Source: Methylosinus sporium
GTDB lineage: Bacteria; Pseudomonadota; Alphaproteobacteria; Rhizobiales; Beijerinckiaceae
DNA length: 46,499 bases
NCBI RefSeq assembly: GCF_003113265.1
Contig: NZ_PUIV01000029.1
Coordinates: 1 to 46,499 of the forward strand
Reading direction: 5' to 3'
Shown here: positions 1 to 46,499 of the stretch, in pieces
How the letters are laid out: every line of letters begins with the position of its first letter
Position numbering within the stretch: the stretch's first letter is position 1
The notes under the pieces: generated by a model
Told to the model about the DNA's origin: nothing
The model's database searches: none
Seen by the model: only the letters and a program-made list of their open reading frames with translations
Position numbers and translations under genes: made by a program

Positions 1-579
1 GGGCGGGGCCGCGGGATGGGACGGCGCCCTGGCGGCAGAGGGCGCGGATGGCGAAACAGAGGGCCGCTGCGCGGCGGATGGCGCGACCGCTGGCGCGGGA
101 GGGCGCTCTGCGGAAGGACGCGGCGTCGGGACGACGGCCGGCATGGGCGCCGCATGAGGCGGCGGAGCTCGCCGGATCGGCGCGGCCTGCTGCGGCGCAT
201 GGATGATCGCCGGCGCGCGCGGCTCTTGTGGGGGCGCCGCCCGCATTTGCGGATGCGCCATCGGCGGGACGCCGGCTCCCGGATAGGGGGCGGGCTGCGG
301 CGCCGGGCGCGGTTCGGGCGGCGGCGTGGCGGGAGAATGCTGGATCGGCGCGGGATGGAACGGCGCCGCCGGCGGAGCCGTGGGGGCAGGCCGGGCTGCC
401 GGCGGCCGAGGCGGCTGCTGCGGCGAGCGCTTCTCGTGAGCAGGATCGAAGCCTTGCGGCGCGGCCTGCGCGAGCACGAGGCCTTGCGCCGCCGCGGCCG
501 GCGCGACGCCGGCCTGCGGGCCGAGCGCCAATGATGGCGTCATCAGCCCCGCGAGCAGCAAATTTTTTCGTTTCGACAT
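1..579 (-). CDS. Pro/Ala-rich exported protein, N-terminal part (runs off the left edge)
   Basis: Translating the minus strand from the ATG at 579-577 gives an open frame of 193 codons without a stop to the window edge, so only the N-terminus is present. A good ribosome site (GGAGAA) lies just upstream. The protein starts MSKRKNLLLAGLMTPSLALG, which looks like a signal peptide. It continues as a low-complexity stretch dominated by Pro and Ala (PPRPPAARPAP, PPPEPRPAPQPAP). In Hyphomicrobiales such Pro-rich segments often precede an OmpA-like peptidoglycan-binding domain, but that part lies outside the window, so this family is a guess. The biased composition also opens artefactual frames on the plus strand, which I disregard. 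Confidence 0.6.
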   Translation of the reverse strand, partial: MSKRKNLLLAGLMTPSLALGPQAGVAPAAAAQGLVLAQAAPQGFDPAHEKRSPQQPPRPPAARPAPTAPPAAPFHPAPIQHSPATPPPEPRPAPQPAPYPGAGVPPMAHPQMRAAPPQEPRAPAIIHAPQQAAPIRRAPPPHAAPMPAVVPTPRPSAERPPAPAVAPSAAQRPSVSPSAPSAARAPSHPAAPP

Positions 580-745
580 TCGGTTCTCCAAGATTCGCCA
601 TTCTCCACGATTTGCCGTGCGCCACGATCGTCGTTCTCGACGAGTCGGGCGTCCGTCGTCGCAATCCCCGCGCTATGGTTGTGGCGCGGGCGCAGGGCGA
701 AATTTTTTCTTTTTTGTGGCTGCGGCGAAGCGCGGGGCGGAAAGC

Positions 746-2506
746 TCAGATCGCCTCGCGCGCATCGTCCGATGGGCGGCGTGCGTCTTCGATCGCCTGG
801 AGGATCGCCGCCGACAGTGCGTCGAATTCGACGGGCTTGGTCAGCAGGAAATCGACTCCGGCCCCGCGCGCGGCGCGCTCGTCCTCCTCGAGCGCGCTGG
901 CGGTGAGCGCGACGATCGGGCGTCGCCGCGCGCCCATGCGCGCCTCCTCCGCCCGAATCAGGCGCGTCGCCTCGAGGCCGTCGAGCTCGGGCATGAACAC
1001 ATCCATCAAAATGACGTCGAAAGGCCGGATGCGTCCGCCGATCGCCGATCGCGCCAGCTCGACGGCGCGGGCGCCGTCTTCCGCGCGCGTGACCAGCGCG
1101 CCGAGCTTCTCGAGATGGCGGCAGACGATCAGCGCATTGACGTCATTGTCCTCGGCGACGAGCACCCGGCGTCCCGAGAGCGTCGGCGCCGGCGCGACGA
1201 AATCCGCGTCGTTGCGGGTCGGCGGCGGCGCTGTGGACAGGCGCTCGACGAGCGAGGCCGCGCGCACCGGCTTCACCAGCCATCCGTCGAAATGGCGCAG
1301 CGCCGCCTCGCCGAAGGCGCGCCGCTCCATGGGCGAGAACATCAGGAAGACGCGGCCGGCGCCGGCGCGTCGCGCCTCGTCGGCGAGACGTTCGGTCGCC
1401 GCCTCGCCGAAGGCGCAATCGACGACGACCGTGTCGAAGCGGCCATCCGGCTCCTCGCCGAGGCGGCGCGCGGCTCGCGTCTCGTCGTCCGCGATCTCGG
1501 CCTGCGCGCCGGCGCCGCGCAACATCTCGGCCATGAAGGGCCCTTCGAAAATCGTCGGCGAGACGATCAATGCGCGCGCTCCGGCGAGCGGCCGCTTGCG
1601 CTCGCGCGCGCGGTCGTCGAAGAGCGCGTGCGGGCCGCGCGGCAAAGTGAAGGCGAAGACGGCGCCGCGGCCCGAACTCTCTTCTATCTCCAGTCGGCCG
1701 CCCATCAGCGCGGCGAGATGGCGCGAAATGGCGAGGCCGAGGCCGGTGCCGCCGTGCCGGCGCGTCGAGGAGCCGTCGCCCTGCTCGAACTCCTCGAAAA
1801 TAATGTCGCGCGCCGCCGGCGCGACCCCGGGGCCGGTGTCGGCGACGCGAAACACGAGCGCGCCCTCGGCGTCGCGCTCGACACGCAGGCCGACGCCGCC
1901 GCTCGCGGTGAAATTGACGGCGTTGCCGGCGAGATTGACCAGCACCTGGCGCACGCGCGCGGCGTCGCCGGCGACCGTCTCCGGCGCGTCCGGCGCGATA
2001 TAGCTCGCGATTTCGAGATGCTTGGCCTGGGCGCGCGGCGCCAGCAGCTCGACGACGCCCTCGACCAGCGGCGCGAGCGCGAAAGGCTCGACCTCGAGCT
2101 CGATCTTGCCGGCCTCGATCTTGGAGAAGTCGAGAATGTCGTCGATGAGCTGAGCGAGCGAGCGTCCGGAGGCGGCGATCGCCTCCACATAGCTCGCCTG
2201 CTCAGCGTCGAGCCGCGTCGCCGCCAGCAATTGCGCGAGGCCGAGCACGCCATTGAGCGGCGTGCGGATTTCATGGCTCACCGTGGCGAGGAAGCGCGAT
2301 TTGGCCTGGCTCGCGGCTTCGGCGCGGTCGCGCGCGGCGGCGGCGGCGCGCAGCTCCCAGATTTCGTCGCGCAATCCCTCGAGCTCGGTCTCCACCGCTC
2401 GGCGCCGGCGCGTTCGGCGCGCGCGAGAGAGCCACAGCCAGCCGGCCGCGGCGAACGCCGCGAGAGAAGCGAGCGCGATGAGAACGCAAGAGGGAACAGC
2501 AGGCAT
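746..2506 (-). CDS. Hybrid sensor histidine kinase with two receiver domains
   Basis: This is a membrane-anchored hybrid kinase of about 586 residues. From the N-terminus it has one transmembrane helix (about residues 7-27), a short coiled segment, a HisKA domain with the phospho-acceptor His in [15 protein letters not shown] (about residue 78), an HATPase_c domain with [11 protein letters not shown] and GTGLGLAI boxes, and two receiver domains. The last receiver is canonical ([25 protein letters not shown]). The first lacks the usual N-terminal acidic pair and looks degenerate. There is no sensory domain beyond the single helix, so the signal may be read in or through the membrane. No response regulator lies next to it. 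I chose the ATG at 2506, which puts the helix at the N-terminus; a GTG at 2548 would add 14 residues but has no ribosome site. Confidence 0.88.
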
Positions 2507-2632
2507 TCGGGTGGTCCAGAACCTTTTCGATCGACCTCGTTGTTTCACGACAATCGAGAGAAAGTATGAATTGGCGGGGGAAGCGCGAGCCGAACCTCGG
2601 CGCTTCGCTAATGAAGGCTTGCGCAGGCTCTC

Positions 2633-2656
2633 GAAAAAGCCGGACTTTTTCCGGCT
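2633..2656 (-). terminator. Rho-independent terminator of comM
   Basis: Read on the minus strand, a 7-bp stem (AGCCGGA paired with TCCGGCT, loop of five bases) is followed directly by a T-rich run (TTTTTC). It begins at the comM stop codon, so it probably ends the comM transcript before the histidine kinase gene. Confidence 0.7.
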
Positions 2657-4194
2657 CAGGCGGCGGCCCGTGCGCGGGCGGAGCCGCCGCGATAGGCGAG
2701 CGCTTCGGCGAGATGGCGGCGCGTCACGGCCTCGGAGCCGTCGAGATCGGCGATGGTGCGGGCGAGCTTCAGCGCGCGATGAAAGCCGCGCGCCGAGAGC
2801 GCCAGACGTTCGGCCGCATCGCGGATCAGCGCCGTCCCAGAGGCGTCGAGCGCCGCGATTTTCTCGATCGCGCTCGCCGGAGCGCTGGCGTTGGTGGCGT
2901 CGCCCGGAAGGCCGAGCTTCTCGTAACGTCGTCGCTGGCGGTCGCGCGCGGCGGCGACGCGGGCCGCGACTTCGGCCGAGCCCTCGGCCGGAGGCGGCAG
3001 CACGAGATCGGCCGCCGAGACGGCCGGAACCTCGATCCGAAGATCGAAACGGTCGATCAGCGGGCCCGAGAGCCGCGCCTGATATTGCGCGACGCAGCGC
3101 TCATTGGGCTGGCGGCGGCAGGCGAAGCCGGGGTCGAGCGCATGGCCGCAGCGGCACGGATTCATCGCCGCGACGAGTTGGAAACGGGCCGGATAGACGG
3201 CGCGGTGATTGGCCCGCGAGACGAGGATTTCGCCGGTCTCCAGCGGCTGCCGCAGGCTGTCGAGCGCCTGCGCCTGAAACTCCGGCAATTCGTCGAGGAA
3301 CAGAACGCCATTATGGGCGAGCGATATCTCGCCCGGCCGCGCATGGGAGCCGCCGCCGGCGAGCGCCGCCATGGAGGCCGAATGATGCGGCGCGCGAAAC
3401 GGCCGCCGATCGGTCAGCTCGCCGCCGGCGATCTCGCCGGCGACGGAATGGATCATCGAGACTTCCAGCAGCTCCCGCGGCGACAGCGGCGGCAATATGG
3501 ACGGAAGCCGCGCCGCCAGCATGGATTTGCCGGCGCCGGGCGGGCCGTTCATCAGCAGATTGTGGCCGCCGGCCGCCGCGATTTCCAGCGCCCGCTTGGC
3601 GCTCTCCTGGCCCTTGATGTCGGCGAAGTCCGGCAGGCCCGCCGCAATGGCGCGCACCGCCGGCGCGGGCCGGGAGAGAACCTGCGTTCCTTTCAGATGA
3701 TTGACGAGCTGGATCAGCGACCGCGGCGCGATCACCTCCATTTCGCTGGACGCCCAGGCGGCCTCCGGCCCGCATTGGCGCGGGCAGATGAGCCCTTGGC
3801 CGCGCATATTGGCGGCGACCGCGGCGGGCAGAACGCCGGCGACCGGCGCGATGGCGCCGTCGAGTCCCAATTCCCCGAGCACGGTGAATCCGTCCAGCGC
3901 GTCCGATGGAATGGCGCCGATCGCCGCCATCACGCCGAGCGCGATCGGCAGATCGTAATGGCTGCCTTCCTTGGGCATGTCCGCCGGTGCGAGATTGACG
4001 GTGATGCGCTTGGCCGGCAGCGCGAGGCCGGAGGCGACGAGCGCCGCCCGCACCCGCTCCCGCGATTCGGCGACGGCCTTGTCGGCGAGGCCGACGAGCG
4101 TGAACACCACATTGCCGCTGGCGATCTGCACTTGAACGTCGACCGGCTTGGCTTCGATCCCTTCGAAGGCGACCGTCGAGACCCTGACCACCAT
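2656..4194 (-). CDS. comM: YifB/ComM-family Mg-chelatase-like AAA+ ATPase
   Basis: The 512-residue protein matches the usual length of ComM (about 506 residues). The N-terminal ChlI-type domain shows [18 protein letters not shown] and the conserved [24 protein letters not shown]+ core follows with Walker A GPPGAGKS at about residues 217-224 and Walker [10 protein letters not shown]. The C-terminal domain has the family Cys pattern (MNPCRCG) and [20 protein letters not shown] helices. ComM is a hexameric helicase that promotes branch migration when incoming DNA recombines during transformation. I chose the ATG at 4194 because it has a GGAGC ribosome site and gives the family's standard start; an in-frame start at 4278 would add 28 non-conserved residues. 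A LexA-type box lies about 80 bases upstream. Confidence 0.92.
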
Positions 4195-4272
4195 GGCGAC
4201 AGCTCCGAACCCGTTTTCCAATCGCTCAGACGCAAGCCGCGCCATAGTAGATGCGCCGCGCCGCCTCGGCAA

Positions 4273-4287
4273 GAACAATATGAGAAC
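4273..4287 (-). promoter_or_regulatory. Candidate LexA (SOS) box upstream of comM
   Basis: The sequence is GAAC-AATATGA-GAAC, which fits the alphaproteobacterial LexA operator GAAC-N7-GAAC (GTTC-N7-GTTC on the other strand) with an AT-rich spacer. It sits about 80 bases upstream of the comM start and about 165 bases upstream of the divergent transglycosylase gene. A perfect match is expected about once by chance in a window of this size, so position and gene identity carry the argument. Confidence 0.6.
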
Positions 4288-4451
4288 AAAATTTTGCCGC
4301 GCTTCGGCAACGGCCCGCTAACCGGCGAGAGCTAGTCTCGCCGGCCGGACGAGCAGGATGGGTTTTTTGAGGATTTGAGAAACGACGCCATCGTGCGGCC
4401 GCGCTCGCGTGACCTAAAGAGCGCGAATTTCCCTGAACGCGGGTAGGCGAA

Positions 4452-5312
4452 ATGGCTCGGAAAAAACGAAAGACGTCGGTCTTTGGCGTTGCGGCTGTCG
4501 TGGCCTGCGCCTCGGTTTTGGGCTTCGCGCCGGGCTTCGGCGCGGCGAGCGCGCGAGCGGCCGAATGCGGGCGCAATGGCGAGGGGTTCGAGGCCTGGCT
4601 CGGCGGTTTCGAGCGAGAGGCCGCGGCGGCGGGAATTTCAAAGCCGACGATCGATGCGGCGCTCGGCGACGTCTTCTATGATCGCTCGGTGATCTCGCAC
4701 GACCGCGGGCAGAAGGTGTTTCGCCAGACTTTTGAGCAATTTTCGGCGCGCATGGCCAATTCGTTTCGCGTCCGCAAGGGGCGCTCGCTGCTGCAGAAAC
4801 ATGCGGCGCTGTTCAAGCGCATCGAGCAGAAATATGGCGTGCCGGGGCCGGTTCTCGTCGCCATATGGGGGCTGGAGACGGATTTCGGCGCTTATCTCGG
4901 CGATTTCGCGACGATTCGGGCGCTGGCGACGCTCGCCTATGATTGCCGGCGTTCGGAAAAATTCCGCGGCGAATTGCTCGACGCTCTGCGCATCGTCCAG
5001 CGCGGCGATCTCGATCCCGCGCAAATGCGCGGCGCCTGGGCCGGCGAAATCGGCCAGACGCAGTTCATGCCCTCGTCCTATTTGAAATTCGCCGTCGATT
5101 TCGACGGCGACGGCAAGCGCGATCTCGTTCACAACACGGCGGATGTGCTCGCCTCCACCGCCAATTTCCTGCAGGGCTCCGGCTGGAAGCCGGGCGCCGG
5201 CTGGAACGAGGGCGAGCCCAATTTCCCCGCGCTGCTCGAATGGAACAAGGCGAAGGTCTATTCCAAGACCATCGCGCTGCTCGCCGAGAAGATCGGAGGC
5301 GCCGGCGACTGA
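4452..5312 (+). CDS. Lytic murein transglycosylase, MltB type
   Basis: The 286-residue exported enzyme is predicted to cleave the glycan strands of peptidoglycan, leaving 1,6-anhydro-muropeptides in the periplasm. A signal peptide covers about residues 1-37 (Lys/Arg-rich start, hydrophobic core, cleavage near ARAAEC); the mature N-terminal Cys is not in a clear lipobox. The SLT_2/MltB domain shows the catalytic Glu in VAIWGLETDFGAYLG (about residue 142), GEIGQTQFMPSSYL, and a DFDGDGKRDL loop. No C-terminal peptidoglycan-binding domain follows, so this is the short form. It is divergent from comM and ends 22 bases before the convergent gene at 5335. Confidence 0.9.
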   Translation: MARKKRKTSVFGVAAVVACASVLGFAPGFGAASARAAECGRNGEGFEAWLGGFEREAAAAGISKPTIDAALGDVFYDRSVISHDRGQKVFRQTFEQFSARMANSFRVRKGRSLLQKHAALFKRIEQKYGVPGPVLVAIWGLETDFGAYLGDFATIRALATLAYDCRRSEKFRGELLDALRIVQRGDLDPAQMRGAWAGEIGQTQFMPSSYLKFAVDFDGDGKRDLVHNTADVLASTANFLQGSGWKPGAGWNEGEPNFPALLEWNKAKVYSKTIALLAEKIGGAGD

Positions 5313-5334
5313 GCGGCCTTCGCCGCTCGGCGGA

Positions 5335-5988
5335 TTATTCCGCCGGCTCGGCGTCCGCCGTCTTCAGCGGATGTATCGGCCGATGCCGCAGATAGACGAA
5401 GAACATGGCGACGACGCCTATGCCCATCAGCAGATAGAGGGGGAGCGTGCGCATGAAGCTCATTCCCACAGAGAAGGGAAAGCGCGACACCCATCGCTCG
5501 CCATGCTCGCCGGTCACGGTGACGATGCCGACGAAATAGCCCGCGTCGGGAAAATAGTGCTCGAAATTGATCGTGCCGGTCGGATAGAGGCGCGGACCGC
5601 GATAGGCGACAGTGACCGCTTCGATATCGGCATTCTCCTTCTCCTCGCCGCCGACGTCTTTGACGATTCGGATCTCCACCGCCATGTCGCGCAGCTCGTC
5701 CTGCTCGGCGTCGAGCGCGATGATGGTGTGGCCGGTCGCCGGAATATCCTCGCAGAACTCGTTTTTCGAGGCGTCGGGAAGATAGCCGGTGAAATTCATG
5801 ATGTCGGGGCCGACGAACAGGCGGCATCGCCCTTCGGCGGAGCCGAGCCGGCCATGCGCCGAGGCGGGCGAAGCCGCGGCGAGCAGCGTCAGCAGCAGGA
5901 CGACGAGAGCGGGCGGAGAGAAACGAGTCGCAGAGCGCAGAAACCCATCGATCGACCGCCAGAACGGGGCAAGACCGCTGTCGGGCAT
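5335..5988 (-). CDS. Membrane-anchored periplasmic protein of unknown function, FixH/YtkA-like fold suspected
   Basis: I do not recognise this 217-residue protein with certainty. It has an N-terminal hydrophobic segment ending in an Ala-rich, signal-like stretch (about residues 24-42). A beta-rich extracytoplasmic domain follows, with two Cys (CRLFVGPDIMNF and NEFCEDIP), and a C-terminal transmembrane helix (LYLLMGIGVVAMFFVYL) leads to a short charged tail. The central domain, with TGTINFEHYFPDAGYFVGIVTV, resembles small Ig-like periplasmic domains such as FixH or YtkA. The start at 5988 has a strong ribosome site (GGGGGAA); an upstream in-frame start at 6108 would add 40 residues without hydrophobic or conserved character. 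It is divergent from the BI-1 gene. Confidence 0.65.
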   Translation of the reverse strand: MPDSGLAPFWRSIDGFLRSATRFSPPALVVLLLTLLAAASPASAHGRLGSAEGRCRLFVGPDIMNFTGYLPDASKNEFCEDIPATGHTIIALDAEQDELRDMAVEIRIVKDVGGEEKENADIEAVTVAYRGPRLYPTGTINFEHYFPDAGYFVGIVTVTGEHGERWVSRFPFSVGMSFMRTLPLYLLMGIGVVAMFFVYLRHRPIHPLKTADAEPAE

Positions 5989-6384
5989 GATGATTCCCCC
6001 ATGGAGCATTTTGTGCGCGCCTCGTTTCCCCGGACAGGCTCGCTTCGACGACGAAACGAGAGCCGGATCGCGAGACCCGGTCGCTCGCCGCCCGCGACAA
6101 TGCGGCATGTTAGCGCATTCTCCGGGAGCGGCAAGAGCGCGAGCGGGCGGCGCGAGCGGCGAGTGGAGCGATCTGCGCTCTTCCCATCGCCCGCGATAGT
6201 TTTCGAACGCGGCGGGCGATCAATACTGCATGTTTTTCTTGAAGCTTGTTGGACGAGGCGCGGACTTCGCCGGATTTGCCGCGCGGACTCTTGTTTTTCC
6301 TCCGCTCGCACGCCATATTCGGCGGCGAGGACCGCGCCGATTGGCCGGATCGACTGGCCGCGCGGCCTTTTACGAGAGGATGCT
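5989..6384. other. 396-base intergenic region between divergent genes
   Basis: This gap separates the divergent genes starting at 5988 and 6385 and must hold both promoters. Short open frames run through it on both strands, but none has a ribosome site plus a recognisable protein. I see no hairpin terminator, tRNA or repeat. Confidence 0.5.
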
Positions 6385-7158
6385 ATGTCCAATTTCGACC
6401 GCAACACGAGCTTCGGCTATCGGGGCGGCGTCTCCCGAGCCGGCACGGCCGAGATCGACCAGGGCCTGCGCGCCTATATGCTCGGCGTCTACAATTACAT
6501 GGTCCTGGGTCTCGGCGTCACCGGCCTGGTGGCGCTCGGCACGCATATGCTCGCCGTCGCCAAGGAAGGCGGCCGGCAGATCGCGCTCACCCCCTTCGGC
6601 CAGATGCTCTACACGAGCCCGCTGAAATGGGCGGTGATGCTCGCGCCTTTGGCGTTCGTGTTCTTTCTCGGCTTTCGCGCCGACCGCGTCTCCGCTGCGA
6701 CGGCTCGCAACCTGTTCCTCGCCTTCTCGGCGGTGATGGGCCTGTCGATGTCGTCGATCATGATCGTGTTCACCGGCGCGTCGATCGCCAAGGTGTTCTT
6801 CATCACTGCCGCGGCCTTCGGCGGTCTCAGCCTTTATGGCTACACCACGAAGCGCGATCTCTCGGCCTTCGGCTCCTTCCTGGTGATGGGCCTGATCGGC
6901 TTGGTGCTCGCGAGCCTCGTCAATCTGTTCTTCCAGAGCAGCGTGATGCAGTTCGCTCTGTCGATCCTGTCGGTGCTCATCTTCGCGGGCCTCACCGCCT
7001 GGGACACGCAGTCGATCAAAGACGGCTATTATCAGAGCGCCGGCTATGGTCACGAGGTGGTGGCGAAGCAGAGCATCTTCGGCGCGCTGTCGCTCTATCT
7101 CGACTTCATCAACATGTTCCAGTCGCTGCTCTACCTCTTCGGCGAGCGCAACGACTGA
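6385..7158 (+). CDS. Bax inhibitor-1/YccA family membrane protein
   Basis: The 257-residue integral membrane protein has about seven hydrophobic helices. Its features are those of the BI-1/YccA/YetJ family: a short polar N-terminus, the conserved loop FITAAAFGGLSLYGYTTKRDLS, and a C-terminal region with LTAWDTQSIK and ALSLYLDFINMFQSLLYLFG. Family members are pH-sensitive calcium-leak channels or modulators of the membrane protease FtsH (YccA); the substrate here cannot be told. The start follows a GAGAGGA ribosome site. A clear intrinsic terminator closes the gene, so it is probably transcribed alone. Confidence 0.9.
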   Translation: MSNFDRNTSFGYRGGVSRAGTAEIDQGLRAYMLGVYNYMVLGLGVTGLVALGTHMLAVAKEGGRQIALTPFGQMLYTSPLKWAVMLAPLAFVFFLGFRADRVSAATARNLFLAFSAVMGLSMSSIMIVFTGASIAKVFFITAAAFGGLSLYGYTTKRDLSAFGSFLVMGLIGLVLASLVNLFFQSSVMQFALSILSVLIFAGLTAWDTQSIKDGYYQSAGYGHEVVAKQSIFGALSLYLDFINMFQSLLYLFGERND

Positions 7159-7190
7159 TCGTGCGATGCGCGAGCGACAGAGAACGAGAA

Positions 7191-7216
7191 GGCCCCGCTC
7201 CGGCGGGGCCTTTTTT
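7191..7216 (+). terminator. Rho-independent terminator after the BI-1 family gene
   Basis: A GC-rich hairpin (GGCCCCGC, short loop, GCGGGGCC) is followed by six T residues. It lies 32 bases after the stop codon at 7158. The stem would also limit read-through from the convergent gene, although the T run serves only the plus strand. Confidence 0.9.
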
Positions 7217-7230
7217 GCTTCGGCGAAAGT

Positions 7231-7644
7231 TCAATCGCGCACCAATTCGAGCTTTTTCTGCAGCACGGCGACGACGCGCGCGAGATCGTGGCCACGGCGC
7301 ATCACCAGCCCGCCGGCGGCGACGACGCAGAAGGCGCCCTGGCGGCGGGCGAGTTCGGGGTTTTTCTCGATGCGGTAGAGCGGCGCCTCGCTGGCGCGGC
7401 GAAAGATCGAGAACACGGCCTTGCCGGGAGAAAAGTCGATCGCATAATCGCGCCATTCGCCGGCGGCGACCTTGGCGCCGTAGAGATCGAGCAAGAGCCG
7501 CAATTCGCGCCGGTCGAAGGACACGAGCGGAGCGCTTTTCTCGGGCGCGGCTTTCGGGCGATCCTTGTCGTTGGTCCCGCGGCCTGCCACGACGGCGAGC
7601 AGGCCGCGCCGCCTGCTGGGTTCGGTCGTCTCCGTCTCGCTCAT
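7231..7644 (-). CDS. DUF2794 family protein
   Basis: This 137-residue cytoplasmic protein has a variable, charged N-terminus of about 45 residues. It is followed by the conserved DUF2794 block: SFDRRELRLLLDLYG, AAGEWRDYAIDF, AVFSIFRRASEAPLYRIEK and RRGHDLARVVAVL. The family is almost confined to Alphaproteobacteria and its function is not known to me. I set the start at the ATG at 7644, which has a GGGGACA ribosome site; the frame stays open for another 47 codons upstream but that part looks non-coding. The gene converges on the BI-1 gene across the terminator. Confidence 0.85.
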   Translation of the reverse strand: MSETETTEPSRRRGLLAVVAGRGTNDKDRPKAAPEKSAPLVSFDRRELRLLLDLYGAKVAAGEWRDYAIDFSPGKAVFSIFRRASEAPLYRIEKNPELARRQGAFCVVAAGGLVMRRGHDLARVVAVLQKKLELVRD

Positions 7645-8178
7645 GCCGCTGTCCCCATTTCTCGCGCATGATCGCGCGGCAAATGCGGGAGGGCAAGACA
7701 AAGATGACAATCCGGCGACGATCGGTCCTGCGCGCAAAAGACGAGATTTCACATTTTCGCCAATATCGAGCCCCTTGTCCGCCAAAGGAGGCGACCAATA
7801 TCTAGCCTATTGCCTCGACAGGCTCGAGAAGTGGTTTTTCCGGATTTCGTCAGCCCCCCAGCCCCCCGGAAGGGCGCTTTTCGAGCAGCGTGAGTTCGTG
7901 GCGATGGACGGGCCGGCCGAGCACGCTCGGGCGGCCCGTCTTGTTTTGCGCGCGCGCCTTTCGTTCTCGCGCGCCGCTCATCGCGGCGAGCGATCTTGCA
8001 ACTTCGCCGACGATCCCCGATATCAGCCGCGCGCTCCGCTCGAGGCGGCTCGGGCAGGGGCATTGCCGATCAATGACGATCTCTATATCCCGGCCAGCGC
8101 CCGCGCGCCGTCGGCCATGCTTCCATTTTGCGGGAAGCGGCGCGGGGCGAGGCCGACAGACAAGCGGAGACGACGCCC
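7645..8178. other. 534-base intergenic region upstream of htpG
   Basis: I see no convincing gene here. Overlapping frames on both strands lack ribosome sites and recognisable domains and are rich in Arg and Ala, as expected from random GC-rich sequence. The htpG promoter should lie in the right-hand part. The string TCTATAT at 8082-8088, with ATTG 16 bases upstream, weakly resembles an alphaproteobacterial heat-shock promoter (CTTG-N17/18-CYTATNT) but misses two positions and the spacing. Confidence 0.45.
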
Positions 8179-10098
8179 GTGAACGATCACGCCGAAACAC
8201 ATACGATCGACGCAGCCGAGCGCAGCGATTACGGCTTCCAGGCCGATGTCGCGCGGCTCCTGGAGCTGATGACTCATTCGGTCTATTCGGAGCGCGACAT
8301 TTTCCTGCGCGAGCTCGTGTCCAATGCGGCGGATGCGATCGAGAAGCTGCGCTTCGAATCGGTGGCGAACGAAGCGCTGGCGGCGCAGGCCGGCGCGCCG
8401 CTCGTCACCATTGCGCTCGACAAGGAGGCCCGCACGCTGAGCGTCGCCGATAATGGCGTCGGCATGTCGCGCGAGGACCTCGTCGCCGCGCTCGGCACCA
8501 TAGCGAGTTCCGGCACGCGCGCCTTTCTCGATGAGCTCGCGGCCAAGGGCGGCGATGAGCAGGGCGGCGAGAAGGGCGGAACTCTGATCGGACGTTTCGG
8601 CATCGGCTTTTATTCCGCCTTCATGGTCGCAGATCGCATCGAAGTGGCGACCCGCCGCGCCGGCTCTGCGGACGCATTTCTCTGGACGTCGGAAGGCAAG
8701 GGCTCGTTTCAGATCGCGCCGCTCGCCGTGGCGGACGCGCCCGCGGTCGGCACGAAGGTGACGCTGCATCTCAATGCGGAATCCGAGGAGTTCCTCGAGC
8801 CTTATCGCATCGAGCAGATCTTGCGCGAGCATTCGGGCGCAATAGCGATACCGATCGACCTCGTCGAGGAGAAGGGCAAGGAGCCGCGCCGCCTCACCGA
8901 CGGCTCGGCGCTGTGGACGCGGCCGAAATCGGAGATCAGCGAACAAGACTATAAGGATTTCTATCAGCAGATTTCCGGCCAGTTCGATGAGCCGGCGCTC
9001 ACCATTCATTGGCGCGCCGAGGGGCGCACCGAGTATACGGTGCTCGCCTTCGCGCCCGGCTCGCGGCCCTATGATCTCTTCGATCCGCAGCGCAAGAGCC
9101 GCTCCAAGCTCTATGTGCGCCGCGTGCTGATCTCGCGCGAGGCCGATCTTCTGCCGCCATGGCTGCGCTTCATGCGCATCGTCGTCGACAGCGCCGATCT
9201 GCCGCTCAACGTCTCGCGCGAGATGGTGCAGAACAATCCGATCATCGGCGCCATCCGCAAGGCGATCGGCACGCGCGTGCTCAAGGAGCTTTCCGATCTC
9301 GCCGCCAATGATTCGGAGAAGTTCGCCGCCCTGTGGAAGAATTTCGGAGCCGTCATCAAGGAGGGCCTGCACGAGGATCCCGTGCGCCGCGACGAGATTT
9401 TCGCCATTGCGCGATTTTCGACGGCGCAGCATCCGGACGGCGGGCGTAGCCTGACGGACTATGTCGAAAATCTGCGGCCCAATCAGACCGCGATCTATTA
9501 CATCGCCGGCGACGACAAGAAGCGGCTCGCCGCCAGCCCGCAGCTAGAGGGCTATCGCGCCAAGGGCATAGACGTGCTGCTGCTCGACGATCCGGTCGAT
9601 TCCTTCTGGGTGACGAGCGCCGTCGGCTATGACGGCAAGCCGTTCAAATCGGTGACGCAGGGCGCAGCCGACATCGACGCCGTGCCGACGCCGGAAGGCG
9701 CCGCCGACACGCCGCCGGCGGAAGCGAGCGCGGAGGTCGCGCTGCTCACTGCAATGTTGAAGGAGACGCTCGGCGGAGAGGTCGAGGATGTGCGCGTCTC
9801 GACGCGTCTTCGCGAGAGCCCCGCCTGTCTCATCGCCGCCGATCACGGCTTCGATCTCCAGCTCGCGCGCATGTTGCAGGAGAGCGGCAATAAGGGCGTC
9901 TTCGGCAAGCCCGTGCTGGAGATCAATCCGCGTCACGAGGCGGTGCTGGCGCTCGCGCAAAAGGCCAAGGCCGATCGCGCCGGCGCGGAAGACGGCTTCT
10001 GGCTGCTGTTCGACACCGCCCGCATCGCCGATGGCGAGGCGCCGCTCGATGCGGCTGCTTTCGCCAAGCGTGTCGCCGCTCTGCTCGCCAAAGCGTGA
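8179..10098 (+). CDS. htpG: Molecular chaperone HtpG (Hsp90)
   Basis: The 639-residue cytosolic Hsp90 chaperone is full length. The N-terminal GHKL ATPase domain shows ERDIFLRELVSNAADAIEKLR, VADNGVGMSREDL, GTIASSGTRAFL and GRFGIGFYSAFMVAD. The middle domain shows LYVRRVLISREADLLPPWLRFMRIVVDS-like sequence and LPLNVSREMVQNNPII, and the dimerisation domain lies at the C-terminus. It helps refold and mature client proteins under stress with DnaK. The start is the GTG at 8179, preceded by GGAGA; an in-frame ATG at 8128 would add 17 non-conserved residues. The stop overlaps the GTG start of prmC, which points to translational coupling. Confidence 0.96.
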   Translation: MNDHAETHTIDAAERSDYGFQADVARLLELMTHSVYSERDIFLRELVSNAADAIEKLRFESVANEALAAQAGAPLVTIALDKEARTLSVADNGVGMSREDLVAALGTIASSGTRAFLDELAAKGGDEQGGEKGGTLIGRFGIGFYSAFMVADRIEVATRRAGSADAFLWTSEGKGSFQIAPLAVADAPAVGTKVTLHLNAESEEFLEPYRIEQILREHSGAIAIPIDLVEEKGKEPRRLTDGSALWTRPKSEISEQDYKDFYQQISGQFDEPALTIHWRAEGRTEYTVLAFAPGSRPYDLFDPQRKSRSKLYVRRVLISREADLLPPWLRFMRIVVDSADLPLNVSREMVQNNPIIGAIRKAIGTRVLKELSDLAANDSEKFAALWKNFGAVIKEGLHEDPVRRDEIFAIARFSTAQHPDGGRSLTDYVENLRPNQTAIYYIAGDDKKRLAASPQLEGYRAKGIDVLLLDDPVDSFWVTSAVGYDGKPFKSVTQGAADIDAVPTPEGAADTPPAEASAEVALLTAMLKETLGGEVEDVRVSTRLRESPACLIAADHGFDLQLARMLQESGNKGVFGKPVLEINPRHEAVLALAQKAKADRAGAEDGFWLLFDTARIADGEAPLDAAAFAKRVAALLAKA

Positions 10099-10979
10099 CG
10101 CAGATCGCGGCTCTCGCGCTCGAGGACGCGACGCGCGCCGCGGCGCTCGACGCGGTCGCGGCCTTGCTCGCGCGCTGCGGCGTCGAGGATGCGCGCCGCG
10201 ACGCGCGCGCGCTTTTGCTCGCCGCCGGCGGCTTCACCGCGGCGGAGCTGCTGCTCGATCCTGCGGCGAAGCTCGGCGCGGCGGCCTGCGCGCGGCTGCG
10301 CGATTATGCGCTGCGCCGCGCGGCGCGCGAGCCGGTGTCGCGCATTCTCGGCGCGCGCGGCTTCTGGACGCAGGATCTCCTCGTCGCGCCGCGCGTGCTC
10401 GATCCGCGCCCCGATACGGAAACGCTGATCGAGCTTTCGCTCGAGCTCATGGGAGAGCGGCGGCGCGAGCCTTTGCGCATTCTCGATCTCGGCGTCGGGT
10501 CGGGCGCCATTCTCTGCGCTCTGCTCGCCGAGCTCCCCGATGCGCGCGGGATCGGCGTCGATCTTTCCGCCGCTGCCTGCGCCGCCGCCGCGGTCAATCT
10601 GTCGCGCTGCGGCTTCGCGCGGCGCGCTTCGATTCTGCGCGGACGTTGGGCGGATGCGCTCGCGGCGCGTTTCGATCTCATCGTCTCCAATCCGCCCTAT
10701 ATCGCCAGCGGCGAACTGGACGGGCTCGAGCCGGAGGTGCGTCTTCACGATCCGCGCCTCGCGCTCGACGGCGGCGCGGATGGATTGAACTGCTATCGCG
10801 AGATCGCCGAGCAATTGCCGCGTCTGCTCGCGCCATCGGGCGCCGCTGTGCTCGAGGCGGGCGACGGCCAGGCGCGTAGCCTCGTCGCGCTCTTGGCCGA
10901 GAAAGGCCTCGCTCCGGCCGGAATTCGCAAGGACGCCGGCGGACGCGAGCGCGCCGTCGCCGCGCGGCGCCGAGACTGA
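10095..10979 (+). CDS. prmC: Peptide chain release factor N5-glutamine methyltransferase
   Basis: The 294-residue SAM-dependent enzyme methylates the Gln of the GGQ motif in release factors RF1 and RF2. It has the N-terminal helical RF-binding domain (VSRILGARGFWTQDLLV, then PRPDTETLIE), the SAM-binding loop LDLGVGSGAILCALL, and the diagnostic NPPY motif (IVSNPPYI). The start is a GTG whose last bases overlap the TGA of htpG by four bases, so the two genes form a translationally coupled pair. About 750 bases without a gene follow. Confidence 0.94.
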   Translation: MTQIAALALEDATRAAALDAVAALLARCGVEDARRDARALLLAAGGFTAAELLLDPAAKLGAAACARLRDYALRRAAREPVSRILGARGFWTQDLLVAPRVLDPRPDTETLIELSLELMGERRREPLRILDLGVGSGAILCALLAELPDARGIGVDLSAAACAAAAVNLSRCGFARRASILRGRWADALAARFDLIVSNPPYIASGELDGLEPEVRLHDPRLALDGGADGLNCYREIAEQLPRLLAPSGAAVLEAGDGQARSLVALLAEKGLAPAGIRKDAGGRERAVAARRRD

Positions 10980-11734
10980 CGCGCGCTCTGGTCGTGACAT
11001 ATTGGCTACACCTCCTATTTATATGAGCGACGTAACAACCGCGCCCTTGGCGAGCCTGCCCGGGTAGACTATAGTCGCCTGCGAAAACACGCTGATCGTC
11101 GTGAGCGACGCCGAGCGCGGATGTAGGGGGATACGGCCGGTCCCCGAATTTTTGCCGATGGCGCGCATCCCGCGCCGCATGGGCCGGCGTCCGGCGCCGC
11201 CGTTCGAACCCGAAAAGACGTTGCATGGTCGGGCTCGTCCCGCAAGATGCGAGCAATCGACGGGTGAGCGTGAGCGGCAGTTTCGGCCACAGGTCTCGGT
11301 TCGACCGACGGCGATTCGTTCGGCTATGGTTCGGCCGACGATGATGGCGTGAGGCGAAGCGCAGGCAGCGCTCGCGTCGAGTCGACGACTTCGAGCCTGT
11401 CTTGCTACGGGCCGAGACGAGCAGCCGAGCGCGCTCTCGTTCGGCGAAGCTTTCGAGCGTTGGCGGCGCTCGAGCGAAATTATGAATTCGGCGCGGTTCG
11501 TCCATAGGACGCGGCGCCGTGCGTACGATCCATGCCGGGATCGTGCAAGCGACAGAACGGACAAACGCCGCTCGAAACCGAGCGGATCGGCTCCGTTGGA
11601 TCGGGCTTTGCGACGATGGCCGCGCCCGGCTTCCGCCTCTGACGCAGTTTCGAGCGTTTGTCTCTTTCGGCGCGTTCGGCCGAAGCACGACACGCCGAGC
11701 CGGCAAAGCGTAAGACCTTCTCTGGGGATATTCG
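10980..11734. other. 755-base region without a recognisable protein gene
   Basis: This stretch separates prmC from the DUF4167 gene. Long frames cross it on the minus strand but are Arg/Ser-rich, lack known domains and run antisense into prmC, so I reject them. It holds a perfect 10-bp palindrome (GACTATAGTC near 11068), a repeated motif (GGTTCG-A/G-CCGACG at about 11298 and 11328), and AT-richer bases near 10998-11035. It may hold a long 5' leader or a small RNA for the downstream gene, but nothing specific is recognised. Confidence 0.4.
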
Positions 11735-12700
11735 ATGAGACCAGGACAGAATAAACGCATCCGCGGCCGCAATGGCGGCCGAAAAGGACCCAATCCCCTC
11801 ACACGCTCCTACGAATCGAACGGTCCCGACGTAAAGATTCGCGGCACCGCTCAGCATGTCGCCGAAAAATATCTTCAGCTCGCCCGAGACGCGCAATCTT
11901 CCGGCGACACGATCATGGCCGAGAGCCTGCTTCAGCACGCCGAGCACTATTTCCGTCTGATCGCGGCCGCTCAGGCCGCGCAGCAGCAGGCGCAGGGCGG
12001 CTATGGCGGTCGTCCTTATGAGGCCGCCGATTCCGATGTCGACGATGATGACGATTTCAGCGGCGTCTCGGACCGTTTCGCTCCGCTCTCCGAGCGCCTG
12101 CCGCAGACAGCCGGCTATCAGCCGCCGCAGCAGCAGCCCTATGCGGCCGCGCCCTATGCGCAGCCGACGCCGCAGCCGCAATTCGCGCCGCAGCCGCAGC
12201 CGCAGCCTTTCGAGGAACGCCCGATCGGCGATCGTCCGGTCAATGAGCAGCCGCGCTATGAGCGTCAGCCGCGTCAGGATCGTGGCGGGATGGATCGCGG
12301 GGATCGTGGGGGCTTCCGCGATCGCCGCGAGCGCGACCGCAATGTCGGCGAGCAGAACGCCGAGAGCGGCGGCGAGCGGCCGCATCGGCAGAATTTCGAT
12401 CGCAATCGCGAGCGTCGCTTCCCGCCGCGCGCGCAACCGGCCGCGCAGGACGAGGCGCCGGCCGCGGCGCTGCCGTCCTTCATCACCGCCGCGCCGATTC
12501 GCACGGCCGGCGCTGATGAGAGCGAGGCCTTCGCGCGCACCGAGCGCGCTGCGGTCCGCGAGCATGAAGAAGCCGCCGCGGGCTTTCATCTGAACCAGCG
12601 CCGTCGCCGTCGCACGCGTCCGCCGGGCGATGAGGCCAATGGCGATGTCGCTTCCGGCGACGAGCAGCCGCGCACGGGCGAGCTGCCGCTCGCCGATTGA
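11735..12700 (+). CDS. DUF4167 domain-containing protein
   Basis: The 321-residue protein begins with the DUF4167 domain (about residues 1-80): a basic start MRPGQNKRIRGRNGGRKGPN, then GPDVKIRGTAQHVAEKYLQLARDAQSSGDTI-type helices and LLQHAEHYFRLI. The rest is low complexity. It has an acidic SDVDDDDDFS patch, Gln/Pro runs, Arg/Asp-rich repeats (RQDRGGMDRGDRGG-like), and a basic NQRRRRRTR segment near the end. Basic and RG-rich sequences of this type suggest RNA or ribosome association, but the function is unknown to me. The family is typical of Hyphomicrobiales and often sits beside prmC and clpB, as here. Confidence 0.88.
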   Translation: MRPGQNKRIRGRNGGRKGPNPLTRSYESNGPDVKIRGTAQHVAEKYLQLARDAQSSGDTIMAESLLQHAEHYFRLIAAAQAAQQQAQGGYGGRPYEAADSDVDDDDDFSGVSDRFAPLSERLPQTAGYQPPQQQPYAAAPYAQPTPQPQFAPQPQPQPFEERPIGDRPVNEQPRYERQPRQDRGGMDRGDRGGFRDRRERDRNVGEQNAESGGERPHRQNFDRNRERRFPPRAQPAAQDEAPAAALPSFITAAPIRTAGADESEAFARTERAAVREHEEAAAGFHLNQRRRRRTRPPGDEANGDVASGDEQPRTGELPLAD

Positions 12701-12722
12701 TCGAAACGTTGCGGCGCGCCCG

Positions 12723-14042
12723 TCAGAGCGCCGCGCGTCTTTGCCCGCGCAGCGCCCGCTGGGCGAGAATCTTGTCGATCCGGCGGCCGTCCTTGTCGAG
12801 AACTTCGAAGCGCCATCCATGCGCGTCGAAGCTCTCGCCGATCTCCGGCAGATGGCCGGCGTGCGCCAGAACGAAGCCGGCGGCCGTCTGATAGCTCCGG
12901 TCCTCGGACGCGGGCATTGCGAGCAGCTCCAGCATTTCGTCGGCGGGCATAGCGCCGGAAATGAGCCATGAGCCGTCGTCGCGCTGCACGGCATGAGGTT
13001 CGGGCGGGCCTTCCGCCGTCCCGAATCCGCCGGCTATCGCCTCGAGAATGTCGGCGTCGGTCACGATCCCCTGGAAGTGGCCATATTCGTCGAAGACCAG
13101 CGCGACATGGACGGAGGCGCGCTTGATCATCTCGACCACGTCCAGCGCATCGGCGGAGGCCGGGACGATCGGCGCCTGGCGCACGAATTCGCTCGGCTGC
13201 GGGCTCTCGCCGCGCAGATATGAGTCGAGCAGGTCCTTCGCCTGCAGCACGCCGAGCATGTTCTCGGTCTTGCCGCGATAGGCGGGCAGCCGCGAATGGA
13301 CGCTGGCGATGATCGCCGCACGGATCGTCTCCGGCGAATTGTCGAGATCGATCATGTCGACCTCGCCGCGCGGCGTCATCACGCCGCGAACCGGCCGATC
13401 GCCGAGACGCATGACGCCGGCGATCATCGCGCGCTCGCCCGGCTCCAGAACGCCGGCCGTCTCGGCCTCGGCCACGAGCGCTCTGATCTCCTCGTCCGAA
13501 ACCAGATGCGCGCCGGCCGCGCCATGGCCGAGCGCGCGCAGAAGCGCGCGTCCGGAGAGGTCGAGAAGGAAGACGAGCGGCGCGGCGATCCGAGCCAGCA
13601 CGCTCATGACCGGAGCGACGGCGGCGGCGATCCGTTCTGGATCGCGCAGGGCGATCTGCTTGGGCACGAGCTCCCCGACGATCAGCGACACATAGGTGAT
13701 CGCCGCGACGACGACACCGACGCCGAGCGTCTCCGACAGAGCGGGCGACAGGCCTCGAGACGCGATCCATTCGGAGAGCCGCGCGCCGAGAGTCGCGCCG
13801 GAGAAGGCGCCGGACAGCACGCCGATCAGCGTGATGCCGATTTGAACGGCGGAGAGAAATTTTCCAGGATCGGAAGCGAGGACAAGGGCGGCGCGCGCGC
13901 CGGGAACCCCGCGCTCCGCCGAGGCTCTGAGGCGCGCAGGGCGCGCCGATACGACGGCGAGCTCCGCCATCGCGAGCGCGCCATTGACCATGGTCAAGGC
14001 GATGACGACGGCAATTTCCAAGTAAGGCATAAATGCGAGCAT
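12723..14042 (-). CDS. Hemolysin-family CNNM/CBS-domain membrane protein (CorC/TlyC type)
   Basis: The 439-residue protein has an N-terminal CNNM (DUF21) membrane domain of about 190 residues with four hydrophobic segments (LEIAVVIALTMVNGALAMAELAVV, ASDPGKFLSAVQIGITLIGVLSGAFSG). Then come two CBS domains (VRGVMTPRGEVDMIDL; FQGIVTDADILEAIAGG) and a C-terminal CorC_HlyC domain (RSYQTAAGFVLAHAGHLP). Such proteins are implicated in magnesium or cobalt efflux; the name hemolysin is historical. The frame stays open far upstream on this strand, but that part lies antisense to clpB, so I place the start at the ATG at 14042. It converges on the DUF4167 gene and is divergent from clpB. Confidence 0.85.
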   Translation of the reverse strand: MLAFMPYLEIAVVIALTMVNGALAMAELAVVSARPARLRASAERGVPGARAALVLASDPGKFLSAVQIGITLIGVLSGAFSGATLGARLSEWIASRGLSPALSETLGVGVVVAAITYVSLIVGELVPKQIALRDPERIAAAVAPVMSVLARIAAPLVFLLDLSGRALLRALGHGAAGAHLVSDEEIRALVAEAETAGVLEPGERAMIAGVMRLGDRPVRGVMTPRGEVDMIDLDNSPETIRAAIIASVHSRLPAYRGKTENMLGVLQAKDLLDSYLRGESPQPSEFVRQAPIVPASADALDVVEMIKRASVHVALVFDEYGHFQGIVTDADILEAIAGGFGTAEGPPEPHAVQRDDGSWLISGAMPADEMLELLAMPASEDRSYQTAAGFVLAHAGHLPEIGESFDAHGWRFEVLDKDGRRIDKILAQRALRGQRRAAL

Positions 14043-14285
14043 AGCCGCGCCGTCGCCGTCCCGCGAGTCCCCCTTTCGGGTCGGCAACGATCGCGTGAGC
14101 GCAAAAACGCCGCTTCGCCCTCGCTGTTCGAGCGGGAATCCTCGCGCTCCAGTCGTCGCACCCTCTTTTCGAGCGCGAGGGTCTTTCCCATATCGGCCGT
14201 GAAGGTCGCCGCAAGGGGCCGTTTTCACGCCATATAGGGACGAGGCGCGCCGCTTTGCGTGGCGTCTCGAGACCGGAGGGTTTCC

Positions 14286-16901
<2,616 letters not shown>

Positions 16902-16931
16902 GCAATGAGATGAGATGGGGGCGCCGAGCGC

Positions 16932-17027
16932 GCCCTCATCCGACCTCGCCATTAGCCCGGCGCTTGCGACGGGCGTCCTCTCGGACGCCCTATGGCGAGG
17001 CCACCTTCTCCCACGAGTGGGAGAAGG
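16932..17027 (-). repeat. RIME-like intergenic mosaic repeat, copy 1
   Basis: The region between the clpB stop and the convergent acetyltransferase gene is a mosaic of palindromes. It has a CCCTCATCCGACC end, a GGGCGTCC/GGACGCCC inverted repeat, and an 11-bp perfect hairpin CCTTCTCCCAC-GA-GTGGGAGAAGG at 17004-17027. The same modules recur at 31617-31821. The style matches the Rhizobium-specific intergenic mosaic elements. The hairpin may act as a bidirectional transcription barrier. Confidence 0.8.
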
Positions 17028-17040
17028 AAAGGATGCGGCT

Positions 17041-17517
17041 TCATTTTTCCGCGAGAGTTTCCAGAGCGGAGCCGGTCATGCGGCAGATTTTCCATTCATG
17101 CATGAGCTTTGCGCCCTGCGCCTCATAGAAGGCGATGGAGGGCGCGTTCCAATCCAGCACTGACCATTCGAAACGGCCGAGTCCCTCGGCGACGCAACGG
17201 CGCGCGAGATGGGCCAGCAGCGCCTTGCCTATGCCGGCGCCGCGAAATTGCGGGCGCACGAAAATATCCTCGAGCCAGATTCCGTGCCGGCCACGAAAGG
17301 AGGAAAACGTATAGAACCACAGCGCGAATCCCGCCGGCGCGCCGTCCCATTCCGCGATGTCGGAGAAGACGCGCGGATTGTCCCCGAACAGCGCTTCGGC
17401 GAGCATTTCCTCCGACGCTTCGACCTCATGCGAGAGCTTCTCATAATCCGCGAGCTCGCGCACGAAAGCGACGACCAGCGCGCTATCCGCGCGCGCGGCG
17501 GGGCGGATGCGGATCAC
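17041..17517 (-). CDS. GNAT-family N-acetyltransferase (diamine acetyltransferase-like)
   Basis: The 158-residue acetyl-CoA-dependent enzyme has the GNAT fold: IRPAARADSALVVAFVRELADYEK at the N-terminus, and the acetyl-CoA loop RGAGIGKALLAHL preceded by WLEDIFVRPQFR. It also has the C-terminal motif WSVLDWNAPSIAFYEAQGAK that is characteristic of the spermidine/thialysine acetyltransferase subgroup. The true substrate is unknown. Its ATG overlaps the TGA of the aminotransferase gene by four bases, so it is the last gene of a pabB-pabC-acetyltransferase operon. Confidence 0.85.
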   Translation of the reverse strand: MIRIRPAARADSALVVAFVRELADYEKLSHEVEASEEMLAEALFGDNPRVFSDIAEWDGAPAGFALWFYTFSSFRGRHGIWLEDIFVRPQFRGAGIGKALLAHLARRCVAEGLGRFEWSVLDWNAPSIAFYEAQGAKLMHEWKICRMTGSALETLAEK

Positions 17518-18224
17518 GCCTCCTCGTCCTCAGTGGTCTCGTCCTCGATGATCTTGTCCTCGACGATCAACGCCGCGCGAACGAGCCCGCGCACGGAATT
17601 GCCGAAATAGAACTCCGCATCGCCGGCAAAATCCTCGAGCCGCAGCACGGCCTCGCGCGCCTGGCCGCTGGCGAGAAGATGCGCGCGCAACGTCCCCGGC
17701 AACAGCCCGCTGGCGAGCGGCGGCGTCAGCAGCACGCCATCGCGTGCGAGAAAGACATTGGTGCGCGCGCCCTCGCAGACTTCGTCGCGCTCATTGCGAA
17801 ACAGCACTTCGTCGGCGCGGCAGCGCATCGCCGCTTCGGCCAGCTCGCGCTCATAGAGCTCGCGCCGAGTCGTCTTGTGACGCAGCATCGGATCATCGGA
17901 TTCGAATCGCGCCTCGGCGATGGCGACGCGCCAGATCGTGTCCGGCTCGATCGCGTCGATCGGCAGGGAGCTCGCTTCGTATCGCCCGTCGCGGCCGAGC
18001 GCATAGCGCACGCGCAGACGGTCATCGAGCGGATCGGCGACCTCCTCGTTCAGCGCCGCGAGAAAGGCCTCGTCGCTATGGAGAAAGCCGAGCGCGCGCG
18101 CCGAGGCGGAAAGCCGCGCGACATGCTCGCCCAGATAGAGAAAACCGCCGTCCTGCGTCCACAGCAGCGTTTCGATCAGGCCGAAGTCTTCGCTCCGGTC
18201 AGGAATTTCGCCTTGATCAGACAT
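17514..18224 (-). CDS. pabC: Aminotransferase class IV, probable aminodeoxychorismate lyase
   Basis: The 236-residue PLP-dependent protein is likely to release pyruvate from aminodeoxychorismate to give 4-aminobenzoate for folate synthesis. It shows GLIETLLW near the start, the PLP-lysine region LRHKTTRRELYERELA, DEVLFRNERDEVCEGARTNVFL, and LASGLLPGTLRAHLLA, all typical of fold-type IV enzymes. The C-terminus carries an acidic tail (EDKIIEDETTEDEEA) not needed by the family. It overlaps the end of pabB by 49 bases. In many Hyphomicrobiales pabB and this domain are fused, and the position here agrees with a split version of that fusion. Confidence 0.85.
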   Translation of the reverse strand: MSDQGEIPDRSEDFGLIETLLWTQDGGFLYLGEHVARLSASARALGFLHSDEAFLAALNEEVADPLDDRLRVRYALGRDGRYEASSLPIDAIEPDTIWRVAIAEARFESDDPMLRHKTTRRELYERELAEAAMRCRADEVLFRNERDEVCEGARTNVFLARDGVLLTPPLASGLLPGTLRAHLLASGQAREAVLRLEDFAGDAEFYFGNSVRGLVRAALIVEDKIIEDETTEDEEA

Positions 18225-19408
18225 TCCTCATATTCCTCGCGCGCCCGCGAATCGGCGACGACCGCAGAGCCGACGTTGCAGACGAGCTCCCCATCGGGGA
18301 AAAGTGTGAGCGTGCGGATCGCCACATTGAAACGGATCGCCCCATCGGGCGCGATGAGGCCGAGCGAGCCGCAATAGACGCCGCGGGGCGCGCATTCGAG
18401 ATCGCGAATGATTTCCATTGCGCGGATTTTCGGGGCGCCGGTCACGGAGCCGCAGGGAAAGAGCCCGGCAAAGAGATCGGCGAGCGTCACGCCGTCGCGC
18501 AGCTTCGCCTCTATGCCCGAGGTCATCTGATGCAGCGTCGGATAGGTCTCGACGGTGAAGAGATCGGTCACGCGCACCGAGCCGACCTCCGAGAGGCGCG
18601 AGAGATCATTGCGCAGAAGATCGACGATCATCAGATTTTCGGCGCGCGATTTCTCGTCCTGCGTCAGCAGCGCGGCGCGCGCCATATCCTCGGTCGGAAG
18701 AAAGCCGCGCCGTGCGGTTCCCTTCATCGGCCGGGCGCGGATCACGCCTTCGCAGGCGTCGAAAAAAACCTCCGGCGAGAGCGAGACGATTTTCTCCTCG
18801 CCGAGCGCGACCACGCCGCCATAGGCGACCGGCTGGCGCTTGCGCAGCGCGCGATAGAGCGCCGTCGCCTCGCCCTCGTAGCGGCCATGCATGGGGAAGG
18901 TCAGATTGATCTGATAGACGTCGCCCGCATAGATGAACTCGCGGCAGGCGTCGAAGCGCTCGGTATATTCGGCGAGGCTCCAGGCCGGGGTCAGCGCGAT
19001 CTCGACCGGCGCGGTCTCGGTCGCCAGCGAGGCGGCGTTGCGCCACTCATATTGGCGCGGGGCGCGAAAGGCGCCGAAGAGCAGCAGCGGCGTGCGCGCC
19101 TGTGGCACGGGGCCGCCCGCGAATTTGGCCTCCAGCGCATAGCCCAGCTCATAGCCGGCGTAGCCCGCGAGAAAGAGCCCGCGCCGCGTCGCCGCCTCCA
19201 TGCGCGCGAAAGCCTGCGGGACCTCCGCCGCCGTATCGGCGCGGATGATCTTCTCCGGCTCGTCGAAGAGCAGGGCGGCGCCGTTTCGTCCGTCCTCGAA
19301 GACGACGAATGGGCCATCGGGCGCCTTATTGGGGTCAAAAGGCTCGCGCCCGCGAAGCTCGGCGATATGGAACATGAGGGACGCGGCGCTCCGGTTCGGA
19401 AAGCGCAT
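18176..19408 (-). CDS. pabB: Aminodeoxychorismate synthase component I
   Basis: The 410-residue protein belongs to the chorismate-utilising (anthranilate synthase component I) family and makes aminodeoxychorismate from chorismate for folate. It shows ECREFIYAGDVYQINLTF-type sequence (here DACREFIYAGDVYQINLTFP), SPEVFF, RPMKGTARRG, DLLRNDLSRLSEVGSVRV and CGSVTGAPKIRAMEII, the signature block of PabB. No glutamine amidotransferase (pabA) lies nearby, so that subunit must be encoded elsewhere. The start at 19408 has no obvious ribosome site; an in-frame ATG at 19375, with GGAG 13 bases upstream, is a good alternative. Confidence 0.92.
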   Translation of the reverse strand: MRFPNRSAASLMFHIAELRGREPFDPNKAPDGPFVVFEDGRNGAALLFDEPEKIIRADTAAEVPQAFARMEAATRRGLFLAGYAGYELGYALEAKFAGGPVPQARTPLLLFGAFRAPRQYEWRNAASLATETAPVEIALTPAWSLAEYTERFDACREFIYAGDVYQINLTFPMHGRYEGEATALYRALRKRQPVAYGGVVALGEEKIVSLSPEVFFDACEGVIRARPMKGTARRGFLPTEDMARAALLTQDEKSRAENLMIVDLLRNDLSRLSEVGSVRVTDLFTVETYPTLHQMTSGIEAKLRDGVTLADLFAGLFPCGSVTGAPKIRAMEIIRDLECAPRGVYCGSLGLIAPDGAIRFNVAIRTLTLFPDGELVCNVGSAVVADSRAREEYEECLIKAKFLTGAKTSA

Positions 19409-19451
19409 CTTATATCAGCCGGGCCTGCGGATGAAGCCGCGAGTTGGAGCT

Positions 19452-19886
19452 TCATGGCGAAGCGCCCGAGCCTCTCGACGGCGCGATTTTGTCGAGCAGG
19501 CGGATCAACTGCTCGATCTCGGCCGCGCTCAGCTCGGAAAAGGCGCTCTGCAAGGCTTCTGCAAGCAGAGGCGCCGCGCGTTCGAGCAGCTCTCTTCCCG
19601 AATCTGTCAGATGATGGCGGATCGCGCGGCCGGGACCGCTCACCCGCTCGACGAGGCCGCGTTTCGCTAATTTGCTCACCAGCTCGCCGACGGATTGATC
19701 GGTCATCAGGCTCGCCTCGGCGAGCGCATGGGTGGATAGGGCCGGATTGGCGCGAATTCGTTCGAGGACGACCCAGAGCGCCATCGTCAGGCCGATGCTC
19801 GCGAGACGTCGGTCGAGAAGCGCGCTCTTTGCGGTTTGCGCGCGCTTCAGCCCGAGCGCCGCCGCCCTCAATCGGTCATCGACCAT
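19452..19886 (-). CDS. MarR-family transcriptional regulator
   Basis: The 144-residue regulator has a MarR winged-helix fold: an N-terminal dimerisation helix (VDDRLRAAALGLKRAQTAK), the recognition region ALSTHALAEASLMTDQSVGELVSKLAKRGLVERV, and the wing with RAIRHHLTDSGRELLERA. The start at 19886 is fixed by a strong AAGGAG ribosome site six bases upstream; an in-frame ATG 24 bases further up has none. It is divergent from the dehydrogenase gene at 19966, and an inverted repeat fills the space between them. That is the classic layout of a MarR repressor controlling itself and its neighbour, with a ligand that is probably a substrate of the dehydrogenase. Confidence 0.88.
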   Translation of the reverse strand: MVDDRLRAAALGLKRAQTAKSALLDRRLASIGLTMALWVVLERIRANPALSTHALAEASLMTDQSVGELVSKLAKRGLVERVSGPGRAIRHHLTDSGRELLERAAPLLAEALQSAFSELSAAEIEQLIRLLDKIAPSRGSGASP

Positions 19887-19894
19887 ATAAGGCT

Positions 19895-19940
19895 CCTTGT
19901 ATAATGACATCGATCGCTATATAAGGGTCATTGTATAAGG
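19895..19940. promoter_or_regulatory. Inverted-repeat operator/promoter between marR-type gene and SDR gene
   Basis: The arms CCTTGTATAATGA (19895-19907) and TCATTGTATAAGG (19928-19940) pair at 11 of 13 positions. The left arm touches the ribosome site of the regulator gene and contains TATAAT-like sequence. The right arm lies 25 bases before the dehydrogenase start. A further TATATAAGGG copy of the arm end lies between them. This is a likely binding site for the MarR protein. Confidence 0.7.
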
Positions 19941-19965
19941 GACCTTTAATTTCGGGAGAGCGCTC

Positions 19966-20727
19966 ATGTCCATCGTCGAGTCCGCCGATTCCACGGGCGA
20001 TACCGCCCGCGTCGCTCTTATAACCGGAGCCACTGCCGGCATGGGGCTCGAATTGGCTCGTCAACTGGCGGCGAAAGGGTTGAAGGTCGTCATCGGCGCG
20101 CGCGACGTCGAGCGCGGCGACTCGATCGCGACGGAACTCCGCGCGGGGGGAGGGGATGTCGTCGCGCTCGCGCTGGACGTCACCGACTCCGCCGGCGTCT
20201 CGCAGGCCGCGATCCGGCTCGCCGGCGAGATCGGCCGGCTCGACGTGTTGATCAACAATGCGGGGATCGCCCGGGACCAGCACAAGCGCCCGACGGAAAC
20301 GACATTGCAGGATTTTCGCGAGACCTATGAGACGAATGTCTTCGGCGTGGCCACGGTGACGAACGCGTTTCTGCCGTTGCTCATGAAGTCGGATGACGGC
20401 CGCATCATAAATCAATCGGCCGCGCTCGGCTCGCACAGCATGACGGCGCGCATGGAGCCGCCGCTGGTGAAGCTCAATTGGCTCGCCTACAACAGCTCGA
20501 AAGCGGCGCTGAATTCGATCACTTTGGAATATGCCAAGCATTTGAGAGAGACCTCGGTCAAAGTCTATGCGACCTCGCCGGGGCAGGTCGCGACCGCACT
20601 CAATGGTTATCGCGCGGGCGGGGTGACGCCGGCGGAGGGCGCCGAAGTCGCCGTGCGTCTCGCGACGCTGGACCCGCCGCCGCCGAGCGGCGGCTTTTGG
20701 GGGCCCGCCGGGCGACTGGACTGGTAG
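19966..20727 (+). CDS. Short-chain dehydrogenase/reductase
   Basis: The 253-residue NAD(P)-dependent oxidoreductase has the classical SDR signature: cofactor loop TGATAGMG (about residues 20-27), ALDVTD, INNAGIA, and the active-site YNSSK preceded by a conserved Ser region (NQSAALGS). The Arg in VVIGARD after the first strand favours NADP(H). The substrate cannot be told; the divergent MarR gene suggests it is induced by a small aromatic or electrophilic compound, which is inference. The ATG at 19966 follows a GGGAG ribosome site. Confidence 0.9.
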   Translation: MSIVESADSTGDTARVALITGATAGMGLELARQLAAKGLKVVIGARDVERGDSIATELRAGGGDVVALALDVTDSAGVSQAAIRLAGEIGRLDVLINNAGIARDQHKRPTETTLQDFRETYETNVFGVATVTNAFLPLLMKSDDGRIINQSAALGSHSMTARMEPPLVKLNWLAYNSSKAALNSITLEYAKHLRETSVKVYATSPGQVATALNGYRAGGVTPAEGAEVAVRLATLDPPPPSGGFWGPAGRLDW

Positions 20728-20851
20728 CGTCGACCCCCTGCGGAAAATTGCTCCCCGCCCCATTGCGCTATATGGAACATCGGAGCTTTCCCTCCGGTCC
20801 CGCGAGCGTCTCATGCCCCATTCCTCCGATCATTCGCCGAGCGAGCGCGGA

Positions 20852-21727
20852 ATGCGTCTGCTCTTCATCGGCGATGTGGTGGGGCGGGCCGGGCGTAAAG
20901 CGATACAGGAGCGGCTGCCGGAGCTGCGCCGTCGCTGGGCGCTCGATTTCATCGTCGTCAATGGCGAGAACGCCGCCGGCGGCTTCGGCATAACCGAGGC
21001 CATTTGCGACGAGATCCTCGCCGCCGGCGCCGATTGTGTGACCACCGGCAATCACGTGTTCGATCAGCGCGAGGCGCTGGTCTTCATCGAGCGCCAGCCG
21101 CGGCTGCTGCGCCCGGTGAATTATCCGCCCGGCACGCCCGGCCGCGGCGCCAATCTCTACACGGCGGAGAACGGCCGCCAGGTGCTCGTGGTGAACGTCC
21201 AGGGCCGCGTCTTCATGGATGCGCTGGACGATCCTTTCGCCGCCATAGAGCGGGAAGTGGGCGCCTGTCCGCTGGGCATGGCTTGCGACGCGCTCATCGT
21301 CGACATACATGCCGAAACGTCCAGCGAGAAAATGGCCATGGGCCATTTCGTCGATGGACGCGCCTCTCTGGTTGTGGGCACGCACACCCATGTGCCGACG
21401 GCGGACGGGCAGATTTTGCCGCATGGCACGGCCTATATGACCGACGCCGGCATGACCGGAGACTATGATTCGGTCATCGGCATGGAGAAGGAGGAGCCGC
21501 TGCGCCGCTTCACGCGCAAAACGCCGGGCGCTCGCTTCGAGCCCGCCCAGGGCGAGGCGACGCTCTGCGGGGTCGCGGTGGAGCTTTCGGCCGACGGCCT
21601 CGCGCGGCGCATCGCCCCGGTGCGGATCGGCGGCCGGCTGGCGCAAGCCGAGCCGGACTTCTGGCAGGAGGAGGACGAGGCCCGGGCAGGGCGGCTCGTC
21701 GAAGCGATCGGAGCGCCAAGGCGATGA
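20852..21727 (+). CDS. TIGR00282-family metallophosphoesterase (YmdB-like)
   Basis: The 291-residue protein matches the YmdB/TIGR00282 phosphodiesterase family, whose Bacillus member hydrolyses cyclic nucleotides and affects mRNA turnover. Metal-binding motifs are in order: LFIGDVVGRAG, VVNGENAAGG, VTTGNHVFD, VDIHAE and GTHTHVPTAD, followed by YMTDAGMTGDYDSVIGM. I place the start at 20852 (MRLLFIGDVV) because family members begin there; an in-frame ATG at 20813 would add 13 polar residues. The stop overlaps the ATG of the next gene by four bases, so the two are co-translated. Confidence 0.9.
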   Translation: MRLLFIGDVVGRAGRKAIQERLPELRRRWALDFIVVNGENAAGGFGITEAICDEILAAGADCVTTGNHVFDQREALVFIERQPRLLRPVNYPPGTPGRGANLYTAENGRQVLVVNVQGRVFMDALDDPFAAIEREVGACPLGMACDALIVDIHAETSSEKMAMGHFVDGRASLVVGTHTHVPTADGQILPHGTAYMTDAGMTGDYDSVIGMEKEEPLRRFTRKTPGARFEPAQGEATLCGVAVELSADGLARRIAPVRIGGRLAQAEPDFWQEEDEARAGRLVEAIGAPRR

Positions 21728-22641
21728 GATGGGATCAGCTCGGCCAGTCCGAAAACATTGAGGATCGTCGCAGCCAGGATTACGCCGACGCCGGCGCGGG
21801 GCCGAGTTTCGGCGGCGGCGGCGGGCTCGGGCTGGGCACGATCGTCATTCTCGGCGTTCTCGCTTATGCGTTCGGCATAAATCCGGCGTTGCTCATCGGC
21901 GGCGCGGAAGTGCTCAGCAATATGCGCGGCGGCGGACAGGTGGCGCAGCAACGGCTGGACCGGCCGACGCGTCAGGCGCCGACCGGCGCGCCGGCGGATC
22001 GCCAGGGGCAGTTCATCTCCGCCGTGCTCGCCGGCAATGAGCGCGTGTGGTCGCAGATTTTGCCGGAGCAGAAGGGCATTCGCTTCACTCCGGCGCGGCT
22101 CGTGCTGTTCAACGGCGTCACCGGCTCGGCCTGCGGCCGCGCGCAATCGGCCATGGGGCCGTTCTATTGCCCGGTCGATCAGAAAATCTATCTCGACACT
22201 TCGTTTTTCCGCGACATGGATCGGCGCTTCGGCGGCGGCGGCGACTTCGCCTACGCCTATGTGATCTCCCATGAGATGGGCCATCACATCGAGAATCTGC
22301 TCGGAATTCTGCCAAAGGTGCAGCGCGCGCAGCAAATGGCGTCGAGCCGCTCCGAATCCAACAATCTCTCTGTGCGCGTCGAACTGATGGCCGATTGCCT
22401 CTCCGGCGTCTGGGCGGCGCACGCCGATCAGAATTGGAAGATTCTCGAAAAGGGCGACATAGAAAAAGCCATCAACACCGCGCAGGCGATCGGCGACGAT
22501 CGTCTCCAGCGTTCGGCGCAGGGCTACGCCGTGCCGGACAGCTTCACGCATGGCTCCTCGGCGCAGCGCGTCGAATGGTTCCAGCGCGGTCTGCAGACCG
22601 GCAAGATAGACGCCTGCAACACATTCACGGCGCAGCGTTGA
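21724..22641 (+). CDS. YpfJ-family neutral zinc metallopeptidase
   Basis: This 305-residue putative metalloprotease shows the family order: N-terminal MRWDQLGQSENIEDRR, a Gly-rich linker with one hydrophobic segment (LGLGTIVILGVLAYAFG), then the zinc-binding HEMGHHIE motif and a downstream Glu in LMADCLSGVWA. A C-terminal DSFTHGSSAQRVEWFQRGLQ block ends the domain. The single helix would tether it to the membrane, with the catalytic domain probably outside. Proteolytic activity has not been clearly shown for the family, to my knowledge. It overlaps the phosphoesterase gene by four bases. Confidence 0.88.
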   Translation: MRWDQLGQSENIEDRRSQDYADAGAGPSFGGGGGLGLGTIVILGVLAYAFGINPALLIGGAEVLSNMRGGGQVAQQRLDRPTRQAPTGAPADRQGQFISAVLAGNERVWSQILPEQKGIRFTPARLVLFNGVTGSACGRAQSAMGPFYCPVDQKIYLDTSFFRDMDRRFGGGGDFAYAYVISHEMGHHIENLLGILPKVQRAQQMASSRSESNNLSVRVELMADCLSGVWAAHADQNWKILEKGDIEKAINTAQAIGDDRLQRSAQGYAVPDSFTHGSSAQRVEWFQRGLQTGKIDACNTFTAQR

Positions 22642-22750
22642 GAGTTTGGATTCTCGATGCGCCGCAGGGGCGCGTTCTGACATCGATCGAATGAACGCCG
22701 TCATTGCGTGCGGCGCCGGAAAGCATCATTTCGAATTGCGGAGTTTTCCT

Positions 22751-24664
22751 ATGCTCGACCAGCTCATTCCCAGAGCGCATTTGTTCGGCAATCCGACCAA
22801 GGCGAGCGCGCGGCTCAGTCCAGACGGACGGAGGCTCGCCTGGCTGCAGCCCGACGCGGGCGTGCTCAATATTTTCGTCGCGCCGCTCGATCGCCTCGAG
22901 GACGCGCGCGTCGTCACCAATGATCGCAAGCGTGGCGTGAGATTCTTCCTCTGGGCCTATGACAGTCGCAGCCTGCTCTATATGCAGGACGAGGGCGGCG
23001 ATGAGAATTTCCACGTCTATGTCGTCGACTGCGAGGGCGGCGCGGCGCGCGATCTCACGCCCTTCGAGGGCGTCGCTGCGCATATCCACAGAACCAGTCG
23101 CAAGCTTCGCGACCGTGTCCTTCTCTCCATCAACCGCCGCGACAAGCGCTTTCATGATCTCCATTCGGCGGACATCGCGACCGGCGAGCTGACGCTCGTC
23201 CAGGAAAATCCGGGCTTCGCAGGCTTCATCCCCGACGATCACTTCATTCCGCGTCTCGCCATTCGCAACAACAAGGACGGGAGCAGAGAGATTTTGCGCC
23301 CGGACGCGGGCCGTAGCGCTTGGACGCCGTGGATTCGCTTCTCCGCGGAAGATTCGGGAACCTCATCGGCGCTCCATCTCGACGTCGCGGCAAAGACCTT
23401 GTTTCTGCGCGACAGCCGCGGGCGCGACAAAGCCGCGCTGGCTCGCGTCGATCTTTCGTCGGGTGAGACGAAGCTCATAGCGGAAAGCGACAAGGCCGAC
23501 ATCGGCCATGTCATCACCGACCGCGACACTTATGATCCGGTCGCCTATAGCGTCGAGCGCGAACGCCTCGAGCATGTCGCGCTCGACGACCGCGTGAAGG
23601 CCGATATAGATTTCTTGAATGGTCGCGACATAGGCGATTGGGGAATCGCCAGCCGAGCCGAGGATGATTCGCTCTGGATCGTCTCGGCGCAGTCCGACAC
23701 GCGCCCGCATGTCGATTATCTCTACGAACGGCGCGCGAAGACCTTACGCATCCTGCACCAGGCGCGGCCGCAGCTCGTCGGCGCGCCGCTGCGTCCGATG
23801 CGGCCGGTGACGATCAAATCGCGCGACGGGCTCGATCTCGTCTGCTATCTCACCTCGCCTCAGGCGGCGGAGGCGAAGGCGCCGCAGCCCATGGCGCTCA
23901 TCGTGCACGGCGGGCCATGGGGGCGCGATTCCTTCGGTTACAATGCGACGCATCAATGGCTCGCCAATCGCGGCTATGTCGCGCTCAGCGTGAATTTCCG
24001 CGCTTCGACCGGATTCGGCAAGGCGTTCGTCAACGCCGGCGATCACGAATGGGGCCGGCGCATGGACGATGATCTCAACGACGCCGTCGATTGGGCGATC
24101 CGCCAGGGGATCGCCGATATGAGCCGCATCGCCATAATGGGCGTCAGCTATGGCGGCTACGCCGCGCTCGTCGGCCTCACGCGCAATCCGCAACGGTACG
24201 CCTGCGGCGTCGCCGTCGTCGGCCCGTCCAATCTCGAGACGCTGCTCGCGACGATCCCGCCCTATTGGGAATCCTCGCGTGCGCAACTGACGAAGGCGCT
24301 CGGCGATCCGGCGACGGAGGAGGGACGCGCGCTGCTGCGCGAGCGCTCGCCGCTCCATGCCGCCGATCGTCTCGCCAAGCCGCTGCTGATCGCGCAGGGC
24401 GCCAATGATCCGCGCGTGAAAAAGGCCGAGGCCGAGCAGATGGTCGCGGCCCTGGAGGCCAAGAAGATTCCCGTCGCCTATCTGCTCTATCCCGATGAGG
24501 GACATGGCTTCGCGCGGCCGGAGAATGCGCTCTCCTATCACGCCGTCGCGGAGAATTTCCTCGCCCGCCATCTCGGCGGCCGCGCCGAGCCGGTGCGGGC
24601 CGAGGAGCTTTCCGCGAGCAGCCTGAAGATCGAGAAGGGCGCGTCGGAGCTGGCGCTGCCGTAG
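22751..24664 (+). CDS. S9-family (prolyl oligopeptidase-type) serine peptidase
   Basis: The 637-residue protein has an N-terminal beta-propeller region (repeats such as PTKASARLSPDGRRLAWLQ, DLHSADIATGELTLV) and a C-terminal alpha/beta-hydrolase domain. The catalytic Ser lies in GVSYGGYAA (about residue 466), Asp in GANDPRV (about 553) and His in PDEGHGF (about 585). The oxyanion motif is HGGPWGRDSFGY. No signal peptide is seen, so it probably acts in the cytoplasm on short peptides or acyl-peptides. The start at 22751 has a GGAG ribosome site seven bases away; in-frame ATGs at 22646 and 22691 lack one. Confidence 0.9.
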   Translation: MLDQLIPRAHLFGNPTKASARLSPDGRRLAWLQPDAGVLNIFVAPLDRLEDARVVTNDRKRGVRFFLWAYDSRSLLYMQDEGGDENFHVYVVDCEGGAARDLTPFEGVAAHIHRTSRKLRDRVLLSINRRDKRFHDLHSADIATGELTLVQENPGFAGFIPDDHFIPRLAIRNNKDGSREILRPDAGRSAWTPWIRFSAEDSGTSSALHLDVAAKTLFLRDSRGRDKAALARVDLSSGETKLIAESDKADIGHVITDRDTYDPVAYSVERERLEHVALDDRVKADIDFLNGRDIGDWGIASRAEDDSLWIVSAQSDTRPHVDYLYERRAKTLRILHQARPQLVGAPLRPMRPVTIKSRDGLDLVCYLTSPQAAEAKAPQPMALIVHGGPWGRDSFGYNATHQWLANRGYVALSVNFRASTGFGKAFVNAGDHEWGRRMDDDLNDAVDWAIRQGIADMSRIAIMGVSYGGYAALVGLTRNPQRYACGVAVVGPSNLETLLATIPPYWESSRAQLTKALGDPATEEGRALLRERSPLHAADRLAKPLLIAQGANDPRVKKAEAEQMVAALEAKKIPVAYLLYPDEGHGFARPENALSYHAVAENFLARHLGGRAEPVRAEELSASSLKIEKGASELALP

Positions 24665-24924
24665 GCTCGCGAGCGTTATCTGCGCAAGCTCGCCGAGCGA
24701 ACCGTCGCTGGCCTGATGATGCACGCCCTCGAAGCCTGCTCGCACATCTTCCCCCTATGGAATGCGCAAACTATTTCAGGGCCTGCAGCTATGATACAAA
24801 TCGAAGTCGGAAACGGCTCCAGACCCGCGTGGGCAGTCGCTCGCTAGGCGGGCGCGCAACTCCATGGATCGCGAACCTGCGGCGGCTGCCGCGTCACTGC
24901 GCAATGCTACAATAGGAGTCGCCT

Positions 24925-25812
24925 GTGATTGGGTTCACCGAACGCAAGTTTTGTCCGACCTGCGGCGCTGGCGTCGCCCGCAGCAATGAACTCACATGCA
25001 TCGCCATCACCAGCGGCGAATTGGCAAGGCATACCCGAGAATTCTACGGCGGCCGTATGAACGTCGACGAACTGGGTATCGATCAGCTCGTTGTCGTGGA
25101 ATGCCAAGAGTGCTCCTTAATATATTGTCGATTCCATCTTGATAGTTCCGGCATGAAATATCTCTACGACGAAGTAATCAGCAGCGAATCGGATTACGAT
25201 CAGGAAACGTTGCGCGCCCGCCCGCTGGTCAGACGTTCTGTTGGTATCATGAACGCGATCGTCGGCGGCCCTAACTCCGCACAGACGAGGGTTCTGGATT
25301 TCGGAGCCGGTCGAGGTATCTGGGCGAGAGAGGCGATCGCTCGAGGCTATCACGTGACGGCCATCGAGCTATCCTCGACACGCATCGACGAGATGAGGAA
25401 CAATGGTATCCTGGCAAAGCCAGATTTTACCGCCGACGACAAGGATTTCGGTTTCGTTTATATGAGTCAAGTATTGGAACACCTTCCAGAGCCGCTCGGG
25501 GTCTTGAAGGACATTGGCGCACGATGTCGGAAGGACGCCGTCGCGTTGGTCGGTGTCCCTAATGGTGGCGGGATGGGGATGAAATTACGCGCCGAAACAC
25601 GTCCGCATATTAGATTAGACCCATATCTAGATCCGTTTGAGCACATAAATTGCTTCTCGGCAAAGTCGATGTCGGAATTGATGCGCCATGCAGGTTTTCG
25701 AAGCGCCCGCCCAACGGACGCGCGAACTCTTTTGGGAGCGATCGTGATCGCTAGCGTCGCAACGCTTTCAAAACTCACAAATGCGCCGGGACGGTTTTTT
25801 GTGAAGACATGA
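24925..25812 (+). CDS. Class I SAM-dependent methyltransferase with N-terminal zinc ribbon
   Basis: The 295-residue protein has an N-terminal metal-binding pair of Cys motifs (CPTCG at residues 12-16 and CQEC near 62). A Rossmann methyltransferase domain follows with VLDFGAGRGIWAREAIARGYHVTAIE, YMSQVLEHLPEP and GVPNGGG. Such Zn-ribbon plus methyltransferase proteins are common in surface-polysaccharide and sugar-modification clusters, but no such cluster is here. The start is a GTG with a TAGGAG ribosome site. Base composition is clearly lower in GC than the neighbours, with AT-ending codons (ATA, AAA, TTA), so it was probably acquired by transfer. The substrate is unknown. Confidence 0.82.
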   Translation: MIGFTERKFCPTCGAGVARSNELTCIAITSGELARHTREFYGGRMNVDELGIDQLVVVECQECSLIYCRFHLDSSGMKYLYDEVISSESDYDQETLRARPLVRRSVGIMNAIVGGPNSAQTRVLDFGAGRGIWAREAIARGYHVTAIELSSTRIDEMRNNGILAKPDFTADDKDFGFVYMSQVLEHLPEPLGVLKDIGARCRKDAVALVGVPNGGGMGMKLRAETRPHIRLDPYLDPFEHINCFSAKSMSELMRHAGFRSARPTDARTLLGAIVIASVATLSKLTNAPGRFFVKT

Positions 25813-25822
25813 TTGAGCTTGA

Positions 25823-25860
25823 TCTAGCGCGCTTTTCGCTCGAACGGAATGCGCTCTAGA
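25823..25860. repeat. Inverted repeat after the methyltransferase gene
   Basis: The arms TCTAGCGCGC and GCGCTCTAGA pair at nine of ten positions around an 18-base centre (TTTTCGCTCGAACGGAAT). This resembles the short palindromic intergenic elements scattered in Hyphomicrobiales genomes. It could also act as a terminator for the methyltransferase gene, though no T run follows. Confidence 0.5.
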
Positions 25861-25959
25861 AGCGACCTGAGCTAGGGAATTGGTGGCCCAGCGAAGGGCT
25901 AGACCAATCGACGTCTCTACGGGTTTTGTTGCGCTACGCTCGGAAATGCGGATGCGCGA

Positions 25960-26490
25960 TCAGATGGCGCGTCGCGCCTTCGTCGTCAGTTCGGTCGCGC
26001 GCAGCTTTTTGGCGAGCGTGGCCAGATCGCCGGCGGCGCCGAAATCCTCGCGCCGCGCGACGAGACCGACCGGCTCGGCGAGCCGCGGCGCGAGCCGCGT
26101 GAGCAATGAATTCGGGGCGGCGCGCAGCACCATGGCGCGGCCCTGCTCGCCATAGGCGAGAGCGTCGCGCAATTCGTCGACGAAGCCGCGCTCGGGGGAA
26201 TGGCCGGCGCGCAGAACCAGCACGTCGGAATAGCGCATCGCCGGCAGCGCGCGGGAGAGGCCGGAGCGCGCATCGACAGCCTCCACCAGACCGCAGCCGG
26301 CCTCCTCGGCGATGAGCCCGAAGCCGGAGTCGGGTGGACCGACCAGAACCGCATCGGCAACGAGGCCGGCGACGCAAGCGTCCACGAGCGAGGCCAATGT
26401 GCGCACGATCGCCTCGCGCTCGGCCGATTCCCGGCCGCGTCCGGGCGTCGCCTGGGGCGTGTCGAATGCGAGGATGACGGCCGAGAGCAT
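25960..26490 (-). CDS. Putative glycosyltransferase/MobA-like nucleotidyltransferase-fold protein
   Basis: The 176-residue protein starts with a hydrophobic strand (LSAVILAFDTPQ), followed by helices and strands typical of a GT-A or MobA-like Rossmann fold (LVDACVAGLVADAVLVGPPDSGF, AEEAGCGLVEA). Next come DVLVLRAGHSPERGFVDEL and a basic C-terminus. The usual DxD motif of family 2 glycosyltransferases is missing, so activity is doubtful. I placed the start at the ATG at 26490; a TTG at 26502 is possible. It is preceded 81 bases upstream by the end of the YkgJ-type gene, on the same strand, so the two may be co-transcribed. Confidence 0.6.
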   Translation of the reverse strand: MLSAVILAFDTPQATPGRGRESAEREAIVRTLASLVDACVAGLVADAVLVGPPDSGFGLIAEEAGCGLVEAVDARSGLSRALPAMRYSDVLVLRAGHSPERGFVDELRDALAYGEQGRAMVLRAAPNSLLTRLAPRLAEPVGLVARREDFGAAGDLATLAKKLRATELTTKARRAI

Positions 26491-26571
26491 GAGCGTCGCC
26501 AATAAGTGGGTGCGCCTATCGTAAGACGCCCATATCCCACATTTTCGCCCCGCACGCCAAATGCCGGCCGC

Positions 26572-27312
26572 TCACGCCCGCAAGGCGTCGAATGTCGCGC
26601 CGATTTCGGCGGCGTCGAAATCCGCTATGGCGGCTGGAAGAAGCGGGTCGTCGCCGTCGATCCAGCGCCGCTCGGCCTCGGCGTCGCCGAGCGCCAGCGC
26701 CACCGCGCCATTGATCTCATAGAGGCGCCAGGCGAGGCCGGCCGAGCGCAGCGACGACATCATCGCATTCTGCACCAGGCTGCGGACCATGAGATGCGGC
26801 GTCGAAACGGCGGTGTCGGCGTCCTGGCCGTTGGTCGCGGCGAGGCAGGCGTTTTTGTCATAGGAGGCGTGGCCGCGGCAGGCGAGCGGCCGCAGCCGAT
26901 AGAGCAGGCAGAGGCCGGCCTCTATATAGGGGCAGGGCTGGCGCAAGGACATTCGCGCGCTCTCCGAGCAGCCATTGGCGAAGGCGTTGATCGCCGCTAT
27001 GCGTCCGGGCAGATCGACGCCGCGCTGCGCCAGCGCGCGCTGATTGGCGTTGACGAAACGCGCGATGAGAAACACTTCCGGCGCTGTGGCGACGACACGC
27101 AGCACGCAGCAGGCGGGACAATCGCCGGCGCAGGCGATGGCCGGCGCGCCCTCGGTCTGAATGGCGAGATTGCCCTCGAAACTGTCGAAGGCCTGGAGAC
27201 AGAGCGCGCCGACGAACTCCGGCCGGGCGCGGCGCTCGCTGATCGTCGCGTCGAAAGCCTGCGCCATAGCGTTGAAGAAAGAGGAGGGGCCGTCGGATTT
27301 TGGGTCGGTCAT
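26572..27312 (-). CDS. YkgJ-family cysteine-cluster protein
   Basis: The 246-residue protein has the Cys-rich CxxxCxxCC pattern (CAGDCPACC) followed by CPYIEAGLCLLYRLRPLACRGH, the signature of the YkgJ/CxxCxxCC family. The family is presumed to bind zinc or an iron-sulfur cluster, and its biochemical role is not established. The C-terminal half is helical and less conserved. The ATG at 27312 lies 181 bases from the divergent small-protein gene at 27494, in an AT-rich promoter region (TATATAAC around 27357). Confidence 0.8.
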   Translation of the reverse strand: MTDPKSDGPSSFFNAMAQAFDATISERRARPEFVGALCLQAFDSFEGNLAIQTEGAPAIACAGDCPACCVLRVVATAPEVFLIARFVNANQRALAQRGVDLPGRIAAINAFANGCSESARMSLRQPCPYIEAGLCLLYRLRPLACRGHASYDKNACLAATNGQDADTAVSTPHLMVRSLVQNAMMSSLRSAGLAWRLYEINGAVALALGDAEAERRWIDGDDPLLPAAIADFDAAEIGATFDALRA

Positions 27313-27493
27313 GGGCGCGCTCGGGTCTCGGCTCTCGTTGGTATTATGTAACCATGATATATAACGATGAGCAAGCCGTCGAACTCCCCCGAAGCCGGCG
27401 GCCGGAGCGCCGGACGCTCGCGACGCCCGGAACTCGCATCCTGCTCGCGCGTTTTCTACCCCTTTGGGGCCGGGCGCGCAAAGGGAGGCCGTG

Positions 27494-27730
27494 ATGGGAC
27501 GAAACGCATCGAAGCTGGCCGCGGCCGCCGCCTTGGCCTTCGGCTTCGCCGGCGCCGCGCGGGCGCATAATGATTTCACCGATCGCGCGGAATATTACGC
27601 CGCCACGCCGCAGGCTCCGGCCTATTACGAGCCGCAGTATTACTATTATTATCCGAGCTATGTGGAGCCGTATTATTCAGGACGGTCGATCTATGTCGCG
27701 CCCCGACGCAGGTGGCGCGACAGGCGATGA
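27494..27730 (+). CDS. Small secreted Tyr-rich protein
   Basis: The 78-residue precursor has a clear signal peptide (SKLAAAAALAFGFAGAARAH, cleavage after ARA). The mature part of about 54 residues is dominated by Tyr and Pro (AEYYAATPQAPAYYEPQYYY, SYVEPYYSG) and ends in a basic RRRWRDRR tail. The ribosome site AGGGAGG is strong. I do not recognise the family. Tyr-rich exported peptides of this kind are common and uncharacterised in Hyphomicrobiales; surface or cell-wall association is only inference. It converges on the glutathione transferase gene. Confidence 0.7.
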   Translation: MGRNASKLAAAAALAFGFAGAARAHNDFTDRAEYYAATPQAPAYYEPQYYYYYPSYVEPYYSGRSIYVAPRRRWRDRR

Positions 27731-27761
27731 TCGAAAATTTGAAGAGCGCGAGGCGCGAGTT

Positions 27762-28427
27762 TCAAAACTCGACCTCGAGCTCCTCGATCTCCTCCTTCTC
27801 GAGGAGCGCGGCGGCGAGCCATTCCTGCATCGCCGGCCATTCGTAGATGCGATCGCAATAGGCTTTGGAGACATCGTCGAGCGGAACGTCATAGGTGCGG
27901 AAGCGCGTCGCCACCGGCGCATACATGGCGTCGGCCATGGAGAGCGGACCGAAGAGATAGGGGCCGCCATAAGTCTCGAGGCATTCACGCCAGATTTGCG
28001 TGACGCGCGTGATGTCGCCCTGCGCCTTCGACCACACTTTGAACTTGGGAAAACGCCCTTTGAGATTCATCGGCAGCGCCGAGCGTAGCGACGTGAAGCC
28101 GGAGTGAATCTCGCCGCAGATGGAGCGGCAATGCGCGCGGCGCATTCGGTCGGCGGGCAACAGGCCCGCGGCCGGCGCGATCTCGTTCAGGAACTCTCCG
28201 ATCGCCAGAGTGTCCCAAATCTTCGCGCCGTCATGCGTGAGGCAGGGCACGAGGATCGACGGCGACAGCAGGAGAATCTCCGCGCGCGCCGCGACATCGT
28301 CGGGGCTGACCACGATCTCCTCGAATTCGACGCCGGAAAGCTTGGCCATCAGCCAGCCCCGCAAGGACCAGGACGAATAGTTCTTGCTGCTGATCGTGAG
28401 CGTCGTCGCCGCCATCTGAGCCGACAT
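27762..28427 (-). CDS. Glutathione S-transferase family protein
   Basis: The 221-residue cytosolic protein has an N-terminal thioredoxin-like domain (TLTISSKNYSSWSLRGWLMAKL, VPCLTHDGAKIWDTLAIGEFL) with a Ser-rich catalytic motif SSWS. An all-helical C-terminal domain (PYLFGPLSMADAMYAPVATRF) follows. The Ser motif fits the zeta/beta-like bacterial subgroup that also includes maleylacetoacetate isomerase relatives; the substrate is not known. The ribosome site AGGAGGAA lies about 11 bases before the ATG, and a second in-frame ATG at 28415 is possible. It is divergent from the PHB depolymerase gene. Confidence 0.88.
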   Translation of the reverse strand: MSAQMAATTLTISSKNYSSWSLRGWLMAKLSGVEFEEIVVSPDDVAARAEILLLSPSILVPCLTHDGAKIWDTLAIGEFLNEIAPAAGLLPADRMRRAHCRSICGEIHSGFTSLRSALPMNLKGRFPKFKVWSKAQGDITRVTQIWRECLETYGGPYLFGPLSMADAMYAPVATRFRTYDVPLDDVSKAYCDRIYEWPAMQEWLAAALLEKEEIEELEVEF

Positions 28428-28474
28428 GAGTAACGATTCCTCCTTTTCTTATAGTGGACTACGGAGCAAGCGCT

Positions 28475-28502
28475 GTGCCATGCTAGAGCCCGTCCATGGC
28501 AC
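28475..28502. promoter_or_regulatory. Perfect inverted repeat between the GST and PHB depolymerase genes
   Basis: GTGCCATG (28475-28482) and CATGGCAC (28495-28502) form a perfect 8-bp inverted repeat with a 12-base spacer, one and a bit helical turns apart, in the divergent promoter region. This is a plausible operator, but no regulator is known and the element could be a simple hairpin. Confidence 0.4.
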
Positions 28503-28552
28503 GGGGCTTGCTCGACCAGCCCCATCGGTAACGGAAGGTTTCGCTCGGCCGC

Positions 28553-29770
28553 ATGATGTATGACGCATATCAGAGCTACGCCGACGTGAGCAATCGACTT
28601 CGTCTGGCGGCGGCGAGCGGCGAGCGACTGGCTCGCTTGTGGAAATCCACGCCCTATGCGTCGCCTTTGCGGTGCTTCGAGGCTTATTGCGAGCTGGTCT
28701 CGCTGGCCGGCTTCACCCATGCGCGCCCCGACTATGGGATCACGCAGCTCTCGACCCATAATGGCGCTGTCGTCGATGTGCTCGAGGAGCCGGTTTATTC
28801 GACGCCCTTTTGCCAATTGCTGCGTTTTACGCGCAAGGATGCGGAGAATTTGCCGCGCGTGCTGCTGGTCGCACCCATGTCCGGGCATTTCGCGACCTTG
28901 CTGCGCGGCACCATCCGCACTTTGATCCAGGATCACGACGTCTATGTCACCGATTGGATCAATACGCGGGACATAGCGCTTTCGCAGGGCGTCTTCGGCA
29001 TGGACGAGTTCGCCCAGCACCTCATCGATTTTCTGCGCTTTCTCGGGCCGCCCGCGCATGTCGTCGCCGTGTGCCAGCCGACTGTGGCCGCGCTCGCCGC
29101 CGTCTCCATCATGGCCGAGGACAATGATCCCGCCCAGCCGGCGAGCCTCACGCTGATGGCCGGTCCGCTCGACGTCAGCGTCTCGCCCACCAAGGTCAAT
29201 GAATTCGCCGTCTCCAAGCCGATCGACTGGTTCCGCAACAATGTCATCGGCACGGTGCCGCGCATGTTGCCGGGGGCGGGGCGGCGGGTCTATCCCGGCT
29301 TTCTGCAAATCTCCGGCTTCATGAGCATGAACGCCGAGCGTCACGCCAACGCTTTTATCGATCTCTTCCGCCACAGGGTCGAGGGCGAGCACGAGAAGGC
29401 GGACCGCATCCGCACCTTCTATGAGGAATATTTCGCCATAATGGACCTCGATGCGGATTTCTATCTGCAGACCATCGAGACCGTCTTCCACCAGAATGCC
29501 CTTTCTACAGGCAGACTGCTCTTCAAAGGGCGCAAGGTGACGCCGCGCGCGATCAAGAAGACCTTTCTGCTCACAGTGGAGGGCGAGAAGGACGATATTT
29601 GCGCCGTGGGCCAGACGCTCGCCGCTCAGGATATGTGCGGCGGCCTGCGCCCCTATATGAAGTCGCACCATTTGCAGGCTGGCGTCGGCCATTATGGCGT
29701 CTTCAACGGCAAGCGCTGGGACAATCAGATCTACCCCGTCCTGCGCGACCATATCCAAAACAGCTTGTGA
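28553..29770 (+). CDS. phaZ: Intracellular polyhydroxyalkanoate (PHB) depolymerase
   Basis: The 405-residue protein mobilises stored poly-3-hydroxybutyrate granules in the cytoplasm. It has the family N-terminus MMYDAYQSYADV and an alpha/beta-hydrolase core with the Cys nucleophile in VAVCQPTVAAL (about residue 174). Cys replacing Ser in the lipase box is typical of PhaZ1-type enzymes. The PHB_depo_C domain shows MLPGAGRRVYPGFLQISGFMSMN, HQNALSTGRLLFKGRKV and the catalytic His near GVGHYGVFNGKRW. No signal peptide is seen. A stand-alone gene: phaA, phaB and phaC are not in the window. Confidence 0.94.
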   Translation: MMYDAYQSYADVSNRLRLAAASGERLARLWKSTPYASPLRCFEAYCELVSLAGFTHARPDYGITQLSTHNGAVVDVLEEPVYSTPFCQLLRFTRKDAENLPRVLLVAPMSGHFATLLRGTIRTLIQDHDVYVTDWINTRDIALSQGVFGMDEFAQHLIDFLRFLGPPAHVVAVCQPTVAALAAVSIMAEDNDPAQPASLTLMAGPLDVSVSPTKVNEFAVSKPIDWFRNNVIGTVPRMLPGAGRRVYPGFLQISGFMSMNAERHANAFIDLFRHRVEGEHEKADRIRTFYEEYFAIMDLDADFYLQTIETVFHQNALSTGRLLFKGRKVTPRAIKKTFLLTVEGEKDDICAVGQTLAAQDMCGGLRPYMKSHHLQAGVGHYGVFNGKRWDNQIYPVLRDHIQNSL

Positions 29771-30101
29771 CCTTGCGCCGCACGACCGGGACTGTGACAT
29801 TTTGTTGCAGGGCGTCATGGCGGCGCCGCAGGAGCGGCGGTCGGTGACGAAAACTTTCATAGTATATTGATTTTCATACAGTAATATTGCGTTCAGCATT
29901 TGTGGAGCCGACCCTTTCATCAGCGTCCTCTATCGACCTACGGGAATTTTTCCTTGAAACTTTTGTGCGGCGCAATATTCTCCATTCATCGGATTTTGGC
30001 GCCGCGTCATCGCGCATCATTCGCGAGCCGCGCCGACGAGATCGACAAAAGAAAGCCTTCCGACCCGTTTCTCGTGGCTGCGAAGGTGAGACGAGGTCAT
30101 T
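29771..30101. other. 331-base intergenic region
   Basis: No gene is recognised here. An AT-rich patch at about 29860-29890 contains two related strings (TTTCATAGTATATTG and TTTCATACAGTAATATTG) that look like a promoter with tandem elements. They could drive the small membrane protein gene at 30102. Short frames on both strands have no ribosome sites. Confidence 0.4.
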
Positions 30102-30392
30102 ATGGAATCGATCAAGATTTGGTTTCAGGACTGGTCCGACGCCTGCGAATTCGCCAAGGAATGCGCGCCCGACTTGTCGTTCCTCCCCGGCGAGCCTTTC
30201 ACCGCTCTGTTCGCGGTCGCTGTGAGCTGCTTCCTCGTCTGGTGGTGGAACGAGCGTTCCCTGCGCGCCAAAATGGCGATCGTCGCCAGCGCTTGGGCCG
30301 CGCCGCAGCCGGCCGAGGCCCCCGCGAGCCCCGTCGCCGCTCCTGACCGCGCATGGGCTCTCATCCCGGCCGCTCTGAAGCGCGCCGCTTGA
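30102..30392 (+). CDS. Small single-pass membrane protein, unknown function
   Basis: The 96-residue protein has a polar N-terminus of about 33 residues (MESIKIWFQDWSDACEF), one transmembrane helix (FTALFAVAVSCFLVWWWN), a positively charged cytoplasmic flank (ERSLRAKMA), and an Ala/Pro-rich tail. It has no recognised domain. The ATG follows a GAGG motif. A strong hairpin lies just after the stop. Coding status rests on the helix, charge pattern and ribosome site only. Confidence 0.5.
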   Translation: MESIKIWFQDWSDACEFAKECAPDLSFLPGEPFTALFAVAVSCFLVWWWNERSLRAKMAIVASAWAAPQPAEAPASPVAAPDRAWALIPAALKRAA

Positions 30393-30403
30393 TCTCACTC
30401 AGC

Positions 30404-30432
30404 GGGCGGCGGCGCGAAAGCGCGGGCCGCCC
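30404..30432. terminator. Strong GC hairpin after the small membrane protein gene
   Basis: GGGCGGC and GCCGCCC, plus inner GCGC-GAAA-GCGC, form a near-perfect stem-loop 11 bases after the stop. No T run follows, so it may stabilise or pause the transcript rather than terminate it. Confidence 0.45.
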
Positions 30433-30512
30433 GATCGCTTTCGGGCGAAAGGTCGACAGGGCGACGGCCATAGGCTAGGCGTGGAGCAGAACTCCGCCGG
30501 ACCACCGCCGCG

Positions 30513-31601
30513 ATGCGCATCGACTCACGCCACTACCGCACCATCTGGGAAAACGCCGACGGCAGCGTCGAGGCGATCGACCAGACCAGCCTCCCTCACA
30601 GATTCGAGACGAAAAGGCTCGCCTCGCTCGACGACGCCGTCGCCGCGATCGCGACAATGGTCGTGCGCGGCGCGCCGCTGATCGGCGTCACCGGCGCCTA
30701 TGGGCTGGCGCTCGCCGCCGCAGCCGATCCCGGCGACGAGGCGATCGAGGAGGCTCATTCGCGGCTCGCCGCGGCGCGGCCCACAGCCGTCAATCTGCGC
30801 TGGGCGCTGGATCGGATGCGCAGGCTGCTGCTTTCGGCGGCGCCCTCGGACCGCCGCGCGCTCGCCTTCGCCGAGGCCGCCGCCATTGCGGATGACGACG
30901 CGCTCTGCTGCGAATCGATCGGCGATCATGGCGCGGCGCTGATCTGCGCCGCCGCCGCCGAGCATCCGGGCCGGCCAGTCAATATTCTCACCCATTGCAA
31001 CGCCGGCTGGCTCGCCGCCGTCGATTGGGGCACGGCGCTCGCGCCCATCTACAAGGCGGCGCGCGACGGAATCGATCTCCATGTATGGGTCGACGAGACG
31101 CGGCCGCGCAATCAAGGCGCGAGCCTCACCGCCTTCGAGCTTTCGGGCGAAGGGATTCCCCACACCGTCATTGCCGACAACACGGGCGGCCATTTGATGC
31201 AGCACGGGCTCGTCGATCTCTGCATCGTCGGCAGCGACCGCACGACGCGAATCGGCGATGTCTGCAACAAGATCGGCACCTATCTGAAGGCGCTCGCCGC
31301 CCATGACAATGGCGTGCCCTTCTATGTCGCTCTGCCGAGCTCGACGATCGATTGGGCGATGCGCGACGGCGTCGCCGAAATTCCGATCGAGCAGCGCGAT
31401 GCGAGCGAGGTCACACATATCTCCGGCCTCGCCGACAATGGCGCGGTGACGCGCGTGCGAGTGACGCCGAAAGGCTCGCCCGCCGCCAATTACGCTTTCG
31501 ACGTGACGCCTGCGCGTCTCGTCGGCGCGCTGATATCCGAGCGCGGAGTGTGCGCCGCGAGCGAGGCGGGCTTGCGCGGACTCTTTCCCGATCTAGCCTA
31601 A
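30513..31601 (+). CDS. mtnA: S-methyl-5-thioribose-1-phosphate isomerase
   Basis: The 362-residue enzyme converts methylthioribose-1-phosphate to methylthioribulose-1-phosphate in methionine salvage. It shows [15 protein letters not shown], the catalytic Cys in [10 protein letters not shown] (about residue 162), [34 protein letters not shown], and the catalytic Asp in [11 protein letters not shown] (about 242), all diagnostic of MtnA over eIF2B subunits. Immediately downstream, beyond two mosaic repeats, a class II aldolase gene converges on it; no other salvage gene (mtnB, mtnC, mtnD, mtnK, mtnP) is in the window. Confidence 0.94.
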
Positions 31602-31616
31602 TCGACGTGCGCGATT

Positions 31617-31707
31617 CCTTCTCCCGTTTGCGGGAGAGGTGGCCCGGCCATAGAGTGTGAGGACGCCCGTCGTAAACGACGGGCTTTGGCCGGGTCGGAT
31701 GAGGGCG
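31617..31707 (+). repeat. RIME-like intergenic mosaic repeat, copy 2
   Basis: This copy is in the opposite orientation to copy 1. It has a CCTTCTCCCG/CGGGAGA hairpin, a GGCCCGGCCA/TGGCCGGG arm pair, an inner GCCCGTCG-TAAA-CGACGGGC hairpin, and a closing GGTCGGATGAGGG. Module order matches copy 1 read on the other strand. Confidence 0.75.
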
Positions 31708-31767
31708 CATGAAGCTGCCGTGTGTATCCGAATTGCGCGAACATGAATTTACGGCAGAACGCCGAGA

Positions 31768-31821
31768 GCCCTCATCCGACCTCGCTTCGCGAGGCCACCT
31801 TCTCCCACGAGTGGGAGAAGG
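31768..31821 (-). repeat. RIME-like intergenic mosaic repeat, copy 3 (short form)
   Basis: A short form with CCCTCATCCGACC, a CCTCGC-TTC-GCGAGG hairpin and the same 11-bp hairpin CCTTCTCCCAC-GA-GTGGGAGAAGG (31798-31821) as copy 1, but without the inner GGGCGTCC module. It faces copy 2, and the pair fills the space between convergent mtnA and the aldolase gene. Confidence 0.78.
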
Positions 31822-31839
31822 ATGCGCAGCGGAGAGATT

Positions 31840-32490
31840 TCACTTCACCGATTTCAATCCGTAATTCTCGAAGCGCGTGATCTCATTCTCTATCTCTTCC
31901 TCGGAGATAAGCACCGGCTCGCCGGCTATGCGCGCGAGATAATAGAGCTGCGCCAGCGCTTCCAATTCCACGGCGCGCCACATTGCGCGGTCCAATCCTT
32001 CGCCGAGCGCGATCATGCCGTGGTTGCCGAGCAGCACGCCATGCGCGCGGCCCAATCCCTCCACCGCGAGATCGGAGAGCGCCTGCGTGCCGAAAGGCGC
32101 GTAATCCGTGCAGCGAATGCGCGACGTGCGGAAAATCCCGATCATATAATGCACGGGTGGAATCTCGCGCCGCAATGCGGCGAGCGTCGTCGCATAAATC
32201 GAATGCGTATGCACGACCGCCTGCACATCCGCGCGCGCGCGCAAAATGTCGCGATGCATCCGCCATTCGCTGGACGGCGCGAGCGGCCCTTCCGATTCGC
32301 CGTCGCCGGCGAGCGGCATTCGCGCGATCATGGCGGGAGTCATTGTGGCGTAGGGCATTCCGCTCGGCGTGATCAGCATGGCGTCGCCGTCGCGCGCCGA
32401 AATATTGCCGGCCGTGCCTCGATTGAGGCCGAGCGCATTCATGCTCCGCGCCGCTTCGACGATCGCCTCGCGCTTGGTCGCATCCGTCAT
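31840..32490 (-). CDS. Class II aldolase/adducin-family protein, probable 5-(methylthio)ribulose-1-phosphate aldolase
   Basis: The 216-residue protein has the class II aldolase fold: [13 protein letters not shown] near the N-terminus, LITPSGMPY, the zinc ligands in [15 protein letters not shown], and [16 protein letters not shown]. Several activities share this fold (fuculose-phosphate aldolase, MtnB dehydratase, methylthioribulose-phosphate aldolase). The neighbour mtnA supports an aldolase that splits methylthioribulose-1-phosphate into dihydroxyacetone phosphate and methylthioacetaldehyde, as in Rhodospirillum rubrum where ald2 lies beside mtnA and mtnP. It could instead be MtnB. The gene is divergent from hslV. 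Confidence 0.8.
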
Positions 32491-32519
32491 TCCGCTCCTC
32501 CGCCTGCGGATGCGCGCCT

Positions 32520-32548
32520 CTTGCCGAGGCGCGCTCCAGTCCCTACAT
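32520..32548 (+). promoter_or_regulatory. Candidate heat-shock (sigma-32) promoter of hslVU
   Basis: CTTG at 32520-32523, an 18-base spacer, and CCTACAT at 32542-32548 agree with the alphaproteobacterial sigma-32 consensus CTTG-N17/18-CYTATNT except for one base. The site ends 31 bases before the hslV start, a suitable distance for a promoter. Confidence 0.55.
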
Positions 32549-32579
32549 CATCGAGACTCTTTTTCCAGCCGAGGCTCGG

Positions 32580-33146
32580 ATGACACAAGAACAAAATACG
32601 AAACCGGCGAGCTGGCACGCGACGACCATCGTTCTGGTGAAAAAGAACGGCAAGACCGTCATCGCGGGCGACGGACAGGTGAGCCTCGGCCAGACCATCG
32701 TCAAGGCGAACGCCAAAAAGGTGCGGCGTCTCGGCAAGGGCGATGTGATCGCGGGTTTCGCCGGCGCAACGGCCGACGCCTTCACTCTGTTCGAGCGGCT
32801 CGAGGGCAAGCTCGAACAATATCCGGGGCAGCTGACGCGCGCCTGCGTGGAGCTCGCCAAGGACTGGCGCATGGATCGCTATCTGCGTCGGCTCGAGGCG
32901 ATGATGCTGGTCGCCGATCGCGAGGTGGGGCTGACGCTGACCGGCGCCGGCGACGTGCTGGAGCCGGAGGCCTTCGAGCATGGCTCGGTGGCGGCGATCG
33001 GCTCCGGCGGCAATTATGCGCTGGCGGCGGCGCGCGCGCTGCTCGATCAGCCGATCGAGGCGGATGTGATCGCCAAGCGCGCGATGGAGATCGCCGCCGA
33101 CATCTGCGTCTACACCAATCGCAACATCGTGCTCGAATCGATCTGA
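32580..33146 (+). CDS. hslV: ATP-dependent protease subunit HslV
   Basis: The 188-residue proteasome-like peptidase forms double hexamers that associate with HslU. The catalytic N-terminal Thr of the mature chain is in [21 protein letters not shown] (Thr15), so a 14-residue propeptide should be removed. Further motifs are [35 protein letters not shown] and [16 protein letters not shown]. hslU follows after 18 bases with its own ribosome site (GAGGAAC), forming the standard operon. A heat-shock type promoter lies just upstream. Confidence 0.96.
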
Positions 33147-33164
33147 GCTTTCCGAGGAACTGAT

Positions 33165-34472
33165 ATGGCCGATTTTTCCCCGCGCGAGATCGTCTCGGAG
33201 CTCGACCGATTCATTGTCGGACAGAAGGACGCCAAGCGCGCCGTCGCCATCGCGCTGCGCAATCGCTGGCGCAGGCTGCGCCTCGAAGGCTCTATGCGCG
33301 AAGAGGTGCTGCCGAAGAACATATTGATGATCGGCCCCACCGGCTGCGGTAAGACCGAGATCGCGCGGCGTCTCGCCAAGCTCGCCAATGCGCCCTTCCT
33401 CAAGATCGAGGCGACGAAATTCACCGAGGTCGGCTATGTCGGCCGCGATGTCGAGCAGATCGTCCGCGATCTCGTCGAGGTGGCGATCCTGCTGGTGAAG
33501 GAGCGTCGGCGCAAGGATGTCGAGGCCAAGGCCCAGCTGGCGGCGGAGGAGCGTGTGCTCGATGCGCTGGTCGGCCCGGCGGCCTCGCCGGCGACGCGCG
33601 ATTCCTTTCGCAAGAAGCTGCGCGCCGGCGAGCTGGACGATAAGGAGATAGAGGTCGAGCTGGCGCAATCGGGGCCGCAGGTCCCCATGTTCGAGCTGCC
33701 GAACATGCCCGGCGCCAGCGTCTCCGCCTTCTCGATCGGCGATATTTTCGGCAAGGCGTTTCAGGGCCGGCCGAAGCGCCGAAAAATGCTGGTCAAGGAG
33801 GCCCATGGCCCGCTGCTCGCCGAGGAGAGCGACAAACTCATCGATCAGGAGGAGAGCGTTCGCGAGGCGATTTCCGAGGTCGAGAATAATGGCATCGTTT
33901 TCCTCGACGAGATGGACAAGATTTGCGCCCGCGAGGGCAGGGGCGGGGCCGATGTCTCGCGCGAGGGCGTGCAGCGCGACCTGCTGCCGCTCATAGAGGG
34001 CACCACGGTCGCGACCAAGCATGGGCCGGTGAAGACAGACTATGTGCTGTTCATCGCCTCCGGCGCCTTTCATGTCGCCAAGCCCTCCGATCTGCTGCCG
34101 GAGCTGCAGGGCCGCCTGCCGATCAGAGTGGAGCTCGCCTCGCTGGACGAGGAGGATTTCCGCCGCATCCTCACCGAGACCGAGGCCTGCCTCGCCAAGC
34201 AATATGTGGCGCTCATGGCCACGGAAGGCGTCGCGCTGGAGATCGCGCCGTCGGCGGTGGACGCCATCGCCCGCGTCGCCGTTCAGGTGAATTCTACGGT
34301 CGAGAACATAGGTGCGCGCCGCCTGCAGACGGTGATGGAGCGCGTGCTGGACGAGGTGAGCTTTTCCGCCTCCGACCGCGCCGGCGAGACGGTGACGATC
34401 GACGGCGATTATGTGGAAAAGCACATAGGCGACCTCGCCAAGAACCGGGATTTGAGCCGTTTCATTCTCTGA
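33165..34472 (+). CDS. hslU: ATP-dependent protease ATPase subunit HslU
   Basis: The 435-residue AAA+ unfoldase feeds substrates into HslV. It shows Walker A GPTGCGKT (about residues 57-64), the pore motif [11 protein letters not shown] (here [16 protein letters not shown]), the I-domain insertion, Walker [29 protein letters not shown], and the C-terminal sensor-2 region [20 protein letters not shown]. The conserved C-terminal tail ends DLSRFIL, which docks into HslV. Length and motifs are normal. Confidence 0.97.
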
Positions 34473-34590
34473 CACAGAAACGTCGAAACCGGGCTTGCGG
34501 CGCGCGCCCTGCTGAACTATACAGCCCTCGCGCTGCGGCGGTGACGCCGCTTCGCCCCGCCCTCACCCCAGAGAGGGCGGCGACAAAAGT

Positions 34591-34666
<76 letters not shown>

Positions 34667-34794
34667 AAGATCTCCCCCCTGACATAGGCTGACGCTTCCG
34701 CTCTGCGCCGTCCGGGCGGCGCTCGGAGCCCTAATGCGGGCGTAATTCTCTGGTCTCGAAGACGCGCGAATCGCGCACCCCTCGGCGGATCAGA

Positions 34795-35991
34795 ATGGAC
34801 CTCTCCCGAAAACCTCGTCTCCAGCATCTCGACATGCTGCGCGGCCTCTGCGCGCTCGGCGTGGTGATCAGCCATTTGCGGGCGCTGCTCGTCGTCCCCT
34901 ATGCCGAGGCGGCGCGGCATGGGCTCTTCGACAAATTGCTGTTCGCGCTCGGCGGCCTCGGCCATGAATGCGTCATCGCCTTTTTCGCGCTCAGCGGCTT
35001 TCTCGTCGGCGGCTCGACTTTGGCGGCGATGCGGGCGGGGCGTTTTTCCTTGGCCGATTATGGCGTCGCGCGACTCTCACGCCTGTGGACCGTGCTGGTT
35101 CCGGCGCTGGCGCTGACGGCGCTTTGGGACGCGTTGGGCGCCCTGCTGGGGCCGGCCGGCGCTTATCAGGGCGCTTTGGCGGCGATCCTCGAGAGCGGCC
35201 CCACGGCGCGCGAGCCGGCCACCCATTCGCTGGTGACGCTCCTCGGCAATCTGTTGTTCTTGCAGACGATCGAGACGCCGGTCTTCGGCTCCAACCGGCC
35301 TTTGTGGAGCCTCGCCAACGAGGCCTGGTACTATCTCGTCTTTCCGCTGCTGGCCTTCACTTTTTTCCATCGCGCGCCGATCATGCGCGCGCTCTGCGCG
35401 GCGGCGGGCGCGCTGGCGCTGGCTCTGCTGCCGGGCGAATTGGCTCTGCTCGGGCTTCCCTGGCTCGCCGGGGCGCTCGCCGCGGATAATCCGGCGCGTC
35501 CCTCGCTCGCGCGTGCGCTCGCCGGCGCTCTGGCGACGCTCGCGGCGCTCGGCGTCTCGCATATGTCGCGCACTGTTCTCGGCGATATAGCGCTCGGCTG
35601 CGCCATCGCTTTCTGGCTGCGCGATCTCGCCGCCTTTCCGTCCATCGGCGGTCTCTATGCCGCCGCGGCGCATGGCGTCTCGGAAATCTCATACACGCTC
35701 TACGCCGTGCATTTTCCGCTGCTGCTGATGCTGTGGTTCTGGCTGCTCGCGCCGGCGCGGAGCCAGCCCGGCCTCGCCGTCCTCGGGCAGATGGCCATTC
35801 TCATGGCGGTCGCGCTGATCTATGCGGCCGCCGTCTGGTTCCTGTTCGAGCGGCGCACCGATGTCGTGCGCGGCTGGCTGCTGCGGCGGCTGCGAGCCCC
35901 TCGCGGCGCGCCGGTCGTGAGCCGATGCGCCGGAGTTGAGACAAACCCAGGGGATCGTCAGTCGCGCGCAGAACGGAACGCCGCTTTCTGA
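34795..35991 (+). CDS. Acyltransferase family 3 membrane protein
   Basis: The 398-residue integral membrane protein has about ten hydrophobic segments and the acyltransferase-3 hallmarks: LQHLDMLRGLCALGVVISH at the N-terminus (RG...H motif), FFALSGFLVGGS, LSRLWTVLVPALAL, and SLANEAWYYLVFPLLAF. Members transfer acetyl or other acyl groups onto sugars of lipopolysaccharide, exopolysaccharide or Nod factors. No polysaccharide genes neighbour it, so the acceptor is unknown. Its 3' end overlaps the end of the convergent binding-protein gene by 34 bases. Confidence 0.88.
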   Translation: MDLSRKPRLQHLDMLRGLCALGVVISHLRALLVVPYAEAARHGLFDKLLFALGGLGHECVIAFFALSGFLVGGSTLAAMRAGRFSLADYGVARLSRLWTVLVPALALTALWDALGALLGPAGAYQGALAAILESGPTAREPATHSLVTLLGNLLFLQTIETPVFGSNRPLWSLANEAWYYLVFPLLAFTFFHRAPIMRALCAAAGALALALLPGELALLGLPWLAGALAADNPARPSLARALAGALATLAALGVSHMSRTVLGDIALGCAIAFWLRDLAAFPSIGGLYAAAAHGVSEISYTLYAVHFPLLLMLWFWLLAPARSQPGLAVLGQMAILMAVALIYAAAVWFLFERRTDVVRGWLLRRLRAPRGAPVVSRCAGVETNPGDRQSRAERNAAF

Positions 35992-36992
35992 CGCCAGGCG
36001 GCTCTGATCTGATCCTTCACCGCATGGGGCAGCGGAACATATTGCAGGGCTTTGGCCGCCTTGTCGCCATGAGCGAAAGCCCAATCGAAGAATTTCAGCA
36101 GCGCGGCCGTCCGCTCCGCCTTGGCCGGCGCTTTGGGCGCCAGCACGAAGGTCGCCGTCACCAGCGGCCAGCTTTTCTCGCCCGGCATATTGGTGAGATC
36201 GACGGCGAAATTATCAGCGGCCGCCCAATCCGCATTGGCCGCCGCGGCGGCGAAGCTCTCTTCACTGGGCGCGACATATTTGCCGGCGCGATTGAGCAGC
36301 TTCGCCGGCGCGAGATGATTGGTCGTCACATAGGAATTCTCGGCATAGCCGATCGAGCCCAGTGTGCGCGGAACCTCGCCCGCCGTCCCGGCGCTGCCAT
36401 GCACGCCGACGCCGCTGGGCCATTCCAGAGTCAGCGCGACGCCCATGCGCGTCTTCCACGCCTCGCTCACCTTGGAGAGATAGCGCGACAGCGCGAAGGT
36501 CGTTCCAGAAGCGTTGGAATGATGGATCGGAATGATCAGCAGATCGGGAAGCGCGAGGCCATGATTGAGCGCGACGATGCGCGGATCGTTCCAGCGCGTG
36601 ATGGCGCCGAGATAGATATCGGCGATGACCGGTCCGTCGAGCTTCAGCGCATTGGGGCCGACGCCGGGAATGTTGACGATGACGTCGAGGCCGCCGACGA
36701 CGGTCGGAAATTGCAGAAGATCGGCTTCCTCTATGCGCTTTGCTTCCATGGCGACATCAGAGGCGCCGAAATCGACGGTTCCCGCGGCGGCCTGCTTTTG
36801 GCCGACGCCGGAGCCGGTCGCCTGATAATTCACTTGCACGCCGAGGCTCGGCTTCGCCTCCTGCGCCCAGCGCGTGTAGATGGCCGCCGCGAAGGCGGAG
36901 CCCGTTCCAGAGAGCGACGTCTCGGCGCGCGCGGCGTCGAGACAGGAGATGGCGGCGATTGAGATGATGAAAATGCTGCAGGCGTTACGCAT
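35958..36992 (-). CDS. PstS-family phosphate (or phosphonate) substrate-binding protein
   Basis: The 344-residue exported protein has a signal peptide (SIFIISIAAISCLDAARAE) and the PstS fold: LSGTGSAFAAAIYTRWAQ, VNYQATGSGVGQKQAAAGTVDFGASD, IYLGAITRWNDPRI, HHSNASGTTFALSRYLSKV and GSIGYAENSY. These loops bind the phosphate oxyanion in PstS. No pstCAB permease or phoU genes are near. It lies directly downstream of the phosphonoacetate hydrolase gene on the same strand (47 bases), so it may be co-transcribed and capture phosphate or phosphonate for that pathway; this is inference. The start at 36992 has AGGACGA upstream. Confidence 0.85.
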   Translation of the reverse strand: MRNACSIFIISIAAISCLDAARAETSLSGTGSAFAAAIYTRWAQEAKPSLGVQVNYQATGSGVGQKQAAAGTVDFGASDVAMEAKRIEEADLLQFPTVVGGLDVIVNIPGVGPNALKLDGPVIADIYLGAITRWNDPRIVALNHGLALPDLLIIPIHHSNASGTTFALSRYLSKVSEAWKTRMGVALTLEWPSGVGVHGSAGTAGEVPRTLGSIGYAENSYVTTNHLAPAKLLNRAGKYVAPSEESFAAAAANADWAAADNFAVDLTNMPGEKSWPLVTATFVLAPKAPAKAERTAALLKFFDWAFAHGDKAAKALQYVPLPHAVKDQIRAAWRQKAAFRSARD

Positions 36993-37039
36993 GGTCGTTC
37001 GTCCTGTGGCGAGAGAAAGGATCATGAATGCCGCGCGTG

Positions 37040-38284
<1,245 letters not shown>

Positions 38285-38352
38285 TCATTGGCGACTTCGC
38301 TTCGGCGCTGGTTCATCTATCAGGCGGGGAAGTCATCTCGAAACGAATAAAT

Positions 38353-38369
38353 CTCACAGCCCCTGTGAG
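38353..38369. promoter_or_regulatory. Palindrome in the phnA-lysR divergent promoter region
   Basis: CTCACAG-CCC-CTGTGAG is a perfect 7-bp inverted repeat between the divergent phnA and LysR genes, about 100 bases from each start. Its place and dyad form fit a LysR-type regulator binding site, though the classical T-N11-A core is not clear. Confidence 0.5.
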
Positions 38370-38453
38370 CGGAGCCGATATGCTTCACAAAAGCGTCGCA
38401 TCCGCAGGATGTTCATCACATGATACGGTCTATGAGAGAGTGAGTGACACGAG

Positions 38454-39347
38454 ATGGCGCGCAAGCCGCTACCGCTGAAAATGCTGCAGACGCTCGAGGC
38501 CGTGGTGCGGCTCGACGGCGTCTCCAACGCCGCCAAGGAGCTCGGCGTCACTCATGGCGCGGTGAGCCGGCAGATCGCCGCGCTGGAGGATTGGCTCGGG
38601 CGCGCATTGTTCGAGCGTGATCGCGGACGTCTGCGGCCGCTCGACGAAACGCGCGAATTCGTCGCCATCATTACCGATAGTTTCGAGCGTATGGATGCGG
38701 CCATGGGACGCGTCGCGACGGCGCGCCGGCGTCTCAAAGTTTTCGCCCATGCGACTTTCGCGATGCATTGGCTGGTGCCGCGGCTCGAGCAATTCTATGC
38801 GCTGCATCCCGATGTGGATGTGCATGTGCAGACGCGTCAGACCGGAGAAGATCCCGCTCTCGCCTTTTTCGATGTCGCGATCATGCGCGGCTCCGAGCAG
38901 ATCGGCAATTGGGAGTCCTCTTCCGTGCTGCAAGAGTCGCTCACGCTGCTGACGACCCGTCGCCGAGCGGAGACGCTCGCCGCGCGCGGCGTCGCTGCTC
39001 TCCTCGGCGAGACATTCGCCGTCAGCGACACGCGGCCGGGCGAGACCGAGCGATGGCTCGAGGTCGCGCGCCTGCCGCCCTTGCAAAAATGGCGCGTGCG
39101 TCGTTTCGGCCATTTCCACACGGCGCTGATGGCGGTTCTCAACGGGCAGGGCGTCGCTGTCGGGCCGATCGAGCTGACAATGGGAAAAATCGCGGAAGGA
39201 TCGCTCGCCGCGCCTTTCCCGCAGATCGTCGCGCCCGGTCCGCGCCATGTCGCCTTCATCGATCCGCATTCGGAGAGCTATCCGATGGCGAAGCGTTTCG
39301 TGCTGTGGCTCGCCGAAGCCGCGAACGCCGCGGAACGAGGGGTTTAA
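38454..39347 (+). CDS. LysR-family regulator, probable activator of phnA
   Basis: The 297-residue regulator has the N-terminal winged helix (LKMLQTLEAVVRLDGVSNAAKELGVTHGAVSRQIAALEDWLG) and a periplasmic-binding-protein-like effector domain (RLKVFAHATFAMHWLVPRLEQF, DVAIMRGSEQIG, HFHTALMAVLNGQGVAVGP). It resembles the GcvA-like subgroup. The divergent placement beside phnA matches phnR-phnA of Pseudomonas fluorescens, where a LysR protein activates phnA in the presence of phosphonoacetate. It overlaps the convergent small-protein gene by four bases. Confidence 0.9.
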   Translation: MARKPLPLKMLQTLEAVVRLDGVSNAAKELGVTHGAVSRQIAALEDWLGRALFERDRGRLRPLDETREFVAIITDSFERMDAAMGRVATARRRLKVFAHATFAMHWLVPRLEQFYALHPDVDVHVQTRQTGEDPALAFFDVAIMRGSEQIGNWESSSVLQESLTLLTTRRRAETLAARGVAALLGETFAVSDTRPGETERWLEVARLPPLQKWRVRRFGHFHTALMAVLNGQGVAVGPIELTMGKIAEGSLAAPFPQIVAPGPRHVAFIDPHSESYPMAKRFVLWLAEAANAAERGV

Positions 39348-39646
39348 TACACGAATTTCGAGGTCCCGCCGCGGCCGCGCGGGGCGGGACCGCTCTGCGC
39401 GCCCGGCTTGCCTTCGACGCCCGGCGCGCCGGCGGCGAGGGCGCTCGCGTCCAGGGCGAACCCCTCGTTCTCATCGATGAAGCTGGAGCGTCCCTCGACG
39501 GATTTCTGCGTCACCGTGCTCGGCGTCACATTCTGTCCGGTGGCGGGGCCGGAGGTGCGGCCGCGCTGCGTCATCTGCTGCTCGGCGATGGCCGCGCCGC
39601 CGAGGAGCAGAACGAGGCTCGTCGAAAAGAGCGCGAGCTTGCGCAT
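39344..39646 (-). CDS. Small secreted protein, unknown function
   Basis: The 100-residue precursor has a clear signal peptide (RKLALFSTSLVLLLGGAAIA, cut near AIAEQQ) and a Gly/Ser/Thr-rich mature part (RTSGPATGQNVTPSTVTQK, PGVEGKPGAQSGPAPRGRGG). The ribosome site AAGGAGGAG is strong. I do not recognise a domain. Its stop overlaps the LysR gene stop region by four bases, so the two genes are tail to tail with no room for a terminator. Confidence 0.65.
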   Translation of the reverse strand: MRKLALFSTSLVLLLGGAAIAEQQMTQRGRTSGPATGQNVTPSTVTQKSVEGRSSFIDENEGFALDASALAAGAPGVEGKPGAQSGPAPRGRGGTSKFVY

Positions 39647-39724
39647 GGTGTCTCCTCCTTCGCGAATTCGATCCGGCCCTTACATCGAACCGCCCCGCCG
39701 CGGGGCAAGCGGAGGCGTTTTCGG

Positions 39725-40528
39725 TCAGCCGAGGCGAAGGCGCAGCGCCATCAGAGCGGCGGCGCAGGCGTTGGAGACATTGAGGCTCTTGATCGGCCCT
39801 GGCATGTCGAGCCGCGCGAGAATATCGCAGCGCTCGCGCGTCAGACGGCGCAGGCCCTTGCCTTCGGCGCCCAGCACCAGCGCCAGCGGCTTGCGCAAAG
39901 GGCTCGCCTCCAGCGGCTGCGGACCCTCCGAATCGAGGCCGACGATCAGAAAATCGCGCTCCGCCAATTGCTCGAGCGCGCGGGCGAGATTGACGACGGA
40001 GACGATCGTCACATGCTCGAGCGCGCCCGAGGCGGCCTTGGCGAGCACTCCGGTGAAATCCGGGCTGTGCCGCTCGGTCACGATCAGCGCATCGACGGCG
40101 AAGGCCGCCGCCGTGCGCAGGATCGCGCCGACATTATGCGGATCGGTCACTTGATCGAGGACCAGGACGAGTCCGCTCTTTGGCTCTATGTCGGCGATAT
40201 CCGCCTCCGGCAGCGGGCACGCCTCCAGCATCAGCCCTTGATGGACGCTCTCCTCGCCGAGCCGCTGCGACAGCGCGCGCGCCTCGACGATTTTCGGCGT
40301 CAGGCCGGCGGCGGCGGCGAGCGGGGCGATGCGCTCGGCGGCGTTTTCCGTCGCATAGAGCGCCAGCAATTTGCGCCGTCCGGCGATCAGCGCCTCGCGC
40401 ACCGCATGGGCGCCATAGAGCACGACGACATCCGCCGCGGGTCGGCGGAAGGGCGTCTCCTCCTTGGGCGGATGACGCGGCGGCGGCGGGCGGCGGCCGC
40501 GATCCTTGCCGGCGGGCGGGCGGCTCAT
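39725..40528 (-). CDS. rlmB: TrmH-family 23S rRNA 2'-O-methyltransferase (RlmB type)
   Basis: The 267-residue SPOUT methyltransferase has a basic, Pro-rich N-terminal tail ([11 protein letters not shown]), a substrate-binding domain ([26 protein letters not shown]) and the knotted SpoU domain with [45 protein letters not shown] and the [12 protein letters not shown] motif. These fit the family that methylates G2251 of 23S rRNA. The ATG at 40528 overlaps the ispE stop by four bases; an in-frame start at 40552 would lie inside ispE. Confidence 0.9.
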
Positions 40529-41391
40529 CGCAGCGCCGCGGTCTTGACCCACCAGCCGCTGTGCTGGCGGCGGATCACCGCCGCGGCGCGGGCGGCCGCG
40601 TGGCGGGTCGAGAACAGGGCGAAGCAGGTCGCGCCGGAGCCGGACATTCGCGCCAGCCGGCAGCCCTTGGCGGCCGAGAGAACGGCGAGCGCGTCGACGA
40701 TGACCGGCGCCTCGACGCAGGCGGCGTCTTCCATATCGTTGCGGCCGCGGCGCAGCGCCGCCGCTATCCCCTCGGCGCCGAGCGCCGCCGTGATATCGGG
40801 ATGCGGAGCTGCGCCGGTCCGCTCGCCCGGGGAGAGGCCGAGGCGGGCGAAGACGCCGCGCGTCTCGACCGGCGCGCCGGGATTGATCAGCACGGCCGGC
40901 AGCGGCGGCAGGCCGAGGGGCTCGCCGATCGTCTCGCCCCGGCCGAGCATGAAGCGCGCGCGCGGAGAAAGGCAGACCGGCACGTCGGAGCCGGTGGCGC
41001 GGGCCGCCTCCAGCAGGCGCGGATCGTCGAGAGAAAGATCATTGGCGCGGGCGAGCAGGCGAAGCGCCGCGGCGGCGTCCGAGGAGCCGCCGCCTATGCC
41101 GGCCGCGACCGGCAGATATTTGGTGAGATGAAAGGCGCCGAGACGCAGGCCGGGGACGCGCTCGGCGAGGCGCTGGGCGGCGCGCAGCACGAGATTATCG
41201 CCCATTGGGCCGGCCGCGGCGGCGGTGGGGCCGTCGACGGCGAGGGAGAGGTCGTCGCCCGGCTCCAGCCGCAGAATGTCGCCGGCGCCGGAAAAAGCGA
41301 CGAGGCTCTCGAGCTCGTGATAGCCGTCGGCGCGCCGGCCGAGAATATGCAGCGTCAGATTGATCTTGGCGGGGGCGCGCGTCGCGAGCAT
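40525..41391 (-). CDS. ispE: 4-(cytidine 5'-diphospho)-2-C-methyl-D-erythritol kinase
   Basis: The 288-residue GHMP kinase phosphorylates CDP-methylerythritol in the MEP isoprenoid pathway. It shows the family start [22 protein letters not shown] with catalytic Lys, the ATP loop [18 protein letters not shown] (about residues 93-110), the Asp in TGSDVPVCL (about 136), and the C-terminal [12 protein letters not shown]. The ATG at 41391 follows a GGAATTC region; a longer in-frame start at 41604 adds non-conserved sequence. It is translationally coupled to rlmB. Confidence 0.95.
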
Positions 41392-41557
41392 GAATTCCAA
41401 TGTCTCGGGCTGGAACGATCCGGGCGCGCCGGAAGCGGGCGACAGATGCGCCGGCCGCGCCCGCCCTGTCAAGAACCGCGCCTTTGGGCCCGTCGGGAGG
41501 CGGAGCGCCATCCTCATTTGCGGATTCGCGCGGCCTCGGCGTCGCTGACGACGATCG

Positions 41558-41632
41558 GCGCCGCGCATCATATCGAGGCGCGAGCGGAACTCTCGAGCGC
41601 GCATCGAGCGGATCGCGAATGATGCGCGGCGC
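41558..41632. repeat. Perfect 14-bp inverted repeat flanking 47 bases
   Basis: GCGCCGCGCATCAT (41558-41571) and ATGATGCGCGGCGC (41619-41632) are exact reverse complements. The 47 bases between contain further self-complementary GAGCG/CGCTC-like strings. It may be a large hairpin, a miniature mobile element remnant or a regulatory site. Confidence 0.55.
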
Positions 41633-41728
41633 GCCTATCGTAGCCGGCGGCCGCATCGCCCGCTTCGTTCGTCGCGGCCGAAGTCGCTGGGGAGTTTCCC
41701 GGCGCCTTGCACCGGGAATAGAGAGCCC

Positions 41729-41755
41729 GTAACAATCCCGCAAATCGAACGTATA
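41729..41755 (+). promoter_or_regulatory. Putative ECF-sigma promoter of the bufA1 operon
   Basis: GTAAC (41729-41733), 16 bases, CGTATA (41750-41755), ending 44 bases before the bufA1 ATG. The same pattern with the same spacing precedes bufA2. GTAAC-type -35 boxes are typical of ECF sigma factors; in Caulobacter the bufferin operons are controlled by the ECF factor SigF. Confidence 0.7.
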
Positions 41756-41799
41756 GGGATTTGCAGGCCGGCATTCGGCGCCTTTGAGGAGCAAATAAG

Positions 41800-42084
41800 A
41801 TGGACCGTCGTTCTTTCAATCTCGCTTTGGTCGGATCGCTCACGACTGCGCTCACTCTTTTGTCTTCCGCCGCTCCCGCTGAGGAAGACGGCAAGGAAAA
41901 GTGCTACGGAGTCGCCCTCAAGGGCCAGAACGACTGCGCCGCCGGCCCCGGGACGACCTGCGCGGGATCGTCCAAGATCGACTATCAAGGCAACGCCTGG
42001 AAATATGTTCCGCGTGGAACTTGCGCATCGATAAAGACGCCGTTCGGCAATGGCTCGCTGGAAGCGCTCAAGCGGCGGACCTGA
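41800..42084 (+). CDS. bufA1: BufA1-type (DUF2282) bufferin metallophore precursor
   Basis: The 94-residue precursor has a signal peptide (residues 1-27) and a DUF2282 mature region with four Cys (35, 46, 54, 75) in the conserved frame [37 protein letters not shown] and GTCASIKT. In characterised bufferins, Cys residues of this core are converted by an MNIO enzyme to thiooxazole-type heterocycles that bind copper in the periplasm. The N-terminus [12 protein letters not shown] resembles a twin-arginine signal, which would suit export of a modified peptide. The ribosome site is GAGGAG. bufB follows 51 bases downstream. Confidence 0.9.
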
Positions 42085-42135
42085 TTTTTTTGACGGACGT
42101 TTACGATCGAGCGGCGAGATGGCGCGGAGAGGAGC

Positions 42136-43005
42136 ATGGACGAAATCGCCTCGACTTTTTCGTCGCTTCTCCCCGCCCGCGCGGGCGTCGGCTTCAAGCC
42201 GGCGCATTTCGACGCGATACTCGCAGATCCGTCCTCTATCGGCTTCTTCGAGATTCACGCCGAAAACTATATGGGCGCGGGCGGGCCGCCGCATCGCTCG
42301 CTCGGTCGTCTTCGGCAGGATCATCCGTTGTCGATCCATGGCGTCGGCCTGTCGATCGGCTCGAGCGAGCCGATCGACAAGCGGCAATTGGAACGGCTGC
42401 GGGGGCTTTGTGACCGCTATGAGCCAGCGAGCGTTTCTGAACATCTGGCCTGGTCGACGTATGGCGGCGTCTATTTCAACGACCTTCTGCCTTTGCCTTA
42501 TGATCGCGACACGCTGAAGCGGGTGATCGAGAAAGTCGACGCGGTTCAGAGCTTCCTCGGGCGGCAGATTCTGCTGGAAAATCCTGCGACCTATTTGTCC
42601 TTCGCGCAGTCGGAGATTTCCGAGCCGGAGTTTCTCGACGAAATTGCGGTCCGCAGCGGCTGCGGATTGCTTCTCGACGTCGAGAACATCTATGTGACGG
42701 CGACGAACAAGGGCTTCGACGCTGCGGAGCAGCTGTCGCGTTTCGCTTTCGCTCATGTGCGCGAAATCCATCTCGCCGGCCATTTCGAGACGCGCGACGC
42801 GGCTGGAGAGCGCTTTCTGCTCGACGCCCATTGCGCTCCTGTCGTCGAGGCCGTATGGGCGCTGTACGAGCAGACGCTCTCGCGGACGGGGCCCGTCGCG
42901 ACGCTGATCGAATGGGACAATGAAACGCCCGAATGGGCCGCGCTCTCTCATGAGGCGCAACGAGCGCAATCCGCGCTCGACGGCGTCTCGCGGCGGGCGG
43001 CGTGA
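42136..43005 (+). CDS. bufB: MNIO-family (DUF692) bufferin maturase, operon 1
   Basis: The 289-residue multinuclear non-heme iron oxidase is expected to modify Cys residues of the bufA1 precursor. It has a TIM-barrel with conserved metal-ligand motifs: FFEIHAENYMGAGG, SIHGVGLSIGSSEPID, VSEHLAWS, ENPATYLSF, LLLDVENIYV, EIHLAGHFE and DAHCAPV. The closest parallel in the window is the second maturase at 45056-45901, with the same motif order but only moderate similarity, so the two are ancient paralogues and not a recent duplication. The stop overlaps the bufC GTG start by four bases. Confidence 0.92.
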   Translation: MDEIASTFSSLLPARAGVGFKPAHFDAILADPSSIGFFEIHAENYMGAGGPPHRSLGRLRQDHPLSIHGVGLSIGSSEPIDKRQLERLRGLCDRYEPASVSEHLAWSTYGGVYFNDLLPLPYDRDTLKRVIEKVDAVQSFLGRQILLENPATYLSFAQSEISEPEFLDEIAVRSGCGLLLDVENIYVTATNKGFDAAEQLSRFAFAHVREIHLAGHFETRDAAGERFLLDAHCAPVVEAVWALYEQTLSRTGPVATLIEWDNETPEWAALSHEAQRAQSALDGVSRRAA

Positions 43006-43781
43006 CAGAGGCCGGCGGCATGTGGGACAGCGCGCAGGCGCAATTCGCCGCCGCGCTGCTCGACACGAGCCTCGCTGCGCCCTCGTCCCTCATTTGCGAG
43101 AAGGGCGCAATCGGCGATCGCTTCGACGTTTATCGCAACAGCGTGATCGGCGGACTCGTTCGCGCTCTGGCGACGCGCTTTCCCGCCGTCGAACGTCTCG
43201 TGGGAGAGGCGTTTTTTGCGGCGATGGCGCGCGAGTTCGTCTTGCGGCGTCCGCCGACGTCTGCGGCGCTGCTCGAATATGGCGAAGACTTCCCGGATTT
43301 CGTCGCGAGCTTTCCGCCGGCGAAGGAGCTGCCCTATCTCTCCGATGTGGCGCGCCTCGAGGATGCGCGCGTGCGCGCCTATCACGCGGCCGATGTCGAG
43401 CCGCTGTCGCCGCAATCGCTGGCTCTGGTGTCTCCCGATCGTCTGGCGGAGCTCACTTTCGACATTCACCCATCCGCCTTTGTGCTGCGGTCCGATCACC
43501 CGATGGTGACGATATGGTCGATGAACGCCGGCGAAGCGGAGGCCGGGACGCTCGATCATTGGGCGGCCGAAGACGCTCTCGTGACGCGTCCGCGCCTGCG
43601 CGTCGAGACTCGCCGTCTCGCGCCGGGCGGAGCGATTTTTCTCCGGCGCCTCGCGGCGGGCGCCGAATTCGGCGAAGCGGTGAGCGCGGCGACTGCCGAG
43701 CAGCCGGCATTCGATCTCGCGGCGGCGCTCGTCGAAGCGCTCGCATCAGGATTTTTCACGGCATTCAGAGGTGACACATGA
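43002..43781 (+). CDS. bufC: BufC/HvfC-type (DUF2063) partner protein, operon 1
   Basis: The 259-residue protein has the DUF2063 N-terminal helical domain (FAAALLDTSLAAPSSL, DRFDVYRNSVIGGLVRALATRFPAVERLVGEAFFAAMAREFV) and a C-terminal domain (HPSAFVLRSDHPMVTIW, GAIFLRRLAAGAEFGEAV). Such proteins form a complex with the MNIO enzyme and recruit the precursor, as the partner does in methanobactin synthesis. The GTG start overlaps the bufB stop, and the stop overlaps the next ATG, each by four bases, so expression is tightly coupled. Confidence 0.88.
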   Translation: MTEAGGMWDSAQAQFAAALLDTSLAAPSSLICEKGAIGDRFDVYRNSVIGGLVRALATRFPAVERLVGEAFFAAMAREFVLRRPPTSAALLEYGEDFPDFVASFPPAKELPYLSDVARLEDARVRAYHAADVEPLSPQSLALVSPDRLAELTFDIHPSAFVLRSDHPMVTIWSMNAGEAEAGTLDHWAAEDALVTRPRLRVETRRLAPGGAIFLRRLAAGAEFGEAVSAATAEQPAFDLAAALVEALASGFFTAFRGDT

Positions 43782-44251
43782 ATGATTCCGCCAATGCGCC
43801 GACGGGATTCTCGCTCTGCGTCCTCACGCAACGCGTGATCGGCGAGCTCGAACGAATTCCCTATTCCGTGATCGCGCTCGGCGCGCGCATTTTCCCGGCG
43901 GCGGTCTTCTGGCAATCGGGACAGACGAAGGTCGAGGGGTGGCGCGTCTCGGAAAACGCCATTTATCTCTTCAAGGAAGATTACAAGCTGCCGCTGCTCG
44001 ATCCCACAGTCGCGGCGCATCTCGCTGCGGTCGCGGAGCATGTCTTTCCGGCTCTGCTCATTCTCGGCCTCGCGAGCCGGCTCTCGGCCGCGGCGCTTCT
44101 CGCCATGACGCTGGTGATCGAAATCTTCGTCTACCCGGACGCCTGGCCGACGCATGGCGTTTGGGCGACGTGCTTGCTGCTCATTGTCGCGCGTGGACCC
44201 GGCGTCCTATCGCTCGATCATCTCCTGCCGCGGCGATGCGCGCGCGCGTAA
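43778..44251 (+). CDS. DoxX-family membrane protein of the bufferin operon
   Basis: The 157-residue protein has about four hydrophobic segments (YSVIALGARIFPAAVFWQSG, HVFPALLILGLASRLSAAALLAMTLVIEIFVYP, GVWATCLLLIVARGPGVLSLDHLL), matching DoxX-like membrane proteins. A DoxX protein ends many bufA-bufB-bufC operons (called bufD in Caulobacter), where it may supply electrons or assist handling of the modified peptide; this is not proven. It starts in a four-base overlap with bufC and stops 16 bases before the end of the convergent second operon. Confidence 0.86.
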   Translation: MNDSANAPTGFSLCVLTQRVIGELERIPYSVIALGARIFPAAVFWQSGQTKVEGWRVSENAIYLFKEDYKLPLLDPTVAAHLAAVAEHVFPALLILGLASRLSAAALLAMTLVIEIFVYPDAWPTHGVWATCLLLIVARGPGVLSLDHLLPRRCARA

Positions 44252-44267
44252 TCGGCGCGCGGGCGCG

Positions 44268-45059
44268 TCATGTGGACAGCGAAATTTTCGTCACTATGCC
44301 GTCCGCGAACCATTGCGCGAGAAAGCCGGCGGCGCGCTGCAGCAGCGTCTCGTCATTGTTCTGAAATTCGAGAAGCGTGCAAATATCGCCGAAGCTCTTT
44401 GCGGCTCTCGCCTCTATGAGCGCGAGACGCTCGTCCGCGGCGATTTCACGATAGACGGGCTCGTCGTCTCTGCGCCAGAGAAGAATGGTCTCATCGTCAT
44501 CGGGATCGGCGCGCTCGGCCTCGCCGCCGTCGGAAAGAGCGCTGTAGAGGCGGGCGACGCCTTTCGCGAGGTCCAGAACCGCGACGCTCGGATGAAACTC
44601 GAAGACCAGTCTCGGCCAGTCGTCCGGCTCGGCGGCGGCGAGCGCGTCGATGGCGAGCGCAGGAGCGTCGACCGAGTCGAACGCATCCGCGAGACCTTTT
44701 TCGAACAGAGCGAGATCGCAGGCCGCCCTGTCGCTGCGCCATTGCGCGCTCTCGCGCATGAATTCGGGCAGACGCGACGCATACCAGCGCGCATTGCGAT
44801 GATGCGACGGCCCTGTAGCGATATATTGCTCGACCAGCGAGCCGAAGGCCTCGTCTCCCATATAGTCGCGCAGCACGGCGAAATCGGTCGAGACGAATTC
44901 GGCGAGGCGGAGGCGATAGGCGTCCACATAGACGGCGAACAAGGTCGCGCGATCCGTGCGCGGAGAATCTCGCAGCGAGTCGAGAATAGCGGCCTGTCCA
45001 GATGCGAGCCCCGCGAGCACGCTCGTCTGAAATCGCTCCTGGATCTCACGCAAGGTCAT
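44268..45059 (-). CDS. bufC: BufC/HvfC-type (DUF2063) partner protein, operon 2
   Basis: The 263-residue partner protein has the helical DUF2063 domain (REIQERFQTSVLAGLASGQAAI, FAVYVDAYRLRLAEFVSTDFAVLRDYMGDEAFGSLVEQYIATGPSH) and a more divergent C-terminal domain (VFEFHPSVAVLDLAKGVARLYSAL, ILLWRRDDEPVYREI) with an acidic loop (ADPDDDE). Its sequence differs strongly from the operon-1 partner, as expected if each recognises its own precursor. The ATG overlaps the bufB stop by four bases. It is the last gene of this operon, which lacks a DoxX gene. Confidence 0.88.
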   Translation of the reverse strand: MTLREIQERFQTSVLAGLASGQAAILDSLRDSPRTDRATLFAVYVDAYRLRLAEFVSTDFAVLRDYMGDEAFGSLVEQYIATGPSHHRNARWYASRLPEFMRESAQWRSDRAACDLALFEKGLADAFDSVDAPALAIDALAAAEPDDWPRLVFEFHPSVAVLDLAKGVARLYSALSDGGEAERADPDDDETILLWRRDDEPVYREIAADERLALIEARAAKSFGDICTLLEFQNNDETLLQRAAGFLAQWFADGIVTKISLST

Positions 45060-45901
45060 GTCGCGCTCCGCGAGCGGACATCGTCGGCCGTCCGCGCGAT
45101 TTCGCGCATATGCTCCAATTCTGCGAGCAGCTCGTCGAAAGGCGGATAATTGTCGTCGCGCTCGATCATGGCCGAGATGTCGCCGAAGCGCAGGCGTGCC
45201 CGCTCATAGAGCCGCCACACCTCTTCGCAGACGGGCTGATCATGCGTATCGATCTTATGCGTTTCATAGCTGCCATGGCCGGCCAGATGCAATTGCGCCA
45301 CGCGCGCGATGGGGATCGATTCGATGAAGCTCTCTGCGTCGAATCCATGATTGAAGCCGGACACGAATATATTGTTCACATCGAGCAGGAGCAGGCAGTC
45401 GGCGCGTTCCGCCATTTCCGTCACGAACTCCCATTCCTCCATTTCGGAATCCTGGAAGGTCGCATAGGTCGACGCATTTTCGACGAGGAGCCGACGACCG
45501 AGAAAATCCTGCACGCGTCGGATGCGATCGACGACATGGTCCAAGGCCTCTCGCGTATAGGGAATGGGCAAGAGGTCGTGCAGATTGGCCCCGTGAACCA
45601 CGGTCCAGGCGAGATGATCGGATATCCATGCGGGCTCGATGCGCTCGGCGAGCGATTTCAGCTCTCTGAGATAGGCGTAATCGAGCGGATCGCTCGAAGC
45701 GAGCGACATGGAGACGCCATGCATGACGATCGGGTAGTCGGCGCGAATGCACTCGAGAATAGCGAGCGGCCGTCCGCCCGGAATCATATAGTTCTCAGAA
45801 ATGATCTCGAACCAATCGACGTTGGGCTCGTGCTCCAGAATGTCGGGATAATAGATCGATCGAAGCCCGAGTCCGAAACCGAGCGACGACGGAATGCTCA
45901 T
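45056..45901 (-). CDS. bufB: MNIO-family (DUF692) bufferin maturase, operon 2
   Basis: The 281-residue MNIO enzyme has the family motifs GFGLGLRSIYY, WFEIISENYMIPGG, VMHGVSMSLASSDPLD, ISDHLAWTVVHG, ENASTYATF, LLLDVNNIFVSG, QLHLAGHGS and DTHDQPV. It is predicted to install the copper-binding heterocycles in the bufA2 precursor. I set the start at 45901, which has a strong AGGGGG ribosome site; an in-frame start at 45928 would add nine residues. A strong hairpin separates it from bufA2, so the maturase may be expressed at a lower level than the precursor. Confidence 0.92.
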   Translation of the reverse strand: MSIPSSLGFGLGLRSIYYPDILEHEPNVDWFEIISENYMIPGGRPLAILECIRADYPIVMHGVSMSLASSDPLDYAYLRELKSLAERIEPAWISDHLAWTVVHGANLHDLLPIPYTREALDHVVDRIRRVQDFLGRRLLVENASTYATFQDSEMEEWEFVTEMAERADCLLLLDVNNIFVSGFNHGFDAESFIESIPIARVAQLHLAGHGSYETHKIDTHDQPVCEEVWRLYERARLRFGDISAMIERDDNYPPFDELLAELEHMREIARTADDVRSRSAT

Positions 45902-45947
45902 GTCGATCCCCCTGGCCGCGAGCGTCATTCATGAAATGATCGAAAGT

Positions 45948-45980
45948 GGCGCGGGCGCGCGCTCGATGGCCGCCCGCGCC
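45948..45980. promoter_or_regulatory. Strong hairpin between bufA2 and bufB of operon 2
   Basis: GGCGCGGGCG (45948-45957) and CGCCCGCGCC (45971-45980) form a perfect 10-bp GC stem with a 13-base loop, starting 7 bases after the bufA2 stop. No T run follows on the minus strand. It could protect the bufA2 message from decay or reduce read-through into bufB. Confidence 0.6.
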
Positions 45981-45987
45981 GAAGCGA

Positions 45988-46248
45988 TCACATTTCGGCG
46001 ACCGTGCCGCCCTTGGCTTTGCAGGCCTTGGCGGATTTCGCCGGCAGCCAGCCCTGGCCCTTGCAGCTGTTCTGACCCTTGCAGGCGCTGCTCGCGGTCT
46101 TGCAGGCGCTCTCGCCCTTGCAGGAATTGATGCCCGCGCAATGAACGGGAGCCTTTTTGGCGAGCGCCGGAGCGACGGCGGCGCCGCTCACCGCGAGGGC
46201 GACCGCCGCGGCGGCAATCGAGACGCCTGAAACGATATTGGTTTTCAT
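45988..46248 (-). CDS. bufA2: BufA2-type bufferin metallophore precursor
   Basis: The 86-residue precursor has a signal peptide (residues 1-30, cleavage after APALA) and a Cys/Lys-rich core with six Cys (37, 43, 49, 56, 62, 76): HCAGINSCKGESACKTA, SACKGQNSCKGQGW and KACKAKGG. The repeated CKG units and the GQGW motif identify the BufA2 type, distinct from the DUF2282-type bufA1. Expected fate: Cys residues converted to thiooxazole-type rings by the MNIO partner, then copper binding in the periplasm. The ribosome site AAGGAG is strong. It is the first gene of the minus-strand operon. Confidence 0.93.
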   Translation of the reverse strand: MKTNIVSGVSIAAAAVALAVSGAAVAPALAKKAPVHCAGINSCKGESACKTASSACKGQNSCKGQGWLPAKSAKACKAKGGTVAEM

Positions 46249-46269
46249 TCTGGTCTCCTTGGACATTCG

Positions 46270-46314
46270 ATCGCTCGAAAAAGCGATTCTGCGAGCTCGG
46301 AAGTCCGAGCTCGC
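46270..46314 (-). promoter_or_regulatory. Structured 5' leader of bufA2 (two stem-loops)
   Basis: Between the promoter and the ribosome site lie a perfect 10-bp hairpin GCGAGCTCGG-ACTT-CCGAGCTCGC (46291-46314) and a 6-bp hairpin ATCGCT/AGCGAT with a six-base loop (46270-46287). They may stabilise the abundant precursor mRNA or regulate its translation. Confidence 0.6.
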
Positions 46315-46322
46315 CCGCAATT

Positions 46323-46349
46323 TATACGTCCATCGGAGATCGAAGTTAC
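46323..46349 (-). promoter_or_regulatory. Putative ECF-sigma promoter of the bufA2 operon
   Basis: On the minus strand GTAAC (46349-46345), 16 bases, CGTATA (46328-46323), about 75 bases before the bufA2 ATG. Both boxes and the spacing are identical to the site before bufA1. Confidence 0.7.
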
Positions 46350-46466
46350 ACCGTCGGCGCCGATCGACGGAAAACTTTTTCACGGGAGCGCCCGTACGCG
46401 CGGGTGCCGTCGCGGGATTGGTTGGAATTGGGTTGGCGTAGTCTCCGGGGTGCTGAACCCGGCTGA

Positions 46467-46488
46467 TTCCAGCGTTGGAGCGCTGGAA
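46467..46488. other. Hairpin with embedded ribosome site at the right edge
   Basis: TTCCAGCG and CGCTGGAA pair perfectly (8 bp) around TTGGAG. The right arm runs straight into AAGGAGA at 46487-46493, a good plus-strand ribosome site. A gene may start just beyond the window, but none is visible within it. Confidence 0.35.
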
Positions 46489-46499
46489 GGAGACCACGC

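Follow-up and report, generated by a model that had tools for sequence, protein, structure and literature searches.

The window, a 46,499-nucleotide stretch of DNA from Methylosinus sporium, carries two bufferin operons, both complete and each of a different type, that face each other tail to tail. We think it likely that together they form a two-pathway module by which a methanotroph buffers periplasmic copper, run by a single ECF sigma factor resembling Caulobacter sigma-F. At the sequence level, this reading draws on the completeness of both operons, the placement of their MNIO maturases in separate precursor-specific clades, a promoter motif common to both operons and to a sigma/NrsF operon, and partial conservation within the genus. 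Methanotrophs have a high copper need for methane oxidation, and such a module bears on how they guard against copper yet supply their methane-oxidizing enzyme. The locus is laid out as follows:

41729..41755, plus strand: buf1 promoter, predicted sigma-F type (GTAAC 41729-41733, N16, CGTATA 41750-41755)
41800..42084, plus strand: bufA1, DUF2282 precursor, 94 aa, four Cys (PF10048, 90.5 bits, cut-off 22.4)
42136..43005, plus strand: bufB1, MNIO maturase (NF050167, 371.4 bits, cut-off 310)
43002..43781, plus strand: bufC1, DUF2063 partner protein (PF09836, 86.6 bits)
43778..44251, plus strand: doxX, DoxX family membrane protein (PF07681, 62.6 bits)
44252..44267, no strand: gap of 16 bases between the convergent stop codons, which end at 44251 and begin at 44268
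44268..45059, minus strand: bufC2, DUF2063 partner protein (PF09836, 61.7 bits)
45056..45928, minus strand: bufB2, MNIO maturase (NF050167, 374.5 bits, over cut-off)
45988..46248, minus strand: bufA2, six-Cys precursor, 86 aa (NF050166, 95.7 bits, cut-off 60)
46323..46349, minus strand: buf2 promoter, predicted sigma-F type (GTAAC 46349-46345, N16, CGTATA 46328-46323)

The Buf1 operon (41800-44251, plus strand) encodes BufA1, BufB, BufC and DoxX, and the Buf2 operon (46248-44268, minus strand) encodes BufA2, BufB and BufC. The precursors differ in type, as the preliminary description had stated: BufA1 is a DUF2282 protein with four Cys located after the signal peptide, and BufA2 has six Cys, of which three lie in CKG; both signal peptides were predicted by eye. 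Curated NCBIfam cut-offs are exceeded by three of the seven proteins and Pfam cut-offs by six, with no match for BufA2 in the Pfam profile search. Because the family matches are over cut-off and all stand in operon order, the two complete operons that had been described, tail to tail and 16 bases apart, are not a chance observation. Judged by these matches, both operons fall within an already described group of copper RiPPs, the bufferins (captophorins). The contig (C33) stops at base 46499, and 150 bases are known past the buf2 promoter. A plasmid collection held no close copy of the module, yielding two records only, which covered 9% and 1% of the query.

A search around the point where the two operons meet gave no terminator-like site, and the predicted folding there was no better than that of shuffled sequences, whether here (z -1.00 and -0.16) or in a pair of relatives (z 0.44 and 0.13); on these grounds a terminator at the junction was rejected. 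Antisense read-through between the operons is possible, because the gap between the stop codons is just 11-16 nt.

The two pathways have clearly diverged. Identity is 41.5% between BufB1 and BufB2 (277 aa) and 24% between BufC1 and BufC2 (142 aa), bearing out the divergence claimed earlier for the MNIO and DUF2063 pairs, and the precursors share just a weak 34-aa match (E 0.013). In a BufB tree built from 189 hits minus 22 identical and 5 short ones, in which one gene of this genome can fill two rows (its bufB2 appears as both L002 and L176, cut differently), BufB1 and BufB2 fall into separate precursor-specific MNIO clades, with BufB2 in the A2-linked clade. The residue reported to select the substrate is Asn in BufB1 and Asp in BufB2. 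A recent duplication of one operon was rejected because of the level of MNIO identity and the separate clades. Also rejected were a methanobactin (MbnB-type) identity, for which the two MNIOs score 55.8 and 79.4 bits against a TIGR04159 cut-off of 325, and the HvfB/oxazolin type, for which they score 210.7 and 271.2 bits against an NF003818 cut-off of 360. All three MNIOs of the genome match the BufB model, among the matches listed; MbnB-like MNIOs were called in other genomes of the genus from low PF05114 scores.

The preliminary description had suggested a search for the convergent pair in related genomes, and the module is indeed kept in three of the ten genus genomes (G000, G002 and G005), with a stop-to-stop gap of 11-16 nt (11 nt in G002 and G005). 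A fourth genome, G001, has kept buf1 and lost buf2, leaving a 38-codon bufC2 stub, and this remnant indicates that the convergent layout is old in the genus. The convergent form makes up 3 of 199 in a family sample, where adjacent MNIO pairs were counted by eye, and was seen only in this genus; in relatives Buf1 and Buf2 are linked in tandem or divergently. Whether the layout adds anything is, in our judgment, an even call. Two operons of one regulon, each useful alone, could have been joined by rearrangement in one lineage and then simply inherited, and the confinement of the convergent form to this genus, the retention of buf1 by G001 after the loss of buf2, and the separate location of the same two operons in Caulobacter (PMC3511200) all favor such a history. 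The tandem and divergent pairs in relatives argue against it, as does the tree, which hints that the Buf1-Buf2 pairing arose independently more than once, although the BufB1 one-clade test is borderline (p 0.0497) and its groups were defined with the tree already in view.

Under the co-regulated module that we prefer, we infer that the linkage of the operons serves joint inheritance of one regulon. It is a further and more doubtful step to regard Buf1 and Buf2 as functional partners, not spares, that selection has repeatedly co-located (in convergent, tandem and divergent forms) under one sigma-F type switch, with their peptides doing complementary steps in the same periplasm, such as rapid capture followed by transfer to storage or to a copper enzyme like methane monooxygenase. 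The earlier proposal that the two chelators differ in copper capacity or speed finds no support here, and the Discussion of the bufferin landscape paper makes the case that Buf1 and Buf2 are alike in modification and in function (PMC12452194). Several bufferin operons in a single genome have been recorded before (PMC12452194). For the question of whether such copies are redundant, a compact, co-regulated Buf1 and Buf2 module whose buf2 half has been lost in a close relative (G001) would offer a natural way to test the contribution of the second peptide.

The case for co-regulation comes from the promoters. The motif GTAAC-N16-CGTATA has two exact matches in the window, at buf1 and buf2, where 0.03 would be expected with one mismatch allowed, and no further matches elsewhere in the 3.79-Mb genome. 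The looser pattern GTAAC-N16/17-CGTAT occurs at just one further place in the genome, the sigma/NrsF operon, bringing its total to three with buf1 and buf2. Since the motif was derived from these same promoters after inspection, and since the backwards controls of these patterns matched the genome 2 and 7 times, respectively, the match count alone proves nothing; it is the location of the motif that does the work. In Caulobacter, both buf operons and sigF, and probably msrP as well, are transcribed from GTAACC-N16-CGAA promoters (PMC3511200). Compared with that published motif, the -35 core and the spacing here are alike, whereas the sixth base and the -10 element (CGTAT) are unlike. The buf1 motif is kept as GTAAC-N16-CGAA in G001, G002 and G005, and the buf2 motif reads GTAAT-N16-CGTAT in G002 and G005.

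Among collected homologues, the motif lies upstream in 49 of 125 bufA1 regions and 25 of 46 bufA2 regions, counted after hits under 70 bits (4 of 145 for bufA1 and 8 of 64 for bufA2), regions of less than 200 bases and repeats of identical last 120 bases were dropped. These loci were gathered by likeness to the window proteins, so the sample leans to alphaproteobacteria, and the close relatives within it are not independent. The spacing peaks sharply at 16-17; across the range 6 to 27, no other value accounts for more than three regions, and the motif occurs in 1.8% of random windows. Within the genus, 13 of 22 bufA2 regions are without the motif, and therefore some Buf2 genes appear to lie outside this regulon. 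A search for sigma-70 promoters in 41500-46499 gave two weak matches, neither of them upstream of a precursor gene on its strand.

A sigma gene next to the buf operons was rejected, as the genome's one NrsF match lies on contig C16, adjoining a sigma-70 ECF protein. This NrsF candidate scores 185.5 bits with PF06532, over the Pfam cut-off, and 89.5 bits with the NrsF equivalog model NF042994, whose cut-off is 300. The start codon of the sigma gene is uncertain, and an upstream GTG start would place the motif inside the gene. The pattern GTAAC-N16/17-CGAA has 12 sites in the genome, of which one is upstream of msrP and the other 11 lie away from any known sigma-F target; two of the 12 are outside ORFs longer than 200 aa. 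That both buf operons and the sigma/NrsF operon have matching ECF promoter motifs supports the one shared stress response that had been proposed for the pair.

In such a response, metal stress would release the sigma factor from the membrane anti-sigma factor NrsF, and the freed sigma factor would direct transcription of both operons, toward each other, from their matching promoters. In each pathway, BufB (the MNIO) and its partner BufC would turn the Cys of their own precursor into thiooxazoles, and the modified peptide would be exported via Sec to the periplasm, where it would bind copper. Metal induction, thiooxazole chemistry, export and copper binding are expected here by analogy with published work on other species.

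Copper need not be the primary signal. Caulobacter sigma-F responds to chromate and cadmium (PMC3511200), the related gig operons respond to gold and silver as well as to copper (PMC8224329), and MsrPQ repairs oxidised periplasmic methionine (PMC8224329), so that other metals or oxidants, namely chromate, cadmium, gold, silver or oxidised periplasmic proteins, could come first and copper binding second. We consider this improbable, because a Caulobacter sigF mutant is sensitive to copper (PMC8224329) while its sensitivity to chromate and cadmium is not raised (PMC3511200), and because Buf1 chelates copper (PMC12452194). That the operons are regulated separately and resemble each other in their promoters by chance is more improbable still: the motif was picked after inspection and is absent from at least half of the upstream regions collected, but the spacing peak, the rarity of the motif in random windows, its presence at the sigma/NrsF operon and the known co-regulation in Caulobacter (PMC3511200) all speak against it.

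The nearest known system to this co-regulated module is that of Caulobacter, in which Buf1 (CC3254-3257) and Buf2 (CC2907-2905) are of the same operon types and gene content, with DoxX in buf1 only, and in which buf1, buf2, sigF and msrP are copper-induced (PMC8224329). The sigma-F regulon there has GTAAC-N16 type promoters at both operons, a sigma gene with NrsF, and msrP with a related site; the present genome resembles it in GTAAC-N16 type predicted promoters at both operons, a sigma gene with a candidate NrsF, and a related site at msrP. The Caulobacter buf operons are unlinked, whereas those described here are convergent and 16 bases apart; the Caulobacter motif ends in CGAA and the present one in CGTAT; and the sigma/NrsF operon here is on another contig than the buf operons. 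The Buf1 and Buf2 families of the landscape paper have the precursor types and the MNIO, DUF2063 and DoxX core in common with this locus; that paper also reports tandem precursors, and sigma genes in clusters of Buf1 but not of Buf2 (PMC12452194). A convergent Buf1-Buf2 module is not described in the available portions of that paper or of the one proposing captophorins as a class name for bufferins (PMC13097082). The methanobactin of methanotrophs is also a copper peptide made by an MNIO, but the MNIOs here match the BufB model and not the MbnB model. The parts of the module are thus already known, and the new detail is the linked layout of both operons.

Two complete operons, one on each strand, occupy the final 4.7 kb of the window, and open reading frames together with Pfam and NCBIfam scores confirm the preliminary description of two complete bufferin operons of different types lying tail to tail. 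Their features are as follows.

41729-41755, + strand: GTAAC-N16-CGTATA upstream of bufA1, read from the sequence
41800-42084, + strand: bufA1, DUF2282 precursor with four Cys
42136-43005, + strand: bufB1, MNIO; NCBIfam bufferin maturase, 371.4 bits (cut-off 310)
43002-43781, + strand: bufC1, DUF2063 protein; over the Pfam cut-off
43778-44251, + strand: DoxX; over the Pfam cut-off
45059-44268, - strand: bufC2, DUF2063 protein; over the Pfam cut-off
45928-45056, - strand: bufB2, MNIO; NCBIfam bufferin maturase, 374.5 bits (cut-off 310)
46248-45988, - strand: bufA2, six-Cys precursor; NCBIfam BufA2, 95.7 bits (cut-off 60)
46323-46349, - strand: GTAAC-N16-CGTATA upstream of bufA2, read from the sequence

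Only 16 bases separate the stops of the two operons, and in both the coordinates place four-base overlaps between the genes downstream of the precursors. The Hvf-type NCBIfam cut-offs were missed by the DUF2063 proteins (32.9 and 24.5 versus 142) and by DoxX (48.1 versus 80).

The motif GTAAC-N16-CGTATA was derived from these two promoters themselves, and independent support was then sought. With one mismatch allowed, the expected number of occurrences in the window is 0.03; there are two, both exact. Exact matches genome-wide are limited to the buf1 and buf2 sites, but the backwards control likewise gives two, so it is location and not count that carries weight. The shorter form GTAAC-N16/17-CGTAT has three genome matches (seven for the backwards control), the third of which lies on contig C16, 15 bases before the TTG taken as the start of a sigma gene beside NrsF; with an upstream GTG start instead, the motif would fall within the sigma gene. 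This NrsF passes its Pfam model (185.5 bits) and misses the NCBIfam NrsF equivalog (89.5 versus a cut-off of 300). Seven other genomes of the genus have GTAAC-N17-CGAA at a comparable position in their NrsF loci (L177, L179-L184). In Caulobacter, the published sigma-F motif GTAACC-N16-CGAA drives both buf1 and buf2 (PMC3511200), and both are copper-induced (PMC8224329). At the level of sequence, the promoter motif shared by the two operons supports the earlier proposal that they serve one stress response. We found no ground for the accompanying idea that they differ in copper capacity or speed; the Discussion of PMC12452194 argues that Buf1 and Buf2 are similar in modification and function.

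Among the fetched loci, the motif with a spacing of 16-17 precedes bufA1 in 49 of 125 distinct upstream regions and bufA2 in 25 of 46 (42/118 and 18/24, respectively, outside the genus); windows drawn at random from these loci contain it in 355 of 20,000 cases. At each of the other spacings between 6 and 27, at most three upstream regions match, and the backwards motif gives none for either gene. Within the genus, all seven bufA1 regions carry the forward motif, and the 22 bufA2 regions divide into seven with GTAAC, two with GTAAT (the convergent buf2 operons of genomes G002 and G005) and 13 with neither, including two further genes of the host genome on contigs C11 and C13. Sigma genes are described in Buf1 clusters and not in Buf2 clusters in PMC12452194; our counts suggest that many Buf2 genes nevertheless carry the promoter.

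The genome contains 12 GTAAC-N16/17-CGAA sites, as against 53 for the backwards control, and only two of the 12 lie outside open reading frames of more than 200 aa. One precedes msrP (NF003767, 487 bits, cut-off 207), a probable sigma-F target in Caulobacter (PMC3511200), and also falls within an opposite-strand reading frame. Another of the 12, with the full GTAACC (GTAACC-N17-CGAA), lies 60 bases upstream of an acyltransferase gene (PF01757, L212:1587-2636) on contig C51, which this sigma factor might also control; a similar acyltransferase, judged by eye, occurs near a sigma/NrsF pair in genome G006. The remaining ten or so sites are probably background.

A search of related genomes for conservation of the convergent pair found it in three of ten genomes of the genus, the host (G000), G002 and G005, with 16, 11 and 11 nt between the operons. 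Window positions 41702-46385 align end to end with G005 at 81.9%, covering both promoters. The GHMP-kinase and SpoU-methylase genes that neighbor the module in the window (Pfam) had no match in the relatives' fetched loci. Between G002 and G005, the flanking sequence is shared on the buf2 side only. In G001, the final 38 codons of bufC2 (94.7% identical; L135:6976-7089) come after an intact buf1 and give way to unrelated DNA, indicating from this remnant that buf2 was lost there and that the convergent layout predates the loss. Upstream of the convergent module of G002 (L133:137-4344) lie genes for an outer-membrane efflux protein, a multicopper oxidase and another ECF sigma factor, as well as an extra bufA2 without an MNIO.

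Of 199 genomes sampled from the family, 77 have MNIOs and six, counted by eye, have two within 5 kb; three of these pairs are convergent (all from the host's genus), two tandem and one divergent. Within the family, G155 and G179 show the tandem order A2-B-C-A1-B-C-DoxX, and in G120 the operons are divergent, with motifs at both precursors. The convergent arrangement was found in none of the 80 named loci nearest BufB1, some of which end at contig ends, and bufA2 lies upstream on the same strand in six. No second MNIO was found in five of these six; the sixth, from Methylobacterium soli, is a full tandem pair. In the MNIO tree, the BufB2 enzymes of convergent and tandem loci cluster together (support 85, not starred), whereas their BufB1 partners sit in different clades, and forcing the latter together is 68 log units worse (p 0.0497). 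These relationships suggest that Buf1-Buf2 pairing may have arisen repeatedly.

The tree of 162 MNIOs sorts the enzymes by adjoining precursor, with six label changes versus 41.1 in shuffles. PMC13097082 ties one MNIO site, which we located through alignment with 3bww, to substrate choice. The residue is Asp in 37 of 38 A2-linked MNIOs (Glu in the other), and in 117 A1-linked MNIOs it is Asn (87), Ser (13), Ala (10), Thr (5), Arg (1) or Asp (1); in the window it is Asp in BufB2 and Asn in BufB1. The preceding Asp, which corresponds to the proposed catalytic base, is invariant (155/155). Because the FonB F250D variant still produced thiooxazole (PMC13097082), the residue tunes selectivity rather than deciding it.

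The window is contig C33, which stops at base 46499, of a 3.79-Mb genome. The AMO/pMMO family PF02461 was matched in all ten genomes of the genus, and the host is therefore very probably a methanotroph. Methylosinus is an inferred genus name: fragments of 12-13 kb from G006 and G001 align with Methylosinus trichosporium plasmids over 21% (95.6% identity, mostly transposase genes) and 12% (86.3%) of their length, and Methylocystis is hit as well, at 80.1%. A genome-wide search found three MNIOs, two in the window and one on C11, and none of the MbnB type. The C11 enzyme falls in the BufB2 clade and belongs to a third bufferin-like operon, whose small precursor (L004:6407-6637, - strand) has six Cys and an HCGGKTKC motif; no Pfam or NCBIfam model matched this precursor, and the sigma-F motif is absent upstream of its gene. 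A further bufA2 on C13 (24988-25215, - strand; L190:4995-5237) is without an MNIO in the surrounding 10 kb that was fetched, and no sigma-F motif precedes it; similarly scoring BufA2 genes occur in other genomes of the genus. Elsewhere, in L037:3791-5950 and L141:2014-5462, bufA1BC-DoxX is preceded by a bufA2 that lacks an MNIO of its own, and genes for a sigma factor and an NrsF-like protein lie between the two on the opposite strand. The product of a bufA2 of this type may be modified by the Buf1 enzyme. The same bufA2-bufA1 order, as order only, recurs in L039, L043, L047 and L054. L031 (G005) and L194:3526-4311 (G001) carry an MNIO that branches deeply, well away from the BufB clades, and scores 268-269 bits against PF05114; in G001 it lies ∼12 kb from a bufA2.

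A linked convergent Buf1-Buf2 pair was not found described in the titles and abstract openings of the bufferin, MNIO and DUF2282 papers retrieved, and the words 'convergent' and 'opposite' are absent from PMC12452194. The Caulobacter sigma-F motif ends in CGAA, whereas the predicted buf promoters of the window have CGTATA. The module is best explained as a sigma-F bufferin regulon, a system of a kind already known, here with its two operons linked and convergent.
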